From Azospirillum sp. (GTDB lineage Bacteria > Pseudomonadota > Alphaproteobacteria > Azospirillales > Azospirillaceae), in NCBI GenBank assembly GCA_027486405.1, contig JAIXPD010000010.1, positions 62,001 to 126,000 of the forward strand: a DNA stretch of 64,000 nucleotides. Direction: 5' to 3'. This document shows positions 1 through 64,000 of this stretch, piece by piece. How positions within the stretch are numbered: the first letter of the stretch is position 1; every line of letters begins with the position of its first letter. Made by a program: the position numbers and the translations under genes. The notes beneath the pieces are model-generated. The model did no database searches and had not been told where the DNA came from. It saw only the letters and a list, made by a program, of their open reading frames with translations.

Positions 1-1469
1 CCATGCGCCTGAACATCCCGGCGGTCTTCGTCTCCGGCGGCCCGATGGAGGCCGGGAAGGTCAATTGGCGCGGCAAGGTGAAGGCGGTCGATCTGATCGA
101 CGCCATGGTCGCCGCCGCCGATCCCACCGTGTCGGACGAGGAAGCGGCGGAGATGGAGCGCGGTTCCTGCCCGACCTGCGGCTCCTGCTCCGGCATGTTC
201 ACCGCCAATTCGATGAATTGCCTGACCGAGGCGCTCGGCCTGTCGCTGCCCGGCAACGGGACCATCCTGGCCACCCACGCCGACCGCAAGGAGCTGTTCC
301 TCAAGGCCGGCCGTGTCGCTGTCGATCTCTGCCGCCGCTGGTACCAGGAGGAGGACGCCAGCGTCCTGCCGCGCGGCATCGCCAACAAGGCGGCCTTTGA
401 AAACGCGATGACGCTGGACATCGCCATGGGCGGGTCCACCAACACCGTCCTGCACATCCTGGCCGCCGCGCAGGAAGGCGAGGTTGATTTCACCATGGCC
501 GACATCGACCGGCTGTCGCGCCGCGTGCCGAACGTGTGCAAGGTCGCCCCGGCCGTGTCAAACGTCCACATCGAGGATGTGCACCGCGCGGGCGGCATCT
601 TCGGCATTCTGGGTGAATTGGACCGCGCCGGGCTGCTGAACCGCGACACGCCGACCGTCCACGCGCCCAGCCTGGGGGCCGCCATCGATCAATGGGACGT
701 CGTCCGCACCGACGACGCGACCGTGCACACCCTCTACAAGGCCGCCCCCGGCGGCATTCCGACCGTGGTTCCGTTCAGCCAGGAACGCCGCTGGCCGGAC
801 CTGGACCTCGACCGCAACGCCGGTGTCATCCGCAACGTGGAATCCGCCTTCAGCAAGGACGGCGGTCTGGCCGTGCTGTACGGCAACATCGCCGAACAGG
901 GCTGCATCGTGAAGACGGCGGGTGTGGATGAGTCGAACCTGGTCTTCTCCGGCCCGGCCCGCGTGTTCGAAAGCCAGGACGACGCGGTGGCGGGCATTCT
1001 GGGCGACACGGTGAAGGCCGGTGACGTGGTCATCATCCGCTACGAAGGCCCGCGCGGCGGCCCTGGGATGCAGGAAATGCTGTACCCGACCAGCTATCTG
1101 AAGTCGAAGGGGCTGGGCAAGGCCTGCGCGCTCGTCACCGATGGGCGCTTCTCCGGCGGCACCTCCGGCCTGTCGATCGGCCATGCCTCGCCCGAGGCGG
1201 CCAGCGGCGGGGCCATCGCCCTGGTGGAGGAGGGCGACCGCATCGACATCGACATCCCCAACCGCAGCATCCGTTTGGCGGTGAGCGACGAGGTCTTGCA
1301 GGCCCGCCGCGACGCGATGAACGCCAAGGGTGCGGATGGCTGGAAGCCGGTTGCGCGCGACCGCGTCGTTTCACCCGCATTGCGCGCATACGCAGCGTTG
1401 ACGACCAGCGCGGACCGAGGTGCGGTGCGCGACGTCTCGCAAGTTGAAGGTCTTGCCGTTCGGCGCTGA
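1..1469 (+). CDS. ilvD: Dihydroxy-acid dehydratase, 5' end missing
   Basis: Dehydrates 2,3-dihydroxy-isovalerate and -methylvalerate to 2-oxo acids in valine and isoleucine synthesis; a cytoplasmic Fe-S enzyme. The frame is already open at base 3. The visible 488 residues begin in the conserved stretch [19 protein letters not shown], so about 130 N-terminal residues, including the first cluster cysteines, lie outside the window (the E. coli protein is 616 residues). The [17 protein letters not shown] block supplies a cluster cysteine, and [20 protein letters not shown] near the C terminus is the family signature. The homologous Edd of the Entner-Doudoroff pathway is an alternative, but the motif spelling fits IlvD better. 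The gene ends in a normal stop with about 200 bases before the next gene. Confidence 0.93.
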
Positions 1470-1673
1470 AGGTAACAGCGCAACGAGACGAATGCACAAT
1501 GGACAGAAAGCGTCGGGAGTATTTCCGGCGCTTTCTCCTTTTGTGAAATTGCATATGCGAGTATGCAGAAACCGCCAAAGCTGAAAAAGAATCCGCTGCA
1601 CGGCGCTGGAATATCCACAAATCGAAAAATACATGCTCTAATATGTCAACGCGAACTCCGCAGGGGGGCGGAC

Positions 1674-4600
1674 ATGGCGGCGGGCATGGCGGCGGACACC
1701 AGGGCAACAGACGGCATCGGGCATCAGGCAACTCTTGCGGCAACGCGCCCCCTGCGCGGCAAGACGCCTGAGCGCAAGATCCTGACAACCGTGTTCGTTG
1801 ACATCGTCAGTTCGTCCGCCCTGGTCGCCGGGCGGGATCCGGAGGACGCCGACCACATCCTGCTGACCATCCTGAACAGCCTGGTGGAAGCGGTCCCACG
1901 CTACAACGGCATGGTGTCGCAACTTCTGGGGGATGGCTTCATGGCCGTGTTCGGCGCACCGAACGCGTTGGAAGACCACGCGTTGCGGGCCTGTCTGGCC
2001 GCGCAGGACATGGTTCGCTCCACGGTGGAGGCGCTGGACCTGCCCGATTTCCAGGTGCGGATCGGCATCAGTTCCGGCGATGTCATCACCCACGTCATGA
2101 CCAACGGGGTCTGGGCCGATTACCGCGCGGTTGGGGAATGCGTGCATCTGGCCGCCAAGCTGCAACAGCGCGCCGAACCCAACAGCGCGCAGTTGAGCCG
2201 CGACACGCTCGATCTGGTGCCGGTCGGCGTTGCCGCAAGACCGATGGGCAGCCTGACGCTGGCCAAGGGCGCGCAACCCGTGCCGGTGTTCGCCCTGGAG
2301 GGTGCGCGCGCGATTCGCCGCACCGCAACCGACCTGCTGCGCTCCACCAAGGCCCCGTTCCTGGGACGCCGTGACGAGGTGGCAACCATCTTCGCGCTGG
2401 CGGATCGGGCGGAAGCGGGCATCCCCTCCTCCCTGATCCTGCGCGGCGACGCGGGCATCGGCAAATCCCGCTTGGTCGGTGAGTTCCTGCGCGCGCCGCG
2501 CAGCCGGGAATGGACGGTGCTGCAATGGTCGCAAATGCCGATCCGCCGCCTGGGTGATCCCGACGATCTGGAAGCGGTGGCGCAAAGCCTGGCCATTCAG
2601 GCGATTGGCGGGACCGCCAACGCCGTTGCGGAACTGGCCGCCGCCGCCGAACGGCGGGCCGGGGTCCTGGCCGGGGACGCCGTCCGGCAACTGCTGGACA
2701 CCCCGGCGCTCACCCCCCTGTGGGCTGGCCTCGACCCGACGGAACGGTTGAAATGGTCGATTGATGGCTTGGTCGGGGCTGTGCTCGACCTGTCCGCGCC
2801 GCACGCGGTCGGTCAACGACCGATGCTGATTCTGGTGGAGGACGCGCATTGGGCGCGCCCCGTCATGGTCCGCCTGCTCGACGCGCTCCTGGCCGCCCTG
2901 CCCGGCAGCCACAGCCGCCTGCTGCTGATCGCCACCACCCGGCCGCCCGATTTGCGCCTGGAGGACACCGCGCCCCAGGGGTGGAATCCTCCCGGTTCGG
3001 TGCGCTCCCTCGACCTGACGGTTCTGGATCGCCCACAGGTTCAAGAGTTCCTGGATCATTGGCTTGGCACCGATTGGAGTTTGACCACCCTGAAACAGCA
3101 GGTCGCCGACCGCAGCGGGGGCGTGCCGCTCTATTTGGAAGAGATGCTGCGGACCCTGGAGGCGAGGCGAACGATTTGCGGTTCCCCCGGCTCCTATCGT
3201 CTGGCCGACCCCAACAAACCCTTGGACGTGCCGCATTCATTGCAGGGCCTTCTCACCGCTCGCATGGATTTGATGGGCCACGAACCCCGCCGCTTGCTGT
3301 TGAACGCGGCGGTCATCGGCCCGACCTTCGACTTCGGGCTGTTGCGGGCGATGGACGCAACCCCGCGCGCTGATCTGCATGACCAATTGGGCTATCTGGA
3401 ACGCGCCGGTTTCATCACCCGGACCCGCCTGCTGCCCAATCTTGAATACAGCTTCAATCACGCGCTGATGCGGGAAGCGGCCTACATCACCCTGACCATC
3501 AGCGAGCGGAAGGCGCTGCACGGACGGGTTTTGCAGGCGCTGTGCCAGCGCCGCGACCATGATCTGCCCAACCGCTTGGACCTGATGGCCCACCACGCCC
3601 TGAAGGCGGAAGAATGGCCGCTGGCCTATGCCTATGGCCGCAGAGCCGGGCAACACGCGGAAGAACAGTCCAAATTTGAAAGCGCTCGACTGAATTACGA
3701 GGCAAGCACGGAAGCCCTGCGGCGTTTGCCGGAGACACGGCGGAACGTGGCGCGGATGATTCAATTGTCCATTGCGCTGCCCCGTGTTCTGCTGCCATCC
3801 GGCGCAACGGACGTACAGGAGGCTATCAACCGCGCCAAGTCTCTGTCCAACCAGCACGGCGACCGTCGTGGCTACGCCCAAGCGTCCTCCATGTTGGCAT
3901 CCTTTGTTTGGGCGGATGGACGTCTTGATGACGCGATTGAGCTGTGCAACGATGGTTTGAGCGCCTTACCATCCGGCAAAGAGCGGACAACCCGCATTCA
4001 ACTGTCTCTGAAACTTGCCGGAATCCTGGCGGATCACGGATATTTTCGCCAGTCCATCGACACGCTGGATCAGTGTCAACGCTGGTTGGGCGATGACGAT
4101 CAGAATGCCCGTTATGGCCTGAGCGTCTCAGCCTCCGTCATCATTCACAGCCATCGGGCGCGTTGCCTCGCGGAAATGGGGGAATGGACCGGTGCGTTGA
4201 AGCACGCCATCGAAGCCAACGATCTGGCCCAGCATTCCGGACACATATTCTCCCGCATTTTCGCTCACGTTCATCTGGCATGGACGCTGTTGCTGATGAA
4301 TCAGCCCAGCAAAGGCCTTCCTGTGTTCCTGGAGGCGAAAAACCTGTGCGAATTGGCCAAATCGCCCCTTTGGTTGCCGCTGGCCAAGGCGGGAATCGCA
4401 CATTGCATGGTCGCAATGGGCGACCACATCGATGGGCTTCGCCTGTTTGATGAGAGCTACCGCTGTTTTTCGCGACGCGGCAAAAACCCGAACGACCTGC
4501 ACCCCCGCTTGTGCCTTCCGCAGGTGCAGGTGTGGCACGCAAACGCGTTGTTCACCGTGGGCAAGACACAGGAGGCGTTAGCCCTTGCCCGGAAGGCCGA

Positions 4601-4826
4601 AGCCAACGCGTCGGCGTCTGGGCAACTGGCCTTGCAGGCGGACGCTCATTTCCAGATCGCTACGATCCTGAACAGCGCTTGGGATGAAACCAAAACTCTT
4701 ATGGTCACTTCGCTGGATCGGGCCATTGGAATTGCCGAAGCGCTTGACATGACTGTGAGACTGTCGGCTTGCGACCAACTGAAAAAAGCCCTGCGCAAAG
4801 AGCACCAGCTCACCGCACCGCGCTGA
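1674..4826 (+). CDS. Class III cyclase-domain / AAA ATPase / TPR regulator
   Basis: Large cytoplasmic signalling protein of 1050 residues. An N-terminal class III nucleotide cyclase homology domain (about 35-205) is followed by an AAA-type NTPase: Walker A GDAGIGKS near 259-266 and Walker B MLILVEDAHW near 383-392. The rest is a long helical repeat region (TPR-like, 620-1050). This is the architecture of the cyclase-fused MalT/LuxR-like ATPases, without a C-terminal HTH. Both metal-binding aspartates are visible (FVDI, D43; GDG, about 86-88). The usual adenine-contact lysine is Q, and the transition-state Asn and Arg positions read His158 and Lys162, so cyclase activity is uncertain. I chose the ATG at 1674, preceded by an AGGGGGG Shine-Dalgarno; an in-frame extension to 1563 is possible but unlikely. 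No membrane segment seen. Confidence 0.85.
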   Translation: MAAGMAADTRATDGIGHQATLAATRPLRGKTPERKILTTVFVDIVSSSALVAGRDPEDADHILLTILNSLVEAVPRYNGMVSQLLGDGFMAVFGAPNALEDHALRACLAAQDMVRSTVEALDLPDFQVRIGISSGDVITHVMTNGVWADYRAVGECVHLAAKLQQRAEPNSAQLSRDTLDLVPVGVAARPMGSLTLAKGAQPVPVFALEGARAIRRTATDLLRSTKAPFLGRRDEVATIFALADRAEAGIPSSLILRGDAGIGKSRLVGEFLRAPRSREWTVLQWSQMPIRRLGDPDDLEAVAQSLAIQAIGGTANAVAELAAAAERRAGVLAGDAVRQLLDTPALTPLWAGLDPTERLKWSIDGLVGAVLDLSAPHAVGQRPMLILVEDAHWARPVMVRLLDALLAALPGSHSRLLLIATTRPPDLRLEDTAPQGWNPPGSVRSLDLTVLDRPQVQEFLDHWLGTDWSLTTLKQQVADRSGGVPLYLEEMLRTLEARRTICGSPGSYRLADPNKPLDVPHSLQGLLTARMDLMGHEPRRLLLNAAVIGPTFDFGLLRAMDATPRADLHDQLGYLERAGFITRTRLLPNLEYSFNHALMREAAYITLTISERKALHGRVLQALCQRRDHDLPNRLDLMAHHALKAEEWPLAYAYGRRAGQHAEEQSKFESARLNYEASTEALRRLPETRRNVARMIQLSIALPRVLLPSGATDVQEAINRAKSLSNQHGDRRGYAQASSMLASFVWADGRLDDAIELCNDGLSALPSGKERTTRIQLSLKLAGILADHGYFRQSIDTLDQCQRWLGDDDQNARYGLSVSASVIIHSHRARCLAEMGEWTGALKHAIEANDLAQHSGHIFSRIFAHVHLAWTLLLMNQPSKGLPVFLEAKNLCELAKSPLWLPLAKAGIAHCMVAMGDHIDGLRLFDESYRCFSRRGKNPNDLHPRLCLPQVQVWHANALFTVGKTQEALALARKAEANASASGQLALQADAHFQIATILNSAWDETKTLMVTSLDRAIGIAEALDMTVRLSACDQLKKALRKEHQLTAPR

Positions 4827-4858
4827 TGCAGGGTCACGGGGATCAACCCGTCTGACGG

Positions 4859-5167
4859 TCAGTGTTGGCCGCGATCATCGGACCGATGGAAATCAAGCGC
4901 AAGATTGCGCAAGGCGCTGGCCAACGACACGTCACTGCCGCGTTCCTGATCGGCCCGCTGACACAGCGCGGTCAGGGTGATTCCCTCGCCACGCGACTTC
5001 AACTCCAGCGTCTCCCAAATCAAGGTTTCAAGCCGCAAGCGGACACGGCGGCCCGACACGCGCATTGACCGCTCTGTGATGGCGGCCCACCCGGCGAGTC
5101 CCTCAACATCAAGCCGGGTGGACGATGCGTCGCGCCGGTCTCTCTCCGTGTCCAGAACATACGCCAT
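4859..5167 (-). CDS. RHH_4-type ribbon-helix-helix DNA-binding protein
   Basis: Small (102 residues) probable DNA-binding protein. Residues about 32-95 match the ribbon-helix-helix domain of the RHH_4 family: the strand SMRVSGRRVRLRLE, then IWETLELKSRGEGITLTALC as the two helices, and an SLASALRNLALDF tail typical of this family. A longer frame reaches 5476, but the ATG at 5167 has a GGGAGG Shine-Dalgarno just upstream and gives the usual family length. It is transcribed divergently from the peptide-YcaO-TfuA genes, across a 327-base gap holding palindromes at 5225-5236 and 5379-5398. That position suggests local or autogenous regulation (inference). A second RHH_4 protein closes the other side of the locus at 8778. 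Confidence 0.8.
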   Translation of the reverse strand: MAYVLDTERDRRDASSTRLDVEGLAGWAAITERSMRVSGRRVRLRLETLIWETLELKSRGEGITLTALCQRADQERGSDVSLASALRNLALDFHRSDDRGQH

Positions 5168-5224
5168 CCCAACCTCCCCAAAACCTGACAATCGATTTCG
5201 CCAGCGTCGCGCGTGATGTGCCGA

Positions 5225-5236
5225 TTCACACGTGAA
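5225..5236. promoter_or_regulatory. Small palindrome in divergent promoter region
   Basis: TTCAC-AC-GTGAA, a perfect 5-base inverted repeat, lies 58 bases upstream of the RHH gene start. Ribbon-helix-helix proteins bind short palindromes or direct repeats, so it could be an operator. Its small size allows chance occurrence. Confidence 0.3.
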
Positions 5237-5378
5237 AGCGATTCTCACTCCACACACCAATATCGCCCCAGCGCCCCGCCGCGTTCGAGGCACTGCTGCC
5301 TGGTCGGGGGGGGGTAAGCGTAAGGCTGCTTTCCCGAGTGTCCACACAACACGCTTATCGATCCGTTTTGACAGCGCA

Positions 5379-5398
5379 TCTGTGAAGAACTTCACAGA
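5379..5398. promoter_or_regulatory. Crp-type binding site (TGTGA-N6-TCACA)
   Basis: TCTGTGAAGAACTTCACAGA is a perfect 9-base inverted repeat around AA and contains the exact Crp consensus TGTGA-N6-TCACA (5381-5396). It is centred 106 bases upstream of the 66-residue peptide gene. A perfect TTGACA lies at 5368-5373, so the palindrome would fall in the spacer and -10 of that promoter (repression). If the promoter is instead near 5413-5421 (AT-rich, GAATAG/TAGAAA) the site sits at an activating distance. The Crp-family gene at 7959 keeps the Arg-Glu pair that reads TGTGA in E. coli CRP. Confidence 0.75.
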
Positions 5399-5494
5399 CG
5401 GGAAAACACTTCGAATAGAAAGTTTTGCCATCACCCGATGGCGTGATCGCCCTTCCTTCAATCGACGACCCTCCACTCAAAAGGAAAGAGAACA

Positions 5495-5695
5495 ATGGCT
5501 TCTGTGCAGATCTCCAGCCGCTCGACCGTTCGTGGTGCCGATGGCCGCCTGTATGCCGTGACCGCCAACGGCGTTATCGAAGTTGGCGAAAGCCAGAACA
5601 GCACCCCGCGCGCCGTCCTGCGGGCTGGTGAACGGGCCAGCTTCGACGCCACGGACCTGGAGTCCGGCCGCATGTACATCACGCCCGGCGCCTGA
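5495..5695 (+). CDS. 66-residue orphan peptide, candidate YcaO/TfuA substrate
   Basis: Short gene with a good Shine-Dalgarno (AAAGGAAAGAG) and normal coding composition. The peptide has no cysteine, no membrane segment and no recognisable family. It is rich in Ser, Thr and small residues, contains GADGRLYAVTANGVIEVGE in its middle and ends in MYITPGA. It starts the gene cluster that continues with YcaO and TfuA after a 141-base gap holding a small GCGGT-TG-ACCGC hairpin. Precursor peptides of YcaO enzymes are usually short genes in this position, so it is the best local candidate for the modified substrate; that is inference from position only. Alternatively it is an independent small protein under the Crp-type site upstream. 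Confidence 0.65.
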   Translation: MASVQISSRSTVRGADGRLYAVTANGVIEVGESQNSTPRAVLRAGERASFDATDLESGRMYITPGA

Positions 5696-5836
5696 ACCAT
5701 CCAATCGCGGTTGACCGCTGTCCAGGCGTCGTTGCGCCCATCAAAATCCGGATGCCCCCTCGACATCCTGTCTTGACGCGCGAAGACGGCCTGGACCGGC
5801 ACCCTCCCCAGCCTCTTCCTCCGACAGCGAGCGGCG

Positions 5837-7108
5837 ATGCCTTTCGATTTTCTTCCCAATTTCGCAGCGACGGCGACGGATGCGGTGAAGGCCCACACGA
5901 TGGGCACGCATCGCATTGTCTCCCCGGAACAGACCCTGGCCCGTGTCACCCCGTTCCTGCCCATCATGGGCATCACGCGGGTGGCGAACGTCACCGGCCT
6001 GGACACGGTCGGCATTCCGGTTGTGATGGTCACGCGTCCCAACTCCCGGTCGATCTCCGTGTCGCAGGGAAAGGGGGTGACTTTGGCCGCCGCCAAGGCG
6101 TCCGGGGTGATGGAATCGATCGAAAGCTATCACGCGGAACGCGTCACGCTTCCCCTGAAATTCGCCAGCTTCGAAGAGCTGCGTTGGACGCACCCGGTGA
6201 TTGACGTCGACCGGCTGCCCCGCCTGTCCACCAGCACCTACAGCCCGCACAGCCCCATCTTGTGGATCGAAGGGACCGATCTGCTGAACGGTGGTCCGAA
6301 ATGGGTTCCGTTCGAAACCGTCCATCTCAACTTCACCATGCCGATGGCCCCGGGGCATGGCTGCTTCGTGGCCAGTTCCAACGGTCTGGCCTCCGGCAAC
6401 CATCTGGTCGAGGCCACCAGCCACGCCATCACCGAATTGATCGAACGCGACGCCACCACCCTGTGGCGGCAGTCCGGTGAGATCCAGCAGCGCGGAACCC
6501 GGATCGCCCTGGACACGATCACCGATCCGGTGTGCCGGTCCCTGATCGACCGTTTCGACGCGGCGGGGGTTGGGGTTGGGGTTTGGGACATCAGCAGCGA
6601 CGTCGGCCTGCCCGCCTTCCTCTGCCGCATCGCCGAACGGGAGGACAGCCCGCAGCACGCCATCCGTCCGGCGTCGGGCATGGGCTGCCACGCGGCCCGG
6701 GGCATCGCCCTGTCGCGCGCCCTGACCGAAGCGGCGCAGAGCCGTTTGACCTTCATCGCCGGGGCGCGGGATGACATGCCGCGCGCCGAATACGCACGCC
6801 ACCTGGATGGTCAGCAACACCGGCGCTGGAAAGACAAAATCCTGTCCGACACGGGCGAACGGTCCTTTGACGATTGCCCAACCCACGAAACCGCCTCCAT
6901 CGACGCGGATCTGAACCACCAGTTGGAACGCCTGCGCGCGGTGGGCATCGACGAGGTGGTTGCGGTGGATTTGACCAAGGCCGAATTCGGCATCCCCGTC
7001 GTCCGCGTCGTGATCCCTGGCTTGGAAAGCCTGGACGAATCCCCGGATTACCTGTTGGGAGAGCGTGGCCAACGCGCATCGACCCGCAACCTGGAGAAGG
7101 CCGCATGA
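5837..7108 (+). CDS. YcaO-domain cyclodehydratase/thioamidation enzyme
   Basis: YcaO enzymes use ATP to activate a peptide-backbone amide, giving azolines or, with a TfuA partner, thioamides. This 423-residue protein shows the family from its start: a GTHR-SPEQTLARV segment, GITRVANVTGLD (about 46-56), VSQGKG (75-80), the ATP/Mg motif SGVMESIESYHAER (89-102) and a second motif HAITELIERDA near 198-208. The C terminus lacks the PxPxP end seen in azole-forming YcaO proteins, consistent with the TfuA-associated type. The start at 5837 has only a weak Shine-Dalgarno; M22 (5900) is the alternative. Its stop overlaps the tfuA start (ATGA), so the two are translationally coupled. Confidence 0.93.
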   Translation: MPFDFLPNFAATATDAVKAHTMGTHRIVSPEQTLARVTPFLPIMGITRVANVTGLDTVGIPVVMVTRPNSRSISVSQGKGVTLAAAKASGVMESIESYHAERVTLPLKFASFEELRWTHPVIDVDRLPRLSTSTYSPHSPILWIEGTDLLNGGPKWVPFETVHLNFTMPMAPGHGCFVASSNGLASGNHLVEATSHAITELIERDATTLWRQSGEIQQRGTRIALDTITDPVCRSLIDRFDAAGVGVGVWDISSDVGLPAFLCRIAEREDSPQHAIRPASGMGCHAARGIALSRALTEAAQSRLTFIAGARDDMPRAEYARHLDGQQHRRWKDKILSDTGERSFDDCPTHETASIDADLNHQLERLRAVGIDEVVAVDLTKAEFGIPVVRVVIPGLESLDESPDYLLGERGQRASTRNLEKAA

Positions 7109-7848
7109 GCAGCATCTGTGTTTTCCTCGGCCCGACCCTGCCGCGCGAGGATGCCGAACGGGAACTGGACGCCACCTTCCTGCCGCCGGTGGCGCAAGGC
7201 GATGTGATCCGGGTCTGCGCCGACAAACCCAAGGCCATCGGCATCATCGACGGGTATTTCGAGAACATCCCGTCGGTCTGGCACAAGGAGATCCTGTTCG
7301 CGATCCAATCCGGGATTCCGGTGTTCGGCGCGTCCAGCATGGGGGCGCTGCGGGCGTCCGAACTTCACCCCTTCGGCATGATCGGGGTGGGGGCCATCTT
7401 CGAAGCCTTCCGCGACGGCCGGTTGGAGGACGACGACGAGGTGGCCGTGGTCCATGGCCCCGCCGAGTTGGGCTATCCCAGCCTGTCGGAGGCGATGGTC
7501 AACATCCGCCGCACGCTGGCGGACGCGGTGGCGGGCGGCGTGTTGAGCGCCAGCACCTGCCTGCGCCTGGAAGCCATCGCCAAGGAATTGCCGTATCGGG
7601 AACGCGGGTACGGGCGAATGCTGCGCCTGGCGGCCGACATCGGCCTGCCCGCCGATGAACTGGCCATGTTCAAGAACTGGCTGCCCATCGGTCGCTTCGA
7701 TCAGAAGCGCGACGACGCCCGTCTGATGCTGCGCACCATGCGCCGTGTCCTGGGACGCGCCGACAGCGCCCCCCAGCCCCGTTTCCACTTCGAACGCACC
7801 ATCCTGTGGGATCGGGCGGTGCGCGACGCCATTCCGCACACGATGTGA
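7105..7848 (+). CDS. TfuA-like protein, YcaO partner
   Basis: 247-residue TfuA-family protein. TfuA proteins are encoded with YcaO enzymes (first seen in trifolitoxin production) and in studied cases supply the sulfur-transfer partner function for peptide thioamidation. Recognisable parts: the N-terminal VFLGPTLPREDA, VFGASSMGALRASEL (about 73-87) and GVGAIFEAFRDGRLEDDDEV, followed by a helical C-terminal half. The start ATG overlaps the ycaO stop by four bases. No peptidase, transporter or dehydrogenase follows in the operon, unlike secreted RiPP clusters, so a product kept in the cell or a protein-modifying role should be considered (inference). Confidence 0.92.
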   Translation: MSSICVFLGPTLPREDAERELDATFLPPVAQGDVIRVCADKPKAIGIIDGYFENIPSVWHKEILFAIQSGIPVFGASSMGALRASELHPFGMIGVGAIFEAFRDGRLEDDDEVAVVHGPAELGYPSLSEAMVNIRRTLADAVAGGVLSASTCLRLEAIAKELPYRERGYGRMLRLAADIGLPADELAMFKNWLPIGRFDQKRDDARLMLRTMRRVLGRADSAPQPRFHFERTILWDRAVRDAIPHTM

Positions 7849-7958
7849 AACCGTCTCAATTTGCACCAATTTGGTTGTTCCAGCCCCTTGCAACACGCCA
7901 TAAAGTTTGACAGCGTTCCGCCTGACGCAGGGGCCGGACACACTGGTTGGAGCGGTTT

Positions 7959-8669
7959 ATGAACACGCCGACAGACGTCGCGTCCATCTTACGGCGCAAC
8001 CGACTGCTCGAAGAATTGGACGCGGCGCAGATGGCCGAACTTCTGACGCTGGGATATGTCAGCCGTTTCGCTCCAAACCAGACGATTTTTGAAAAGGGCG
8101 ATTCCGGGGATTGTTTGTATGCCGTGCTGAAGGGACAGATCGCGATCCGCACCTCGTCCGCCGATGGCAAGACCATGCTGCTGAACATCCTGAACAGCGG
8201 CGACATTCTGGGCGAAATTGGTTTGCTGGACGGCCGGGAACGAACCGCCAGCGCGCTCGCGATCGGCCCGACCGAGCTGTACCGGATCGACCGCGCCGAT
8301 TTCATCCCGTTTCTGGAGCGTCACCCCCGCCTGTGCACCCGCATGATGATCGTGCTGTGTGAGCGATTACGATGGGTGTCCGAGAACATCGAGGACGCGG
8401 TTTTTCACGATGTGCCGCTACGTCTGGCCCGCCGCCTGCTCCATTTGGCCGACCATTACGGGCAAACCACACCGTCAGGGCTGCGAATCGCTCAACCTCT
8501 CTCGCAGGAAGCGTTGGCCAGCATGCTGGGCGTCACGCGGGAAATGGTGAACAAGAGCCTGGGGACGTTGCGCAAGTCCGGCATCATCACCAACGCTAAG
8601 GGCTTCATAGTCATCAATAATCTTCCGCTGTTGAAGGACTTGGCCGGAGACACCGAACGGGTGCCATAA
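7959..8669 (+). CDS. Crp/Fnr-family transcription regulator
   Basis: 236-residue regulator with an N-terminal cyclic-nucleotide-binding beta-barrel (about 12-115) and a C-terminal Crp-type winged helix (about 150-225). The phosphate-binding cassette reads GEIGLLDGRERTAS, keeping the Glu and Arg used for cAMP in E. coli CRP, with Thr for Ser83. The linker helix keeps a Ser at the position of Ser128 but has Val for Thr127. The recognition helix VTREMVNKSL keeps the Arg-Glu that reads TGTGA, with Lys for Arg185. No Fnr cysteines. The ATG at 7959 (GGAG upstream) is preferred over a TTG at 7947. It lies 110 bases after tfuA and is the likely reader of the site at 5379-5398 (inference). Confidence 0.9.
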   Translation: MNTPTDVASILRRNRLLEELDAAQMAELLTLGYVSRFAPNQTIFEKGDSGDCLYAVLKGQIAIRTSSADGKTMLLNILNSGDILGEIGLLDGRERTASALAIGPTELYRIDRADFIPFLERHPRLCTRMMIVLCERLRWVSENIEDAVFHDVPLRLARRLLHLADHYGQTTPSGLRIAQPLSQEALASMLGVTREMVNKSLGTLRKSGIITNAKGFIVINNLPLLKDLAGDTERVP

Positions 8670-8704
8670 CCCATCCGTCACCTGCTTGCAGTTTTGTTCC
8701 CCAA

Positions 8705-8722
8705 AACTCGTTCAATCGAGTT
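8705..8722. promoter_or_regulatory. Operator-like inverted repeat upstream of RHH gene
   Basis: AACTCG-TTCAAT-CGAGTT, a perfect 6-base inverted repeat with a 6-base spacer, directly precedes a TTATAG (-10-like) and lies about 55 bases before the RHH_4 gene at 8778. This layout suits autoregulation by that protein, but no binding data can be read from sequence. Confidence 0.45.
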
Positions 8723-8777
8723 ATAGTCTGAAAGTTAGAGGGGGGCTTGCTGGCGGTCAGGAAGAGGGCGAACGGTC

Positions 8778-9161
8778 ATGTCTGACACAGAGGGCGCGGC
8801 TGCGCGCAAAAATCAGCCCAAGGGCGTGGCGTCTTTGGTTTCCCGGTCGTTGGTCTTGGCGGGCCGAACCATCCAGGTCCGTCTCGAACCTTCCTATTGG
8901 GAGGGGCTGGACGAGATTTGTCGGCGCGAGGATTTGAGCGCCGATGAATTGTGCGCCGACGTTCAGGACAGGATGGAGCAGCAAACACGGCGCGCGGGCG
9001 GCCAAGGCGGTGTGTCGTTGGCAAACGCCCTGCGTGTTTTCGTCGTTGGCTATTACCGACAGGCGGCGACGGAACGGGGACACAGCCGCGCCGGACACGG
9101 CCAAGGCGATCCTTTTGCCAGCACCCCGTTTGATCGGCCATCGACCCGTCACGAAGCCTGA
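8778..9161 (+). CDS. RHH_4-type ribbon-helix-helix DNA-binding protein
   Basis: 127-residue protein whose centre (about 20-92) is an RHH_4 domain: SRSLVLAGRTIQVRLEP as the DNA-contacting strand, SYWEGLDEICRREDLSADEL as the helices and the family-typical SLANALRVFVVGYY end. The last 30 residues are polar and probably disordered. It resembles the protein at 4859-5167 in domain plan (RS(L/M)..GR..(R/V)(L/V)RLE) but differs in sequence, so they are paralogues rather than a recent duplication. Together the two bracket the peptide-YcaO-TfuA-Crp genes. The regulatory target is not known; the inverted repeat at 8705-8722 is a candidate. Confidence 0.8.
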   Translation: MSDTEGAAARKNQPKGVASLVSRSLVLAGRTIQVRLEPSYWEGLDEICRREDLSADELCADVQDRMEQQTRRAGGQGGVSLANALRVFVVGYYRQAATERGHSRAGHGQGDPFASTPFDRPSTRHEA

Positions 9162-9182
9162 CCACCAGAGCAAAGCAAGACT

Positions 9183-9222
9183 GGGGGACGCCCAACCGTC
9201 GGCATCGCCGTCGGCATCCCCC
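9183..9222. terminator. Possible hairpin between convergent genes
   Basis: GGGGGACGCC (9183-9192) can pair with GGCATCCCCC (9213-9222), one G-U pair, with a 20-base loop. It sits between the convergent RHH and MarR genes. There is no clear U tract, so termination is only possible. Confidence 0.35.
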
Positions 9223-9287
9223 ATGAAACCGTCGTGGAAACAGTCACGCCATCAGCGGTGATTGGCCGACCGAGCGTGGCCGATCAA

Positions 9288-9800
9288 TCAGCCGCCTTGG
9301 CGTTTGTCGAGCAGGCCGCGCAGCAGATCGGACAGGGTTTCCCCCAGACGGGCCTGATCGGCGGTGGGCAGGGCGGCGATGACGTTGGCAAACTCCTGCA
9401 ACGGATCGAACCGCAACAGCTCCCGCGCCTTTTCCGTCGGATGCAGTTGCATGACCCGGCGGTCCTCCGGCACCGGCACACGGACCAACAGGTCCTTGTT
9501 CACCAGCACCTCAACCATCTGCGACGCCGCCCCGCGCGTGGTGGCGTGGAAATCGGCGAAGGCCGACACCGTGCGCTGGTTGCTGGGGGCACCGGCGAAG
9601 TAGCGCAGCGCGGTCCATTGCGACGGCTTCAGGCCATGGGTGTACCCCAGGCTGTCGGCCAGATGGCCGATGTGCATCACGGTTTCGGCAATGGCCTGCG
9701 GCGAGGCCAACGCAACCGACGCGCCTTGCGGGCGCAGGGACTCCGTCGGGGCCGAACGGTCGCTTGCGGGTCTGCGCAATTCCACCACAGTCATCATCAT
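9288..9800 (-). CDS. MarR-family transcription regulator
   Basis: 170-residue winged-helix regulator. The segment LKPSQWTALRYFAGAPSNQRTVSAFA (split here, about 53-78) begins the DNA-binding core. TTRGAASQMVEVLVNKDLL is the recognition helix and VPVPEDRRVMQLHPTEK the wing with the DR pair conserved in MarR proteins. Three consecutive ATG codons occur (9800, 9797, 9794); I took the first. It is divergent from rimO across 266 bases. A perfect GGTCCTTAAGGACC palindrome (9842-9855) lies upstream of a TATAGT hexamer for this gene, suggesting autoregulation. No effector can be inferred. Confidence 0.88.
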   Translation of the reverse strand: MMMTVVELRRPASDRSAPTESLRPQGASVALASPQAIAETVMHIGHLADSLGYTHGLKPSQWTALRYFAGAPSNQRTVSAFADFHATTRGAASQMVEVLVNKDLLVRVPVPEDRRVMQLHPTEKARELLRFDPLQEFANVIAALPTADQARLGETLSDLLRGLLDKRQGG

Positions 9801-9841
9801 CGCTCTGCAAAGTAGAGACACTATACGATGAGGCGCGCATC

Positions 9842-9855
9842 GGTCCTTAAGGACC
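9842..9855. promoter_or_regulatory. 14-base palindrome, probable MarR operator
   Basis: GGTCCTTAAGGACC is perfectly palindromic and lies where the -35 of the marR-type gene would be, given the TATAGT -10 at 9820-9825 on the minus strand. MarR proteins bind palindromes of this size in their own promoters. Function is inferred. Confidence 0.5.
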
Positions 9856-10066
9856 AGTGCCGTGCCCCTCATCAATGGTTCGCACTTTAGTGGGGCTTGA
9901 TCGAAAACAAAACCGTTCTCATCATCATCCGATGGTTGCATATTGTCGCACCCGAAGCCCGCTCGTCGCGGGTGGATTGTCCGAGTCCGACGCTCGGGAT
10001 CGGCCTCGGCAAAAACGCATGGCGATTTGGCTGGCGTCCTCCCGCGTTCGCCTGTATACGCGCGAG

Positions 10067-11407
10067 ATGACCGCATCATCCGTTTCCAAGTCCGCCCCGA
10101 AGGTCGGCATCGTCAGCCTTGGCTGCCCGAAAGCGCTCGTGGATTCCGAGCGCATCCTCACCCGTCTCCGCGCCGAAGGGTACGAGATTTCGCCGTCCTA
10201 CGACGGGGCCGATGTCGTGCTCGTCAACACCTGCGGGTTCCTGGACAGCGCCAAGCAAGAGTCGCTCGACGCGATTGGCGAGGCGATCAAGGAAAACGGC
10301 AAGGTCATCGTCACCGGCTGTCTGGGCGTGGAGCCGGATGTCATCCGCCAGACCCACCCGGACGTGCTCGCCGTCACCGGCCCGCACCAGTATGAACAGG
10401 TGGTCAGCGCCGTGCACGCGGCGTTGCCGCCCAAGCATGACCCCTTCACCGATCTGGTTCCGCCCGAAGGGCTGCGGCTGACGCCACGCCACTACGCCTA
10501 TCTGAAGATCTCCGAAGGCTGCAACAACCGCTGCACCTTCTGCATCATCCCGTCCATCCGTGGCGATCTGGTCAGCCGCCCGATCACGTCGGTTCTGCGC
10601 GAAGCGGAAAAGCTGGCGGTCGCCGGGGTCAAGGAACTGCTGGTGATCTCGCAGGACACCAGCGCCTATGGCATCGACACCAAATTCAAGGAAGAGATGT
10701 GGTACGACCGGACGGTCCGCACCCGTTTCCTTGATCTGTGCACCGAACTGGCCAATCTGGACCTGTGGGTGCGTCTGCACTACGTCTATCCCTACCCCCA
10801 TGTGGATGAGGTCATTCCGCTGATGGCGGAGGGCAAGATCCTGCCCTACCTCGACATTCCGTTCCAACACGCCTCGCCCACCGTCCTCAAGGCGATGCGC
10901 CGCCCGGCCTCGCAGGAAAAGCAGCTCGACCGCATCCGCAAATGGCGGGAGGACTGCCCCCATCTGGCCCTGCGCTCCACCTTCATCACCGGCTTCCCCG
11001 GCGAGACGGAGGAGGATTTCCAATTCATGCTGGATTGGCTGAAGGAAGCCCAACTCGACCGCGTCGGCTGCTTCAAGTATGAGGCGGTGGACGGGGCCAA
11101 GGCGAACGAGCTGCCGGGGGCCGTGCCGGAAGAGGTCAAGCAGGAGCGTTGGGAACGCTTCATGGAAACCCAGAAGGCCATCAGCGCCGAACGGCTTCAG
11201 CAGAAGGTGGGTTGGACGCTGGGCGTGCTGATCGACGAGGTGGACGAGGATGGGGCGATTGGCCGCTCCTACGCCGAAGCACCGGAAATCGACGGCAACG
11301 TCTTCCTGAACGGCGAAACCACGCTGAAACCCGGCGATCTGGTCGATGTCACCATCGAACACGCCGACGAATACGATCTGTGGGGCAGCGTCGAACGGGT
11401 GATCTGA
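10067..11407 (+). CDS. rimO: Ribosomal protein S12 methylthiotransferase RimO
   Basis: Radical-SAM enzyme that methylthiolates the conserved aspartate of ribosomal protein S12, using two 4Fe-4S clusters. At 446 residues it matches E. coli RimO (441). Domains: the N-terminal MTTase with cluster cysteines in [19 protein letters not shown] and VTGCLG; the radical-SAM core with CNNRCTFC (CxxxCxxC); and a C-terminal TRAM domain (about 375-446). The [12 protein letters not shown] start distinguishes it from tRNA-modifying MiaB. The frame is open upstream, but the ATG at 10067 gives the family start; its Shine-Dalgarno is weak. Confidence 0.96.
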
Positions 11408-11438
11408 CACCCCCCACCGTTTTTTCGGAGCGCTTGCG

Positions 11439-11774
11439 ATGCCCGTCTCGCCGGACGACGCCAGACTGATGGACGTCCTGCAAGGCGGGCGTTGCTTTTA
11501 TTGCGGGGAGCCGGTCGGGGCCAAGGCCACCTTCGACCATCTGATCCCCCAGGCCTATGGCGGAATCGACGATCCGGCCAACGTCGTGTTGGCGCACCGC
11601 CGCTGCAACCAACGCAAGGGCGACCGCCTGCCCACCATCGAAGAGCTTGAGCGGTTTTTCCACGACCGCCGCACCAGCCGCCTGGGCGTTTGGCAGCCCC
11701 TGCGCGCCCTGCGCGACGCCGATGCGGGGCAGGAGTGGATCGCGGTGGCGCGAGCCATATCGCAGGAAAAATAA
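11439..11774 (+). CDS. HNH endonuclease-domain protein
   Basis: 111-residue protein with a compact HNH nuclease fold. The zinc-binding CFYCGEP knuckle near residue 20 is followed by the catalytic FDHLIPQAYGG, then NVVLAHRRCNQRKGD carrying the final Asn/His and the second zinc site. It is preceded by GGAG and lies 31 bases after rimO, so possibly cotranscribed. No restriction methylase, phage gene or intein is nearby, so a restriction or homing role has no support here. Stand-alone small HNH proteins of this type are common and mostly uncharacterised. Confidence 0.85.
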   Translation: MPVSPDDARLMDVLQGGRCFYCGEPVGAKATFDHLIPQAYGGIDDPANVVLAHRRCNQRKGDRLPTIEELERFFHDRRTSRLGVWQPLRALRDADAGQEWIAVARAISQEK

Positions 11775-11796
11775 GTTATAATTTTTCCATTATAAC
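11775..11796. promoter_or_regulatory. AT-rich inverted repeat upstream of FAD oxidoreductase
   Basis: GTTATAAT-TTTTCC-ATTATAAC is a perfect 8-base inverted repeat. A related block GCTATAATTTTC follows at about 11806-11817, so the TATAATTTT core occurs twice in direct orientation. The region to about 11830 is strikingly AT-rich for this genome. Likely a promoter/operator for the gene at 11916; the hairpin itself is too weak for a terminator. Confidence 0.5.
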
Positions 11797-11915
11797 AAAG
11801 TTATTGCTATAATTTTCTCGTATTTTCCAAGCCGCCGTTCCGTGCATACTTCCCCCAGAGCAATCAGGGGCGGACCGGTGAACGCATCGCCCCGGTGCAG
11901 CCAGCAGGAGGCATG

Positions 11916-13094
11916 ATGAGCGGTCGGTTCGACGTGGTGATCGTCGGTGGTGGCGTGATGGGGTGTTCGGTGGCCTATTATCTGGCGTCCGACCCCGCGT
12001 TCGGCGGAACCGTCGCGGTGGTGGAGCGTGATCCGACCTACCGCACCGCCTCGTCGGCGCTGTCGGCCAGCTCGATCCGCCAGCAATTCTCCACCCCGGC
12101 CAACATCGCCATTTCGCAATATGGCATCGAGTTCTTGCGCACCATCACCGAGCATCTGGCCGTGGACGACGACCCGGTCGATCTGGGTCTGCGCGAGCCG
12201 GGCTATCTCTATCTGGCGACGGAGGCCGGGGCCGACATCCTGCGCCAGAACCACGCGATTCAAAAATCCTGCAACGTCGATGTCGCCCTGTTGACGCCCG
12301 AGGAGCTGACCGCGCGCTTTCCCTGGATGTCGGTCGATGGCTTGGTCGCCGGGTCGCTGGGTCTGAGCGGCGAAGGCTGGTTTGATGGCTACAGCCTGAT
12401 GCAGGCCTTCCGCCGCAAGGCCAGGGCGCTGGGCGTCACCTTCATCACCGCCGATGTTGTCGGGCTGGACCGGGACGGCTCCCGCATCACCGGCGTCCGC
12501 CTGGACAACGGCGACCGGCTGGACTGCGGGACCGTCGTCAACGCCGCCGGTCCCAAGGCCCGCCGCGTGGCGGAATTCGCCGGGATCCCGCTGCCGGTGT
12601 CGGCGCGCAAGCGCTGCGTGTTCGTCTTCGACTGCCGGGACCCGCTGCCCGCCTGCCCGCTGGTCATCGACCCGTCGGGCGTCTGGTTCCGGCCGGAAGG
12701 CGCGCAGTTCATCTGCGGCGCGCCGCCGCCCGCCGACCGCGACCCGGACACCGACGATCTGACCGTCGAACACGACCTGTTCGACGACATGATGTGGCCC
12801 GCGCTCGCCACCCGCGTCCCGGCCTTCGAGGCGATCAAGGTGACGGCCTCCTGGGCGGGCTTCTACGAATACAACGACGTCGATCAGAACGCGATCCTCG
12901 GCCCGCACCCGGAGGTCTCCAACCTGCTGTTCTGCAATGGCTTCAGCGGCCACGGCCTGCAACAGGCCCCGGGCGTTGGCCGGGGGCTGGCCGAACACAT
13001 CATCCATGGCGGCTACCGCAACCTGGATCTGTCGCTGTTCGGCTACCAACGCCTGCTCGACAACCGCCCGCTGCTGGAAACCTGCGTGATCTGA
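11916..13094 (+). CDS. FAD-dependent oxidoreductase (DAO / FOXRED1-like)
   Basis: 392-residue flavoenzyme of the D-amino-acid/sarcosine oxidase superfamily. The N-terminal Rossmann motif VVIVGGGVMGCSVAYYLA binds FAD, followed by VVERD. The segment SALSASSIRQQFSTPANI is characteristic of the FOXRED1/sarcosine-oxidase-beta-like group, and FCNGFSGHGLQQAPGVGRGL is the C-terminal FAD-contacting motif. Substrate cannot be read from sequence; small N-methylated or amino compounds are typical. A perfect AGGAGG (11906-11911) is spaced correctly for the ATG at 11916, so I prefer it to the ATG at 11913. Stands alone behind an AT-rich promoter region. Confidence 0.88.
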   Translation: MSGRFDVVIVGGGVMGCSVAYYLASDPAFGGTVAVVERDPTYRTASSALSASSIRQQFSTPANIAISQYGIEFLRTITEHLAVDDDPVDLGLREPGYLYLATEAGADILRQNHAIQKSCNVDVALLTPEELTARFPWMSVDGLVAGSLGLSGEGWFDGYSLMQAFRRKARALGVTFITADVVGLDRDGSRITGVRLDNGDRLDCGTVVNAAGPKARRVAEFAGIPLPVSARKRCVFVFDCRDPLPACPLVIDPSGVWFRPEGAQFICGAPPPADRDPDTDDLTVEHDLFDDMMWPALATRVPAFEAIKVTASWAGFYEYNDVDQNAILGPHPEVSNLLFCNGFSGHGLQQAPGVGRGLAEHIIHGGYRNLDLSLFGYQRLLDNRPLLETCVI

Positions 13095-13121
13095 CCGGCC
13101 GGAAGCGCGCCAGGGTTGACA

Positions 13122-13175
13122 GCGGGGCGTCCGGCCCATGATTTGAGCGGATCGGATCACCAGAGGACGCCCCGC
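13122..13175 (+). promoter_or_regulatory. Inverted repeat overlapping a Shine-Dalgarno
   Basis: GCGGGGCGTCC (13122-13132) is perfectly complementary to GGACGCCCCGC (13165-13175). The right arm covers most of the GAGGA ribosome site (13163-13167) of the small gene at 13178. A TTGACA at 13116-13121 followed 17 bases later by TGATTT suggests a promoter whose transcript would start after the left arm. Confidence 0.45.
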
Positions 13176-13177
13176 AC

Positions 13178-13429
13178 TTGGCCCCCGCGATGTTCAAGCG
13201 CTTCACGCTGCATTTCACCCGCCCGCTGCCGGGCCTGCGCCCCGGACGCCCCGAACGCGACGCCATGGTCGAGCGGGTGAAGCGCTTCGCCAGCGAAAAC
13301 GGCATGGCGGGCGATCTGCACTCCATCGCCCCCAACGCCGGGTTCGGCATCCTCGACATCCGTTGCACCGATCGGCTGGCCCGCCGCCTGTCCGACCTGT
13401 CGGAGGTCGAAACCGTTCAGGAGCGCTGA
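13178..13429 (+). CDS. Small conserved-looking protein of unknown function
   Basis: I do not recognise this gene. It encodes 83 residues from a TTG at 13178 (GAGGA ten bases upstream) or 79 from the ATG at 13190. The protein is basic at its N terminus (FKRFTLHFTRPLPGLRPGRP) and then has a helix VERVKRFASENG and a predicted beta segment FGILDIRCTDRL. This gives an alpha/beta look with no membrane segment or metal motif. The coding composition matches its neighbours. It lies between the FAD oxidoreductase and the convergent cueR and probably has its own promoter. Confidence 0.6.
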   Translation: MAPAMFKRFTLHFTRPLPGLRPGRPERDAMVERVKRFASENGMAGDLHSIAPNAGFGILDIRCTDRLARRLSDLSEVETVQER

Positions 13430-13459
13430 CGAAGCGTCCCTGACAAAGCGCCCACCACC

Positions 13460-13888
13460 CTATCCGGCCAGATCGTGCAGGATCGGGCAATCCGGGCGGT
13501 CGTCGCCGTGACAGGCTTCGGCCAGACGGCGCAGGCTGTCGCGCATCGCCGTCAATTCGGCGATTTTCGCCTCCAACTCATCCATATGGGCCTGCGCCAC
13601 CCGCTTCACCTCGGCGCTGGAGCGGTCCCGGTCGCGCCACAGCCCGACCAGGGTCTGGATTTGCTCGATGCTGAAGCCCAGACCACGGGCGCGCCGGACA
13701 AAGCGCAACACATGGACCTCCGCCGGGCTGTAGAGCCGATAGCCGGAGGCGGTGCGCCCGGCCTCCGGAATCAGGCCGATGGATTCGTAATAGCGGATCA
13801 GCTTGGCGTTGACGCCCGACGCCTTGGCGGCGTCGCCGATGGTCACGCCCCCGGTTGCGGCCCCCCCGTTTCCGGCCTTGTCCGTCAC
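13460..13888 (-). CDS. cueR: Copper-responsive MerR-family regulator CueR
   Basis: MerR-type activator that senses Cu(I) and switches on copper efflux. Of its 142 residues, 15-84 form the winged HTH ([20 protein letters not shown], then [15 protein letters not shown]). A dimerisation helix follows, and the metal loop [11 protein letters not shown] supplies the two cysteines spaced as in E. coli CueR. The GTG start overlaps the copA stop by four bases (GTGA), so it is translated with copA. About 16 extra residues precede the HTH. The CueR-type promoter at 16422-16452 would control both genes, giving positive feedback on the sensor. Confidence 0.92.
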
Positions 13889-16347
13889 GCCCCCTCCTTT
13901 GGCAGGGTCCACCCGCGCAGGCTGAGCGCGTTCACCACGACGCTGACCGAGCTGAGCGCCATCGCCGCCCCGGCCAGCACCGGGCTGAGATGGCCGGAGG
14001 CCGCCAGCGGAATGCCGACAAGATTGTAGGCGAAGGCCCAGAACAGCCCCTGGCGGATCTTGCCATGGGTCCGCCGGGCGATGTCGATGGCCCCGGCAAC
14101 CAGACGGGGATCCCCGCGCATCAGCGTCACCCCGGCGCTGTGCATCGCCACGTCGCTGCCGGTCGCCATGGCGATGCCGACATCCGCCGCCGCCAGGGCC
14201 GGGGCGTCGTTGATGCCGTCGCCCACCATGGCGACGCGCGCGCCCTCCGCCTTCAGCGTGGCGATGACGGCGGCCTTGTCGCCCGGCAGAACCTCGGCGA
14301 ACACCCGCTCGATCCCCAGGGTGGCGGCGACGGCGCGCGCGGCCCCCCAACCGTCGCCCGTCACCATCACCGCCTCCACCCCCTGCCCGCGCAAGGCGGC
14401 GATGGCGGCGACGGCGCTTGGCTTCACCGTGTCACCAAAGGCAATCAGGCCCAACACCCGCGCAGGCCCCCCATCCTCGCCCCGCTCCACCAGCCAGGAG
14501 ACCGTCCGACCGGCGCTTTCCAGGGCGGCGGCCCGTGCCCCCAGGGTATCGTCACTCCCGCCCCACTCCGCCACCGCCCGCGCGTTGCCCAACAGCAGCG
14601 CCCGCCCGGCCAGCACCCCCGTCACCCCGCGCCCGGCGAGCGCACGGAAGTCGGCCACCGGCTCCACAGGAATGGCCTGGGCGACGGCGGCGTCGCGCAC
14701 CGCCCGGCCCAGCGGGTGTTCGCTGGTCGCCTGCACGGCGGCGGCCCGCCGCAGCAGATCCGTTGCGTCCACCCCGGCCGCCGGAACCAGATCGGTCACG
14801 CGCGGTGTGCCTTCGGTCAGGGTTCCGGTCTTGTCAAACGCCACGATGGTGACGGCGTGCGCCCGCTCCAACGCCTCGGCGTCCTTGATGAGCACCCCCT
14901 GACGGGCCGCCGCCCCCATCCCCACCATCAGGGCGGTGGGTGTGGCCAACCCCAGCGCGCAGGGGCAGGCGATCACCAGCACCGACACGGCGGTGACGAT
15001 GGCCTGTTCCGCATCGCCGGTCGCCAACCACCAGGCGGCGAGCGTCACCCCGGCCACCGCCAGCACCACCGGAACGAACACCGCGCTGACCCGGTCGACC
15101 AGCCGTTGAATCGGGGTCTTCGACGCCTGGGCGCTGTCCACCAGCCGGACGATGCGGGCCAGCGTGGTGTCGCCCCCCACCGCCGTGACCTCCACCGTCA
15201 ACGCGCCGTCGAGATTGAGCGATCCGCCGGTGACGCGCGCGCCCGGCTCCTTGTCCACCGGCAGGCTTTCCCCGGTCAGCATGGATTCGTCCACACCGCC
15301 GCCGCCCTCCACCACCGCGCCGTCCAACGGGATCCGCTCCCCCGGACGCACGCGGACGCGGTCGCCCACGCGCACCCGTTCCACCGGGACCTCGCGCTCG
15401 TTGCCGTCACGCCACAGCCGGGCGGTGGCCGGGCGCAAATCCATCAAGGCACGGATCGCCGCCGCCGTCCGTCCCTTGGCCCGCGATTCCAGCGCCTTGC
15501 CCAGCAGCACAAAGGCGATCAGCACGGCGGAGGCCTCGAAATACAGATGCGGGCTGTGGCCGGGGTGGGCGGTGAGCAGGGCGTACAGGCTCAACCCCCA
15601 CGCGGCCGAAGTGCCCAGCGCCACCAGCACGTCCATGTTGCCCGCGCCGGCGCGCAGGGCCTTCCACCCCGCGCGGTAGAAGCGCGCGCCCAGCCCGAAT
15701 TGAACGACGCTGGCCAGCGCCAGTTGCGCCCAACCGGGCAGCATCCAGTCGGCCCCGAACAGGTCGCCGACCATGCCCAAGGCCAACGGGGCGGCCAACC
15801 CGCTGGCGGCCAGCGCGTGTTGCACCTCCCGCCGGGCGTGGGCCGCGCGCGGGTCGTCCAAATCGGTCCCGCCCGCATCGTCCACCGGCGTCGCGGTGAA
15901 TCCGGCGCGCTCCACCGCCGCGACCAGCCGATCGGCGTCGGCGGCGCTGCCGAACACGACGACCTGCGCCCGCTCGCTCGCCAGATTGACGCTGGCCTGC
16001 TCCACACCCGGCACGCGCGCCAGCGCCTTTTCCACCCGCCCGGCGCAGGAGGCGCAGGTCATCCCGCCGATGGTCAGGGCGATGTCGCGCCGCTCCGCCT
16101 GAAACCCGGCCTTTTCGATGGCGTCGGCCACCGCCCGGGCGTCGCCCGCGCTGGAAAACACCACCCGCGCCCGCTCCGTCGCCAGGTTGACGGCGGCCTC
16201 CGTCACCTCGGGCAGGCGCGCCAGCGCTTTTTCCACCCGCCGCGCGCAGGAGGCGCAGGTCATGCCCGACACGCCGATGTCGATCACCACGCCAGAGGCG
16301 GGGGTGGGGGGTGGTGAGGGTGGGGTCGCTGTGGTGGCGCTGGTCAT
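13885..16347 (-). CDS. copA: Copper-exporting P1B-type ATPase CopA
   Basis: Inner-membrane pump that exports Cu(I) from the cytoplasm with ATP. 820 residues. Two N-terminal heavy-metal-associated domains carry GMTCASC (Cys31/34 and Cys98/101). The membrane part follows, with the transport motif [10 protein letters not shown] near residue 457, then the phosphorylated [11 protein letters not shown] near 501, the nucleotide domain with SEHPLG, and a [10 protein letters not shown] hinge. The start at 16347 has an AAGGAAG Shine-Dalgarno; upstream residues in the open frame are not coding. It is transcribed from a CueR-type promoter and followed by an overlapping cueR. A divergent ycjX gene lies on the other side. 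Confidence 0.97.
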
Positions 16348-16421
16348 GGCCGGTCTTCCTTCCGTGTTCCCCCCGTCCGTTCGCCGCATTGGATTTGCCG
16401 CATTGGGGGGCCGCGCACCGG

Positions 16422-16452
16422 AGCATCGTGCTTCCAGCGATTGGAAGGTCAA
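16422..16452 (-). promoter_or_regulatory. CueR-type promoter of copA-cueR
   Basis: Read on the minus strand: -35 TTGACC (16452-16447), a 19-base spacer holding CTTCC-N7-GGAAG, and a -10-like GATGCT (16427-16422). The overlong 19-base spacer with the central CCTTCC/GGAAG dyad is the hallmark of MerR/CueR promoters and closely copies the E. coli copA promoter. The copA start is about 70 bases downstream. Confidence 0.88.
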
Positions 16453-16612
16453 GGGGGAAAAACGACGCGGGCGGACAGGCTGGCAGACGGGGGAGCGTTG
16501 GAACGGGCGCGCTGCCGATGACGGGCATTGCCGGAACCCGGCACCCTCTGGGATTGTTGGAAACCATCCCCATATAGGGGGGATTCCCTGTTCCGGCGAT
16601 TGGGCGGTTTTC

Positions 16613-18001
16613 GTGCGCTTCTCCGACCTGACCGGCGTGTTCGACGTCGGCACCCTTCTGGAAACCAACGTCCGTCTTGGCGTGACCGGCCTGCGCCGGG
16701 CGGGCAAGACCGTGTTCGTCACCGCCCTGGTGGACAATCTGTTGAAGGCCGGACGGCTGCCCTTCCTGGACGTGGTGTCCAGCGGACGGTTCCAGGCGTC
16801 CCGCCTGCGACCGCAACCCGATCCCGACGTGCCGCGCTTTGACGTGGAAGGCCATCTGAGCGCCCTGACCGGTGCGGCTCCCGGATCGGAACCGCGTTGG
16901 CCCGACACCACCAAGGGCATCGGGCAATTGCGCGTGTCCATCCGCTACCAACCCGGTTCGGCCCTGCTGCGCACGGTGCAACCGGTGGCCACGCTCAACC
17001 TCGACATCGTTGATTATCCCGGTGAATGGCTGCTCGATCTGCCGCTGCTGCGCCTGAGCTTTGCCGAATGGAGCGGGCTGACGCTGGAACTCGCCAACCA
17101 GGCCCCGCGCGACGGGTTGTCGGCCCTGTGGCGTCACTGGCTGGCCGACATCGACCCGGCCGCCCCGGCGGAGGAAATGGCGGCGCGGCAGGGGGCGGCG
17201 CTCTACACCGATTATCTGCACGCCTGCCGCCGGGCCGACACGCTGTTGAGCCTGATCCAGCCGGGACGCTTCGTCGAACCCGGTGACATGAAGGACGCGC
17301 CGCTGTTGACCTTCTGCCCGCTGTCCGGCGGCCCCGGCGGGCGCGGCAGCCTGTGGGAGCTGATGGAGAGCCGGTACGAGGCGTACAAGACCAACGTCGT
17401 CCGCCGCTTCTTCACCGATCATTTCGCCCGGCTCGACCGCCAGATCGTCTTGATCGACGTGCTGGGCGCGCTGAACGCCGGGCCGTTCGGCATGGCCGAC
17501 ATGAAACGCGCCCTGGAACTGAGCCTGGAGCCGTTCCGTCACGGGGCCTCGGGCTGGTTCGATTGGCTGTTCGGCAGCAAGATCGACCGCGTGCTGTTCG
17601 CCGCGACCAAGGCCGACCACATCGCCGCCCACCAGCACGCCCATTTGCGCGGCCTGCTCGACCAACTGGTCGGCAACGCCCGCTCGGCCATCCGTTTTGA
17701 CGGCGCGGCGGTCGAAACCATGGCCATCGCCGCCGTGAAATGCACCGAAAGCGTGACCACCGAACATGAGGGGCGGCAATTGCGCTGCGTGCGCGGGACG
17801 CCGGTGGGGCGCGACCGCCCGACCGTGCTGTTTCCCGGCGAAATCCCGGACAACGCCGACGCCTTCCCGCCCGGACGGGAGCATCCTTACAATTTTCTGC
17901 CTTTCCGCCCGCCCGCCGATCTGGGGCGCGACCCGCGCGGCCTGCCGCACATCCGGTTGGATCAGGCGTTGCAATTCCTGCTGGGGGATTATCTGGAATG
18001 A
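16613..18001 (+). CDS. ycjX: YcjX-family P-loop protein (DUF463)
   Basis: 462-residue P-loop GTPase-like protein of the YcjX family (465 residues in E. coli), usually linked to envelope stress genes. The Walker A GLRRAGKT is at 26-33. [17 protein letters not shown] (about 122-138) is the family hallmark, as are [32 protein letters not shown] and [19 protein letters not shown] at the end. The start is a GTG at 16613; no in-frame ATG nearby fits. The stop overlaps the next gene (ATGA), the same ycjX-ycjF pairing as in E. coli. Precise function is unknown. Divergent from copA across 265 bases. Confidence 0.93.
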
Positions 18002-19059
18002 CCGATCCGGCCCACGATCCAGCCCCCACCACCACGCCCCCCTCCGCCGCCTGGGTTCCACCCATGGAGTTCGCCGCCGAGGCCGCCCAACCGCTGGCGC
18101 TGGCGGAGGAACAGGCGTTGCTGTCGGCGGGCGCGCTCGTCCCCGCCGCAACCGAACCGGATGCGTCCGAGGATGATCCGACCCAACCCGCGCCAACACT
18201 CCCTGCGCAAGGGCGGGCCGTGCGCTGGTTGGTCGGCAGCGTGGTCGCGCTGCTGCTTCTGGGCGTCGGGTTGGACACCGCCGACACCCTGGCCCGCGCC
18301 TTCGCCGCCAGCGCGGCGCTGGGCATTCTGGTGGCGCTGCTGCTGACGGGGGCCGGGTTGGCGCTGGTGGCGCTGTTGGTGGGGGAATGGCGCGCCCTGC
18401 GCCGTTTGCGCGCCATCGAAACGCTGCGGCGGGACGCCGAACGGCTCACCCTCGGCCAACGGCACGGGACCGCCGGATCCTTTGCCGGGGCGTTGACGGC
18501 GCTCTACACCCCGCGCCCGGAATTGCAGGGGGCGTTGACCCGCCTGCGCGATCATGTCACCGACGCCCACGACGACGGCGAGATCGTGCGCCTTCTGGAT
18601 CAAGAACTGCTGACCCCCATCGACCGGATGGCGCACCAGCGGGTGTTGCTGGCCGCGCGGGACACGGCGGTGACGACGGCCCTCAGCCCGTCGGCGCTGC
18701 TGGATCTGACCGTGGTGCTGTGGCGGAACCTGAAGCTGGTCCGCGAGATCGCCGCCCTGTACGGCGCGCAGCCCGGCTACATCGGATCGGTGCGGCTGCT
18801 GCGGCGGATGCTGGCCAACCTCGCCGTCGCCGGGCTGACGGAAAGCGCCCATCATCTGGCGGTGGAGGCGTTGGGCGGGACCATCGTCGCCGCCATTTCG
18901 ACCCGCATGGGGCAGGGCGTCATCAACGGGCTGCTGACGGCGCGCGTCGGGCTGACGGCGATGCATCTGTGCCGACCCATCGCCTTCGGCCCCGACAACC
19001 GCCCCAGCCTGACCCGCATCCGCAAGGAGGTTCTGACCCTGCCCCAACAATTGCTGTGA
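17998..19059 (+). CDS. ycjF: YcjF-family membrane protein (DUF697)
   Basis: 353-residue inner-membrane protein partnered with YcjX. A proline-rich cytosolic N terminus (1-75) precedes two hydrophobic segments (about 78-94 and 100-124). A soluble region and a hydrophobic C-terminal DUF697-like part (LLDLTVVLWRNLKLVREIAALYG, split here, about 233-255) then lead to the end. It overlaps ycjX by four bases, so coupling is near certain. In E. coli the pair belongs to the psp/Cpx envelope-stress regulon; no psp genes are visible here, so that regulation cannot be assumed. Confidence 0.9.
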   Translation: MTDPAHDPAPTTTPPSAAWVPPMEFAAEAAQPLALAEEQALLSAGALVPAATEPDASEDDPTQPAPTLPAQGRAVRWLVGSVVALLLLGVGLDTADTLARAFAASAALGILVALLLTGAGLALVALLVGEWRALRRLRAIETLRRDAERLTLGQRHGTAGSFAGALTALYTPRPELQGALTRLRDHVTDAHDDGEIVRLLDQELLTPIDRMAHQRVLLAARDTAVTTALSPSALLDLTVVLWRNLKLVREIAALYGAQPGYIGSVRLLRRMLANLAVAGLTESAHHLAVEALGGTIVAAISTRMGQGVINGLLTARVGLTAMHLCRPIAFGPDNRPSLTRIRKEVLTLPQQLL

Positions 19060-19068
19060 CGCGCCGGT

Positions 19069-19593
19069 TCAGGCGCTGGTGGCCTCGCCCTGCGGGTTGC
19101 GCACGGTCCCGATCATGTGCAGGGAGCTTTGCAGCGTCAGCTTGTCCAACGCCTCCACCCGCAGGCTGGAGAAGATCTTGATGCGGCTTTCCAGCTCGAC
19201 ATAGGCGCGGCGGAAGGCGCGGCGGATCTTCTCCTCCGCCCCCTCGGCGGTGGACGGATCCTCAACCCCCCAATGGGCGGTCAGCGGCGCGCCGATGAAG
19301 GCCGGGCAGGTTTCGCCCGCCGCCTTGTCGCAGACGGTGAAGACGAAATCCAAGGGCGGGGAGCCGGGCATCGCGAACTCCTCCCAGCTTTTGGAGCGCA
19401 GGCCGTCGGTCTTGTAGTTGAAGGCTTCCAGCGTGGCCAGCGTGTGCGGGTTGATCTGCCCCGCCGGGTTGCTGCCCGCCGAATGGGCGATGAAACGCCC
19501 GGCCCCCCAGCGGCGCATCAGGCATTCCGCCATGATGCTGCGCGCTGAATTGTGGGTGCAGACGAACAGGACGTTGTAGATTTTGTCGGTCAT
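19069..19593 (-). CDS. arsC: Arsenate reductase / low-molecular-weight phosphatase fold
   Basis: 174-residue protein of the LMW-phosphatase/ArsC family. The P-loop VCTHNSARS carries the nucleophile Cys12 and Arg18. Cys88 and Cys96 in TVCDKAAGETCP match the redox relay of thioredoxin-linked arsenate reductases, and Asp112 in the EDP motif is the general acid. The Asn14 and WGVEDPS features favour ArsC over a tyrosine phosphatase. The C-terminal extension of about 35 residues after the catalytic fold is longer than usual. No arsR, arsB or acr3 is adjacent, so a full arsenic operon is not present here. Confidence 0.88.
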   Translation of the reverse strand: MTDKIYNVLFVCTHNSARSIMAECLMRRWGAGRFIAHSAGSNPAGQINPHTLATLEAFNYKTDGLRSKSWEEFAMPGSPPLDFVFTVCDKAAGETCPAFIGAPLTAHWGVEDPSTAEGAEEKIRRAFRRAYVELESRIKIFSSLRVEALDKLTLQSSLHMIGTVRNPQGEATSA

Positions 19594-19631
19594 GGCCCAT
19601 CCCCAGGATCAGGCCCGCCGCAAGCACCGGC

Positions 19632-19659
19632 GGGCGGGCGCATCCTGCCGCGCCCGCCC
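19632..19659. terminator. GC-rich hairpin between TPR gene and arsC
   Basis: GGGCGGGCGC (19632-19641) and GCGCCCGCCC (19650-19659) form a perfect 10-base stem with an 8-base loop. No U tract follows on the minus strand, so it may slow or process the transcript rather than terminate it. Confidence 0.4.
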
Positions 19660-19722
19660 GTCCCGGCTCAAATCAAGCTTTTGTGTCAGTCGCCGATTGG
19701 TCCGTCACCAGGCCGTTTGGCC

Positions 19723-21072
19723 TCAATCCAACATCGGATAGCCGGTTTCGATGCGGACCAGCGCGGCCAGCAGCGGCGCGCCGATGTCACGGCGCACGAA
19801 GTTGCTGGATTTTTCCGCCGCCCCGACCGCCGCCTGGAAGCTGCGCCGCCAACGGTCATCCCCGTACAGGATTTTTTCCGCCTTGGCCTTTTGCGCCAGC
19901 AGGCCGGGGCGGCGTCCGCCCGCGTCGTCGGTCAGCTTGCCCAGACGCTTCATCAGTTCGGTTGCCGTGGTGCTGTCGCCGCGCTTCAACGCCGCTTCGA
20001 TCAACTCGGCGTAGGCTTCGCCGCGCGTGTCGATGTCGGCCACCTGCTCGGCGTAGGACAGGGCCGGGCCGCCCTCCCCCCGCCGGGCCAGACGGCCCAA
20101 CACGGTGGGGATGGTCCAGGGGTTTTCATCCTGCACCGTCCGCAGCAGCGACAGCGCCAGAGTGGAATCGCCCATTTCCGCCGCCGCCACCGCCAATTCG
20201 GGCGGGCAGCAGTCGCCGCGCGTGTCCTTGAACTTGGAAAACTGGGTTTCGACCGCGTTCAGGAACAGGGTGCGGGCCTGCGCCTCCTTCCCGGCGCGCA
20301 GCAGGGTTTGCGCGACCAGCCCCAATTCCCAGGCGCAGCCATGCCCGGTGGCGTAGCTCTTGGCTTCCTCCGCCAGGGCATTGGTCAGGCCCAGATCGCC
20401 GCGCCAGGCGGCGGCCTTGGCGATGTCGGCCAGATTGTAGAGACGGGTGGAGCAATCGGCGATCTGTCGGGTGATGTCCAACGCCAGTTGGGTTTGGCCC
20501 ATCAGGGTCAGCGCGCGGGCCACGAACAGATCCTGCCCGGCGCTGTCGGTCACGCCGCCGCGCCGCACCGCGCTGACGAAGGGGGCGACGATCTCCTTGG
20601 CCCGCCCGGAATCGCCGATCTGGTGATAGGCGACGGCCAGCGACAACCAATCCCAGCGGGCGGCGGAAATCGGCGTTTCCACCGGCGGCAGCATTTCACC
20701 GATCCGGTGCAGGAAACACAGGCTGGTCAGCGGCTCGTTGCAGACCATGGCGCGGATGCGGGCGCGGAAATCGTAAAAATCAAAATCGCCGACAAACTGA
20801 TTGGTGACGAGTTGCACCGCCAAGGCGCTGTCCGGGTATTTGGCCACGATGTCGGCGAACAGCCTGTCAGCTTCCTTCAGCAGCCGCGCCTCTTCCGCCA
20901 CATCCAGGCTGTTGTCCGCCTGCTTGATGAGTTGCAGCGCCTGGATGAACATCCGGTTGGCCAGGCCGGACTCCTGCGGCCACGCGCCACCGGTCGCCGC
21001 CAGAACCAGAAGGGCGACGGCGACCAGACAACGCCCCAAACGCAGAGGCAGACGGGCAAAGGCGGAAGCCAT
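19723..21072 (-). CDS. Exported TPR-like repeat protein
   Basis: 449 residues with a Sec signal peptide (basic start, hydrophobic core LVAVALLVLAATGGA, cleavage near WPQ-ES) and then a helical repeat array. A TPR-like stretch LKEADRLFADIVAKYPDS near 65-82 resembles proteins of cell-division/outer-membrane assembly, and repeats of the A-x-x-x-x-A-A type continue to the end. Several cysteines (MVCNEP, SLCFLH, DCST, HGCAW, DCCPP) could form periplasmic disulfides. No catalytic motif. It is followed by arsC and preceded on the same strand by a BON lipoprotein, so an envelope role is plausible, but the specific function is unknown. Confidence 0.8.
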   Translation of the reverse strand: MASAFARLPLRLGRCLVAVALLVLAATGGAWPQESGLANRMFIQALQLIKQADNSLDVAEEARLLKEADRLFADIVAKYPDSALAVQLVTNQFVGDFDFYDFRARIRAMVCNEPLTSLCFLHRIGEMLPPVETPISAARWDWLSLAVAYHQIGDSGRAKEIVAPFVSAVRRGGVTDSAGQDLFVARALTLMGQTQLALDITRQIADCSTRLYNLADIAKAAAWRGDLGLTNALAEEAKSYATGHGCAWELGLVAQTLLRAGKEAQARTLFLNAVETQFSKFKDTRGDCCPPELAVAAAEMGDSTLALSLLRTVQDENPWTIPTVLGRLARRGEGGPALSYAEQVADIDTRGEAYAELIEAALKRGDSTTATELMKRLGKLTDDAGGRRPGLLAQKAKAEKILYGDDRWRRSFQAAVGAAEKSSNFVRRDIGAPLLAALVRIETGYPMLD

Positions 21073-21090
21073 GGCAGTGCGGTTTCAATC

Positions 21091-21684
21091 TTACAGGCTG
21101 GAGATGATGCGGACATAGTTGACGACGCGCTGCACATTCGGAACGGACCGCGCGTGCTGGATCACCCGATCCAACTCCGGCTGTCCGGTGGCCGTGCCCA
21201 TCAGGTACACCACGCCATCCACCGTATCGATGCTGTAATTCTGGCTGCGGATGTCGAGGTCGATGGTCAGCTTTGTCCGCAGTTGCGTGGTGATCCACGT
21301 GTCGGTCGCGCTGTCGACGATGCCACCGCCGGTGTCGACCAGGATTTCATTGATGACCTCCTTGACGCCCTCCGCCTGCCAGGCCAACCGGATCAGATCC
21401 TGGCGGGTCTGTTCGTTGGGCGACCGACCGGTCAACAGCACCCGGCCATGGTCCACCGTCAGATTGACGCCCGATGACAAACCGACGGAGTGCTGGAACC
21501 ACAGATGGTTGATGGTGGCACGGATTTCGGTGTCGGTGGCGAAGCCCTTCAGCCCGCGATGCTCCGACGCCGCCACAGCGGCCCCGCCAACCCCGCCGAT
21601 CACCAGCGGGGTGCAGCCCGCAAGCGGACCAGCCGCCAGCATCGCCACCCCGGCCAGCGCCGCAAAACGCCTGAAAGCCGCCAC
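21091..21684 (-). CDS. BON-domain outer-membrane lipoprotein
   Basis: 197-residue lipoprotein. The signal peptide ends in a lipobox LAGC, so the mature protein starts at a lipidated cysteine followed by TPLVIGG. Two BON domains follow (about 55-120 and 130-197); the first contains VNLTVDHGRVLLTGR and the second SQNYSIDTVDGVVYLMG. This plan matches DolP (YraP) and related envelope-integrity lipoproteins. The start is the GTG at 21684 with GGGGAGGGG upstream, which puts the signal peptide in the right place; an ATG at 21810 would add 42 unlikely residues. Its stop is 18 bases before the TPR gene start. Confidence 0.87.
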   Translation of the reverse strand: MAAFRRFAALAGVAMLAAGPLAGCTPLVIGGVGGAAVAASEHRGLKGFATDTEIRATINHLWFQHSVGLSSGVNLTVDHGRVLLTGRSPNEQTRQDLIRLAWQAEGVKEVINEILVDTGGGIVDSATDTWITTQLRTKLTIDLDIRSQNYSIDTVDGVVYLMGTATGQPELDRVIQHARSVPNVQRVVNYVRIISSL

Positions 21685-21882
21685 AGTCGCCCCTCCCCTG
21701 CCCGGTCCCCCGCCGGTCGGCCCCGCGCCCTGGCAAAGAGGCGGGCGGCGGGAAAAAGTCACGCCCTGGAAAGCTTGGCAATGGGGAATCGGTGATGACT
21801 TCCGGGGCATTGTCGATTTCTCCTCGGGTGATGCACGGATGTTGCAGTTGCTGCGCCTGCGAACGGATGATGGCCGGTGATT

Positions 21883-21927
21883 CAGGCAAATTGACGTCAG
21901 GCGAATTGACGTCAGGCGAATTGACGG
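21883..21927. repeat. 15-base tandem repeat, three copies, over a stop codon
   Basis: Three consecutive copies of CAGGC(A/G)AATTGACG(T/G), at 21883-21897, 21898-21912 and 21913-21927. The last copy encodes the C-terminal RQFA of the amidase, and its stop codon spans copies two and three. The unit is five codons, so the next copy also encodes a stop in the same frame. Confidence 0.85.
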
Positions 21928-22748
21928 TGGGACAGGACGGCGGCGATTTCCCGCGCCAACACCCGGGCGATCCGGCGGCGCGCGTCGGGCGTGCGCAAAA
22001 GCTCTTCGTCCTGGGGGTTGGACAGAAAGCCCGTCTCCACCAACAGGGATGGCACGTCCGGTGCCTTCAGCACCGCGAAATTGGCCGAGCGCATCGGGTT
22101 GTCCAGCAGACGCAAATCCTTGCCCGCCCCCCGGACCAACGTTTGCTTCGCGACCAGCGAGGCGTTGCGGGTGTGCCGGGCGGTCAGGTCGCGCAGGATG
22201 TCCTTGACCACCTGCCGTCCGGGGCGGCTGTCCCGCCCACCAAAGCGATCCGCCCGATTCTCTTGTTGGGCCAGCCGCGAGGCAAAACCGTCCGACGCCC
22301 GGGTCGACAGGGTGTAGGCGGACAAGCCACGGGCCGCTGCGGTGGGGGCGCTGTCGGCGTGAATGGACACGAACAGGTCGGCCCCAGCCTTGCGGGCAAC
22401 ATCCACACGCTCATCCAGCGCCAGGAACCGGTCGCCGTTGCGGGTCAGGCGGGCGGTGACACGATGGCGGTCCGCCAGCACACGGGCGACCTCGCGCGCG
22501 ATGTCGAGGGTGACGTCCTTCTCCTGGGTGCCGTGCAGCCCGATGGCCCCCGGATCAGCCCCGCCATGACCGGGATCCAGCATGACCAGCCGGGCGCGCG
22601 ACCGATTGGCCGGGCGGGACGATGGCTTGGCCGCCGATGGGGCCTCCGCCTTGCGGGCGTCGGCCGCCAAGACAAGGGAGGGCGACGCCATCAACCGCAG
22701 CGTCACGGGCGCGCCCAAGGCCAGTGTCAGCAGCCGTCTGCGGTCCAT
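21912..22748 (-). CDS. N-acetylmuramoyl-L-alanine amidase (Amidase_3)
   Basis: Exported zinc enzyme that cuts the bond between muramic acid and the stem peptide of peptidoglycan (AmiA/B/C type). 278 residues. An N-terminal signal begins MDRRRLLTLALGAP, with a twin-arginine-like start as in AmiA and AmiC. The catalytic domain has LDPGHGGADPGA (His61), Glu76 in HGTQEKD, His130 in SIHADS and the catalytic Glu238 in LVETGFLSNP. There is no AMIN targeting domain and no SPOR or LysM repeat, so localisation must come from another factor. The linker 30-52 is Ala/Lys/Arg-rich. Its stop codon lies in a 15-base tandem repeat. Confidence 0.94.
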   Translation of the reverse strand: MDRRRLLTLALGAPVTLRLMASPSLVLAADARKAEAPSAAKPSSRPANRSRARLVMLDPGHGGADPGAIGLHGTQEKDVTLDIAREVARVLADRHRVTARLTRNGDRFLALDERVDVARKAGADLFVSIHADSAPTAAARGLSAYTLSTRASDGFASRLAQQENRADRFGGRDSRPGRQVVKDILRDLTARHTRNASLVAKQTLVRGAGKDLRLLDNPMRSANFAVLKAPDVPSLLVETGFLSNPQDEELLRTPDARRRIARVLAREIAAVLSHRQFA

Positions 22749-22989
22749 TCGTCAAACACCGTTCTGGATCGGAGCCATCGGAAGCCCACGCAACCAACGT
22801 CCATATTTTGTTAACCAATGGGGAGCCATCGAACTCTTGTCAAGAGCCGCAAGACAGACCCGAACGAATATTAACCCTTCATCAATGAAGGAGTTGCGAA
22901 CATCCTGGACGGCCCCAATCAGGGGAAACCATTGCTTGAAGATGCCGACAAAAAAGACTAACGTTTACCCATCAGCACAGGAGGTGCCG

Positions 22990-23157
22990 ATGTTGAGGAA
23001 AGCTTTGTTCAACATCATCCGGCAGGAGCAGCGCGAGGTCGAAGACGAGTTGGAGCGTGAAGAACGCCGCCCGGCTCCAGACGTCGGCCGCCTTGTTGGG
23101 TTGCGCCAAGAAATGACCAGCCTGCGCCGTGAATTGGAGCATTATCAGGACGTGTGA
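22990..23157 (+). CDS. 55-residue charged coiled-coil protein
   Basis: Small gene with a strong AGGAGG (CAGGAGGTGCCG) before the ATG. The product is extremely charged and helical (RQEQREVEDELEREERRPAP, then LRQEMTSLRRELEHYQD), with two helices separated by a PAPDVGRL turn, so probably a helical hairpin. The layout recalls DUF465/YdcH small proteins, but I cannot confirm membership. It has its own 240-base upstream region with a palindrome (CCTTCAT-CA-ATGAAGG, 22876-22891) and a terminator behind it, so it is likely monocistronic. Confidence 0.75.
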   Translation: MLRKALFNIIRQEQREVEDELEREERRPAPDVGRLVGLRQEMTSLRRELEHYQDV

Positions 23158-23242
23158 CCGCCCGATCGGTTCGTGCCCCCTCCATGGACCCGATGGACAT
23201 CAATGCGCGTCCCCAACGCATTGGCAAAGGACACTGTGATTG

Positions 23243-23280
23243 ACCCCTTCCACCAACCCGGCGGGAGGGGTTTTGTTTTT
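23243..23280 (+). terminator. Rho-independent terminator after small coiled-coil gene
   Basis: ACCCCTTCC pairs with GGGAGGGGT, followed by TTTTGTTTTT (23271-23280). The stem is short and imperfect, but the U tract is strong for this GC-rich genome. Confidence 0.6.
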
Positions 23281-23296
23281 GGCCTCCGGCGCGGTG

Positions 23297-23338
23297 ATTT
23301 ACGCACGGGAATTTACGCACGGGAATTTACGCCCGAGA
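23297..23338. repeat. 14-base tandem repeat
   Basis: ATTTACGCACGGGA occurs twice in tandem (23297-23324), with a degenerate third copy (ATTTACGCCCGAGA). It is noncoding and lies just downstream of the terminator and of the convergent gene at 23373. Confidence 0.75.
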
Positions 23339-23372
23339 TTTCCGTCCGACGGCTCCCCGCACACCCCCGCGC

Positions 23373-23759
23373 TCAGCTCAGCTTGACATAACCGCGTTCG
23401 ATCACGCGTTCGGCCGCTTCATAGACGGCCTTCATCTCCTCATAGGCGGCGCGCAGACGGGCCAGTTCCGCCACGGCGGCGGGGCTGGGGTGGCGGGTTT
23501 CCGCCATCGTGATGCCCGTGCGGATGTAATCAGCGCGCAGTTCCGCCACCCGGACCGCCATGCGCAACAGCGAGTCGCGGTTCAGGCCGGGCAGTTCGCG
23601 CCCGATGACCTCGCAATTGGCCTCCAGAATCGCGGCATCCATGTTTTCCATGAAATGCCGGATGCGGTGGCGCGCGCCGCTTTCCGACGCTTCCGGCGTC
23701 ATCAGCTTGTCCACCTTGCCCTTGACGAATTCGCCGATGATCTTGCCGCCCGTGGTCAT
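23373..23759 (-). CDS. Uncharacterised helical protein, 128 residues
   Basis: I do not recognise this family. The ATG at 23759 has GGAGCG about six bases upstream; a longer frame to 23906 is improbable. The protein looks all-helical and soluble: a basic start GKIIGEFVKGKVDKLM, two central helices including IRHFMENMDAAILEANCEV and LRMAVRVAELRADYI, and a C-terminal helix ELARLRAAYEEMKAVYEAAERV. One cysteine, no signal or membrane segment. It is divergent from purU across about 190 bases. It could be an adaptor or small scaffold; nothing in the sequence decides. Confidence 0.7.
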   Translation of the reverse strand: MTTGGKIIGEFVKGKVDKLMTPEASESGARHRIRHFMENMDAAILEANCEVIGRELPGLNRDSLLRMAVRVAELRADYIRTGITMAETRHPSPAAVAELARLRAAYEEMKAVYEAAERVIERGYVKLS

Positions 23760-23947
23760 GCCGCGCTCCGTCGCCGATCGTTGGCCATGCGGCCATTGTG
23801 GCATCGTCACGGTTTGGATTCCAGCGGATGCGTGCGTCCCATCCCCGGCGCAACTCGGCCTTTTGCATCGAGCGGGTGCACGCGCGCCGCAATCCGTGCT
23901 ACGCAATCCCCCCGTTTTGTGATGCCCGATGTGATGGTAGACCCGCG

Positions 23948-24814
23948 ATGTCCGAGACCAGTTCCGATTACATCCTGACCATTTCCTGCCCCGACGCGGT
24001 CGGCATCGTCTATGCGGTGTCCGGTTTTCTGGCGGATCGAAGCTGCAACATCATCGACAGTGCCCAGTTCGGCGACCGGGTGTCGGGCCTGTTCTTCCTG
24101 CGCATCCATTTCTCGGCGGGTGTCGGCGGCCCATCGCAAGCGACGCTGAAGACGGATTTCGCCGCCCAGGTGGCCGAACGCTTCGCGATGACCTGGAACC
24201 TGCACGACGCGGGCCGCCGCCAGCGGGTGCTGATCATGGTGTCGAAGTTCGGGCATTGCCTGAACGATCTGCTGTACCGCTACCGCACCGGCTATCTGCC
24301 CATCGAAATCCCGGCGATCGTATCCAACCACCGGGACTTCTATCAATTGGCGGCGTGGCACAACATCCCCTTCCACCATCTGCCGGTCGCCCCCGACAAC
24401 AAGGCCCAGCAAGAGGAACGGTTGCTGGAGATCGTGGAAAGCGAAAAGATCGATCTGGTGGTGCTGGCCCGTTACATGCAGGTGCTGTCCGGCAAACTGT
24501 GCGAGCGGATGGCCGGGCGGGTCATCAACATCCACCATTCCTTCCTGCCCAGCTTCAAGGGGGCCAAGCCCTATCACCAGGCCCACGCGCGCGGGGTGAA
24601 GCTGATCGGGGCGACGGCGCACTACGTCACCTCCAACCTGGACGAAGGCCCGATCATCGAGCAGGAGGCCGAACGCGTCGACCACACGATGACGCCCGAC
24701 GATCTGGTGGCCATCGGCCGCGACATCGAAAACGTCGTTCTGGCCCGCGCCGTTCGCTACCATGTTGAACACCGCGTGCTGTTGAACGGCAACAAGACGG
24801 TGGTCTTCCGTTGA
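23948..24814 (+). CDS. purU: Formyltetrahydrofolate deformylase
   Basis: Hydrolyses 10-formyl-THF to THF and formate, balancing one-carbon pools. 288 residues. An N-terminal ACT domain (about 8-85, starting YILTISCPDAVGIVYAVSGF) is followed by a formyltransferase-fold domain. The catalytic region shows INIHHSFLPSFKGAKPYHQA and GATAHYVTSNLDEGPIIEQ, with the family Asn-His-Asp set, and LVVLARYMQVLS just before. The length matches E. coli PurU (280). The start has no strong Shine-Dalgarno, but the ACT domain begins immediately. Stands alone. Confidence 0.96.
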   Translation: MSETSSDYILTISCPDAVGIVYAVSGFLADRSCNIIDSAQFGDRVSGLFFLRIHFSAGVGGPSQATLKTDFAAQVAERFAMTWNLHDAGRRQRVLIMVSKFGHCLNDLLYRYRTGYLPIEIPAIVSNHRDFYQLAAWHNIPFHHLPVAPDNKAQQEERLLEIVESEKIDLVVLARYMQVLSGKLCERMAGRVINIHHSFLPSFKGAKPYHQAHARGVKLIGATAHYVTSNLDEGPIIEQEAERVDHTMTPDDLVAIGRDIENVVLARAVRYHVEHRVLLNGNKTVVFR

Positions 24815-25039
24815 CCATCAGGTGGGGTTAAATGCGGAAGCGCGCAGCCGCAGGTCGGCGCTTCCACAACCCACAGCGCCCGCCGCAACAATCCATCACG
24901 CCAGCGCAAGATTTCGTCAGCTTGCCTGCTGAATGTTTCAAGTTGGTCACAAGACCGGACGAAGCAGCGCGGGGTGGATTGTTTGTTGATGGGGCAAACA
25001 GCAACAGAACTTTAACCATTCCGAAAGACTTCACAGACT

Positions 25040-25139
25040 ACTCTGATACCGCCCTCCCGGTTATGGCTGTGCGAGGGCGAGGCGAGTGTTCCCGATCCTC
25101 AAACGCGCCGACACCTCCCCCGGGTCGGCGCGTTTTTTC
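25040..25139 (+). ncRNA. Candidate small RNA with two hairpins
   Basis: The 457-base gap between purU and the next gene contains no convincing reading frame but does contain an ordered RNA-like layout. A hairpin CGCCCTC/GAGGGCG (25050-25056 with 25073-25079) is followed by about 20 unpaired bases and a strong 12-base-stem terminator ending in six U. A weak promoter (TTTAACC near 25012, TACTCT/GATACC near 25037-25049) could lie upstream. This is the layout of a trans-acting sRNA, but it could also be the tail of a longer transcript. Boundaries are approximate. The rest of the gap (24815-25040, 25140-25271) shows nothing else I can name. Confidence 0.45.
25101..25139 (+). terminator. Strong rho-independent terminator
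   Basis: AAACGCGCCGAC (25101-25112) is perfectly complementary to GTCGGCGCGTTT (25124-25135), with a TTTTTT run at 25133-25138. No gene ends within 280 bases upstream on this strand, which is why a small RNA is suspected. Confidence 0.85.
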
Positions 25140-25271
25140 TGCCCGGTCTCATACACGGCCTTGCATGTCGCTTAATCGGAAGTTAATGACAGCACGGCAA
25201 AGTGGGTGCTGGCGTTTGGGCTGCGGCAATTTGCGGCGTTCTTGTCGGTTTCATCGGGTTCGGATTGGCGC

Positions 25272-25805
25272 ATGGAAGACCAAAAGTATGATCTGTCCGT
25301 GACCGACGGCGTTCCGCCGGACGAATTGGCCGATTATGAGGTTTGGCGCGCCCGCGTGCAGGGCACCAACATTTCCGAAAAGACCCTGTTGGCCACCGAC
25401 TATCTCAATCACTTCAACGAAATCGTGATGCTGATCGAGATGATCCCCGACATGCCGGACATGTTGGAGGAATGCCAGATCTGGCAACCCAAAACCTACG
25501 CCGAGCATTTCCAGGACAGCGGCTTTTCCGACAAGCTGCTGGCGATCGAAGCCTACCGCCATGTGCCGTCGAAGTTCCGCCTTCCGTTCGAGGACACGAT
25601 CACCCAGGCCCATCAGGTGATCGCCCGGACACTGGAGCGAGTCGCCACCGACATCCAGGGGGGCGACCCGGGCAAGCTGCGCGCGGATTGCCAAACCTCC
25701 GTCGCCATGATCCACCGCATCATCCAGGTGGCCAACGGCATCATCCATGGGGCCGCGCACGTCATGGAACAGGGCGAGATCGACCTGTATCTGCGCGAAG
25801 CCTGA
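25272..25805 (+). CDS. Uncharacterised helical protein, 177 residues
   Basis: I do not recognise this family. The soluble, acidic, mostly helical protein begins MEDQKYDLSVTDG, contains TLLATDYLNHFNEIVMLIEM (about 47-66), a Met/Pro-rich IPDMPDMLEECQIWQPKTY segment and C-terminal helices including MIHRIIQVANGIIHGAAHVME. The last part has the look of a four-helix bundle. No signal peptide, membrane segment or metal site. The ATG at 25272 is preferred over upstream in-frame codons because the conserved-looking start follows it at once. It lies downstream of the terminator at 25139, so it must have its own promoter. Confidence 0.75.
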   Translation: MEDQKYDLSVTDGVPPDELADYEVWRARVQGTNISEKTLLATDYLNHFNEIVMLIEMIPDMPDMLEECQIWQPKTYAEHFQDSGFSDKLLAIEAYRHVPSKFRLPFEDTITQAHQVIARTLERVATDIQGGDPGKLRADCQTSVAMIHRIIQVANGIIHGAAHVMEQGEIDLYLREA

Positions 25806-25992
25806 CCGACGCGGGCCGTCCCCTTCCGTTGCTCAGCACCATTCCGGTGCCCCGTCAAAAACGGCGATTGATGGTGCACCCACCATTCCTTCGTTGCATG
25901 GCTCTCCGACCCGGCACGGCACTATAGTCGTAAGCCTAAAAATGACGGCGGTGTGTGCGCACACCGACCGCAGGGGGAGTTGGAGCATATCC

Positions 25993-26112
25993 ATGACGGC
26001 AAGCGCCTTTGCGGCGGCCCGCGTCCGGGCTGCGCAGGATGAATCCTTGTGTCGGTGTCGCCCGACCGTCCGCCCCGTTGTCCCGGCCCGCGCGCCGGCG
26101 GGGGGGCGGTGA
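25993..26112 (+). CDS. 39-codon upstream leader ORF (tentative)
   Basis: An ATG at 25993 preceded by AGGGGGAGTTGGAG opens a 39-codon frame rich in Ala and Arg (one CRC motif) that stops at 26112, four bases before the ATG of the CoA ligase. Its Shine-Dalgarno is better than that of the ligase, so it could be a leader peptide coupling translation, or simply chance. The rest of the 310-base gap (25806-25992) shows only a TATAGT at 25923 that could be a -10. Confidence 0.3.
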   Translation: MTASAFAAARVRAAQDESLCRCRPTVRPVVPARAPAGGR

Positions 26113-26116
26113 GCGC

Positions 26117-27772
26117 ATGGAACGGTCCGGCCATCTCGACAGCTTCACCCGCGATCGCCTGCCGCCCCCGGCGCAACGTCCCGATTTCCTGCTCGACCGG
26201 CCCGAACTGGCCTACCCGCCCCGCCTGAACGCCATCGCCGCCCTGCTCGACGGGTGGCGGGAGCGCGGTTGGGACGACCGCCCCTGTCTGATCGGCGGGG
26301 AGGAGGTGTGGAGCTATGGCCGCGTGCGCGACACCGTGGACCGCGTCGCCCGCGTGCTGACGGAGGATTACGGGGTTGTCCCGGGCAACCGCGTGCTGCT
26401 GCGCGGGCCGAACACGCCGATGCTGGCGGTCTGTTGGTTGGCGGTCATCAAGGCAGGGGCGGTTCTGGTCCCAACCATGCCGCTGCTGCGGGCACCAGAA
26501 CTGGCCGACATCCTGAGCCGGGCCTCCATCACCATGGCGCTGTGCGACCAGCGTTATCTGGACGATCTGGAAGAGGCGGCCCCGCCGTCGATGCGGCTGG
26601 TCGGCTTTCAGGACGGCCGGTTGCAGGGTGGGGGGGTGCCGGGCGGCGAGTTGGAGCACCGCATCGCGACCAAGCCGACCGGTTTCACCCCCGCCGACAC
26701 CGCGAACGACGATGTGGCGCTGATCGCCTTCACCTCCGGGACCACCGGCACACCGAAGGCGGCGGCGCATCTGCACCGCCATCTGCTGGCGATTGCCGAT
26801 CTGTCGCCGCGCTCGATCCTGCGCACCAGCGCCGACGACGTGTTTTGCGGATCGCCGACCTTGGCCTTCGCCTATGGCCTGGGCGGGCTGCTGCTGTTTC
26901 CGCTGCGCATCGGGGCGTCGGTGGTGCTGCTGGAACGCGGCACCCACGACCGGCTGCTGGACGCCGCCATCCGCCACCGCGCGACGGTGATGTTCACCGT
27001 GCCAACCGTCTATCGCGGCATGATCGCGCATCTGGAACAGGAACCAGCCTTGGCCGACCGCCTGTCGGCGCTGCGGCTGTGCGTGTCGGCGGGCGAACCC
27101 CTGCCGCTGCCGACCTTCGAAGGCTGGCGCGCGGCGACCGGGTTGGAGATTCTGGACAGCCTCGGCACCACCGAATTGCTGAACGCGGTTCTGCACGCCG
27201 TGCCGGGCGATGTCCGGCCCGGCTCCACCGGAAAGCCGGTCCCCGGTTACGAGGCGATGGTGGTGGACGACCAGTTCCAGCCGGTCCCGCCGGGGCAGGT
27301 CGGGCGGTTGGCCGTGCGCGGGGCCACCGGTTGCCTCTATCTCGACGATCCGCGTCAGGAAGCCTATGTGCAACAGGGCTGGAACCTGACCGGCGACGCG
27401 TTCCACGTCGATGAGGATGGTTTCTTCTGGTACCACGCGCGCACCGACGATCTGATCGTGTCGGCGGGCTACAAGATCTCCGGCCTTGAGGTGGAAAACA
27501 TTCTGCTGGGGCACGAGGCGGTGCAGGAATGCGCCGTGGTCGCCGTGCCCGATCCCGTGCGCGGGACCATCCCGAAGGCCTTCGTCGTCATCCGCGATGG
27601 CATGCGGCCCGACGATGGGCTGATCGAACATCTGCAAAGCTATGTGAAGGAGCACATCGCGCCCTACAAATACCCGCGCGCGGTGGAGTTCCTCGACGCC
27701 CTGCCCAGGACCGAAACCGGCAAGGTGCAGCGCTTCAAGCTGCGCAAGCGGGCGAGCGAGCCGGAGTCCTGA
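26117..27772 (+). CDS. Aryl-CoA ligase (2-aminobenzoate/benzoate-CoA ligase-like)
   Basis: ANL-superfamily enzyme of 551 residues that activates a carboxylic acid through an acyl-adenylate to its CoA thioester. The nucleotide motif AFTSGTTGTPKAAAHLHRHL lies at 204-223, followed by FCGSPTLAFAYGLGGLL. LCVSAGEPLPLPTFEGW, DSLGTTELLNAVL, the hinge HARTDDLIVSAGYKISG and the catalytic lysine in PRTETGKVQRFKLRKR complete the fold. The overall pattern is closest to 2-aminobenzoate- and benzoate-CoA ligases. The exact substrate is not fixed by sequence, and no ring-reduction or hydroxylation genes are nearby to help. The start at 26117 is four bases behind a short upstream frame. Confidence 0.88.
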   Translation: MERSGHLDSFTRDRLPPPAQRPDFLLDRPELAYPPRLNAIAALLDGWRERGWDDRPCLIGGEEVWSYGRVRDTVDRVARVLTEDYGVVPGNRVLLRGPNTPMLAVCWLAVIKAGAVLVPTMPLLRAPELADILSRASITMALCDQRYLDDLEEAAPPSMRLVGFQDGRLQGGGVPGGELEHRIATKPTGFTPADTANDDVALIAFTSGTTGTPKAAAHLHRHLLAIADLSPRSILRTSADDVFCGSPTLAFAYGLGGLLLFPLRIGASVVLLERGTHDRLLDAAIRHRATVMFTVPTVYRGMIAHLEQEPALADRLSALRLCVSAGEPLPLPTFEGWRAATGLEILDSLGTTELLNAVLHAVPGDVRPGSTGKPVPGYEAMVVDDQFQPVPPGQVGRLAVRGATGCLYLDDPRQEAYVQQGWNLTGDAFHVDEDGFFWYHARTDDLIVSAGYKISGLEVENILLGHEAVQECAVVAVPDPVRGTIPKAFVVIRDGMRPDDGLIEHLQSYVKEHIAPYKYPRAVEFLDALPRTETGKVQRFKLRKRASEPES

Positions 27773-27797
27773 CGGGCGGCGAAACGGCAGACCGTCG

Positions 27798-28658
27798 TCA
27801 GCCTGTCGCCGTCAGATCCTGGAAACGGCTGGGGCGCACGCCCAGCCGCTCCAGCAAGGCGGCGAACTCCGGCCCCTTGAGATAGTCGTACTCGGCCCGG
27901 CGCGGCTCGACCAGGCTGTCCACCCGGCGCAGTTCGTCATCGGGCAGGCCGGGGTGGACCATCATCAGGTTACGGCCCGTCCGCCCCCGCCGAAACCCTG
28001 CGAGAAAGCGCGGCATCAGCGCCGCGAACGGCTCTTGCGTGGCGAAATCATAGACTCCGGCAAAGCGGTCGTTGGCCGGAAGCGACCGCGCGTCCAGCCG
28101 ACGCGACAAGCCGACCCCCAGCCCACCGATCAACAGGGTCTTCGGCACCGCCACGCCGCGCGCCAGAACCGCCGCGATGGGTTCGCCGCAACGGCGGACA
28201 TAGGCCCCCGGCAGGGATTCCACCGCCGCAACCACCGCGTCGCGCACGATGGGCAGTTGGTGAACGTGCTGATGCCCGTCGATGTAGGCGGGCGGTCCGC
28301 CCCACGCGTCGGTGAAGGCGGCGATCTGCCGGTCCAACTCCGCGCGGATCTCCACCGGATCCAACGCGCCGCGATAGGCCATGGCCATCAACCGGCCCAG
28401 CGGCGGCAACCGCCCGTCCGGCGCAAGATTGGGCAGCGCCCCCAGCGGCCGCTGGTCAGTCAGGGTGAAATGAAGACCGACATCGGCGCGGTCGGCGGCC
28501 ACGGCGCGCAGGGCGGCGGCCTCCGGCTCCCAATGCGGGCACAGGCTCATCACCGAGGTGGCGGTGACGCGGCCCAGCGCGATCAACTCCCGGATGGCGG
28601 CGTTGATCCCCGGGGCAAGGCCGTAATCATCGGCGCAAATCAGAACCGGCAGCGTCAT
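27798..28658 (-). CDS. ChbG/YdjC-HpnK family carbohydrate deacetylase
   Basis: 286-residue metal-dependent deacetylase of the YdjC fold, acting on N-acetylated sugars (ChbG on chitobiose) or, for HpnK, on hopanoid glucosamine. The N-terminal ICADDYGLAPGIN carries the catalytic and metal Asp pair. DVGLHFTLTDQRPLG gives the next metal residue and YIDGHQHVHQLP the His pair, with MMVHPGLPDDELRR at the C-terminal end. I chose the ATG at 28658, since the ADDYG motif belongs within the first dozen residues. Neighbouring genes do not reveal its sugar. Convergent with the CoA ligase. Confidence 0.87.
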   Translation of the reverse strand: MTLPVLICADDYGLAPGINAAIRELIALGRVTATSVMSLCPHWEPEAAALRAVAADRADVGLHFTLTDQRPLGALPNLAPDGRLPPLGRLMAMAYRGALDPVEIRAELDRQIAAFTDAWGGPPAYIDGHQHVHQLPIVRDAVVAAVESLPGAYVRRCGEPIAAVLARGVAVPKTLLIGGLGVGLSRRLDARSLPANDRFAGVYDFATQEPFAALMPRFLAGFRRGRTGRNLMMVHPGLPDDELRRVDSLVEPRRAEYDYLKGPEFAALLERLGVRPSRFQDLTATG

Positions 28659-28757
28659 CGCGGGGGCTTTCAAACACAAGGCGTTGGCCGCGAAGATGGC
28701 GACGCCGGGCGCGGGGATCAAGGATCAACCGCTTGGAGTCAGGATCCGGCCAACGGA

Positions 28758-29669
28758 TCAGTGGGACGCGCGTTGCGGCAGGGTGGCCAGGGTGACGCCG
28801 GGCAGAACCAGCGCCGCGCCCAACAGGTGGAACGCCTCCAACCCCTCGCCCAGCAACAGCCACGACGCCAGCGCCGCCCACAGGGGCGAAACATAGAGCG
28901 TCGTCGCCGCCTGCGCCGCCCCCATCCAGGCAATCGCCTTCTGATAGGCCAGCAGGGCCAAAACCGACGCGAACAGCGCCACCGCCAGAATGGACAGCAG
29001 CGTGGTGAGGGTCAGCGGCATCGGGCGCACCGCGATCCCCTCCCACACATAAAAGGGGGCCAGCACGATCACACCGGCCAGCGCGTTGGCGGCGAAGCTG
29101 GTGACGACCGGCAACGGGTTGTCCGTCTGCCGCAACAGGATGGTGTAGACCGACCAGGACACCGCGCCGACCAGAACCAGCACATCCCCGGTGTTGAAGG
29201 ACAGGGCGCGCAGCGCGTCCGGATCGCCCCGCGTCAGGATCGCCACCACCCCGGCCATTGCCAGCGCGATGCCCGCCACCTGACGCGGACGAATGCGGTC
29301 GCCCAGCCACAGCGCGGCGATCCCCAACACCATCGCCGGGCTGGTGGCGTAAATCAGGCTGGCGTTGGTCGCGCTGGTGTGGACCAACCCGTAATAGACG
29401 ATGGCCCCGGAAATCCCCTGCCCCAGAACGCCCAGCAGCAAAAAGCGCCGCCAATCCCGCAACAGGCGGTGGCGGTGGGTCAGCAAACCGGGCAGCGCCA
29501 CCGGCAGGACGATGAGAAAGGCCAGCAGCCAGCGCCAAAAGGCCATGCCGACCGGCGGCACGGCGTGCGCCACCGCCCGCCCCAACACCGGATTCGACGC
29601 CAACAGGGCCGAGGCCATCAGATAAAGGCCGATCACAGCCACGGGGCCACGGCTCAACACAGGCAGCAT
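28758..29669 (-). CDS. EamA/DMT-family membrane transporter
   Basis: 303-residue inner-membrane protein with ten hydrophobic segments in two EamA repeats (about 10-140 and 155-295). The first repeat includes SNPVLGRAVAHAVPPVGMAFWRW (split here) and ends in ATSPAMVLGIAALWLGDRI. The second repeat ends in TTLYVSPLWAALASWLLLGEGL, the usual site of the conserved Pro and Glu. Family members export amino acids, nucleosides or small metabolites; the substrate is not readable here. The ATG at 29669 places the first transmembrane segment near the start. It is divergent from dppA across 365 bases. Confidence 0.88.
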   Translation of the reverse strand: MLPVLSRGPVAVIGLYLMASALLASNPVLGRAVAHAVPPVGMAFWRWLLAFLIVLPVALPGLLTHRHRLLRDWRRFLLLGVLGQGISGAIVYYGLVHTSATNASLIYATSPAMVLGIAALWLGDRIRPRQVAGIALAMAGVVAILTRGDPDALRALSFNTGDVLVLVGAVSWSVYTILLRQTDNPLPVVTSFAANALAGVIVLAPFYVWEGIAVRPMPLTLTTLLSILAVALFASVLALLAYQKAIAWMGAAQAATTLYVSPLWAALASWLLLGEGLEAFHLLGAALVLPGVTLATLPQRASH

Positions 29670-29869
29670 GGACGGGGGAAGCCGACGAGAAGGGGGGCGA
29701 CACAGCGCCGAATCGGTCGACCCTATCACGGCGAAACCCGGATGGGAGTGCCGGGTCTGCATGGCTGCCGTTCGCGAAACGACGGCTGATTCGATTGGGT
29801 TCCGAATTGGTTTCGCCACCGACAATTCGATTGCGTTTGCAACTGTTTCGTTTTGAAGTAAAAAAACGA

Positions 29870-29890
29870 GCTGAAACGCCCATTTTCAGC
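29870..29890. promoter_or_regulatory. Inverted repeat in the DMT-dppA divergent region
   Basis: GCTGAAA-N7-TTTCAGC is a perfect 7-base inverted repeat in an AT-richer stretch between the divergent genes. A TTGACA at about 29940 may be a -35 for dppA. Otherwise the 365-base region (29670-30034) shows nothing definite. Confidence 0.35.
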
Positions 29891-30034
29891 GCTGGTGGAA
29901 TGCTCCGAAGAGTAGAGTAGCGCTGTATGCATGTAGACGTTGACAGGTGACGCAAGCGCGAGCCAAATACCCCGAGATCCCAAGGCCGAACGGCACATCA
30001 AAGATCGTCACAACGGGAATCGGGAGACCAAAGA

Positions 30035-31636
30035 ATGAAGCGCATCCTGCTGGGTGCCGGGCTTGGTATGGCTGCGGCGCTGGCGCTGGCCGCACCCGCT
30101 CAGGCCGCCAAAACCCTTGTGTATTGCTCCGAGGGCAGCCCCGAGAACTTCACCCCGGCGTTGAACACGACGGGAACCAGCTGGGACGCGGCTTTGCCGG
30201 TCATCAACACCCTGGTTCAGTTTGAACGCGGCGGCACCAAGGTTGTGCCCGGCCTGGCGGAATCCTGGACGATCTCCGACGACGGGCTGGTCTACACCTT
30301 CAAGCTGCGCGCCGGTGTCAAGTGGCACAGCAACAACGATTTCAAGCCGACCCGCGATCTGACCGCCGATGACGTGATCTGGTCGATCGAACGCCAGTGG
30401 AAGAAGGAGCATCCCTTCCACAAGGTGTCGGGCGGTGCCTATGATTACTTCGCCGACATGGCGATGCCGACCCTGCTGAAGTCGGTCGAAAAGGTTGACG
30501 CCCTGACCGTCAAGATCACCTTGAACGAGGTCGAGGCCCCGTTCCTGGCGAACGTCGCGATGCCCTTCATGGGCATCCATTCGGCCGAATACGCCGAAGC
30601 GATGCTGAAGAAGGGCACGCCGGAAAAGGTCGATCAGGCCCCCATCGGCACCGGTCCGTTCCAGTTCGTCGCCTATCAGAAGGACGCCGTCATCCGCTTC
30701 AAGGCGTTTGATGCGTTCTGGGGCGGCAAGCAGGCCATCGACAATCTGGTGTTCGCGATCACCCCCGACGCGGCGGTCCGTCTGGCCAAGCTGAAGGCCG
30801 GTGAATGCCACGTCATGTCCTATCCCAACCCCGCCGATCTCGACGCGATGAAGAAGGACGCGTCGATCACCGTGCAGGAGCAGGAAGGGCTGAACGTCGG
30901 CTACCTCGCCTTCAACACGCTGAAGAAGCCCTTTGACGACGTCCGGGTCCGCCGCGCGGTCAGCATGGCCATCGACAAGAAGGCCATCGTCGACGCCGTC
31001 TATCAGGGTGCCGGCACGCCAGCCAAGAACCCGATCCCGCCGACCATGTGGTCCTACAACAAGGCCATCGAGGATTACCCCTTCGACCAGGAGCGCGCCA
31101 AGAAGCTGCTGGCCGAGGCGGGCTATCCGAACGGCTTTGAAAGCGACCTGTGGGCCATGCCGGTGGCTCGCCCCTACAACCCGAACGCCAAGCGCGTGGC
31201 CGAGATGATGCAGGCCGATCTGGCCAAGGTCGGCATCAAGTCCAAGGTCGTTCAGTTCGAGTGGGGTGAATACCGCAAGCGCATGCAGCAGGGCGAACAG
31301 CAGATGGGCATGCTGGGGTGGACCGGTGACAACGGCGACCCCGACAACTTCCTCTACACCCTGCTGGGCTGCGAAGCGGCCCGCCCGGGCGGGAACAACC
31401 TGTCCAAGTGGTGCAACAAGGAGTTCGACAGCCTGGTCGTTCAGGCCAAGCGCACGAACGACATCGCCGCCCGCACCAAGCTGTATGAGCAGGCCCAGGT
31501 CATCTTCAAGGAAGAAGCCCCCTGGTACACCATTGCCCATTCGGTCGTGTACATGGGCATGAACAAGGCGGTTCAGGGTTACAAGATGGATCCGTTCGGC
31601 ATCCATTACTTCGACGGCCTTGATCTGAAGCAGTGA
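30035..31636 (+). CDS. dppA: Dipeptide ABC transporter, periplasmic binding protein
   Basis: Periplasmic receptor of the dipeptide importer, SBP_bac_5 family. 533 residues with a Sec signal peptide ending in AQAA-KTLVYCSEG. Very close to E. coli DppA throughout: YCSEGSPENFTPALNT, TGPFQFVAYQKDA, the ligand-loop region LNVGYLAFNTLKKP and MGMLGWTGDNGDPDNFLYTL. The two DppA cysteine pairs are present (CSEG with GECHV, and LGCEAA with KWCNKEF). GGGAGACC precedes the ATG. It leads the dppABCDF operon; a hairpin in the 328-base gap to dppB probably lets this protein be made in excess. Confidence 0.95.
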   Translation: MKRILLGAGLGMAAALALAAPAQAAKTLVYCSEGSPENFTPALNTTGTSWDAALPVINTLVQFERGGTKVVPGLAESWTISDDGLVYTFKLRAGVKWHSNNDFKPTRDLTADDVIWSIERQWKKEHPFHKVSGGAYDYFADMAMPTLLKSVEKVDALTVKITLNEVEAPFLANVAMPFMGIHSAEYAEAMLKKGTPEKVDQAPIGTGPFQFVAYQKDAVIRFKAFDAFWGGKQAIDNLVFAITPDAAVRLAKLKAGECHVMSYPNPADLDAMKKDASITVQEQEGLNVGYLAFNTLKKPFDDVRVRRAVSMAIDKKAIVDAVYQGAGTPAKNPIPPTMWSYNKAIEDYPFDQERAKKLLAEAGYPNGFESDLWAMPVARPYNPNAKRVAEMMQADLAKVGIKSKVVQFEWGEYRKRMQQGEQQMGMLGWTGDNGDPDNFLYTLLGCEAARPGGNNLSKWCNKEFDSLVVQAKRTNDIAARTKLYEQAQVIFKEEAPWYTIAHSVVYMGMNKAVQGYKMDPFGIHYFDGLDLKQ

Positions 31637-31654
31637 CCGTTTGAACGGACGATC

Positions 31655-31705
31655 CTCCCCTCTCGCCCCCGGACGTGTCCACACGCCCGGCGGGCGGGAG
31701 GGGAG
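31655..31705 (+). promoter_or_regulatory. Processing/attenuation hairpin between dppA and dppB
   Basis: CTCCCCTCTCGCCC (31655-31668) pairs over 14 positions, one of them G-U, with GGGCGGGAGGGGAG (31692-31705). It lacks a U tract, so it should stabilise the upstream dppA message and only partly block read-through. The rest of the 31637-31964 gap holds a near-repeat (TGAAAACGCGCCGAC, TCAAAACGCGGCGAC at about 31864-31903) and no gene. Confidence 0.65.
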
Positions 31706-31964
31706 TGTCACATCCGCAGGAAGCGAACGACCCGTCGCCCCGCTCCGTTCGGCCCCGCCATGGTGGATGGGTGTGGATGGGGCCTCACCTTGGTCCCGTT
31801 GCGTTTCACACGGTTTAGCCGAGGTTTGACCCGGGTTTGGACTAGGCTTGGGTTTGATGTGCTTTGAAAACGCGCCGACCTCGTGAGGTTTCAAAACGCG
31901 GCGACGCGCGGTGTGTGTCTGTTTTCTGTCAGCGACCGATTTCTTTCAAAAGAGTGACAACGCG

Positions 31965-32975
31965 ATGCTGCGCTTCATCCTGACGCGGGTGAGCTTGGTG
32001 ATTCCGACCTTTCTCGGCATCACCTTTCTGACCTTTATTTTGATCCGGCTCGTGCCCGGCGATCCCATTGAGGTTCGCGTCGGCGAGCGCGGCATTTCGC
32101 CCGAACGGTTGGCCCAGTTCCGGCACGAGTTGGGATTGGATTTGCCCCTGTGGCGGCAGTTCCTGGATTATGTGTGGAACATTCTGCACGGTGATTTCGG
32201 GGTGTCGCTGATCACCCACAACCCGGTGCTGACCGAATTTATCACCCTGTTCCCGGCCACGCTGGAACTGGCGCTGACCGCCATGCTGTTCGCCACCGTG
32301 ATCGGCCTGCCCGCCGGGATCCTGGCGGCGGTCAAGCGCGGCTCGCTGTTCGATCACGGGGTGATGGGCATCAGCCTGACCGGCTATTCCATGCCGATCT
32401 TCTGGTGGGGCCTGCTGCTGATCCTGTTCTTCTCGGTCGCGCTGGGCTGGACGCCGGTGTCGGGGCGCCTCGATCTGCTCTACTACATCGAACCGCAGAC
32501 CGGTTTCATGCTGATCGACACGCTGATGGCGGGCGAATACGACGCCTTCCGGTCGGCCTTGCGCCATCTGATCCTGCCGACCATCGTGCTGGGCACGGTT
32601 CCGCTGGCGGTGGTGGCCCGCATGACCCGGTCGGCGATGCTGGAGGTGTTGGGCGAGGATTACATCCGCACCGCCCACGCCAAGGGCCTGTCGGACACCC
32701 GGGTGATTGGGATGCACGCGCTGCGCAACGCCTTGATCCCCGTGGTCACGGTCATCGGGCTTCAGGTCGGCACGCTGTTGGGCGGGGCCATCCTGACCGA
32801 AACCATCTTCTCCTGGCCCGGCATCGGCAAATGGCTGATCGAATCCATCGGTCGCCGCGATTACCCGGCGCTGCAAGGCGGCGTGCTGCTGATCGCCACC
32901 TCGGTGATCGCCGTCAACCTGTTGGTTGACGTGATGTACGGCGTCCTCAACCCCCGAATCCGTCACGCGCGGTGA
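31965..32975 (+). CDS. dppB: Dipeptide ABC transporter permease DppB
   Basis: 336-residue inner-membrane permease (339 in E. coli) with six hydrophobic segments starting with ILTRVSLVIPTFLGITFLTF. The ABC-interaction loop is EDYIRTAHAKGLSDTRVIGMHALRNALIP (split here: EDYIRTAHAKGLSD, then HALRNALIP), near 230-258. DppB forms the translocation pore with DppC. The ATG at 31965 follows AAAGAG and begins directly with the membrane anchor. Its stop overlaps a GTG that could start dppC. Confidence 0.94.
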   Translation: MLRFILTRVSLVIPTFLGITFLTFILIRLVPGDPIEVRVGERGISPERLAQFRHELGLDLPLWRQFLDYVWNILHGDFGVSLITHNPVLTEFITLFPATLELALTAMLFATVIGLPAGILAAVKRGSLFDHGVMGISLTGYSMPIFWWGLLLILFFSVALGWTPVSGRLDLLYYIEPQTGFMLIDTLMAGEYDAFRSALRHLILPTIVLGTVPLAVVARMTRSAMLEVLGEDYIRTAHAKGLSDTRVIGMHALRNALIPVVTVIGLQVGTLLGGAILTETIFSWPGIGKWLIESIGRRDYPALQGGVLLIATSVIAVNLLVDVMYGVLNPRIRHAR

Positions 32976-32983
32976 GTGTTCCC

Positions 32984-33886
32984 ATGTCCGCTTCCCAATC
33001 CCCCGCCGCCGCGCCGGTGTCGCGTCCGCCGCATCCGCTGCTGGAATTCTGGTATCACTTCAAACAGAACAAGGGGTCGCTGCTGGGGCTGGCGGTGATC
33101 CTGGCCATCACCGTGATCGCCGTGTTCGCCGAGTGGCTGGCCCCGCATGACCCCAACATCCAGTTCCGCGAGGCCATCCTGACCCCGCCGGTCTGGGCCG
33201 ATGGCGGAAGCTGGCGCTTCATTCTGGGGACCGACGACATCGGGCGCGACATGCTGTCCCGGTTGATGTACGGCGCGCGGCTGTCGATGATGATCGGCCT
33301 GATCGTCGTCACGCTGTCGCTGGCCGTTGGGCTGGCGTTCGGCATGGTCGCCGGGTTCTTCGGCGGCATGGTCGATGTGCTGATCATGCGCGTCATGGAC
33401 ATCCTGCTGGCGCTGCCCAGCATGCTGCTGGCGGTGGTGGTGGCCGCCATCCTCGGGCCGGGGCTGGTCAACGCCATGCTCGCGGTGTCGGTCGTGGTCA
33501 TCCCGCACTACGCCCGCCTGACCCGCGCGGCGGTGCTGGCGGAGGTGAACCGCGACTATGTGATCGCGTCGCGCGTCGCCGGGGCCGGGCCGCTGCGCCT
33601 GATGTTGATCGTGGTGCTGCCCAACTGCGTGGCCCCGCTGATCGTGCAGGCGACCCTGGGCTTTTCCACCGCCATCCTCGACGCCGCCGCGTTGGGCTTC
33701 CTGGGTCTGGGCGCGCAACCGCCCACGCCCGAATGGGGCACGATGCTGGCCTCCTCCCTCCAGTTCCTCCAGCGCGCGCCGTGGGTCGTCACCTGGCCCG
33801 GCGTGTCGATCCTGGTGACGGTTCTGGCCTTCAATCTGTTGGGCGACGGTCTTCGCGACGCGCTCGACCCCAAGCTGAAGCGTTGA
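32984..33886 (+). CDS. dppC: Dipeptide ABC transporter permease DppC
   Basis: Second permease of the dipeptide importer; 300 residues, the same as E. coli DppC. After a proline-rich cytosolic start comes [20 protein letters not shown] leading into the first membrane helix. The [19 protein letters not shown] motif and the coupling loop [17 protein letters not shown] are typical. I prefer the ATG at 32984 with GGTGAG upstream; a GTG at 32972 overlapping the dppB stop would add four residues. Confidence 0.93.
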
Positions 33887-33890
33887 CGCC

Positions 33891-34883
33891 ATGCCTCTTC
33901 TCGACATCAAGAATCTGTCGGTCGAGTTCACCACACGCGCCGGGACCTTCCGCGCGGTGGATGGGATCGACCTGACCGTGGACGAGGGCGAGGTCGTCGG
34001 CATCGTCGGCGAATCCGGCTCCGGCAAATCGGTCACGTCGCTGGCGGTCATGGGGCTGCTGGGCAGCAACGGGCGCATCGTCGCCGACCGCATGAACTTT
34101 GGCGGCACCGATTTGCTGACGCTCGCCCCGTCCAAGCGGCGCAAGATCACCGGCAAGGACATCGCCATGGTGTTCCAGGAGCCGATGACCAGCCTGAACC
34201 CCTGCTTCACCGTTGGTTTCCAGATCATGGAAACCCTGCGGGTGCATGAAGGGCTGTCGGGCAAGGCGCTGCGTCACCGCGCCATCGCCCTGTTGGAGCA
34301 GGTTGGCATTCCCGCGCCGGAAACCCGGCTGTCGGCCTTCCCGCACCAGCTTTCCGGCGGCATGAGCCAGCGCGTGATGATCGCCATCGCCATCGCCTGC
34401 AACCCACGCCTGCTGGTGGCGGACGAGCCGACGACGGCGCTGGACGTCACCATCCAAAAGCAGATCCTGGATTTGCTGGTCCGCCTGCAAAAGGAACGGG
34501 GCATGGCCCTGATCCTCATCACCCACGACATGGGCGTGGTGGCGGAAACCGCCCAGCGGGTGGCGGTGATGTACGCCGGGCAGGTGGCGGAGACGCGGCC
34601 CGTGGCCGACCTGTTCGCCCGTCCGCGCCACCCCTACACCGGGGCGCTGCTCGACGCGCTGCCGGAACGGGCCTTGGGCAAGCGCCGCCTGCCGACGATT
34701 CCGGGCATGGTTCCCGGCATCGCCGACCGCCCGGCGGGCTGCCTGTTCGGGCCGCGCTGCCGTTTCGCCACCGACCGTTGCCGCGCCGAGCGCCCGGCCT
34801 TGACCGAGGTGGACAACGGTCGCGCCCGCTGTTTTTTCCCCTTGCCTGACGGGCACCTGGGTGCCGAAGGGGCGATCCAATGA
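33891..34883 (+). CDS. dppD: Dipeptide ABC transporter ATPase DppD
   Basis: 330-residue cytoplasmic ATPase subunit. Walker A GESGSGKS (40-47), the Q-loop [12 protein letters not shown], signature LSGGMSQRV, Walker [13 protein letters not shown] and the switch His in LITHDMG are all intact. The C-terminal oligopeptide-transport extension has four cysteines ([14 protein letters not shown], then RCFFPL) that in DppD homologues bind an Fe-S cluster. Four bases separate it from dppC, and it overlaps dppF by four (ATGA). Confidence 0.95.
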
Positions 34884-35881
34884 CCAGCACCACCACGCAG
34901 ACCACCACCGACAGCCCCGTCGTTCTGGAAGCCCACAACCTGCGCAAACACTACGCCGTCAAACGCGGCGTCTTCAAACCGATGGCGACGGTCAAGGCGC
35001 TGGACGGCGTGTCGTTCCAGCTTCAGGCCGGGCGGACGCTGGCCGTGGTCGGGGAATCCGGCTGCGGCAAATCCACCCTGGCCCGCTCCGTCACCATGAT
35101 CGAGCCGCCCAGCTCGGGCGAGTTGCATTACGACGGCCGCACCGTTCTGGGCCGCAGCGCGGCGGAGCTGAAGGAACTGCGCCGCACCGTCCAGATGGTG
35201 TTCCAGAATCCCTACGGATCGCTGAACCCGCGCAAGACCGTCGGCTCCATCCTGACCGAACCGCTGGTCATCAACACCGACATGCCCAAGGACGAACGGC
35301 GCGCGCGCGCGGTCGCCATGATGGGCAAGGTCGGGCTGCGCCCCGATCAGGTCGACCGTTACCCGCACATGTTTTCCGGCGGTCAGCGCCAGCGCATCGC
35401 CATCGCCCGCGCCCTGATGCTCAACCCGCGCGTGGTCGTGGCCGATGAACCGGTGTCGGCGCTCGACGTGTCGATCCAGGCGCAGGTTCTCAACCTGATG
35501 ATGGATTTGCAGGAGGAGTTGAACCTCGCCTACCTGTTCATCTCGCACGATCTCAGCGTCGTCCGTCACATCGCCGACGCCATCATGGTGATGTATCTGG
35601 GCAAGCCGGTGGAGCATGGGGCCAAGGATGTGGTGTTCAACCGCCCGCGCCACCCCTACACCCGCATCCTGCTGGCGGCGACCCCGCGCGTGAATCCGGC
35701 CCTGCGGGTTGAGCGGGTCATCCCGAAGGGCGAGTTGCCCTCGCCGTTGAACCCGCCGCCGGGCTGTTCCTTCCACAAGCGCTGTCCGTTCGCCACCGAC
35801 CGCTGCGCGGCGGAGGTTCCGGCCCTGCGCCCGGTGGACGACCGTCTGGTCGCCTGCCACCACGCCGAACAGATGACCTGA
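34880..35881 (+). CDS. dppF: Dipeptide ABC transporter ATPase DppF
   Basis: 333-residue partner ATPase of DppD. Walker [10 protein letters not shown] near 58-66, the Q-loop [15 protein letters not shown], signature [15 protein letters not shown], Walker [15 protein letters not shown] and [10 protein letters not shown] are intact. The C-terminal domain ends in [14 protein letters not shown] plus a later ACHHAEQ, again a four-cysteine cluster site. The first 15 residues are Thr-rich and poorly conserved in style. Last gene of the operon; a terminator-like hairpin follows within 15 bases. Confidence 0.95.
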
Positions 35882-35892
35882 TCGGCAACCTT

Positions 35893-35929
35893 GAAGGCGG
35901 CTGTTGAGTGCAACGGCCGTCTTCATTAG
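35893..35929 (+). terminator. Terminator-like hairpin after dppF
   Basis: GAAGGCGGCTGTT (35893-35905) pairs, with two imperfections, with AACGGCCGTCTTC (35912-35924) around a 6-base loop, followed by only a weak ATT. Likely the end of the dpp transcript. Confidence 0.5.
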
Positions 35930-35971
35930 GGTGCGGCCAAATTCCGGTATTGCCCAAGGGAGAAAGCCGCC

Positions 35972-36460
35972 ATGCCGTCGTTCGACATCGTGTCCAAAAC
36001 GGACATCCACGAGATCGACAACGCCATCGCCGGTGTCCGTCGCGAAATCGAAACCCGTTTCGACTTCAAAGGGTCGAAATGCACGGTGGAGCGCACGGAG
36101 AACACCATCGTTCTGCTGGCCGATGACGAGCCGAAACTCCTGCAGATACAGGAACTGCTGCGCGTCTATGTGACGCGGCGCAAGCTGGACGCGTCGGCCC
36201 TGGATTTCTCGGCCAAGCCGGAACGGGCCGCCAACGACGCCCTGCGCCATTCCGTCACCGTCAAGCAGGGCATCGCCCAGGAGCTGGCCAAGCGGATCGT
36301 CAAATCGATCAAGGACAGCAAAATGAAGGTCCAGGTTTCGATCCAGGGCGATGAGCTGCGCGTGTCCGGCAAAAAGCGCGACGATCTGCAAGAGGCCATC
36401 GCCCACGTCAAGCGCATGGGCATCGAACAGCCGTTGCAGTACGACAATTTCCGCGATTGA
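35972..36460 (+). CDS. yajQ: YajQ-family cyclic di-GMP-binding protein
   Basis: 162-residue soluble protein with two ferredoxin-like (RRM-like) domains, the YajQ/UPF0234 family; members bind cyclic di-GMP and act on transcription in Xanthomonas. It starts with PSFDIVSKTDIHEIDNAI, contains TRFDFKGSKCTVE (about 28-40) and DASALDFSAKPE, and ends EQPLQYDNFRD, all family signatures. AAGGGAGAAAG precedes the ATG. A strong terminator follows directly, so it is monocistronic or the tail of dpp read-through. Links to the HD-GYP protein at 53907 only by shared second messenger. Confidence 0.95.
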   Translation: MPSFDIVSKTDIHEIDNAIAGVRREIETRFDFKGSKCTVERTENTIVLLADDEPKLLQIQELLRVYVTRRKLDASALDFSAKPERAANDALRHSVTVKQGIAQELAKRIVKSIKDSKMKVQVSIQGDELRVSGKKRDDLQEAIAHVKRMGIEQPLQYDNFRD

Positions 36461-36467
36461 TCGCGCC

Positions 36468-36510
36468 CCGCCCGCCCCGGCAAGAGCTGCCGGGGCGGGC
36501 GGAAATTTTT
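36468..36510 (+). terminator. Rho-independent terminator after yajQ
   Basis: A perfect 15-base stem (36468-36482 with 36488-36502) around the loop AGAGC, followed by AAATTTTT. Clear intrinsic terminator. Confidence 0.9.
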
Positions 36511-36643
36511 GCCGGGAACCGGGATGTTTTTGCCCGCTCCCTGCCGGAAAAAGCCCGCAAAAGGGCGGAATGAAGCCGATTTTCCCATTGGCGTGAAACT
36601 TGCGTGAGCCACAGGGTTCGCCAAACGCCACAGGGGTGGTCCC

Positions 36644-37051
36644 ATGTCGATGATGGCCAACAGCGAGGCCACGCAAGCGATGCGCATCCGGGCGGAAAAC
36701 GTCCTGGAGCGCAAAGGCACCGCCGCGACCCAAGATGCGGGCGCGTTGGCGGGTCAATTCGCGGCGATGCTGCAAACGCTGAACGGCGTCGATCAAGGGG
36801 CGGACCTGTCGGCGGCGGGAACGGGGGTGGTCGCCAACGCCCAACCGTCGGTGCGTCTGGGCGTCGGGGCCGTCTCCCTCTTCGCGCAGGAGGTCGGCGG
36901 TGCGGCGGACGCGCAGGAAGGGCAGACCCCGGATCCGACCATGCCCGACCCCAACGGGGCGTATCAGGTGGTGGAAAGCGCGATCAACAGCGGCAACGGC
37001 TCCAACTTCCGTTGGCTGACCACCTTGTTGACACAGAACACGGCGGCCTGA
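36644..37051 (+). CDS. Uncharacterised 135-residue protein
   Basis: I do not recognise this family. The ATG is preceded by CAGGGGTGG, and the composition is coding-like. The protein has a helical N terminus (EATQAMRIRAENVLERK), an Ala/Gly-rich middle with GADLSAAGTGVVANAQP and GAVSLFAQEVGG, an acidic PDPTMPDPNG linker, and a C-terminal YQVVESAINSGNGSNFRW that looks folded. No signal peptide, cysteine or membrane helix. Such low-complexity proteins with a short conserved tail are often secreted or appendage-associated, but nothing here proves that. Confidence 0.65.
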   Translation: MSMMANSEATQAMRIRAENVLERKGTAATQDAGALAGQFAAMLQTLNGVDQGADLSAAGTGVVANAQPSVRLGVGAVSLFAQEVGGAADAQEGQTPDPTMPDPNGAYQVVESAINSGNGSNFRWLTTLLTQNTAA

Positions 37052-37079
37052 TCCGCGCCACCGCCCCCCATCACCAGGA

Positions 37080-37850
37080 TCAGACGGTGCAGAGAAAGCG
37101 GCGCTCCGTTCCTTCCAGAACCAGCGCGGTCAATCGGTTGGTCGCGTAGGCCCCGGTGTCGATGCCAATCCGGTTGGGGTAGGATTCCGGCTCCGTCGCC
37201 ACGGTGTGGCCATGGACGATGACCTTGCCCAGATCCTCGCGGGAATTCAAAAACTCATGCCGGATCCACAGGCGGTCCATGTCGCGCTGGCGATCCAACG
37301 GCACGCCCGGCCGCACGCCCGCGTGCACGAAATGATAGTCGCCAAAGCTGGCGCAACTGCGCAGACCGGTGAGAAACGCGCGGTGATGGTCCGGCAAGGC
37401 GTGGTTGAGATCCTGTTGCGCCACCGCCAAGCGCGCCTGCGAGGCGTCCGGCGACGGCGCATCGACCCCATAACTGACCAAGGTCGCCCGCCCGCCATAG
37501 GTGAGCCAACCGGGGGCCGCGCGCAGATCGCCCAGAAAGCGCAGCATCACGTCTTCGTGGTTGCCACGCAAACAAACGGTGCTGAACATCGGCGGCAGGC
37601 CATGGATCAACCGTTCGATCACGCGGGCGGAATCCGGCCCCCGATCGATGTAATCCCCTAAAAACACCAGGGATTTGAGCAGATTGGGCGCGTCGTCGGC
37701 GTCGCGCTGGATCTGGTCGAGCAGCGAGTCGAGCAGGTCGAGTCGCCCATGAATGTCGCCCACCGCGTAGATTCGCGTTCCGCGCGGCGCAGAGGGCGGC
37801 GACGGTGTGTCCAACGGAGCGATTTGACGAGCCGACCCAAGCACACCCAT
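37080..37850 (-). CDS. Metallophosphoesterase (PrpA/ApaH-type phosphatase)
   Basis: 256-residue calcineurin-like phosphatase of the bacterial PPP group (PrpA-type serine/threonine phosphatase or diadenosine tetraphosphatase-like). Metal-site motifs in order: YAVGDIHGRLDLL, VFLGDYIDRGPDSARV, CLRGNHEDVML, then the later histidines in FVHAGVRPG and VIVHGHTV. The last motif group (GIDTGAYATNRL) fits the Ser/Thr phosphatase branch. The start is uncertain: the ATG at 37850 (GGGGG just upstream) leaves about 25 variable residues before the fold. Divergent from the chemoreceptor at 38036. Confidence 0.88.
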   Translation of the reverse strand: MGVLGSARQIAPLDTPSPPSAPRGTRIYAVGDIHGRLDLLDSLLDQIQRDADDAPNLLKSLVFLGDYIDRGPDSARVIERLIHGLPPMFSTVCLRGNHEDVMLRFLGDLRAAPGWLTYGGRATLVSYGVDAPSPDASQARLAVAQQDLNHALPDHHRAFLTGLRSCASFGDYHFVHAGVRPGVPLDRQRDMDRLWIRHEFLNSREDLGKVIVHGHTVATEPESYPNRIGIDTGAYATNRLTALVLEGTERRFLCTV

Positions 37851-38035
37851 CCCCCTGTGTTGCCGTTCTGCAAAGTTTAGACAGCTCTCTTTGCGGTCGC
37901 AAGACACAACCCTTAATCGCTGACATGTGTGTTACCGCCTGATAATCGCTCTCAATTTCCGTTGCGCCGCCCGTTTGTTGGGCATATGAGAGTCCAATCT
38001 TTCGACTGGCAGAGTTGGGTCTTGCGGTGAAGCGG

Positions 38036-40123
38036 ATGGCGTTGGGGTTGCGGACGAAAATCGTGGTCGGCATGGTGGTGGTGCTGATCGCTGGCGCTGC
38101 GGCGATCACCGGGGTGTCGATGGTTCTGTCGCGGGAATCGGCGGAGGAGCAGGCCATCGCGCTGGCCGCCGAATTGGCCGAGCATCAGGCCACCCGCGTG
38201 GCCGCCGACATCAGCGCGGCTGTGGAGGATGCGCGCGGAATCGCCGCGCTGGCCACCGTCGAACGCAGCCACCCCGACCCGCGCCGCACAGTCGTCAACC
38301 GCTACCTCCGAGAGCTTGCGGCGGCCAGCCCCCATTACGCCGGGGTTTGGATCGACATGGCCGACAACGGCTTTGACGGGAAAGACGCCGATTTTGCCAC
38401 GCAAACGGTGGGGGCCGACATTCTGGGCCTGCCCAAGACCGGGCGGATGAGCCTGCTGTGGTTGCCGTCGTCCGGCGGCCCGAAGGCCGATGACGGCGAG
38501 GGGGTGTCCTACGCCGAGGTGCAGGACAAGGAATATTACAAGGCCGCCGCCGCCGCGAAGAAAGAGGTCGTGACCGAACCCTATCTTGATGACTTGACCA
38601 AGCTGTTGATGACCAGCGCCGCCGCCCCGGTGCTGGACAAGGGCCGGGTGGTCGGCGTCGCCGGGATTGATCTGTCGCTGTCCGGCCTGACCGACATCGT
38701 CCGCTCGGTGAAGCCCTATGGGACCGGTTACGTCGCCGTTCTGTCCGCCTCCGGCCGCTACGTCGCCCATCCGGACGCCGCGCGCCTGTCCAAACCGGCC
38801 GACGACCTGCCCGCTGGCGCCCAGCGCGCCATCGCGTCGGGTGGTCTGTTCGAAGGCTACGCCAGCCTGTCCGGCCGCGAGCATTACCTGCGGGTGTCGC
38901 CGATCCGGCTGGGCCGCACGGGATCGGTCTGGTCCTTCGTGGTTGCCGTGCCGAAGGCCAGCATCATGGAGGACGCCAATCATCTCGCCCTGCTGTCCGC
39001 CCTGGTCGGGCTGGGCTGTGTGGCCATCGGCACGCTGATCGCGTTGGGCATCGGCGGCGGTCTGGCCCGCCCGTTGACCGGCATGGCGGCGGCGATGGCG
39101 CGGCTGGCCGACGGCGCGCTCGACACCCCCGTGCCCGCGCTCGACCGTCGGGACGAGGCCGGAACCATGGCCCGCGCGGTGGAGGTGTTCAAACAGGGGT
39201 TGATCCGCGCCCGCGACCTCGATCTGGCGCAAAAGGCCGAATGGGCGGCCCAGCAGGAACAGGCCGCTGCGCTCGCGACGCTGCAACGCAATTTCGAAAC
39301 AAAGGCCGGTGGCTTGGCTGGCGAGCTGTCCACCGCCGCCGTCCAGTTGAAGGCGACGGCGGAATCGCTGACCACCATCGCCAGCCGCACCAACGGTCAG
39401 GCCGTGTCCGTTGCCGCCACCGCCGAGCAATCCTCCGGCAACGTCCAGACCGTGGCGGCGACCACCGAACAGCTCTCGGCGTCGATCCGCGACATCGGGC
39501 GGCAGGTCGATGAATCGGCGCGCATCGCCAGCGCGGCGGTGGCCGACGTCGAACGCACCAACGCCACGGTCGAAGCGCTGGCGCAGGGTGCCCAGCAGAT
39601 CGGCGACGTGGTGACGCTGATCCAATCCATCGCCGCGCAAACCAACCTGTTGGCGCTGAACGCCACCATCGAGGCGGCGCGGGCCGGGGAAGCGGGCAAG
39701 GGCTTCGCCGTGGTGGCGCAGGAGGTGAAAAACCTCGCCAACCAGACCGCCAAGGCCACCGAGGACATCGTCACCCAGGTGGAGGAGATCCGCAGCGTGA
39801 CCGAACAGACGGTCGGTTCGATGCAGAGCATTGGCGAGACCATCGCCCAGGTCAGCCGCATCGCCTCGACCATCGCCGCCGCCGTCGAACAGCAGGGGGC
39901 GGCGACCGAGGAAATCGCCCGCAACATCCAGCAGGCCGCGCACGGATCGCAAGAGGTCAGCACGACCGTTGGCGGCATCCGTGGGGCTGCGGCGGAAACC
40001 GGCAGCGCGGCCAGTCAGGTGCTCTCCGCCGCCGCCAGCGTCGCCGACCGCTCCCGCGTGCTCACCACCGAGGTCGAGGGCTTCTTCGCCGCCGTGCATC
40101 GGGTGCGCGCGAAGAACGGCTGA
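38036..40123 (+). CDS. Methyl-accepting chemotaxis protein with dCache-type sensor
   Basis: Chemoreceptor of 695 residues. The first membrane helix (about 8-31) and second (about 316-340) enclose a periplasmic double-Cache sensor. The sensor's middle holds [18 protein letters not shown] and [20 protein letters not shown], and its second half [26 protein letters not shown] linker and the signalling domain follow, with the CheA/CheW-contact hairpin [23 protein letters not shown] near 540-560. The C terminus ends HRVRAKNG, with no CheR-tethering pentapeptide, unlike the receptor at 58427. The start is uncertain among TTG 38015, GTG 38027 and ATG 38036; the last has GGTGA. Orphan receptor, not in the che operon. 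Confidence 0.92.
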
Positions 40124-40143
40124 CGCCCGCCCACCAACGGCTA

Positions 40144-40185
40144 ACGGCCCCCGCCCAGCCCTTATGCAGGCCCGGCGGGGGCCGT
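40144..40185. terminator. Bidirectional terminator-like hairpin
   Basis: ACGGCCCCCGCC (40144-40155) and GGCGGGGGCCGT (40174-40185) form a perfect 12-base stem between convergent genes. The loop contains the stop codon of the glycosyltransferase. U tract weak (TTGTCGTTT). Confidence 0.55.
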
Positions 40186-41640
40186 TGTCGTTTCCGGCAG
40201 GTCGCGGCGGGTCAGCAAGGGCCGCCGCAACCCGCCCTGGGCGATCTCGGCGCGCAGGGCGTCGGGGTCGATCCGGCGGATGCGCTCCAGCTCGGCGCGG
40301 TTGGCGTCGATGAAAGGGTTCTGGTCGGTCGAGTTTTCCGGCCGCGCGTGCTCCAGGTGATAGAGCGGGCCGGGGGTGCGTTCCACACTCAAGCCCAAAC
40401 GGCGAAAGCGCTCGACGATTTCGTCGTCCTCATAACCCCAGGACAGAAAGCGCTCGTTGTAACCGCCCGCCGCGAACAGCCGCTCGCGGTCGAAAAAGGC
40501 GCTGCCGCCCGGCGAATTGCGGTGCATCAGCGGAAAGCGCGGGCACACCGCGTTCAGCGGCGCGGCGGACAGGGTGTAGCCGAACCGGTGCACCTCCCGC
40601 CCCGTGATCCAGAAAAACCAGCCATTGTAAGGGAAGACCAACCCGCCACCGCGCCGCACCGCGTCGCGCGCCAACGCGTATTGGACGGGATCGACGACGA
40701 TGTCGGTGTCGTGCAGGGCGACGATGGGGGTATCCGCCGCTTCGGCCATCCGGTTGATGAGAAACGCCTTGTGGGTGTAAGGCGTGTCGTTGCCGGTCAG
40801 GCGCAGGTGGCGGCAGCGCCCGGCCAGTTCCGGCCCCAGCGCGGCGGCGGCCTCCCCGGCTCCCTCGCCGCTTTCCTCCCCGGTGCCGTTGCAATCCTCC
40901 CCAATCAGAATCGCGCTGTCGGTCGTCTTCACCAGATGGGAGACGATCCAGCGCAGGTTGCGCTTGCGGTCCTCGCTGTCGGCGCGGAAGGGGATGAGGA
41001 AGGTGACGTCGCGCAGATCATGCCGCCCGTCGGGGTCGCGCGCGTCCAGCAGGGCGCGGCGGGTGTGAAAGGCGGCGGTCTGTTCGGCGATGCTCCCGGC
41101 CAGCGTGGTGTTCGACGGGTCCAGTTCCTGGGCCATCTCATAAAAGCCGACCGCCGCGCCCGGACGGCCCAGCATCGCTTCGATGTTGCCGCGCTGCCGC
41201 CAGCCGTCGGGGTGGTGCGGGTGCCGGGTCAGCAGGGTGTCGAGCGTGGCCAGCGCCTCGTCGATGCGACCGATCCCCTGCAACGCCTCGCTCATGTGGT
41301 ATTCGGCGTCGGGAAAATCCGGACGCAGCGCGATGGCGCGGCGGTAGCAGGCGATCGCCTCCTCCGTCTCCAGCGCCACATGATGAACGGTTCCCAGCGT
41401 GTAGAGCGCCTCCGGGTCCGGAGTCCCGGCGGCGTCGGCCAGGGCCACGGCGCGCAGCAGGAAGCCGCGCGCGCTCTCCGGCTCCCCGCACAGGCCGTGG
41501 GACAGGCCCATGCGGAACAGCGCCTCGACATGGTCGGGAACGGCGTCGAGGATGCGGCGGTAGAGCGTGCGCGCCTGCGGGTGGCGTCCGGCGGTCAGGT
41601 GATCGAGGGCGGCGGCCAGCGCCTCGCCGATGGTGGCCAT
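40162..41640 (-). CDS. TPR-glycosyltransferase fusion (GT-A, Glyco_transf_7C type)
   Basis: 492 residues in two parts. Residues 1-190 are TPR repeats with spacing of about 34 (ARTLYRRILDAVPDHVEALF, ALYTLGTVHHVALETEEAIA, IDEALATLDTLLTRHPHHPD). Residues 205-440 are a GT-A type glycosyltransferase: VTFLIPFRADSEDRKRNLRW at the start, the metal-binding DTD at 311-313 and NERFLSWGYEDDEIVERF near 395-412, the WGxEDDE motif of galactosyltransferase C-terminal domains. No signal peptide or membrane helix, so cytoplasmic. The TPR part probably recruits a partner or acceptor protein. Donor and acceptor sugars are unknown. The TPR array resembles that of the protein at 44149, suggesting a shared glycosylation system. 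Confidence 0.86.
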   Translation of the reverse strand: MATIGEALAAALDHLTAGRHPQARTLYRRILDAVPDHVEALFRMGLSHGLCGEPESARGFLLRAVALADAAGTPDPEALYTLGTVHHVALETEEAIACYRRAIALRPDFPDAEYHMSEALQGIGRIDEALATLDTLLTRHPHHPDGWRQRGNIEAMLGRPGAAVGFYEMAQELDPSNTTLAGSIAEQTAAFHTRRALLDARDPDGRHDLRDVTFLIPFRADSEDRKRNLRWIVSHLVKTTDSAILIGEDCNGTGEESGEGAGEAAAALGPELAGRCRHLRLTGNDTPYTHKAFLINRMAEAADTPIVALHDTDIVVDPVQYALARDAVRRGGGLVFPYNGWFFWITGREVHRFGYTLSAAPLNAVCPRFPLMHRNSPGGSAFFDRERLFAAGGYNERFLSWGYEDDEIVERFRRLGLSVERTPGPLYHLEHARPENSTDQNPFIDANRAELERIRRIDPDALRAEIAQGGLRRPLLTRRDLPETTTAPAGPA

Positions 41641-41749
41641 GGGGAAATCCGGTCAAGCGGTTGAGATTCCACTTTGACACAACGGGGCGCGCGGGTGGAC
41701 TCTCGGTTGACCAGGATCGTTCCGTTCCCTCAAAGGCATAGCCCGAACC

Positions 41750-43009
41750 ATGACCAACGATCATAAGAACCGTTCCACCGGAGGACTCGCCCTCACCCGC
41801 CGCCAGCTCGGCCAGGCCGCGTTGGCCGGTGGCGCGCTCGTCGGCTTTGGCCGCGCCCCGGCCTTTGCCCAGAACACCACGCTGAAGGTCGGCGTTCTGC
41901 TGCCGCGCTCCGGCCTGCTGGCCCAGGCGGGGCAGGCCTGCCAGCGCGGGGCCGACATCGCCCCCGCCGTGCTCGCCGATCTCGGTTACAAGGTGGAGGT
42001 GATGTCCGCCGACACCGAATCGAACGTCGACGTCGCCCGTTCGCGCACGGAAAAGCTCATCAACGATGGCGCGCACGTCATCGTCGGCGCGTTCGACAGC
42101 GGCCAGACCGCCGCCGCCGCCCAGGTGTGCGAACAGCGCGGCGTGCCGCTGGTGATGAACATCGCCGCCGCCGACCGGCTGACCGAACAGGGTTACAAAA
42201 CCGTGTTCCGCAACTTCCCGACCTCCACCATGCTGGTGTCGAACGGGTTGTCGCTGATGAAGGACCTGTTCGCCGCCACCGGAACCACGCCGAAATCGGC
42301 GGTGTTCCTGCACGCCAACGACACCTTCGGCATGGCCAACCGCCAGGCGCTCGACGCGCTGTTCCCCAAGCTGGACATGCCCTTCACCCTGGTCGAGTCG
42401 ATCTCCTACGACCCGAAGGCGCAGGATCTGGCGGTGGAGGTGGCCAAGGCCAAGGCCACGGGGGCCGAACTCGCCATCGTCACCACGCGGGCCAACGACG
42501 CCATCATGCTGGTGCGCGAAATGGTCAAGCAGCGCTGGGAACCCAAGGGCATCGTTTCCCCCGGTTCGCCCGGCCTGTACGACGAACAATTCTACAAGGT
42601 GTTGGGCAAATACGCCGATTTCGCCATCACCAACCTGCCCTGGTACGACCCCAAGGCCCCATTGACCAAGACGGTCGAGGCGGCGTTCAAAAAGCAGTTC
42701 CCCAACGACCGTTTCGAAGGCTACGCCTTCAACGTCGCCTTCACCCTGGAAGCGATCCTGATCGCCGCCGACGCGTTCAAGCGCGCCGGGTCCGCCGATT
42801 CGGCCAGCCTGCTGGCCGCGCTGCGCGCCACCAACCTGACCAACAAGATGATGGTCGGCCCGGCGATCACCTTTGACGAGAAGGGGCAGAACACGCAGTT
42901 GATTTCGGCCTGCGTCCAGAACCACAACCAGCGCCCGACCGTGGTCCTGCCGAAAGCCTCGGCGGAAGCCGCCCCGGTCTTCCCGGCTCCGGGCTGGGGC
43001 AAGCGCTGA
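41750..43009 (+). CDS. ABC transporter substrate-binding protein (Peripla_BP_6)
   Basis: 419-residue periplasmic binding protein of the branched-chain amino acid/amide (LivJ-type) family. The signal sequence has a twin-arginine-like TRRQLGQAALAGGALV and a cleavage near AFAQ-NTTLK. The mature protein opens KVGVLLPRSGLLAQAGQACQRGADIA, then EVMSADTESNVDVARSRTEKLI, and VFLHANDTFGMANRQALDALF in the second lobe. It is an orphan: no LivHMGF-type permease or ATPase genes flank it, so it either works with a distant transporter or serves sensing. A hairpin terminator follows at once. Confidence 0.92.
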   Translation: MTNDHKNRSTGGLALTRRQLGQAALAGGALVGFGRAPAFAQNTTLKVGVLLPRSGLLAQAGQACQRGADIAPAVLADLGYKVEVMSADTESNVDVARSRTEKLINDGAHVIVGAFDSGQTAAAAQVCEQRGVPLVMNIAAADRLTEQGYKTVFRNFPTSTMLVSNGLSLMKDLFAATGTTPKSAVFLHANDTFGMANRQALDALFPKLDMPFTLVESISYDPKAQDLAVEVAKAKATGAELAIVTTRANDAIMLVREMVKQRWEPKGIVSPGSPGLYDEQFYKVLGKYADFAITNLPWYDPKAPLTKTVEAAFKKQFPNDRFEGYAFNVAFTLEAILIAADAFKRAGSADSASLLAALRATNLTNKMMVGPAITFDEKGQNTQLISACVQNHNQRPTVVLPKASAEAAPVFPAPGWGKR

Positions 43010-43016
43010 GACGCGC

Positions 43017-43057
43017 GGTCCCCCGCGTCCACCCACACGGGACGGGCGCGGGGGACC
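43017..43057. terminator. Hairpin between convergent genes
   Basis: GGTCCCCCGCG (43017-43027) pairs perfectly with CGCGGGGGACC (43047-43057), 19-base loop, located between the binding-protein gene and the convergent TRIC gene. No U tract. Confidence 0.5.
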
Positions 43058-43076
43058 AACCGCCTTGGGTGGCGGG

Positions 43077-43724
43077 TCAGCTTCCCGGCGCGCGCGGTGC
43101 GCTCCAACCGCGCAGGACGCTGACCACCCGCAGAACGAACACCGCCGTCGCCCCGGCCACGGCGACCGGAACCGGCGGCCAACCCAGATGCTGCCCGACG
43201 ATCACAATGAACGCGCCCAGCAGCGCGGCCATGGCGTAAATCTCCTCGCACAGCACGCGCGGCACCTCGGCCACCAGCAGGTCGCGCACCACGCCGCCGC
43301 CGCAGGCGGTCAGCACCCCCAGCAGCGCGGCGGGCAGCGGGGCCAAGCCGAAGGCCAACGCCTTGCCGCAGCCCGCCACGGTGAACAGCCCCAGCCCGGC
43401 GGCGTCGAGCACCATCACCGGCTTGCCCAACCGCTTGATCGGGCGGTGGAAGAAAAAGGCCACCAGACCGGCGGCCAGCGCGGTCAACAGATAGCGTTCG
43501 TTCTGAAGATTGGCGGGCGGAACCGCGCCGATCAGCAGATCGCGGCACACCCCGCCGGCCAGCGCGGCGGCCAACGACAGCACCAGAACCCCGAACAGAT
43601 CGAGCCGCTTGCGCACCGCCAGCGTGCCGCCGCTCAGGCCGAACACGAAAACACCGATCAAATCCATCACCATCAACAGGGTGGACAAATCCTCCGGCAT
43701 CGGCAGGGGCATGGACAGCGGCAT
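43077..43724 (-). CDS. TRIC/UPF0126 family membrane channel protein
   Basis: 215-residue inner-membrane protein of the YicG/UPF0126 family, now placed with prokaryotic trimeric intracellular cation (TRIC) channels. Seven hydrophobic helices in two inverted repeats each carry the glycine-rich kink: LAAALAGGVCRDLLIGAVPP in the first and LTACGGGVVRDLLVAEVPRVL in the second. The G-G-V-x-R-D signature is fully conserved in both. The start is uncertain among ATGs at 43724, 43712 and 43700; the first membrane helix starts shortly after all of them. Monocistronic by appearance. Confidence 0.9.
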   Translation of the reverse strand: MPLSMPLPMPEDLSTLLMVMDLIGVFVFGLSGGTLAVRKRLDLFGVLVLSLAAALAGGVCRDLLIGAVPPANLQNERYLLTALAAGLVAFFFHRPIKRLGKPVMVLDAAGLGLFTVAGCGKALAFGLAPLPAALLGVLTACGGGVVRDLLVAEVPRVLCEEIYAMAALLGAFIVIVGQHLGWPPVPVAVAGATAVFVLRVVSVLRGWSAPRAPGS

Positions 43725-43790
43725 GGAAAGCACCGGGGGTGAAGGGGACAAACTGCCCAACCTTTCAGCACAGCCGCGCGCCCACGCCAA

Positions 43791-43829
43791 GGAAATCCGC
43801 CAGGGAAATCCGCCAGGGAAATCCGCCAT
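43791..43829. repeat. 13-base tandem repeat, three copies
   Basis: GGAAATCCGCCAG is repeated at 43791-43803 and 43804-43816, with a third copy (last base T) at 43817-43829. Noncoding, in the 424-base gap before the glycosyltransferase gene. Confidence 0.85.
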
Positions 43830-43906
43830 CAGCCATGGCAGGCAATCGCTTGAAGCATCGTGCGCCCGCACCGGAACAAGAGTTGCCACGAATTTCACGG
43901 ATTTTT

Positions 43907-44036
43907 CACGGATTTCACGGAACGCGTCTGAGAACCATCCGTTTGCGATCTTGGTGTACACCTCATGACGGGATGCGGAATGCAATTGGGAGGTAAAAAA
44001 CCGTGCAATCCCTCATTTTTGTCCGTGAAATCCGTG
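43907..44036. repeat. Dispersed-type inverted repeat (TTTCACGGA motifs)
   Basis: CACGGATTTCACGGA (43907-43921) recurs as its exact complement at 44022-44036, about 100 bases apart. The left side carries extra TTTCACGG units (from about 43893) preceded by AGAGTTGCCACGAA. The enclosed 100 bases hold no gene. The remaining gap (43725-43790, 44037-44148) shows nothing recognisable. The form suggests a small noncoding repeat family, with copies expected elsewhere. Confidence 0.65.
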
Positions 44037-44148
44037 TCCATTCTTGCCTGCGTGACGGTGATCGCTCGTTCAAGCGATTGCCCTGTCAGCCCTGGCCCCG
44101 CCGCCCGACACCCGATAGGATCACGGGGACTGGCAGGGGATCTTCACC

Positions 44149-46383
44149 GTGGCATCCGTTTCCGAAGCGCTGTCCACCGCGCTGGATCTTCACACACGCG
44201 GACGGTTGGCCGACGCCGAAACCCTCTACCGTCGGATTCTGCGGGCGCTTCCCAACCAAACCGACGCCCTCCATCTCCTGGCCGCCCTGCTGGCTCAGAC
44301 GGACCGCCTGAGCGAAGGTCTGACCCGGATCGAGCAGGCCATCGCCATCGCGCCCGGCAACGCGGCCTATCACCTCAACCGCGCGACGATGTGCGAGGCG
44401 GCGGGCCGGATGGACGACGCGCTGATCAGCTATGGCCACGCCCTGTTCCACCAGCCGAGGCGGTTGGAATCGGGATTGGCCGAAGCGGACGCGCGCCTCG
44501 TCCATCTGGCGCGCGCCCTGGCCGAAGAGGCGCTCGACGCCGCCGACGTCGCGCGGGCATCGCGCCTCTACCGGCGGGCGCTGGCCCTGGCACCGGATGA
44601 TGTGGCCGCCTGCTTTGATGGGGCCATCGCCTTGAAACGCTGCGGGCGCGCCGCCGACGCGGCGCGTCCGCTGTGGTGGACCCGTCGGCTCCGCCCGGAT
44701 CTGGAACGCGCCCATGTCGAACACGCGGTGATCCTGGACGGGCTGGACGACACCGCCGGGGCCGCCGACGCCTTTGCCGAGGCCGCAACCCTGAACCCGC
44801 TTGATCCGTCGCACCGCTGGGCCGTCGCGGTGCTGCGCCAGCGCGCCGGAGCGCCCCCCCAACGCGTGACAGCCGCCTATCGCCCGTTGCTGGCGCTCGA
44901 TCCCGCCATGGCCGGGGGCTGGGCCAACCTGTGCGCGGTCTGGCGCGCAGAAGCGGACAGCGCACGCGCGATTGAAGCGGGCCGCCGCGCCGCCACCTGC
45001 GCCCCAACCGACGCCGCCGCCTGGGTGAATCTCGGCGCGGCGCTTCAGGCCGAAGACGGGGCGAAGGCCGCCATCGCCGCCGCGCGCCGGGGCGCGGCGC
45101 TGGAGCCGGAAAGCCCCACACCGCTCATCAATCTGGCCGCCGCCTGGTCGGACGCCGGGGCGGCGGCGGCGGCCGAACCGCCGCTGCGGCACGCCCTGCG
45201 TCTGGTCCCCGGTGAACCGCTCGCCCTGGCCCAATTGGGCCGCGTCCAGGCGGCGATGAGCCGCGCCGACGCGGCGGTTGCCACCCTGCGCCCCGCCATC
45301 GCCCTCACCCCGACCGACGCGGAGGGATGGGCGTGCTTGAGCCGGGCGTGGTTGCAGACCGGGGATCCGGCGCGCGCGCTGATCGCGGCGCGGCGCGGCC
45401 TGCGCCTTGCCCCCGGCCATCCCCGTGGGCTGCTGGCGCAGGGCATGGCGTTGGAGGCGGTCGGCGATGATGTTCAGGCGCTGGCCTCCTACGATCACGC
45501 CATCGCCGCCGCGCCGGGCATGGGAACCGCCTTCACCCGCCGGGCGCTGCTGCTGTTGCGCCCCAGCGCCCCGCCACCCCCGCCGCGCCCCACGCCGGGT
45601 GGACCGCGCCTGTCGGCAAGCCAGATCGGCAGCGCCGGGCGCTTCGGCAACCAGCTGCTTCAATACGCCGTCCTGCGCGCTCACGCCGAACAGCAGGGGT
45701 TGGCACTGGAAACGCCGGATTGGATCGGGCGCTGCCTGTACGGGGTTGACGATCCCCTGCCCGGCCCGCCGCTGCCGCCCGTGTTGGAAGAGGAGTGTGG
45801 GATCGCCGAATGCCTTGCCGAACAAGGGCCGGACCGCTGCGCCAATCGGGAGGTCGTCGGCTATTTCTGCGGCGACACCACCCCCCTGGCCCCGTTCCGC
45901 GCGCGCGTTCGGAACTGGTTCCGGCCGGTCGGGGCGGTCGCCGCCCACGCCAATGAGGTGTTGATCGCGCTGCGCGGTCGCGGGCGCACCCTGGTCGCCA
46001 TCCATCTGCGCCGGGGCGATTTCGGCGGTCGGCGATTCTGGATCGCACCGGAGGATTGGTATCTGGATTGGCTGGATCGGGTGTGGCCGGGCCTGGATCG
46101 CCCCGTGCTCTGCATCGCGACCGATGCGCCGGATCTGATCCACCGCTTTGCCCGCTACGCGCCGCTTCAGACCGCCGACCTCACGGCACCGCTGCCGGGG
46201 GCAGAGTTCTTCGCCGATCACTGGGTGTTGTCACAGGCCGATGCCCTGGCGGTGTCCAACAGCTCCTTTTCCGTCACCGCCGCCCTGCTGAACGACCGCG
46301 CGCGCCTCATGGTCCGACCGCACCGTCCAAGCGGGCGACTCGTTCCCTTCGATCCCTGGAGCGGTCCGGTTCTGTGGGATTGA
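44149..46383 (+). CDS. TPR array fused to GT11-like fucosyltransferase
   Basis: 744 residues. Residues 1-480 are a long TPR array (for example RLADAETLYRRILRALPNQT, RASRLYRRALALAPDDVAAC). A proline-rich linker (about 470-483) is followed by a glycosyltransferase domain resembling family GT11 alpha-1,2-fucosyltransferases. The domain has GRFGNQLLQYAVLRAHAEQQ near 497, HLRRGDF near 618 (the GDP-fucose-binding HxRRGD motif) and SNSSFSVTAALLN near 702. It is cytoplasmic, with no membrane segment. The start is a GTG at 44149 with AGGGGA upstream. TPR-fused transferases modify proteins or build surface glycans; the acceptor is unknown. It forms a small group with the enzymes at 40162 and 46414. Confidence 0.85.
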   Translation: MASVSEALSTALDLHTRGRLADAETLYRRILRALPNQTDALHLLAALLAQTDRLSEGLTRIEQAIAIAPGNAAYHLNRATMCEAAGRMDDALISYGHALFHQPRRLESGLAEADARLVHLARALAEEALDAADVARASRLYRRALALAPDDVAACFDGAIALKRCGRAADAARPLWWTRRLRPDLERAHVEHAVILDGLDDTAGAADAFAEAATLNPLDPSHRWAVAVLRQRAGAPPQRVTAAYRPLLALDPAMAGGWANLCAVWRAEADSARAIEAGRRAATCAPTDAAAWVNLGAALQAEDGAKAAIAAARRGAALEPESPTPLINLAAAWSDAGAAAAAEPPLRHALRLVPGEPLALAQLGRVQAAMSRADAAVATLRPAIALTPTDAEGWACLSRAWLQTGDPARALIAARRGLRLAPGHPRGLLAQGMALEAVGDDVQALASYDHAIAAAPGMGTAFTRRALLLLRPSAPPPPPRPTPGGPRLSASQIGSAGRFGNQLLQYAVLRAHAEQQGLALETPDWIGRCLYGVDDPLPGPPLPPVLEEECGIAECLAEQGPDRCANREVVGYFCGDTTPLAPFRARVRNWFRPVGAVAAHANEVLIALRGRGRTLVAIHLRRGDFGGRRFWIAPEDWYLDWLDRVWPGLDRPVLCIATDAPDLIHRFARYAPLQTADLTAPLPGAEFFADHWVLSQADALAVSNSSFSVTAALLNDRARLMVRPHRPSGRLVPFDPWSGPVLWD

Positions 46384-46413
46384 CCGTCGGCGGCGGACAC
46401 GCACGCCACACCA

Positions 46414-47280
46414 TCACCCGTTGCGGGCGGCCATCAAGCGGCTGTGATGCCGCGCGGTCTGATCCCGCCAGAAGCGGGTGAAGAACAGGCCGGTCCGTTC
46501 CGCAAAGCATGTCCGGGCGTGATCGCGCACCGCCGTGCCGCTGGGCGCTGTTCGGACGGCGTCCGCCGTCTGCTCCCAATCCGCCACGATGAGCGCGCCA
46601 AAACGGCGATACAGCGGGTCCAGAATCCCGGTGCGCGTGATCGGCACCGCCCCCATCGCCAAAGCCTCCCAAAACCGGATGGAGTCCGGGGCGTTGCCGC
46701 GCGGGCAGACGACGAATTTCGACCGCGCCATCAGGTGAAGATAGTCGCGGTAGGGCAAACGGTCGCGCAGCGCGAAGGCCCCCTCCACCACGATCTCCTG
46801 CCGTTCGGGTGCCGTCGCCGCCATGGGCGTGACCAGGATGGAAATCGGCCGTTCTTCCCACGGCAACCCGCCCGCCAGATCCAGAATCGCCCGCTGGTCG
46901 CCACAGTCCCGCTCCTTCTCCGCGAACCCCATCGGCAGTTGCAGGATTTTGTCCGACCAGAGCGGCAGATTCGGCCCGCTCCACGACAGGATCCGCTCGT
47001 CGTCCAGCAGCACCCGATGGTCGAGCGGACACAGGTCGCTGACACCCGTCACCAACCCGATGGGGACCTTCAGCTTTGGCAACACCTGACGAAAGGCGGG
47101 CAACGCTTCGGTCTTGATGAAAACCAGATCGCCCGATCGGACGGCGTCCAGATCAAGACGGTCGTGGGCGTGGGTCCGGCTGGTTCCGGCGCGGCGATAA
47201 TACTCCTCCCCATGATCCAGCGCGTGATCGCAAAAGGAGGGCGGGCTGTTGTAGCGGAACAATCCGACGTCTGCGCTCAC
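46414..47280 (-). CDS. Exostosin-family glycosyltransferase (GT47-like)
   Basis: 288 residues. The C-terminal half has the exostosin signature FVVCPRGNAPDSIRFWEALAMG (written to 20: FVVCPRGNAPDSIRFWEALA) followed by VPITRTGILDPLYRRFGALI, typical of GT47-type transferases. The N-terminal half (HDRLDLDAVRSGDLVFIKTE, PKLKVPIGLVTGVSDLCPLD) forms the other Rossmann-like lobe. I chose a GTG at 47280 with GAGGA five bases upstream, giving a start just before VGLFRYNSPPSF; ATG codons at 47388 and 47376 would add about 35 residues of unlike composition. Convergent with the TPR-fucosyltransferase gene, 30 bases apart. Sugar specificity unknown. Confidence 0.8.
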   Translation of the reverse strand: MSADVGLFRYNSPPSFCDHALDHGEEYYRRAGTSRTHAHDRLDLDAVRSGDLVFIKTEALPAFRQVLPKLKVPIGLVTGVSDLCPLDHRVLLDDERILSWSGPNLPLWSDKILQLPMGFAEKERDCGDQRAILDLAGGLPWEERPISILVTPMAATAPERQEIVVEGAFALRDRLPYRDYLHLMARSKFVVCPRGNAPDSIRFWEALAMGAVPITRTGILDPLYRRFGALIVADWEQTADAVRTAPSGTAVRDHARTCFAERTGLFFTRFWRDQTARHHSRLMAARNG

Positions 47281-47499
47281 GCTGTCCTCGCACCGATGGC
47301 TGGATCGTCGGGGTGGCGAACCCCAGCGGTGTCGGAGCGCCACGCTCCAAAAAGGAAACGGTGTGCGGCGCTCCATGCCTTTATTCATCGCGCGGATTCA
47401 CGCGTCAAATCGATTCCGATTTCACGCACCCCGCTTCAAACCACACCGCCACGATCACGGCTTGTCAGGCTGCGGTGTTCCGCATACAGTGCGTGCATC

Positions 47500-47702
47500 G
47501 TCAGCGGTTCCCCTTGGCGCAAGCCAGGGGATTAAAAGGGAACGACGGAAGGATTGGGGCGTGTGCGCCCGTGTCCAAGCCGTGGCTGTCCCCGCAACTG
47601 TGAGCGGCGAGTCGGTGCCATTCCAGCCACTGGCCTGTGGTCTTCGGACCCGGTCGGGAAGGCGGCACCAGATGACGACCCGTGAGCCAGGAGACCTGCC
47701 GT
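47500..47702 (+). ncRNA. Cobalamin riboswitch
   Basis: Classic B12 aptamer. A 5' stem GGTTCCC with GGGAACG lies near 47506-47553. The conserved core CTGTCCCCGCAACTGTGAGC is near 47590-47607, then GCCACTGG and CGGGAAGGCGGC, and the B12-box AGCCAGGAGACCTGCC is at 47685-47700. It should lower expression of btuB and the downstream import genes when adenosylcobalamin is bound. Boundaries approximate. The preceding 47281-47499 is noncoding and featureless to me. Confidence 0.95.
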
Positions 47703-48003
47703 TGACGGCGTCACTTTGCCTTCGATCGGGGTGTGTCGAGGGTGCGGAAACCCGTTGTGGTGACGCGTCCATTGGCGTTGCCGCGACCGGAGTCCGAAGT
47801 GGTCTGATCCCCTTCACACCCCTGTCGTCAACGAACGATCCCGTGCGGGCGCGTCGCGCCTGATCGCTGGCGTTCGGGCAACGTCCGTTCAACGGCCCTC
47901 CTTGCGGGGGGCTGGGTGTGGATGCGCGTCTGGAACGCGGGCCGGACGGCCCGGCGTTGCCCCATGCCCGCGCGTCCATGCCCGCAACAGGGCGTGGTGC
48001 GGA
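47703..48003 (+). other. Long leader between riboswitch and btuB
   Basis: About 300 bases of untranslated leader separate the aptamer from the btuB ATG. I see no U-tract terminator. CCCTCCTTGCGGGG near 47896-47909 can form a small hairpin, and several GC-rich pairings are possible. Expression control could act by Rho-dependent termination or by masking the btuB ribosome site. No convincing small gene. Confidence 0.5.
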
Positions 48004-49896
48004 ATGCACAAGAGACTCAAGGATCAAGGCGCGTGGCTGGCCGTGATGGCGCTCGCCACGGGATTCACCGGACCTGGATCGGCCGTGGCGGCCGATGCGG
48101 TCCAATTGGCCCCGATGACGGTGTTCGGGGCCGCCGAACCGGGCGTGGCGCAGGAACGGGCGACCACCGCCATCGGCGAGGTCAGCGCGGAGGAGATCGC
48201 GCGCCAACAGATCCACCGGCTGGACGACGCGTTGCGGCTGGTTCCGGGCGTCAGCCTGTCCGGGCGGCAGGCTCCCGGGGGTGCGCAGGCGCTGCGGATT
48301 CGTGGATTGGCGCAACGCAACACCCGCGTGTTCATCGACGGCGTCGAAATGAGCGACACCAGCCAAGCCCAATCGCAACACATGGCGGGCGAGTGGAACA
48401 CCGAGGAGATCGAACGGATCGAGGTGTTGCGTGGCCCCCAACCCGGCCGCTTTGGCCCGGACACGGGCGGCGGGGTGGTCAACATCACCACCAAGCGCCC
48501 GACCACGCCCCTGTCCGGCGTGGTGAACGCCGAGTATGGCCGCTTCGACACCAAACGGGGCAACGCGTCGGTGGCGGGGTTGCGGGGACCGGTCGATTAC
48601 CGGCTGTCGCTGTCGGGAACCCACTCCGGCGGCTATTCCGACTTCAACCGCGACCGTGGCGGGCGGGAAAAGGATCCGTTCCGGCAATGGGCGGCGGCGG
48701 GGCGCGTCGGGGTTCAGGCCACCGAGGATCTGCGGGTCGAGGCGACCGCCCGCTACCAGCGCAAGACGCTGACCTACGACCCCGACACCCGCGACAATGA
48801 TTGGTCGCGCGACGAAACCCATGGCTTCGCCCGCGTTGGGGCCACCCTGAACAGCCTGGACGGACGGCTGGTCCACCGGTTGGGCGTCGCCAACACCAGC
48901 GTCACCCGGCAATATTGGGGCCAAGGGAACAAGGGCGACACCTACGACGGTCACAAGACCCGACTGGACTACACCGGCCAGGCGGCGTTGAGCGAGCGGG
49001 TCACGCTGGGGTACGGGGCCGACGCCACGCGCGAAAGCATGGCGCAATTCACCCCCGGCTTTGCCCCGCGCACCCCCAGCATGCGCGCCCACAATTGGCG
49101 CAACGGGGCCTTTGTCACCGCCGGGGTCACGCCGCTCACGGCGCTCGACCTGTCGGCGACGCTGCGCGGCGACCATCACACCGATTTCGGCAACCGCGCC
49201 ACCTGGCGGATCGGCGCGGCCTACACGGTGGCGGACACCGGGACCACGCTGCGCACCAGCTATGGAACCGCGTGGCAACCGCCATCGCTGTACGAACGCC
49301 ACGACCCCTGCTATGGCCGGGGCGATCTGCGGCCCGAACGCAGCCAGGGGTGGGACGCCGGGCTTGAGCAGGCGCTGTTCGCCGGTCGGGTCACAGCGGG
49401 GGCCACGCTGTTCGCCGCCCGCACGCGCGATCAGCTCAATTGGCTCTACAGCGCGCCCACGCGCGCGGCCTGCGCCGGCGGCGGTTATGTCAATGTGGAC
49501 CGGACGCGGACGGAGGGGGTCGAGGTGGAACTGACCGCCCGCCCCACCGACGGCATCGACCTGCGCGCCGCCTACACCTGGCAAAATGTGGAGAACGCCA
49601 ACACCGGCCAACGGCTGCGCGACCGCCCGTTGCACGAGGGCACGGCGTCGGTCGGTTGGCGTTTTCGGTCGGACTCCCACGCCAACCTCGGCCTGCGCTA
49701 CCGCGACGTGACCCGGGGGTACAACGGCGACTCCAGCGCCTTTTTCACCGCCGACCTGCGCGTGTCCCACGCGCTGACCGACACCGTCACGCTGCTGGGC
49801 CGGATCGAGAATCTGTTTGACCGCCGGTACGAGGAAATCCGGGGCCACGGCACGCCGGGCCGTTCCGGCTCGGTCGGTTTGTCGGCCCGCTTCTGA
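48004..49896 (+). CDS. btuB: TonB-dependent cobalamin receptor BtuB
   Basis: Outer-membrane receptor that takes up vitamin B12 using TonB energy. 630 residues: a Sec signal peptide ending VAADAVQLAP, a plug domain (about 40-165) with VSAEEIARQQIHRLDDALRL, RIRGLAQRNTRVFIDGVEM and IERIEVLRGPQ, then a beta-barrel ending in SVGLSARF with the C-terminal aromatic. The TonB box region (AVQLAPMTVFG) lies right after the signal. The riboswitch in front and the btuFCD genes behind fix the substrate as a corrinoid. The ATG at 48004 has only a weak Shine-Dalgarno, fitting riboswitch control of translation. Confidence 0.94.
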   Translation: MHKRLKDQGAWLAVMALATGFTGPGSAVAADAVQLAPMTVFGAAEPGVAQERATTAIGEVSAEEIARQQIHRLDDALRLVPGVSLSGRQAPGGAQALRIRGLAQRNTRVFIDGVEMSDTSQAQSQHMAGEWNTEEIERIEVLRGPQPGRFGPDTGGGVVNITTKRPTTPLSGVVNAEYGRFDTKRGNASVAGLRGPVDYRLSLSGTHSGGYSDFNRDRGGREKDPFRQWAAAGRVGVQATEDLRVEATARYQRKTLTYDPDTRDNDWSRDETHGFARVGATLNSLDGRLVHRLGVANTSVTRQYWGQGNKGDTYDGHKTRLDYTGQAALSERVTLGYGADATRESMAQFTPGFAPRTPSMRAHNWRNGAFVTAGVTPLTALDLSATLRGDHHTDFGNRATWRIGAAYTVADTGTTLRTSYGTAWQPPSLYERHDPCYGRGDLRPERSQGWDAGLEQALFAGRVTAGATLFAARTRDQLNWLYSAPTRAACAGGGYVNVDRTRTEGVEVELTARPTDGIDLRAAYTWQNVENANTGQRLRDRPLHEGTASVGWRFRSDSHANLGLRYRDVTRGYNGDSSAFFTADLRVSHALTDTVTLLGRIENLFDRRYEEIRGHGTPGRSGSVGLSARF

Positions 49897-49947
49897 TCCC
49901 CCGCCGCCGCCCCACAGCCTCTTTTCCCAACACACAGGGAGTCTGCC

Positions 49948-50520
49948 ATGACCAGCGCATCGCGCGTCGTCGAGGAACCCGGCATGGGCCGGGTCGAGAT
50001 TTTTCCCCTTCCCACCGATCAGGAACTGCTGTTCGCCCTGCTCAAGGACGCCTTCGAAGTCTGGTGGCGGGACATCGTGTTCGGGTCGCTGGTTCAGGGC
50101 GCGGTGTTCGAAATCCGCGCGCCCAACGCCCCGCGCAAGGTGTCGCTGTTCGACGGCTATCTGACCGTCGATTTCGGCGATTGGCACTTCCACGTCTGCA
50201 TCGGGACGCACAAGGGAACCCCACGCAACCCGGTGGACCCCGACCTGGCCCGCGTCCGCCGGACCGGACGGGCGGAGTTGTACCGGGTGCTCGGGACCGA
50301 CGATGCGCCGAAAAGCTGGGGCCTGCGCCTGTTCAACGGCGCGGGCGACCAGCAGATGACCGTGTTCTTCCCGAACCCCTTCCTGGAGGACAGCGGGCGC
50401 ATCGCCAAGCACCCCGATTGGACACGCCTGTCGATGTGGGACCGCTTCCGCCAACGCTATCTTGGGCTGGACAGCGACCCGCTGGACCGCAACGGCCGGG
50501 GGTTCCGATGCGCCGGTTGA
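49948..50520 (+). CDS. Uncharacterised protein of the B12 uptake operon
   Basis: 190 residues with a good CAGGGAG before the ATG. I do not recognise a family. It is a soluble, aromatic-rich alpha/beta protein with no signal peptide: LKDAFEVWWRDIVFGSL (about 33-49), VSLFDGYLTVDFGDWHFHVC (65-84) and GIRTHK-like GTHKGTP next, then WGLRLFNGAGDQQMTVFFPN. HFHVCIGTH has a His-x-His-x-Cys arrangement that could bind a metal or corrinoid. It lies between btuB and btuF and overlaps btuF by 13 bases, so it is cotranslated with the uptake genes. A role in corrinoid handling or cobalt-related metabolism is inference only. Confidence 0.75.
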   Translation: MTSASRVVEEPGMGRVEIFPLPTDQELLFALLKDAFEVWWRDIVFGSLVQGAVFEIRAPNAPRKVSLFDGYLTVDFGDWHFHVCIGTHKGTPRNPVDPDLARVRRTGRAELYRVLGTDDAPKSWGLRLFNGAGDQQMTVFFPNPFLEDSGRIAKHPDWTRLSMWDRFRQRYLGLDSDPLDRNGRGFRCAG

Positions 50521-51374
50521 CGCGGTGGCTCCCGGGGGCGCTGCTGGTGATGGCGGCGCTGGCGGTGGGAACCGCGCAGGCGCACGCCGCCGGGCCGCGC
50601 GTGGCGTCGGCAACGGTGTGCGGCGACCAACACGCGCTGGCGCTGGCCGACCCCGACCAGATCGTCGCGCTGTCCCCGCAGGCGGAAACACGATGGTTGT
50701 CGTTGCTGGCCGACCGCGCGCGCGGCCACCGCCTGCTGCGGCCCAGCGCCGAGGCGTATCTCACCCTTGGCGTTGACGTCGTGCTGGCCAACGCCTGGAG
50801 CGACCACAAGACCATGGATTTGCTGGAGCGGTTCGGCGTGCGTGTGGTCCGCATCCCGCTGGTCGAAAGCTTTGCGGAGATCGAAAAGGTCACGCAATCG
50901 GTGGCCGACGCGCTGGGCCATCCCGAACGCGGTCACGCCCTGAACGCGGCGATCCGCGCCCGGCTGGCCGCCCTGCGGGCGGAGGCGGCGGGCGGCGGGC
51001 GGCGGGCGCTGTATCTGCGGCCGGGCGGCGGCAGCGCGGCGGCCGGGACCTTCGTGAACGCGGTGATGGCGGTCAACGGCCTGACCAACCAGGCGACCGC
51101 CGACGGACGCACGGGCTGGACCAGCTATGACCTCGAACGCTTTCTGCTGGCCCCGCCGGATCTGCTGGTGACGAGCTTTTTCGACAGCCCGGACCGGTCG
51201 TTGCTGCGCGCCTTCGGCCAGCACCCGGCCTTCACCCGCCGGGCCGCCGTCACCCCGGCGGTGGAGGTGCCGGGGCAAAGCTGGGTGTGCAGCGGCTGGA
51301 TCCTGATGGAGGCCGCCGAGGCGCTGGCCGCCGGGCTGCGGCGTTCGCCCATTCTCTCCGCGACAGGACCCTGA
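50508..51374 (+). CDS. btuF: Cobalamin ABC transporter binding protein BtuF-like
   Basis: Periplasmic binding protein of the FecB/BtuF (Peripla_BP_2) class, 288 residues. The signal peptide ends AQAHA-AGPRV. The mature part has CGDQHALALADPDQIVALSP (about 37-56), LGVDVVLANAWSDHKTMDLLERF and ERFLLAPPDLLVTSFFDSPD in the second lobe. It delivers corrinoids to BtuC-BtuD. Its start lies inside the end of the preceding gene, and only three bases separate it from btuC. Sequence alone would also allow a siderophore or haem binder; the riboswitch and neighbours decide for B12. Confidence 0.87.
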   Translation: MRRLTRWLPGALLVMAALAVGTAQAHAAGPRVASATVCGDQHALALADPDQIVALSPQAETRWLSLLADRARGHRLLRPSAEAYLTLGVDVVLANAWSDHKTMDLLERFGVRVVRIPLVESFAEIEKVTQSVADALGHPERGHALNAAIRARLAALRAEAAGGGRRALYLRPGGGSAAAGTFVNAVMAVNGLTNQATADGRTGWTSYDLERFLLAPPDLLVTSFFDSPDRSLLRAFGQHPAFTRRAAVTPAVEVPGQSWVCSGWILMEAAEALAAGLRRSPILSATGP

Positions 51375-51377
51375 TCG

Positions 51378-52370
51378 ATGCGCGCGTCCTTCACTCTGTT
51401 CGGCGGTCTGATCGCGTTGGTGATCGCCGCCGCGCTCGCCGGGTTGGGCGGCGGCTATGTGCCGCTGTCTCCCGCAGACATTCTGTCCGGCCTGTCCGGG
51501 GTGGGCGATCCCCGTCTGGTGGCCATCGTGCGCGAGGTGCGCGCGCCCCGTGTCCTGTTGGGGCTGGAGGTCGGGGCAGCCCTGGGCCTGTCCGGTGCGG
51601 CGCTGCAAGGGCTGATGCGCAACCCGTTGGCCGAACCGGGCCTGATCGGGGTGTCGTCCAGCGCCGGGCTGGGGGCGGTGATCGCCTTTTACTTCGGGTT
51701 GGCGGCGCTGTCGCCCTACGCGCTTCCCCTCCTGGCCATGGCGGGGGCGGTGGCCGCCACCCTGGTGCTGCTGGCGGTGGCCGCGCGCGACGGCTCAACC
51801 CTGACCCTGATCCTGTCCGGCATCGCCCTGTCCAGCCTGTCGGTCGCGCTGACCTCGCTGGCGATGAATCTGGCCCCCAACCCCTACGCCATCACCGAAA
51901 TGCTGCTCTGGCTGATGGGGTCGCTGAAGGACCGGACGCCGACCGACGCGCTGACAGCGCTGCCCTTCATCCTGGCGGGTGGCGCGCTGCTGTTGACCGC
52001 CGGGCGGGGCCTGGACGCGCTGGCGCTGGGCGAGGACACCGCCCGCAGCCTGGGCGTTGATCTGACCCGCCTGCGCCTGCGCGTGATCGGCGGGGTGGCG
52101 GCGGCGGTGGGGGCGTCGGTCGCGGTGTCCGGCTCCATCGGCTTTGTCGGGTTGGTGGTTCCGCATCTGTTGCGCCCGCTGGTCGGGCATGAGCCGGGCC
52201 GCCTGCTGCTGCCCAGCGCCCTCGGCGGGGCGGCGCTGGTGACGGTCGCCGATCTTGTCACCCGCCTGCTGCCAACCACGCAGGAGGTCATGTTGGGCGT
52301 CGTCACCGCGCTGGTCGGCGCGCCGTTCTTCCTGGTCCTCATCCTGCGCGCGCGCCGGGAGGCGCTGTGA
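51378..52370 (+). CDS. btuC: Cobalamin ABC transporter permease BtuC-like
   Basis: 330-residue FecCD-family inner-membrane permease with about ten hydrophobic helices. Family hallmarks: REVRAPRVLLGLEVGAALGL, GAALQGLMRNPLAEPGLIGV (near 75-94), the coupling region LGVDLTRLRLRVIGGVA, and SGSIGFVGLVVPHLLRPLVG near the end. Transports corrinoids across the inner membrane with BtuF and BtuD. GGGAGGC near its end serves as ribosome site for btuD. Confidence 0.9.
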   Translation: MRASFTLFGGLIALVIAAALAGLGGGYVPLSPADILSGLSGVGDPRLVAIVREVRAPRVLLGLEVGAALGLSGAALQGLMRNPLAEPGLIGVSSSAGLGAVIAFYFGLAALSPYALPLLAMAGAVAATLVLLAVAARDGSTLTLILSGIALSSLSVALTSLAMNLAPNPYAITEMLLWLMGSLKDRTPTDALTALPFILAGGALLLTAGRGLDALALGEDTARSLGVDLTRLRLRVIGGVAAAVGASVAVSGSIGFVGLVVPHLLRPLVGHEPGRLLLPSALGGAALVTVADLVTRLLPTTQEVMLGVVTALVGAPFFLVLILRARREAL

Positions 52371-52372
52371 CC

Positions 52373-53197
52373 ATGCTGACCGCCACCACCCTCAGCGTTC
52401 GCCAGGGAGGCCGTTGCGTGCTGCGCAACCTTGCCTTCACCGCCCGGCGCGGGGCCGTCACCGGCCTGATCGGCCCGAACGGCGTCGGCAAATCCACCCT
52501 GCTGCGCGCCATCGCCGGGCTGCTGCCCCATGACGGACATTTGCGGATCGATGGTCAACCGCTGCCCGCCGACGCCCGCGAACGCGCCCGCTTGATCGGC
52601 TATCTGCCGCAAGGCCACCACCTCCATTGGCCGTTGACGGTCCGCCGCACGGTCGAATTGGGGCGGCTGCCGCATTTGGGGCCGCTGGGACGTCTGGGCC
52701 GGGCCGACCGCGCCGCCGTGGACCGGGTGATGGCGGCCACCGGGATCGCCCCCCTGTCCGACCGCGCGGTCCCAACCCTGTCGGGGGGCGAGCGGGCGCG
52801 GGTGATGCTGGCCCGCGTGCTGGCCGCCGACGCGCCGCTGCTGCTGGCCGACGAGCCGACGGCCGCGCTCGACCCCGGCCACCAGTTGCGGATTCTGGCG
52901 CTGTTGCGCGCCGAAGCAACCGAACGGGCGCGCGCCGTCCTGGTTGTTCTGCACGATCTGTCGCTGGCCGCCCGCAGTTGCGACAACCTCATCCTGATGC
53001 TGCCCGACGGCGGCGTGATCGCTGGCCCGACGCCGTCGGTGCTGACGGCGGAGGCGCTGCGCGCGGCCTATGGCGTCTCCTTCGCCGTCACCCGGCTTGC
53101 CGACACGCCCCTGGTCGTTCCCCTGACCACGGCCCCCCTGCCCGCTGGCCCGTCCCACCCCCAAACCAACGCCGGAGTTCTGGCCCATGCCGATTGA
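52373..53197 (+). CDS. btuD: Cobalamin ABC transporter ATPase BtuD-like
   Basis: 274-residue ATPase subunit. Walker A IGPNGVGKSTLL near 34-45, Q-loop GYLPQGHHLHW, signature LSGGERARVMLARVL, Walker B LLLADEPTAALDP and switch His in VVLHDLSLA are intact. The C-terminal 40 residues are proline-rich. Start uncertain: GTG 52367 overlaps the btuC stop, ATG 52373 gives a more usual beginning. It overlaps the next gene by 11 bases. Confidence 0.9.
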   Translation: MLTATTLSVRQGGRCVLRNLAFTARRGAVTGLIGPNGVGKSTLLRAIAGLLPHDGHLRIDGQPLPADARERARLIGYLPQGHHLHWPLTVRRTVELGRLPHLGPLGRLGRADRAAVDRVMAATGIAPLSDRAVPTLSGGERARVMLARVLAADAPLLLADEPTAALDPGHQLRILALLRAEATERARAVLVVLHDLSLAARSCDNLILMLPDGGVIAGPTPSVLTAEALRAAYGVSFAVTRLADTPLVVPLTTAPLPAGPSHPQTNAGVLAHAD

Positions 53198-53618
53198 TGC
53201 CGCCACGCCATTGGACATTCCCAACCCGTCCGAAGCGACCGACCGGACCGAGGTGATCGTGTGCGAAAGCTGCCGCTCCCCCGCGCCGGAGGACGGCGAT
53301 GGCTGGACCGGCGCGATGTTCGCCGCCCTGCTGGACGGTGTGATCGCCGCCACGCCCGACCTGGCCGGGGTTCGCGTGTCCACCATGCGCTGCCTGATGA
53401 GCTGCCGCCGCCCCTGCGCCGTCCACATCCGCTCCCCCGACCGCATGGGCTATGTGCTGGGCGATCTGCCGCCCGAACGGTCGGCGGTCCTGGCGCTGGT
53501 CGACTATCTGGCGTCCTACCGACGCACGTCGGACGGCGTTGTGCCCTACAAGCGCTGGCCGGAGGGTGTGAAGGGAAAATTCGTGGCGCGCATCCCGCCC
53601 GTCCCGTCCAGCGCATGA
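53187..53618 (+). CDS. DUF1636 metal-binding protein
   Basis: 143-residue protein of the DUF1636 family, small cysteine-containing proteins often encoded beside cobalamin or CobW-type genes. Cysteines occur as VCESC (near 25-29) and MRCLMSCRRPC (near 67-77), a CxxC plus C-x3-C-x3-C set able to bind a metal or Fe-S cluster in a thioredoxin/ferredoxin-like fold. The following segment MGYVLGDLPPERSAVLALVD is typical. It overlaps btuD by 11 bases and ends the operon. A role in cobalt or corrinoid metal handling is suggested by context, not proven. Confidence 0.82.
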   Translation: MPIDAATPLDIPNPSEATDRTEVIVCESCRSPAPEDGDGWTGAMFAALLDGVIAATPDLAGVRVSTMRCLMSCRRPCAVHIRSPDRMGYVLGDLPPERSAVLALVDYLASYRRTSDGVVPYKRWPEGVKGKFVARIPPVPSSA

Positions 53619-53645
53619 CAGGGCACGGCAGCGCCCCGGCCTGTC

Positions 53646-53843
53646 GGCCATAGGGACGGGGCAATCGGGTGAAGGCTTGAAATTCCATTATTAGGACATT
53701 TGTCATCCCCGCGAAGGCGGGGATCCAGAGTTCGCAGAGTGGCTCTGACGGGAAAACCTGGATCCCCGCCTTCGCGGGGATGACGGTAAATTCTTCTTAT
53801 AGGTTTATAAACCTTCAAGAGGTTGCCCTGGCCATAGGGACGG
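53646..53843. repeat. Palindromic REP/MITE-like element
   Basis: A perfect 26-base inverted repeat (53702-53727 and 53759-53784, core CCCCGCGAAGGCGGGG) encloses 31 bases. The outer ends share an imperfect inverted pattern GGGCAA-N5-TGAAGG (about 53658-53675; complement at about 53812-53828). The whole is flanked by a 14-base direct repeat GGCCATAGGGACGG (53646-53659 and 53830-53843). Noncoding. The ATCCCCGCGAAGGCGGGGAT hairpin is a repeat type found in many proteobacteria. Confidence 0.75.
53801..53814. promoter_or_regulatory. AGGTTTATAAACCT palindrome
   Basis: A perfect 14-base palindrome in an AT-rich patch, 93 bases upstream of the HD-GYP gene. It could be an operator for that gene or part of the repeat element around it. 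Confidence 0.35.
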
Positions 53844-53906
53844 CCCCGATTGCCCGACCGATCCTACGCTCGGTATTGTTGGCATAACTGACAGTAGGCG
53901 GATGCT

Positions 53907-54941
53907 ATGCGGGTTGCCATCGTCGATGACAGCGAAAGCTCTTTGTCCCTGATGACCGGGCTGGTCGCGGGACTGGAGGGGGTGGAGGCCATGGCCTTCC
54001 CCCGCGCGCTGGACGCCCTGATGTGGATCGGCCAGAACCCGCCGGTCGATCTGGTCGTCGTGGACTATCTGATGCCCGCCCTCAACGGCCTGGGCTTCAT
54101 TGAGCTGCTGCGGCGCGACCCGAAACAGGCGTCGGTCCCGATCATCATGGTCACGTCGTCGGACTCCAAGGATGTCCGCTACATGGCCCTGCAACTGGGG
54201 GCCAAGGATTTTCTGACCAAGCCGATCGACCCGGTCGAGTTCACCGCGCGCGTCAGCAACACGCTGGACGCCCATCAGGCGCACAAGGCCTTGGCCGATC
54301 AATCGGCCTGGCTGGCCAGCGAGGTGGCACGGGCCACCGACCAACTGCTGGAACGCGAACGCGAAGCCCTGCTGGTGCTGGGCCGGACCGCCGAACACCG
54401 CGACCCGGAAACCGGGCGACATCTGACCCGGATGTCCCACTATTCCTGGCTGATCGCGCTGGCGTTGGGCTGGTCCACCGAGGCCGCCGCGCGGCTCAAG
54501 GTCGCCAGCCCGCTGCACGACGTCGGCAAGGTCGCCATTCCCGATCACATCCTGCTCAAACCCGGCAAGCTGACGCCGGACGAGTTTGCCATCATGAAGG
54601 GGCACGCCCTGGCCGGGGCGAACATCCTGGCGGGCAGCCAATCGCCGTTGCTGCAACTCGCCTGCGAGATCGCCCTGTCGCACCATGAGTGGTTCGACGG
54701 AACCGGCTACCCCAACGGTCTGGCGGGCGAGGCCATTCCGCTGTCGGGCCGAATCGTCGCGGTCGCCGACGTGTTCGATGCCCTGACCACCACCCGCCCC
54801 TACAAACAGCCCTGGAGCTTCGAGGACGCGCACGATCACCTGCGCAACGGCGCTGGCAGCCATTTCGATCCCGCCTGCGTGGCGGCCTTTGGCCGGGTTC
54901 TTCAGGACATTCGCGAGGTGTTCGAATCAAACAAAGAATAA
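53907..54941 (+). CDS. HD-GYP response regulator, cyclic di-GMP phosphodiesterase
   Basis: 344-residue two-part protein of the RpfG type. Residues 1-120 are a receiver domain with the phospho-acceptor Asp53 (VVDYLMPALNG) and Lys in TKPIDP. Residues about 150-335 are an HD-GYP domain with the full catalytic set: HRDPETGRHLTRMS, SPLHDVGKVAIPDH (HD pair), HHEWFDGTGYPNGLAG (GYP) and VADVFDALTTTRPYK. It is therefore expected to hydrolyse cyclic di-GMP when phosphorylated. It precedes the chemosensory operon by 200 bases and may be an output of it (inference). YajQ at 35972 is a possible reader of the same messenger. Confidence 0.94.
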   Translation: MRVAIVDDSESSLSLMTGLVAGLEGVEAMAFPRALDALMWIGQNPPVDLVVVDYLMPALNGLGFIELLRRDPKQASVPIIMVTSSDSKDVRYMALQLGAKDFLTKPIDPVEFTARVSNTLDAHQAHKALADQSAWLASEVARATDQLLEREREALLVLGRTAEHRDPETGRHLTRMSHYSWLIALALGWSTEAAARLKVASPLHDVGKVAIPDHILLKPGKLTPDEFAIMKGHALAGANILAGSQSPLLQLACEIALSHHEWFDGTGYPNGLAGEAIPLSGRIVAVADVFDALTTTRPYKQPWSFEDAHDHLRNGAGSHFDPACVAAFGRVLQDIREVFESNKE

Positions 54942-54972
54942 AACACAAGGCAATAATTAAATTTCTTCCCAA

Positions 54973-55001
54973 GCGCAATTCAGCAACATGCAGAATTGCG
55001 C
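54973..55001 (+). terminator. Hairpin after HD-GYP gene
   Basis: GCGCAATTC (54973-54981) pairs perfectly with GAATTGCGC (54993-55001), 11-base loop, followed by ATAATTCTTTT. Probable weak terminator separating the HD-GYP gene from the che operon. A further inverted repeat TTCCAATC/GATTGGAA (55088-55095, 55123-55130) borders the next ribosome site. Confidence 0.55.
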
Positions 55002-55142
55002 ATAATTCTTTTCGCTGTTTGCGCCTGTTATTATCGGGAAAATCTAGGATCTCCCCGTATCGATCCGCGAACCACGACCAACTACACTTCCAATCAACAT
55101 CGAACGCAGTGATTTGTGTTTCGATTGGAACGGATGGTTGGC

Positions 55143-55484
55143 ATGAACGACGGCACTCACAGAACCACGCTGCGCCTGACCGGGAAGGAAACCGTCGCCC
55201 AGATCGATGATCTGTGCGAACGGCTGGGGCAGGCGTTGAACGCGTCGGATTCGGTGCTGGTCGACAGCGACGCGCTGGAGGACACCGACCTTGGTCTGGT
55301 CCAGGCGCTGATCGCGGCAAGACGCAGCGCGCAACGGCGCGGCATCGCCTTCCACCTCAAACAACCACTCGCCGAACCGTTGATGGACGCGCTGCAACGC
55401 GGCGGCTTCCTCAACGATCCGCAGCACGCCGATTTCTGGACTGGGAGAGACGAACATCATGGCCAAGACCATTCTCAGCGTTGA
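55143..55484 (+). CDS. STAS-domain protein at head of che operon
   Basis: 113-residue single-domain STAS protein (the fold of anti-sigma-factor antagonists and MlaB-type proteins). It reads TLRLTGKETVAQIDDLCERL, then DALEDTDLGLVQALIAARRS in the region where antagonists carry the phospho-serine; here the position reads Asp-Thr-Asp, so normal Ser phosphorylation is doubtful. It overlaps cheY by 26 bases and so is cotranslated. A small protein in the same place in rhizobial che operons, CheS, binds CheA and speeds CheY dephosphorylation; the same role is plausible here. The start could also be the ATG at 55134. Confidence 0.83.
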   Translation: MNDGTHRTTLRLTGKETVAQIDDLCERLGQALNASDSVLVDSDALEDTDLGLVQALIAARRSAQRRGIAFHLKQPLAEPLMDALQRGGFLNDPQHADFWTGRDEHHGQDHSQR

Positions 55485-55827
55485 TGACTCGGCCAGCATG
55501 CGCCAGATGGTCAAGCTGACGCTGTCGTCGGCGGGCTATCAGGTGGTGGAGGCCGCCGACGGGCGGGACGCCCTGGCCAAGGCCAAGGCCGGAACCTTCA
55601 ACATGGTTCTGACCGACCTGAACATGCCCAACATGGACGGGCTGTCGCTGATCCGTGAGCTGCGCGGCCTGTCCGCCTATCGCGGCGTGCCGATTGTCTT
55701 CCTGACCACCGAATCCGACGCCGGAAAGAAGAACGAGGCCAAGGCCGCCGGTGCCACCGCCTGGATCGTCAAGCCGTTCCAGCAAGACCAACTCCTCGGT
55801 GTGGTTCGCAAGGTCATCGGGCCATGA
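55459..55827 (+). CDS. cheY: Chemotaxis response regulator CheY
   Basis: 122-residue single-domain receiver. The acidic pair lies at residues 9-10 (SVDDSASMRQ), the phospho-acceptor is Asp53 in LTDLNMPNMDG, followed by the switch Thr in VFLTTESD and Lys105 in WIVKPF. No output domain, so it works by protein contact at the flagellar motor or as a phosphate sink. The start lies inside the STAS gene, and the stop overlaps cheA by four bases. Reading-frame overlap on both sides fixes a tight stoichiometry. Confidence 0.95.
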   Translation: MAKTILSVDDSASMRQMVKLTLSSAGYQVVEAADGRDALAKAKAGTFNMVLTDLNMPNMDGLSLIRELRGLSAYRGVPIVFLTTESDAGKKNEAKAAGATAWIVKPFQQDQLLGVVRKVIGP

Positions 55828-57917
55828 CCAACCGCACCGACCCCGCCCAGATTTTCCGCGAGGAATCCGCCGAGTTGCTGGCCGAACTGGAGAGCACGCT
55901 GCTGCGGCTCGAAGCCCGGCCGGGCGACCGCGATCTCCTCGACACCGCCTTTCGCGCCCTGCACACCATCAAGGGGTCCGGGGCGATGTTCGGGTTCGAT
56001 GCGGCGGCGGCCTTCACCCACCATCTGGAAAGCGCCTTCGACCGGATGCGCACGGGCGCGCTGGCCCCCAATTCGGTGCTGATCGGGGTGGCGTTGGCGG
56101 CCAAGGACCACATCCGCGCCCTGATCGAAACCCCCGCCCTGGCCGATCCGGCGGAAGGCGAACGGCTGTTGGCGCTGGTCGCCGCGCAAACCGCCGGGCC
56201 GCCCCCCGCCCCCGCCCCCGTCCCGGAATGCATCGCCGAAACCACGGCCGAAACCGCCGCCCCGTCCGACCCCGACCGCCGCACCTGGCGTGTCCGCTTC
56301 CGGCTGGCCCCGGACGCGATGGAGCGCGGAACCAACCCGCTGCTGCTGCTGGACGAGCTGCGCAGCCTGGGCGACGCCACCATCCGCGCCGTGACCGACG
56401 CCGTGCCGCCGCTGGAGGAGCTGGATCCCAGCCGCTGCGTCCTGGCCTGGGATGTGACGCTGACCACCGCGCAGCCGCTGTCGACGATCCAGGATGTCTT
56501 CATCTTCGTGATGGACGACACCGACCTGACCATCGACGCCGTGAACGACGAGGCCCCGGCGACCGCCCCGCCGTCTGACATCGACGCCGCCGCGCCGCAG
56601 CCAACCGCCCACGCGGAGATCGACCCAGGCCCCACGCCATCACCAGCCACTCCGGTCGCGGCGGCCCCAGCGCCCCCGATCGCGGCGGAATCGGGCGGCC
56701 GCAACGCCGCCAACGCGAACAGCGCCAGCTCCATCCGCGTGCCCGCCCAGCGGCTGGACGACCTGATGGATCAGGTGGGTGAGTTGGTGATCGCGCAGGC
56801 CCGCCTGAAGCAGTTGATCGGGGCCAGCACCGATCTTCAGGTCAAATCCGTGGCCGAGGAGATCGAACGCCTGTCCAACGGGCTGCGCGACATCACCATG
56901 GGCATCCGCATGGTCCCGATCGGGTCGCTGTTCGGGCGGTTCCGCCGTCTGGTCCGTGATCTGTCGCAAGAGTTGGGCAAGGACGTCGCCCTGACCATGT
57001 CCGGCGAAGACACCGAACTCGACAAAACGATGATCGAGCGGCTGAACGACCCGCTGGTCCACATCATCCGCAACAGCCTGGATCACGGGCTGGAAACCGC
57101 CGACCAGCGCACCGCCGGGGGCAAGGCCCCGCAGGGCCACATCCATCTGTCCGCCCGCCACGCCGGAACCCAGGTGCTCATCACCATCCGCGACGACGGG
57201 CGCGGCCTGGACCGCGACCGCATCCGCGCCAAGGCCGAGGAGCAGGAGTTGATCCAGGCGGGCGCGAAGCTGTCGGACGCCGAGCTGTTCCAACTGATCT
57301 TCCATCCCGGCTTCTCCACCGCGCGCACCCTGACCAGCCTGTCGGGCCGGGGCGTGGGCATGGATGTGGTCAAACGCACCATCGACGCGCTGCGCGGGAC
57401 CATCGACATCACCAGCACGCCCAACCAGGGGACCGAAATCACCCTTGGCCTGCCGCTGACGCTGGCGATCATCGACGGGCTGCTGGTGCGGGTCGGGCGG
57501 GGACGCTACGTCATCCCGCTGTTCGCGGTGGAGGAGTGCGTTGAGCTGCCGCCCACCGCCGAAGGCCGCCAGGCCGGTCGGAATTTCCTGAACATCCGGG
57601 GGGCGCTGGTCCCCTTCATCCGCCTGCGCGAGAGCTTCGCCGTCAGCCACCCGCCCGACGCCTATCCGAAGGTGGTCATCATCTCCACCGGGGATCGCCG
57701 GGTCGGGCTGGTGGTCGATCAGGTGCTGGGCGACCACCAGACGGTCATCAAATCCATGTCGAAGCTGCACGCCGACGTCGCCAATTTCTCCGGTGCCACC
57801 ATTCTGGGCGATGGCTCGGTCGCCCTGATCCTGGACATCGGCCAACTGGTCGCCGCCGGGCAAGCGGCTGGGCAGGCCGCCGGGCCAGCGCCCGAACCGC
57901 AGCGCGCGGCGTCGTGA
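55824..57917 (+). CDS. cheA: Chemotaxis histidine kinase CheA
   Basis: 697-residue cytoplasmic kinase of the chemosensory array. P1 Hpt domain (1-105) with the phospho-histidine His47 in ALHTIKGSGAMFGF. A Pro/Ala-rich linker leads to a P2-like domain (about 150-235, TWRVRFRLAPDAMERGTNP). P3 dimerisation follows (IRVPAQRLDDLMDQVGELVI, about 304-323), then P4 ATPase with the N box HIIRNSLDHGLE, G1 DDGRGLDRD and G2 GRGVGMDVVKR. P5 is the CheW-like regulatory domain (about 555-690). Second Pro-rich linker at 245-300. No C-terminal receiver. Confidence 0.97.
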   Translation: MTNRTDPAQIFREESAELLAELESTLLRLEARPGDRDLLDTAFRALHTIKGSGAMFGFDAAAAFTHHLESAFDRMRTGALAPNSVLIGVALAAKDHIRALIETPALADPAEGERLLALVAAQTAGPPPAPAPVPECIAETTAETAAPSDPDRRTWRVRFRLAPDAMERGTNPLLLLDELRSLGDATIRAVTDAVPPLEELDPSRCVLAWDVTLTTAQPLSTIQDVFIFVMDDTDLTIDAVNDEAPATAPPSDIDAAAPQPTAHAEIDPGPTPSPATPVAAAPAPPIAAESGGRNAANANSASSIRVPAQRLDDLMDQVGELVIAQARLKQLIGASTDLQVKSVAEEIERLSNGLRDITMGIRMVPIGSLFGRFRRLVRDLSQELGKDVALTMSGEDTELDKTMIERLNDPLVHIIRNSLDHGLETADQRTAGGKAPQGHIHLSARHAGTQVLITIRDDGRGLDRDRIRAKAEEQELIQAGAKLSDAELFQLIFHPGFSTARTLTSLSGRGVGMDVVKRTIDALRGTIDITSTPNQGTEITLGLPLTLAIIDGLLVRVGRGRYVIPLFAVEECVELPPTAEGRQAGRNFLNIRGALVPFIRLRESFAVSHPPDAYPKVVIISTGDRRVGLVVDQVLGDHQTVIKSMSKLHADVANFSGATILGDGSVALILDIGQLVAAGQAAGQAAGPAPEPQRAAS

Positions 57918-57939
57918 CCGCGAACCGGAGAATCACACC

Positions 57940-58392
57940 ATGACCGACACGCTGCCATCCTCCTTCGAAGCCCTGACGCTCAATCTGGGTGGGGAGCTGT
58001 TCGCCATCGACGCCAATTGCGTGCACGAGATCCTCGACCTCATCCCGCAAACCGATGTGCCCGGTGCCCACCCTTTCGTGGACCGGCTCATCAACGTGCG
58101 GGGCAAGGTGGTCCCGCTGGCCGATCTGCGGATCAAGTTCGATATGGAGCGCACCCCGCCCACCATCGACACCCGCATCGTGGTCGTTGAAATCACGCTG
58201 GACGACGAGCCGACCGTGGTCGGTCTGCTCGCCGACAAGGTGTATGAGGTGACGACCATCGGCGGGGCCTCCATCGAAAAAACGCCCGACATCGGCATGC
58301 GCTGGCGTCCCGACTTCATCCGGGGCATCGGCAAGCGCGGCGCCGACTTCATCGTCATCCCCGACATCGTCCGCATCCTGTCCGTCCACTGA
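57940..58392 (+). CDS. cheW: Chemotaxis coupling protein CheW (first copy)
   Basis: 150-residue SH3-like adaptor linking receptors to CheA. Typical segments: [20 protein letters not shown] at the start, [20 protein letters not shown] (about 44-63), [20 protein letters not shown] and the C-terminal [20 protein letters not shown]. It lies between cheA and the receptor gene. A second, longer CheW is encoded at 60765. Confidence 0.95.
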
Positions 58393-58426
58393 CCGGCCCA
58401 CGCGGTTCGCGCAGCGAGGAACCACC

Positions 58427-60673
58427 ATGCGCATCACCATCAAAACCAAAATCATCACCGCGTTCAGCGCCGTGATCCTGCTGTCGGCCATCACCGCCGG
58501 TCTGGCGGTGCAGGGGCTGGGCGAGTTGAGCGACAAGATCGAAGAGCTGGTCAGCCAGTCGGCCCAGCGCGTCAGCCTGGCCCGCCAAATCCCCAAACAG
58601 GTGTTCCTGATCCAGCGCGAGGAAAAGAACTTCCTGCTGGTCAGCGAGGAGGCCGACATCGACCGCTTCGACAAGGCGCTCCTGACCCAACGGGAGGAAA
58701 CCAAGGCGGTTTTCGAACGGCTTCGCAAGGTTGCCGATGCCGAAGGGCAGAAGAAGCTGGCGCAGGTGGAAAGCCTGTTCGCCGACTTCTCATCCGCACA
58801 GGACAAGGTTCGGGTGATCGGTCGCATTCGCTCCACCAACAAGGGGGCGGAACTGGTCAACGGCGCGGCCAACGAGGCCTTCATTGCCGCCGACGAGGCG
58901 CTGCGCCCGCTGTTGGATCGGGTGGAACGGGGTGGCGACACCTCTGCGGTGCAACTGCGCATCGCCCACGCCATCCGCAAGATGACGACCGACTGGGGAC
59001 AGGCGCGGGTCATCCTGCGCAACAGCCTGCTGGCGTCCGACGACGCCAGCACCGAAGCGGTGCTGAAACCGTTTCCCGCCCTGGTCGACAGCATCCGCGC
59101 CCAGCAGGAAGCCATTCGCAGCCTGTTGACCAACGACGAAGACATTCGCGCCTACGCCCTGTTCCACGACAAATACCGCGCCTTCGAAAAATACCGTGAC
59201 GAGGTCGTCGTGCTGGCCCGCAAGAACACCGAGGTCAAGGCGCTTGCCCTGTCCACTGGCGAGGTGCGCAACGCCGCGATCAAACTGTCGAACACCGCTG
59301 ATGAAATGGTGGCTCTGGCCGAAAAGGGCATGGCCGACGACAAGCTGAAGGCAGAGCAGACCTACGCCAACCTGCGCGCCATCCTGATCGCCGCCGTGAT
59401 CGTGTCCTTGCTGTTGGCCATCGTGTCGGGGGGCTACATCGCCATCTCGGTGGCGCGGGGGCTGGCCAAGGCGGTCGAACTGGCCAACGCGGTGGCGATT
59501 GGCGATCTCGACCAGCGGGTCGATGCGTCCAGCGACGACGAAATTCGCGATCTCATCAACGCCTTGAACAGCATGACCGAAAACCTGCGCAACACCGCCG
59601 CTGTGGCCAATGAAATCGCCCGTGGCAACCTGACGGTGGAGGCGCAACGCCTGTCCGAGCGCGACGCGCTGGGCACCGCGCTGGAAACCATGCTGGAGAA
59701 GCTGCGCACCGTCGTCACCGACGCGTCCAGCGCCGCCGACAACGTCGCGGCGGGCAGCCAGGAATTGTCCGCCAGCTCCGAAGAGCTGTCGCAAGGGGCG
59801 ACCGAACAGGCGTCGGCCGCCGAAGAGGCGTCGGCGTCGATGGAGGAAATGGCCGCCAACATCAAGCAGAACGCCGAAAACGCCACCCAGACCGAAAAGA
59901 TCGCCCGCCAATCGGCCAAGGACGCCCAGGCGTCGGGCGAAGCGGTGAGCCGCACCGTGCAGGCGATGCAGACCATCGCCGAGAAGATCAGCATCGTGCA
60001 GGAGATCGCCCGCCAAACCGATCTGCTGGCGCTGAACGCCGCCGTCGAGGCCGCCCGCGCCGGGGAGCATGGCAAGGGTTTCGCCGTCGTCGCGTCGGAA
60101 GTGCGCAAGCTGGCCGAACGCAGCCAGGGGGCGGCGGCGGAAATCAGCGCGCTGTCCACCGAATCCACCAAGATCGCGCAGGAGGCCGGGCAGATGCTGG
60201 CCCGTCTGGTTCCCGACATCCGCAAGACCGCCGAACTGGTTGAGGAAATCAGCGCGGCGTGCCGCGAGCAGGACATCGGGGCCGAACAGATCAACCAGGC
60301 CATCCAACAGCTCGACAAGGTGACGCAGCAGAATTCCAGCGCGTCGGAGGAGATGGCCGCGACCTCGGAAGAACTGTCCTCCATGGCGGGGCAGTTGCAG
60401 GAAACGATCTCCTACTTCTCCATCGACCAAACGGAGCATCCGGCTGTCATGGCCGAGGTGGCGGTCGCAGCGCCGGTGCGCCGCGCCCAGCCCCTGGCCC
60501 GCATGACCCCGCCGCCGCCGGTCAAGCGCCCCGCCAGCTTCGTCAAGGCCAAGGCCGGTTCGGCCACGGCGGCACGCCCGGCCAAGCTGAACGGCAAGGG
60601 CAACGGCCCCAAGATCAATCTGGAAGGTGGCAAGGGAGCCGATGAGCTGGACTCCCGCTACACCGAATTCTGA
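58427..60673 (+). CDS. Methyl-accepting chemotaxis protein with C-terminal pentapeptide
   Basis: 748-residue chemoreceptor. First membrane helix about 8-28 and second about 316-340 enclose an all-helical periplasmic sensor (about 35-310), of the 4HB/HBM helical-bundle type (for example [20 protein letters not shown] near 60-79). HAMP (about 340-395), a second HAMP-like stretch, then the signalling domain with [20 protein letters not shown] near 530-549. After the coiled coil comes a 75-residue Pro/Ala/Lys-rich flexible linker ending RYTEF, matching the x-aromatic-x-x-aromatic pentapeptide that tethers CheR and CheB in other bacteria. cheR and cheB lie directly downstream. Confidence 0.95.
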
Positions 60674-60764
60674 TCGGTCGGTCCACGTCCTGGGCGTTGG
60701 GGTCCCCCCCGCCGCCCGGGACGAGGCACCGTCCCTGTACCGCCCCCGTTTCCGGGAATGCCCC

Positions 60765-61259
60765 ATGACCCGCCCCACCCCACCACGTGAACCGACCCAA
60801 TACGTGACCATCGGGATCGACCGCGAAATCTTCGCGATCGAGGTTGGGAACGTCCGCGAGATCCTGGATCTGCAACCGATCGCCCGGCTGCCGCACGCCC
60901 CGGCCTTTCTGGTCGGCATGATCGACGTGCGCGGCCAGGGTGTCCCCACCATCGACCTGCGGCTGAAGCTGGGTCTTCCCCCCACCCCGGCCACCGAACA
61001 CACGCGCATCCTGGTGTTGGATGTCCCCGTCGACGGGACCCCGCTGACCATCGGCGTCATCGCCGACCGGGTGATCGAGGTGACGGCCCTGTCCGACCAG
61101 GCCCTGGAAGCGCCGCCGCGTGTGGGCGGGCGCTGGCGGTCCGATTGCATCCAGGCGATTGGCCGGGCCAACGGCGGTTTCGTCATCGTCTTCGACGTCG
61201 TCCGCCTGTTTTCCACCGACGCCGCCGTGCTGTTGTCCCAACCCGACGAGGCCGCATGA
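60765..61259 (+). CDS. cheW: Chemotaxis coupling protein CheW (second copy)
   Basis: 164-residue CheW-like adaptor with different sequence from the copy at 57940: VTIGIDREIFAIEVGNVREI at the start, FLVGMIDVRGQGVPTIDLRL (about 45-64), VIADRVIEVTALSD and FVIVFDVVRLFS. The frame is open upstream to 60627, but the ATG at 60765 has GGGAA at good distance and gives family length. It overlaps cheR by four bases (ATGA). Having two CheW proteins in one operon suggests array tuning or coupling of two receptor classes. Confidence 0.92.
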   Translation: MTRPTPPREPTQYVTIGIDREIFAIEVGNVREILDLQPIARLPHAPAFLVGMIDVRGQGVPTIDLRLKLGLPPTPATEHTRILVLDVPVDGTPLTIGVIADRVIEVTALSDQALEAPPRVGGRWRSDCIQAIGRANGGFVIVFDVVRLFSTDAAVLLSQPDEAA

Positions 61260-62122
61260 CCGAACCGTCCACCAACCGCGTCATCAACGACAGCCTGAGC
61301 GCGCAGGATTTCAACCGTCTGGGGGCGATCATCCAGCAGCATTGCGGCATCCGCATGCCGCCGACCAAGCGCACCATGGTGGAAGGCCGCCTGCGCCGCC
61401 GGGTGCGCGCGCTGAAACTGGCCAGCATGCATGATTACTGCCGCTATGTGCTGGACGGCGGGGCGCTGGACAGCGAGCTGGTCAACCTGATCGACGCCGT
61501 CACCACCAACAAGACCGATTTTTTCCGGGAAATCGAGCATTTCCGCTTTCTGTCCGAACGCGGTCTCGCCCATTTGGTCGGTCTGCCGCACCATCCCGGC
61601 CGCGACCGCCCGCTGAAATGCTGGAGTGCCGCCTGTTCGACCGGGGCGGAACCCTACACCCTGTCGATGCTGCTGCACGAGCACGCCCGCCGCCAGCCAC
61701 CCTTCCGCTTCGACATCATCGCCACCGACATCTGTACCGAGGTGCTGGCCACGGCGAAGCTGGGCATCTACCCCGCCGACATGGCGGGCATGATCCCGCG
61801 CGATTACGCGATGCGCTACGTCCGCCGGTCGCACGACCGGGACAACCCGACCATCCGCCTCATCCCCCAAATCCGCCAGTCGGTGCGCTTCGGTCATCTG
61901 AACCTGATGGATCCCTCCTATCCGGTTGCCACCGACATGGACATGATCTTCTTCCGCAACATCCTGATTTATTTCGACAAGCCGACGCAGAAGGCGGTTC
62001 TGCACCGGCTGTGTCACCACCTGCGTCCGGGCGGATACCTGTTCGTCGGCCACAGCGAGACCATCGCGAACATGGATCTGCCGCTGACGCAGGTCGCCTC
62101 GGCCATTTTCATGCGGAGCTGA
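61256..62122 (+). CDS. cheR: Chemotaxis methyltransferase CheR
   Basis: 288-residue SAM-dependent enzyme that methylates glutamates of chemoreceptors. N-terminal helical domain (SAQDFNRLGAIIQQHCGIRM near 15-34, GRLRRRVRALKL near 43-54) and C-terminal Rossmann domain: TNKTDFFREIEHF, the SAM motif WSAACSTGAEPYTLSMLLHE (an Ala stands where many CheR have Glu), IIATDICTEVLATAK, FFRNILIYFDKPTQ and GYLFVGHSETI. The beta-subdomain that binds receptor pentapeptides is present between the two halves of the Rossmann domain (about 190-220). Confidence 0.96.
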   Translation: MTEPSTNRVINDSLSAQDFNRLGAIIQQHCGIRMPPTKRTMVEGRLRRRVRALKLASMHDYCRYVLDGGALDSELVNLIDAVTTNKTDFFREIEHFRFLSERGLAHLVGLPHHPGRDRPLKCWSAACSTGAEPYTLSMLLHEHARRQPPFRFDIIATDICTEVLATAKLGIYPADMAGMIPRDYAMRYVRRSHDRDNPTIRLIPQIRQSVRFGHLNLMDPSYPVATDMDMIFFRNILIYFDKPTQKAVLHRLCHHLRPGGYLFVGHSETIANMDLPLTQVASAIFMRS

Positions 62123-63241
<1,119 letters not shown>

Positions 63242-63273
63242 CGCGCCCCAGTGACACGACGGAGAATCCCGCG

Positions 63274-64000
63274 ATGGATGGATCCCCTTGGGCCAACGGA
63301 ACAACGGCGGTGACGATTCCGGCGGACACCGCCGCCACCCTGCGGGCGCTGTCCGACGGGTTGGCGCGCGCCGCCGCCCCGATCGAGGGGGCGTTCGCAG
63401 CGGTCGGCGGCGATCTGGGAAACGCCCTGACGGTGATCGACGGCGTCGGCGGGGATTTCCAAACCCTGTCCGCCGCGCTGGACAACCCCGATGGGGTGAG
63501 CGCGGTGACAACGCTGACCCAGGCCCGCAAAGACACCATGGCGCTGGCGGCGAACACGCAGGCCATGATGGATCTGCTGACCGGGTTGGATCAGGGCAGT
63601 TCGGCGTTGGCGCAGCGGCTGGCCACCCTGACCAGCGTCATCGGCGAAATCACCGCGCTGGCCATCAACGCCAAGGTCCAGGCCGCGCAAATCCGCGCCG
63701 CCAACGTTGATTTCAGCGTGTTCAGCACCGAAATCGACCGGCTGCACGGGTTGGCGAACAGCACCACCCAGCAGGCCAGCGAGCGGCTGACCGGGTTGCG
63801 CGCCGCCATCGCCACCGCCCACCAGACCGCCGCGCGCTTCCAGGCCGAGAATGTGCGGGCGCTGGACGCCATCGCGGCGGAGCTGAACGCCAGCCTGAAC
63901 GATCTGTCCGCCCGACGGACGGCGGCGCGCGCGGCGACCCGGGCCTTTGCCGACCGCGTGGCCGACATCCGGGCGCGGACCGGCCACTGCATCATCGGCC
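63274..64000 (+). CDS. Degenerate MCP-like cytoplasmic protein, 3' end missing
   Basis: Open frame from an ATG at 63274 (GGAG upstream) running off the window, at least 242 residues. It is helical and Ala-rich without a membrane segment. The part around residues 130-170, ITALAINAKVQAAQIRAANVDF then STEIDRLHGLANSTTQQ (each under 23; the first is split here as ITALAINAKVQAAQI and RAANVDF), mimics the receptor signalling hairpin but lacks the usual acidic E-A-A-R-A-G core. The likely explanation is a soluble receptor-derived accessory protein of this chemosensory system. As the last visible gene of the operon its full domain plan is unknown. Confidence 0.72.
   Translation, partial: MDGSPWANGTTAVTIPADTAATLRALSDGLARAAAPIEGAFAAVGGDLGNALTVIDGVGGDFQTLSAALDNPDGVSAVTTLTQARKDTMALAANTQAMMDLLTGLDQGSSALAQRLATLTSVIGEITALAINAKVQAAQIRAANVDFSVFSTEIDRLHGLANSTTQQASERLTGLRAAIATAHQTAARFQAENVRALDAIAAELNASLNDLSARRTAARAATRAFADRVADIRARTGHCIIG

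Follow-up and report, generated by a model that had tools for sequence, protein, structure and literature searches.

A probably thioamidated peptide from a cGMP-Crp circuit in Azospirillum may feed back on its sensor cyclase: a proposed RiPP operon orthologous to an R. centenum cyst locus

What a YcaO enzyme and a TfuA protein modify when they are encoded next to a small orphan gene and a Crp-type regulator is the question raised by a gene block of Azospirillum sp. (Table 1), which lies in the 64,000-nucleotide stretch of DNA analyzed here (the window). An earlier note on this DNA had listed a 66-residue orphan gene, a YcaO gene, an overlapping tfuA, a crp gene and flanking RHH_4 genes, all of which were confirmed by the open reading frames and a Pfam scan that covered the window's proteins other than that at 10069-11404. 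The tfuA start overlaps the ycaO end by ATGA. As that note had also stated, the Pfam scan found no transporter, protease or oxidase among the genes of the block. The Crp box and the sensor gene, which lies beyond the coordinates given in that note, are further conserved members that it did not list. At a probability of about 0.6, we propose that a circuit of cGMP and Crp drives production of a peptide, probably thioamidated, which in turn acts back on the sensor cyclase, and that the RiPP operon concerned is orthologous to a locus of R. centenum. Sequence evidence is strong for the gene content, the precursor and the regulation, and the action of the peptide on the cyclase is put forward as a hypothesis.

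Table 1. Features of the block, in coordinates of the window.
Feature	Position	Strand	Basis
Cyclase-AAA(STAND)-TPR sensor gene, GcyA-like	1563..4826	+	ORF of 1087 aa; PF00211, PF13191, TPR_12
Divergent RHH_4 regulator gene, 102 aa from ATG	4859..5167	-	PF13467, E 4.3e-12
Crp/CgrA-type box TGTGAAGAACTTCACA	5381..5396	no strand	Perfect TGTGA-N6-TCACA; 114 nt 5' of the precursor ATG
Putative RiPP precursor peptide gene, 66 aa	5495..5695	+	No Pfam family; genus-wide presence, alignments
Leader motif RGADGRLY, residues 13-20 of the precursor	5531..5554	+	Motif comparison among precursors
Putative core DLESGRMYITPGA, residues 54-66 of the precursor	5654..5692	+	Pattern shared with Azospirillum precursors
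YcaO enzyme gene, 423 aa	5837..7108	+	PF02624, E 8.5e-84; orthologue of R. centenum gcyB
TfuA gene, 247 aa	7105..7848	+	PF07812, E 1.3e-46; orthologue of R. centenum gcyC
Crp-family regulator gene, 236 aa	7959..8669	+	PF00027, PF13545 (HTH_Crp_2); orthologue of R. centenum cgrA
Second RHH_4 regulator gene, 127 aa	8778..9161	+	PF13467, E 7.7e-14

The block is nearly genus-wide in Azospirillum. The peptide gene, in one copy each, and the YcaO orthologue were both found in 44 of 45 genomes, and a match to the sensor in all 45. In genome G421 the sensor is truncated and the peptide and YcaO genes were removed by a single deletion, which is thus not an independent co-loss. The first 30 congeneric loci retrieved all have TfuA and Crp genes, and 28 of them have the small gene, which the other two genomes carry elsewhere, indicating that the grouping is more than chance. 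These counts agree with the compact YcaO-TfuA system described before. The earlier note had held that the wider locus would be coincidental if homologous ycaO-tfuA pairs had unrelated flanks everywhere; such flanks were found only outside the family, and not within it. Azospirillum, genus g26 and three more genera of the same family share the gene order and the box. The named members of genus g26 include Niveispirillum, Oleisolibacter and Aerophototrophica. The box, precursor, enzymes and Crp gene were also found in five MAGs, four from the Kiloniellales and one from elsewhere in the Alphaproteobacteria, at whose loci no RHH gene was detected. Two species, A. canadense and A. rugosum, have a divided locus, with cyclase-RHH-box-peptide in one place and RHH-box-ycaO-tfuA-crp in another, each part with a perfect box, and in genome G029 the cyclase and peptide genes lie on different contigs.

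The locus had looked undescribed to the earlier note, but an orthologous locus has been published in R. centenum under other gene identities. Judged by sequence, the block is the Azospirillum orthologue of a cyclase gene, which we take to be gcyA, together with RC1_3784 and the genes RC1_3785, gcyB, gcyC and cgrA; the divergent RHH_4 gene corresponds to RC1_3784 by position. The two loci share gene order, the box, a divergent small gene and a Crp-type activator, and they differ in core sequence and in an ABC exporter gene that follows crp in R. centenum. According to the accessible sections of the published study, CgrA activates the operon by binding to the TGTGA-N6-TCACA box, and encystment is under the joint control of CgrA and cGMP; GcyB and GcyC are given there as guanylyl cyclase subunits and the products of RC1_3784 and RC1_3785 as hypothetical proteins (PMC4681086). 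Our comparison instead assigns them as YcaO, TfuA, RiPP precursor and RHH_4 protein. GcyB matches PF02624 (2e-89) and thus reads as YcaO, and GcyC reads as TfuA, with 61% identity to the TfuA of the window; no cyclase domain was found in either. That GcyB and GcyC are non-catalytic cyclase subunits and the peptide incidental, as the study's authors read them in those sections, is therefore scarcely credible, the more so as the precursor has a leader-core anatomy. In the accessible parts of the open-licence literature searched, we found neither a recognition of GcyB/GcyC as YcaO/TfuA nor a printed role for YcaO-TfuA in encystment. YcaO and TfuA are unmentioned in the main text of the A. brasilense cyst transcriptome, and Azospirillum, Crp and cyclase are absent from the main text of PMC8120280 as far as it was accessible.

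The assignment could be checked against published ChIP distances. Genome G457 is, by its sequence, R. centenum: the published CgrA site of RC1_2000/2001 occurs in it once and exactly, with RebB (R-body) genes on one side and a sigma-70 gene on the other, and the peak distances published for this check pair sum to the observed start-to-start distance of 819 nt exactly. The R-body genes lie on the minus strand in G457; the published table, in its accessible part, gives plus (PMC4681086). The ycaO locus of R. centenum contains the published box TGTGAAGCAGTTCACA, with the RHH gene on one side and peptide-ycaO-tfuA-crp on the other. The distances published for RC1_3784 and RC1_3785 are -43 and -188 (PMC4681086), which sum to 231 against an observed spacing of 232 nt, and a single pair among 56 start pairs agrees within 1 nt, with the RHH gene starting at MNAPSKPQ and the precursor at MLIRGADGRLY. 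Measured to the box itself, one distance fits and the other does not, but both fit from a common ChIP point, so the published distances were apparently measured from the peak.

The box is unlikely to be a chance occurrence. Only 0.09 sites of the TGTGA-N6-TCACA type with at most 2 mismatches were expected in the window, and the site at the locus is perfect. At least 9 of the 10 fixed positions were retained in 44 of 49 precursor loci, compared with a mean of 0.485 of 49 in shuffles. The sequence GTGAAGNNCTTCAC has four exact matches in its own genome, and only the one at the locus falls outside ORFs. A second palindrome 3' of the box (CTTCGAATNNGAAG type) is present in only part of Azospirillum, and for that reason no operator role is claimed for it. 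The closest paralogue of the Crp regulator in its own genome is only 26% identical. The divergent RHH gene lies upstream in most of the Azospirillum and sister-genus loci inspected, and, where the contig extends far enough, most Azospirillum loci have a 56-81% identical copy of the second RHH_4 gene after crp.

The 66-residue protein has no Pfam match at E 0.1 and looks like a RiPP precursor, with RGADGRLY towards its N-terminus and a C-terminal 12-residue unit (DLESGRMYITPG in the window), encoded beside the YcaO-TfuA enzymes. A start-plus-motif rule defined the precursors and kept 49 of the 56 loci entered; RGADGRL occurs in 40 of these and the relaxed form in all 49, which had been selected with that form. 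The seven loci without a precursor by this rule are L046, L047, L063, L064, L067, L108 and L109, of which L067 (G008) matches the precursor profile over positions 7-65 yet has no start under the rule. A back-translated leader pattern (with CGN arginines) matches the genome of the window at this single place. The core pattern fits 27 of 27 Azospirillum precursors read, having been drawn up after viewing them. The single Azospirillum core is similar to units that are repeated in tandem in relatives (four DHASARVF, twenty AGRWA), and the unit is hypervariable between genera behind the fixed N-terminal motif. In the oryzae-like group pN/pS of the precursor is 0.37, with the leader most constrained; in the brasilense-like group it is 0.90 overall, which gives no sign of purifying selection on the precursor as a whole in that group. 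A class-wide peptide profile search matched 6 of 385 genomes, namely the genome of the window, one congener, two true sister-genus matches and two (L089, L090) that lie inside long ORFs and were not counted. The precursor family, with its RGADGxLY leader and modular cores, was found in Pseudomonadota, Chloroflexota and Balneolota.

The enzymes belong to families that point to thioamide formation. The ycaO and tfuA genes are adjacent, and both matches in Table 1 are above the Pfam cut-offs. The nearest solved structures are 6PE3 (MJ1094) for YcaO and 6XP8 for TfuA. MESIE, NGLASGN, ELIERDA and RALTEAAQSR of YcaO, which we take to be ATP/Mg-binding motifs, align with MJ1094. Because the families are YcaO and TfuA, the two proteins probably thioamidate the peptide. 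The earlier note had allowed for a protein as target. On such a reading YcaO and TfuA would modify a cellular protein, as with McrA or uL16, and the 66-residue protein would be a bystander or regulator. The nearest curated models are indeed those of the McrA thioglycine proteins of methanogens (PMC5589413), which are also closest in family and solved structure, and the system is present in one copy in almost every congener. However, neither cut-off was reached (TIGR03266, 250.5 against 365 bits; NF033432, 211.2 against 235.2 bits), the precursor, box and enzymes stay together across families, and a C-terminal unit that is repeated in tandem and hypervariable, following a fixed N-terminal motif, argues against a protein target. 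We consider this explanation very improbable, and the substrate in the window is probably the small precursor. The uL16-modifying YcaO of the E. coli type shares the superfamily and, by inference for the window, thioamide chemistry, but no TfuA is described near such enzymes in the accessible text (PMC13063428), whereas tfuA adjoins the YcaO gene here and the model NF040716 scores 24.1 bits against a cut-off of 700. The thiovarsolin clusters, as far as their description was accessible, resemble the block in the ycaO-tfuA pair and in having no specific protease, and thiovarsolin-type precursors range from non-repeating to five core repeats (PMC6511847). Compared with that description, the block has no genes for a heme-oxygenase-like protein, ATP-grasp, amidinotransferase or MFS protein, its leader and core are different, and Crp and a cyclase are present.

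The upstream gene codes for a candidate receptor. Its protein matches PF00211 (E 4.3e-14), PF13191 (E 1e-15) and TPR_12, and no kinase domain was found by Pfam. The nearest NCBIfam model, TIGR03903 (TOMM kinase/cyclase fusion), corresponds in its cyclase, AAA and TPR parts at 219.1 bits, below the cut-off of 705.75. The AlphaFold model (pLDDT 81.8) predicts a STAND architecture in which the TPR repeats form a long superhelix, and Foldseek gave the STAND-TPR structure 6mfv as top match, followed by class III cyclases. Residues 5-68 were modelled at pLDDT below 50, and the true start probably lies inside the annotated ORF. Both metal-binding Asp residues of the cyclase domain are retained. Canonical class III cyclases use Lys or Glu, Asn and Arg at three further catalytic positions; these residues were not found in the sensor, which has Gln, His and Lys there, as do 45 of the 48 Azospirillum rows in the alignment, in which some species are counted twice (74 of 125 loci gave at least 110 aligned residues). 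Thus, the sensor is possibly no ordinary cyclase. Of the 51 YcaO rows outside the Crp group, 30 have a sensor-protein match within 6.5 kb, a count without a background control; in the YcaO tree, close Azospirillum loci were thinned by hand and 17 of 80 named loci omitted.

We propose that cGMP and Crp would activate the operon of precursor, YcaO, TfuA and Crp through the box, that YcaO and TfuA would install a backbone thioamide in the core, and that a protease encoded elsewhere would release the core from its leader. The cyclase protein might then detect the mature peptide through its TPR part, so that cGMP would rise and close a feed-forward loop with Crp; GcyB and GcyC would be needed for cGMP as makers of an activating peptide and not as cyclase subunits. 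In its most specific form, which we advance tentatively as possible rather than probable, the thioamidated core would act as the ligand that activates a STAND-type cyclase, binding the TPR superhelix, switching on cGMP and, by way of CgrA, amplifying the synthesis of the peptide itself, a RiPP loop that would trigger dormancy in Azospirillum and R. centenum. The same operon might instead make the peptide purely as an output that leaves the cyclase unaffected, be it a secreted signal, an antibiotic or a part of the cyst. In R. centenum (L096) the gene immediately after crp encodes an MsbA-like ABC exporter, and in G436 (L098) the second gene after crp encodes a similar one, which also removes missing export as the mark of this system; the core varies between genera as toxins or strain-specific signals do, and the operon is downstream of CgrA in the accessible sections of PMC4681086. 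Yet no exporter was recognized beside the block of the window (the neighbours of other Azospirillum loci were partly scanned), almost every species of the genus keeps one peptide copy, the peptide gene stays beside the cyclase and away from ycaO in the split genomes, and in the same sections gcyB and gcyC are assigned a position upstream of cGMP. An output role alone is therefore rather unlikely. Taken together, the earlier interpretation holds for a compact YcaO-TfuA system with co-occurring genes, and is given up for the protein target, the novelty of the locus and the export mark.

The same gene set is already known to switch on the formation of dormant cysts in the related R. centenum, and this suggests that a modified peptide belongs to the switch. 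To date gcyB, gcyC and RC1_3785 appear in encystment as cyclase subunits or with unknown roles, in the accessible sections of PMC4681086. If these genes produce a modified peptide, an unrecognized RiPP lies at the centre of a known dormancy switch driven by cGMP, and this would be testable in organisms with established genetics. On the tentative ligand reading, the kinase-AAA-TPR or cyclase-AAA-TPR proteins that myxobacteria and others encode next to YcaO-TfuA would be similar receptors. Production of a modified peptide would also define a precursor family with the RGADGxLY leader and a gene-based route to its members.

All genes that the earlier note had reported as a peptide-YcaO-TfuA-Crp locus between two RHH_4 genes were present in the ORF listing and by Pfam, and the block has a further member beyond the coordinates given there, a gene coding for a cyclase-AAA-TPR protein (hereafter the sensor).

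Gene block containing the 66-residue gene (window positions)
Feature	Position	Strand	Basis and remarks
Cyclase-AAA-TPR gene	1563-4826	plus	ORF listing, Pfam
RHH_4 gene	4859-5167	minus	ORF listing, Pfam
66-residue gene	5495-5695		ORF listing
ycaO	5837-7108		ORF listing, Pfam
tfuA	7105-7848		ORF listing, Pfam; overlaps ycaO via ATGA
crp-type gene	7959-8669		ORF listing, Pfam
Second RHH_4 gene	8778-9161		ORF listing, Pfam

With the window YcaO as the query, a match was found in 36 of 36 congeners and in 0 of 24 genomes from other families, while 65 of 82 genomes within the family had a match at E ≤ 1e-20. Orthologues (at least 53% identity) occurred in 44 of the 45 Azospirillum genomes (the window's genus), in 11/11 of genus g26 (which holds Niveispirillum, Oleisolibacter, and Aerophototrophica, among the best 80 of 353 relatives), and in 1/1 each of three further genera (g280, g281, g286); in the remaining genera matches were weaker or absent. 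A profile search found exactly one copy of the peptide in 44 of 45 genus genomes. In G421, the sole genome without it, a single deletion has fused the cyclase gene with the terminal part of tfuA. Because it results from one deletion, this peptide loss is not independent evidence of coupling. This natural deletion (L246, G421:C2:884000-902000) took RHH, peptide, and ycaO, and crp and the second RHH gene were retained. Downstream of crp, one Azospirillum subgroup (L037-L044) carries four opposite-strand genes, by eye CoA-transferase-like and dehydrogenase-like, whereas the other Azospirillum loci continue with the same genes as the window.

RGADGRL lies close to the peptide N-terminus across Azospirillum, and the C-terminal unit D-x-x-(A/S)-(G/A/S)-R-x-x-(I/V)-x-(P/S)-(G/N), a pattern composed after the sequences had been seen, was present in 27/27 Azospirillum loci read. 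Sister genera keep the N-terminal motif, but their C-termini are entirely different (e.g., GADFVNPRFP, GANWFEPPFPPSFP, and GASAEIFASSAEIFSAKM). In four Kiloniellales MAGs and another alphaproteobacterial MAG (L143), whose YcaO is 60-62% identical, a similar leader precedes tandemly repeated units, with DHASARVF present four times in L138, four units in L140, nine in L139, and AGRWA present twenty times in L143; the L142 precursor is similar to that of L138, but its sequence contains a run of N. Five DDSQRHAANFIGT units were found in a genome from another alphaproteobacterial family (L226), and twelve (S/G)RAVM units in a further genome (L236). In L236, an alphaproteobacterium with no Crp match nearby, the leader-type RAVM-repeat ORF lies near 10196, about 1.8 kb past tfuA. 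Some loci of Chloroflexota and Balneolota likewise have the leader motif close to YcaO-TfuA. Judged by sequence, the products of the 66-residue gene family are built like RiPP precursors that carry a single core or multiple cores, and the thiovarsolin precursors described in PMC6511847 are similar in this respect.

The top-scoring models for YcaO and TfuA were those for McrA-glycine thioamidation, with scores below the model cut-offs, and the proteins align with the solved MJ1094 YcaO structure and a solved TfuA structure, respectively. These scores and alignments suggest that thioamidation is the likely chemistry. The window's own genome holds a second, 40% identical YcaO-TfuA pair (L054, G000:C45:98000-108560), in whose fetched stretch no Crp, peptide, or cyclase matches were found; many congeners also hold YcaO copies at about 40% identity. 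Yet another YcaO-TfuA locus type in one Azospirillum (L064, G027:C16:114000-131000) has an apparent Ser/Thr kinase-AAA-TPR protein downstream (by eye).

The window precursor is preceded, at a distance of 114 nt, by a perfect TGTGA-N6-TCACA box. The 400 nt upstream of the precursor contain a box matching 9 or more of the 10 fixed positions in 44 of 49 loci, and a complete match in 39; after dinucleotide shuffling, such a box turned up in a mean of 0.485 loci and in no more than 4. The five misses comprise two symmetric Azospirillum variants (AGTGA-N6-TCACT) and three loci without a Crp gene. Within its own genome, the closest paralogue of the locus Crp is only 26% identical. Among the 84 rows of a YcaO tree, 33 have a Crp neighbour. 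All 33 fall inside one alphaproteobacterial group of 36 rows, and their distribution requires four changes versus 26.3 under shuffled labels, although a minimum of two changes in Crp neighbourhood is imposed by well-supported branches.

In R. centenum, the cGMP-using CRP homologue CgrA binds a TGTGA-N6-TCACA site in front of the RC1_3785-gcyB-gcyC-cgrA genes, from which RC1_3784 is divergently oriented, and a feed-forward loop from cGMP through CgrA to the operon has been published (PMC4681086). In the cgrA mutant, RC1_3785 was the most strongly decreased of these genes (-8.9 in the table), and gcyB and gcyC, named putative or non-catalytic guanylyl cyclase subunits, dropped 60- to 80-fold; according to that study, RC1_3784 and RC1_3785 had not been disrupted (PMC4681086). 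Genome G457 contains the published 16-base RC1_2000/2001 site exactly and once, lying between RebB-type ORFs, of which one was scanned and matched PF11747, and a sigma-70 ORF. For RC1_2000 and RC1_2001, the peak distances in the paper together give 819, and two ATG starts at this site are spaced by exactly that number. For RC1_3784 and RC1_3785 the sum is 231, a value to which just 1 of 56 start pairs in the G457 ycaO locus comes within 1 nt, with the RHH gene starting at MNAPSKPQ and the precursor at MLIRGADGRLY. On the exact site and matching spacings, G457 was taken as R. centenum, and on the same grounds gcyB is taken as YcaO (PF02624, E 2e-89), gcyC as TfuA, RC1_3784 as RHH_4, and RC1_3785 as the precursor.

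By Pfam and predicted structure, the sensor combines a class III cyclase domain, a STAND-type ATPase, and a TPR superhelix. The metal aspartates are retained, but three positions that carry Lys or Glu, Asn, and Arg in canonical class III cyclases are occupied by Gln, His, and Lys in 45 of 48 aligned rows from Azospirillum (with some species represented twice); these residues point to either changed chemistry or lost cyclisation. Outside the Crp group, a sensor-protein match lies within 6.5 kb of YcaO in 30 of 51 rows, a count without a background control; one is kinase-AAA-TPR by Pfam, and others were so judged by eye only.

The simplest route from both enzymes to cGMP would be that the YcaO-TfuA product activates the sensor cyclase, and the activated sensor would then act through cGMP and CgrA on the operon. 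Activation by the peptide is consistent with its position beside the cyclase in A. canadense and A. rugosum, where the locus is divided into a cyclase-RHH-peptide part and an RHH-ycaO-tfuA-crp part, separated by 89 kb in one species and placed on two contigs in the other, each part with its own perfect box. The main alternative is that the peptide serves solely as an output of the loop, which is favoured by an MsbA-like ABC exporter gene located first after crp in R. centenum (L096, 587 aa) and one gene further in G436 (L098, 622 aa). What the present analysis adds to the published loop is the identification of its parts.
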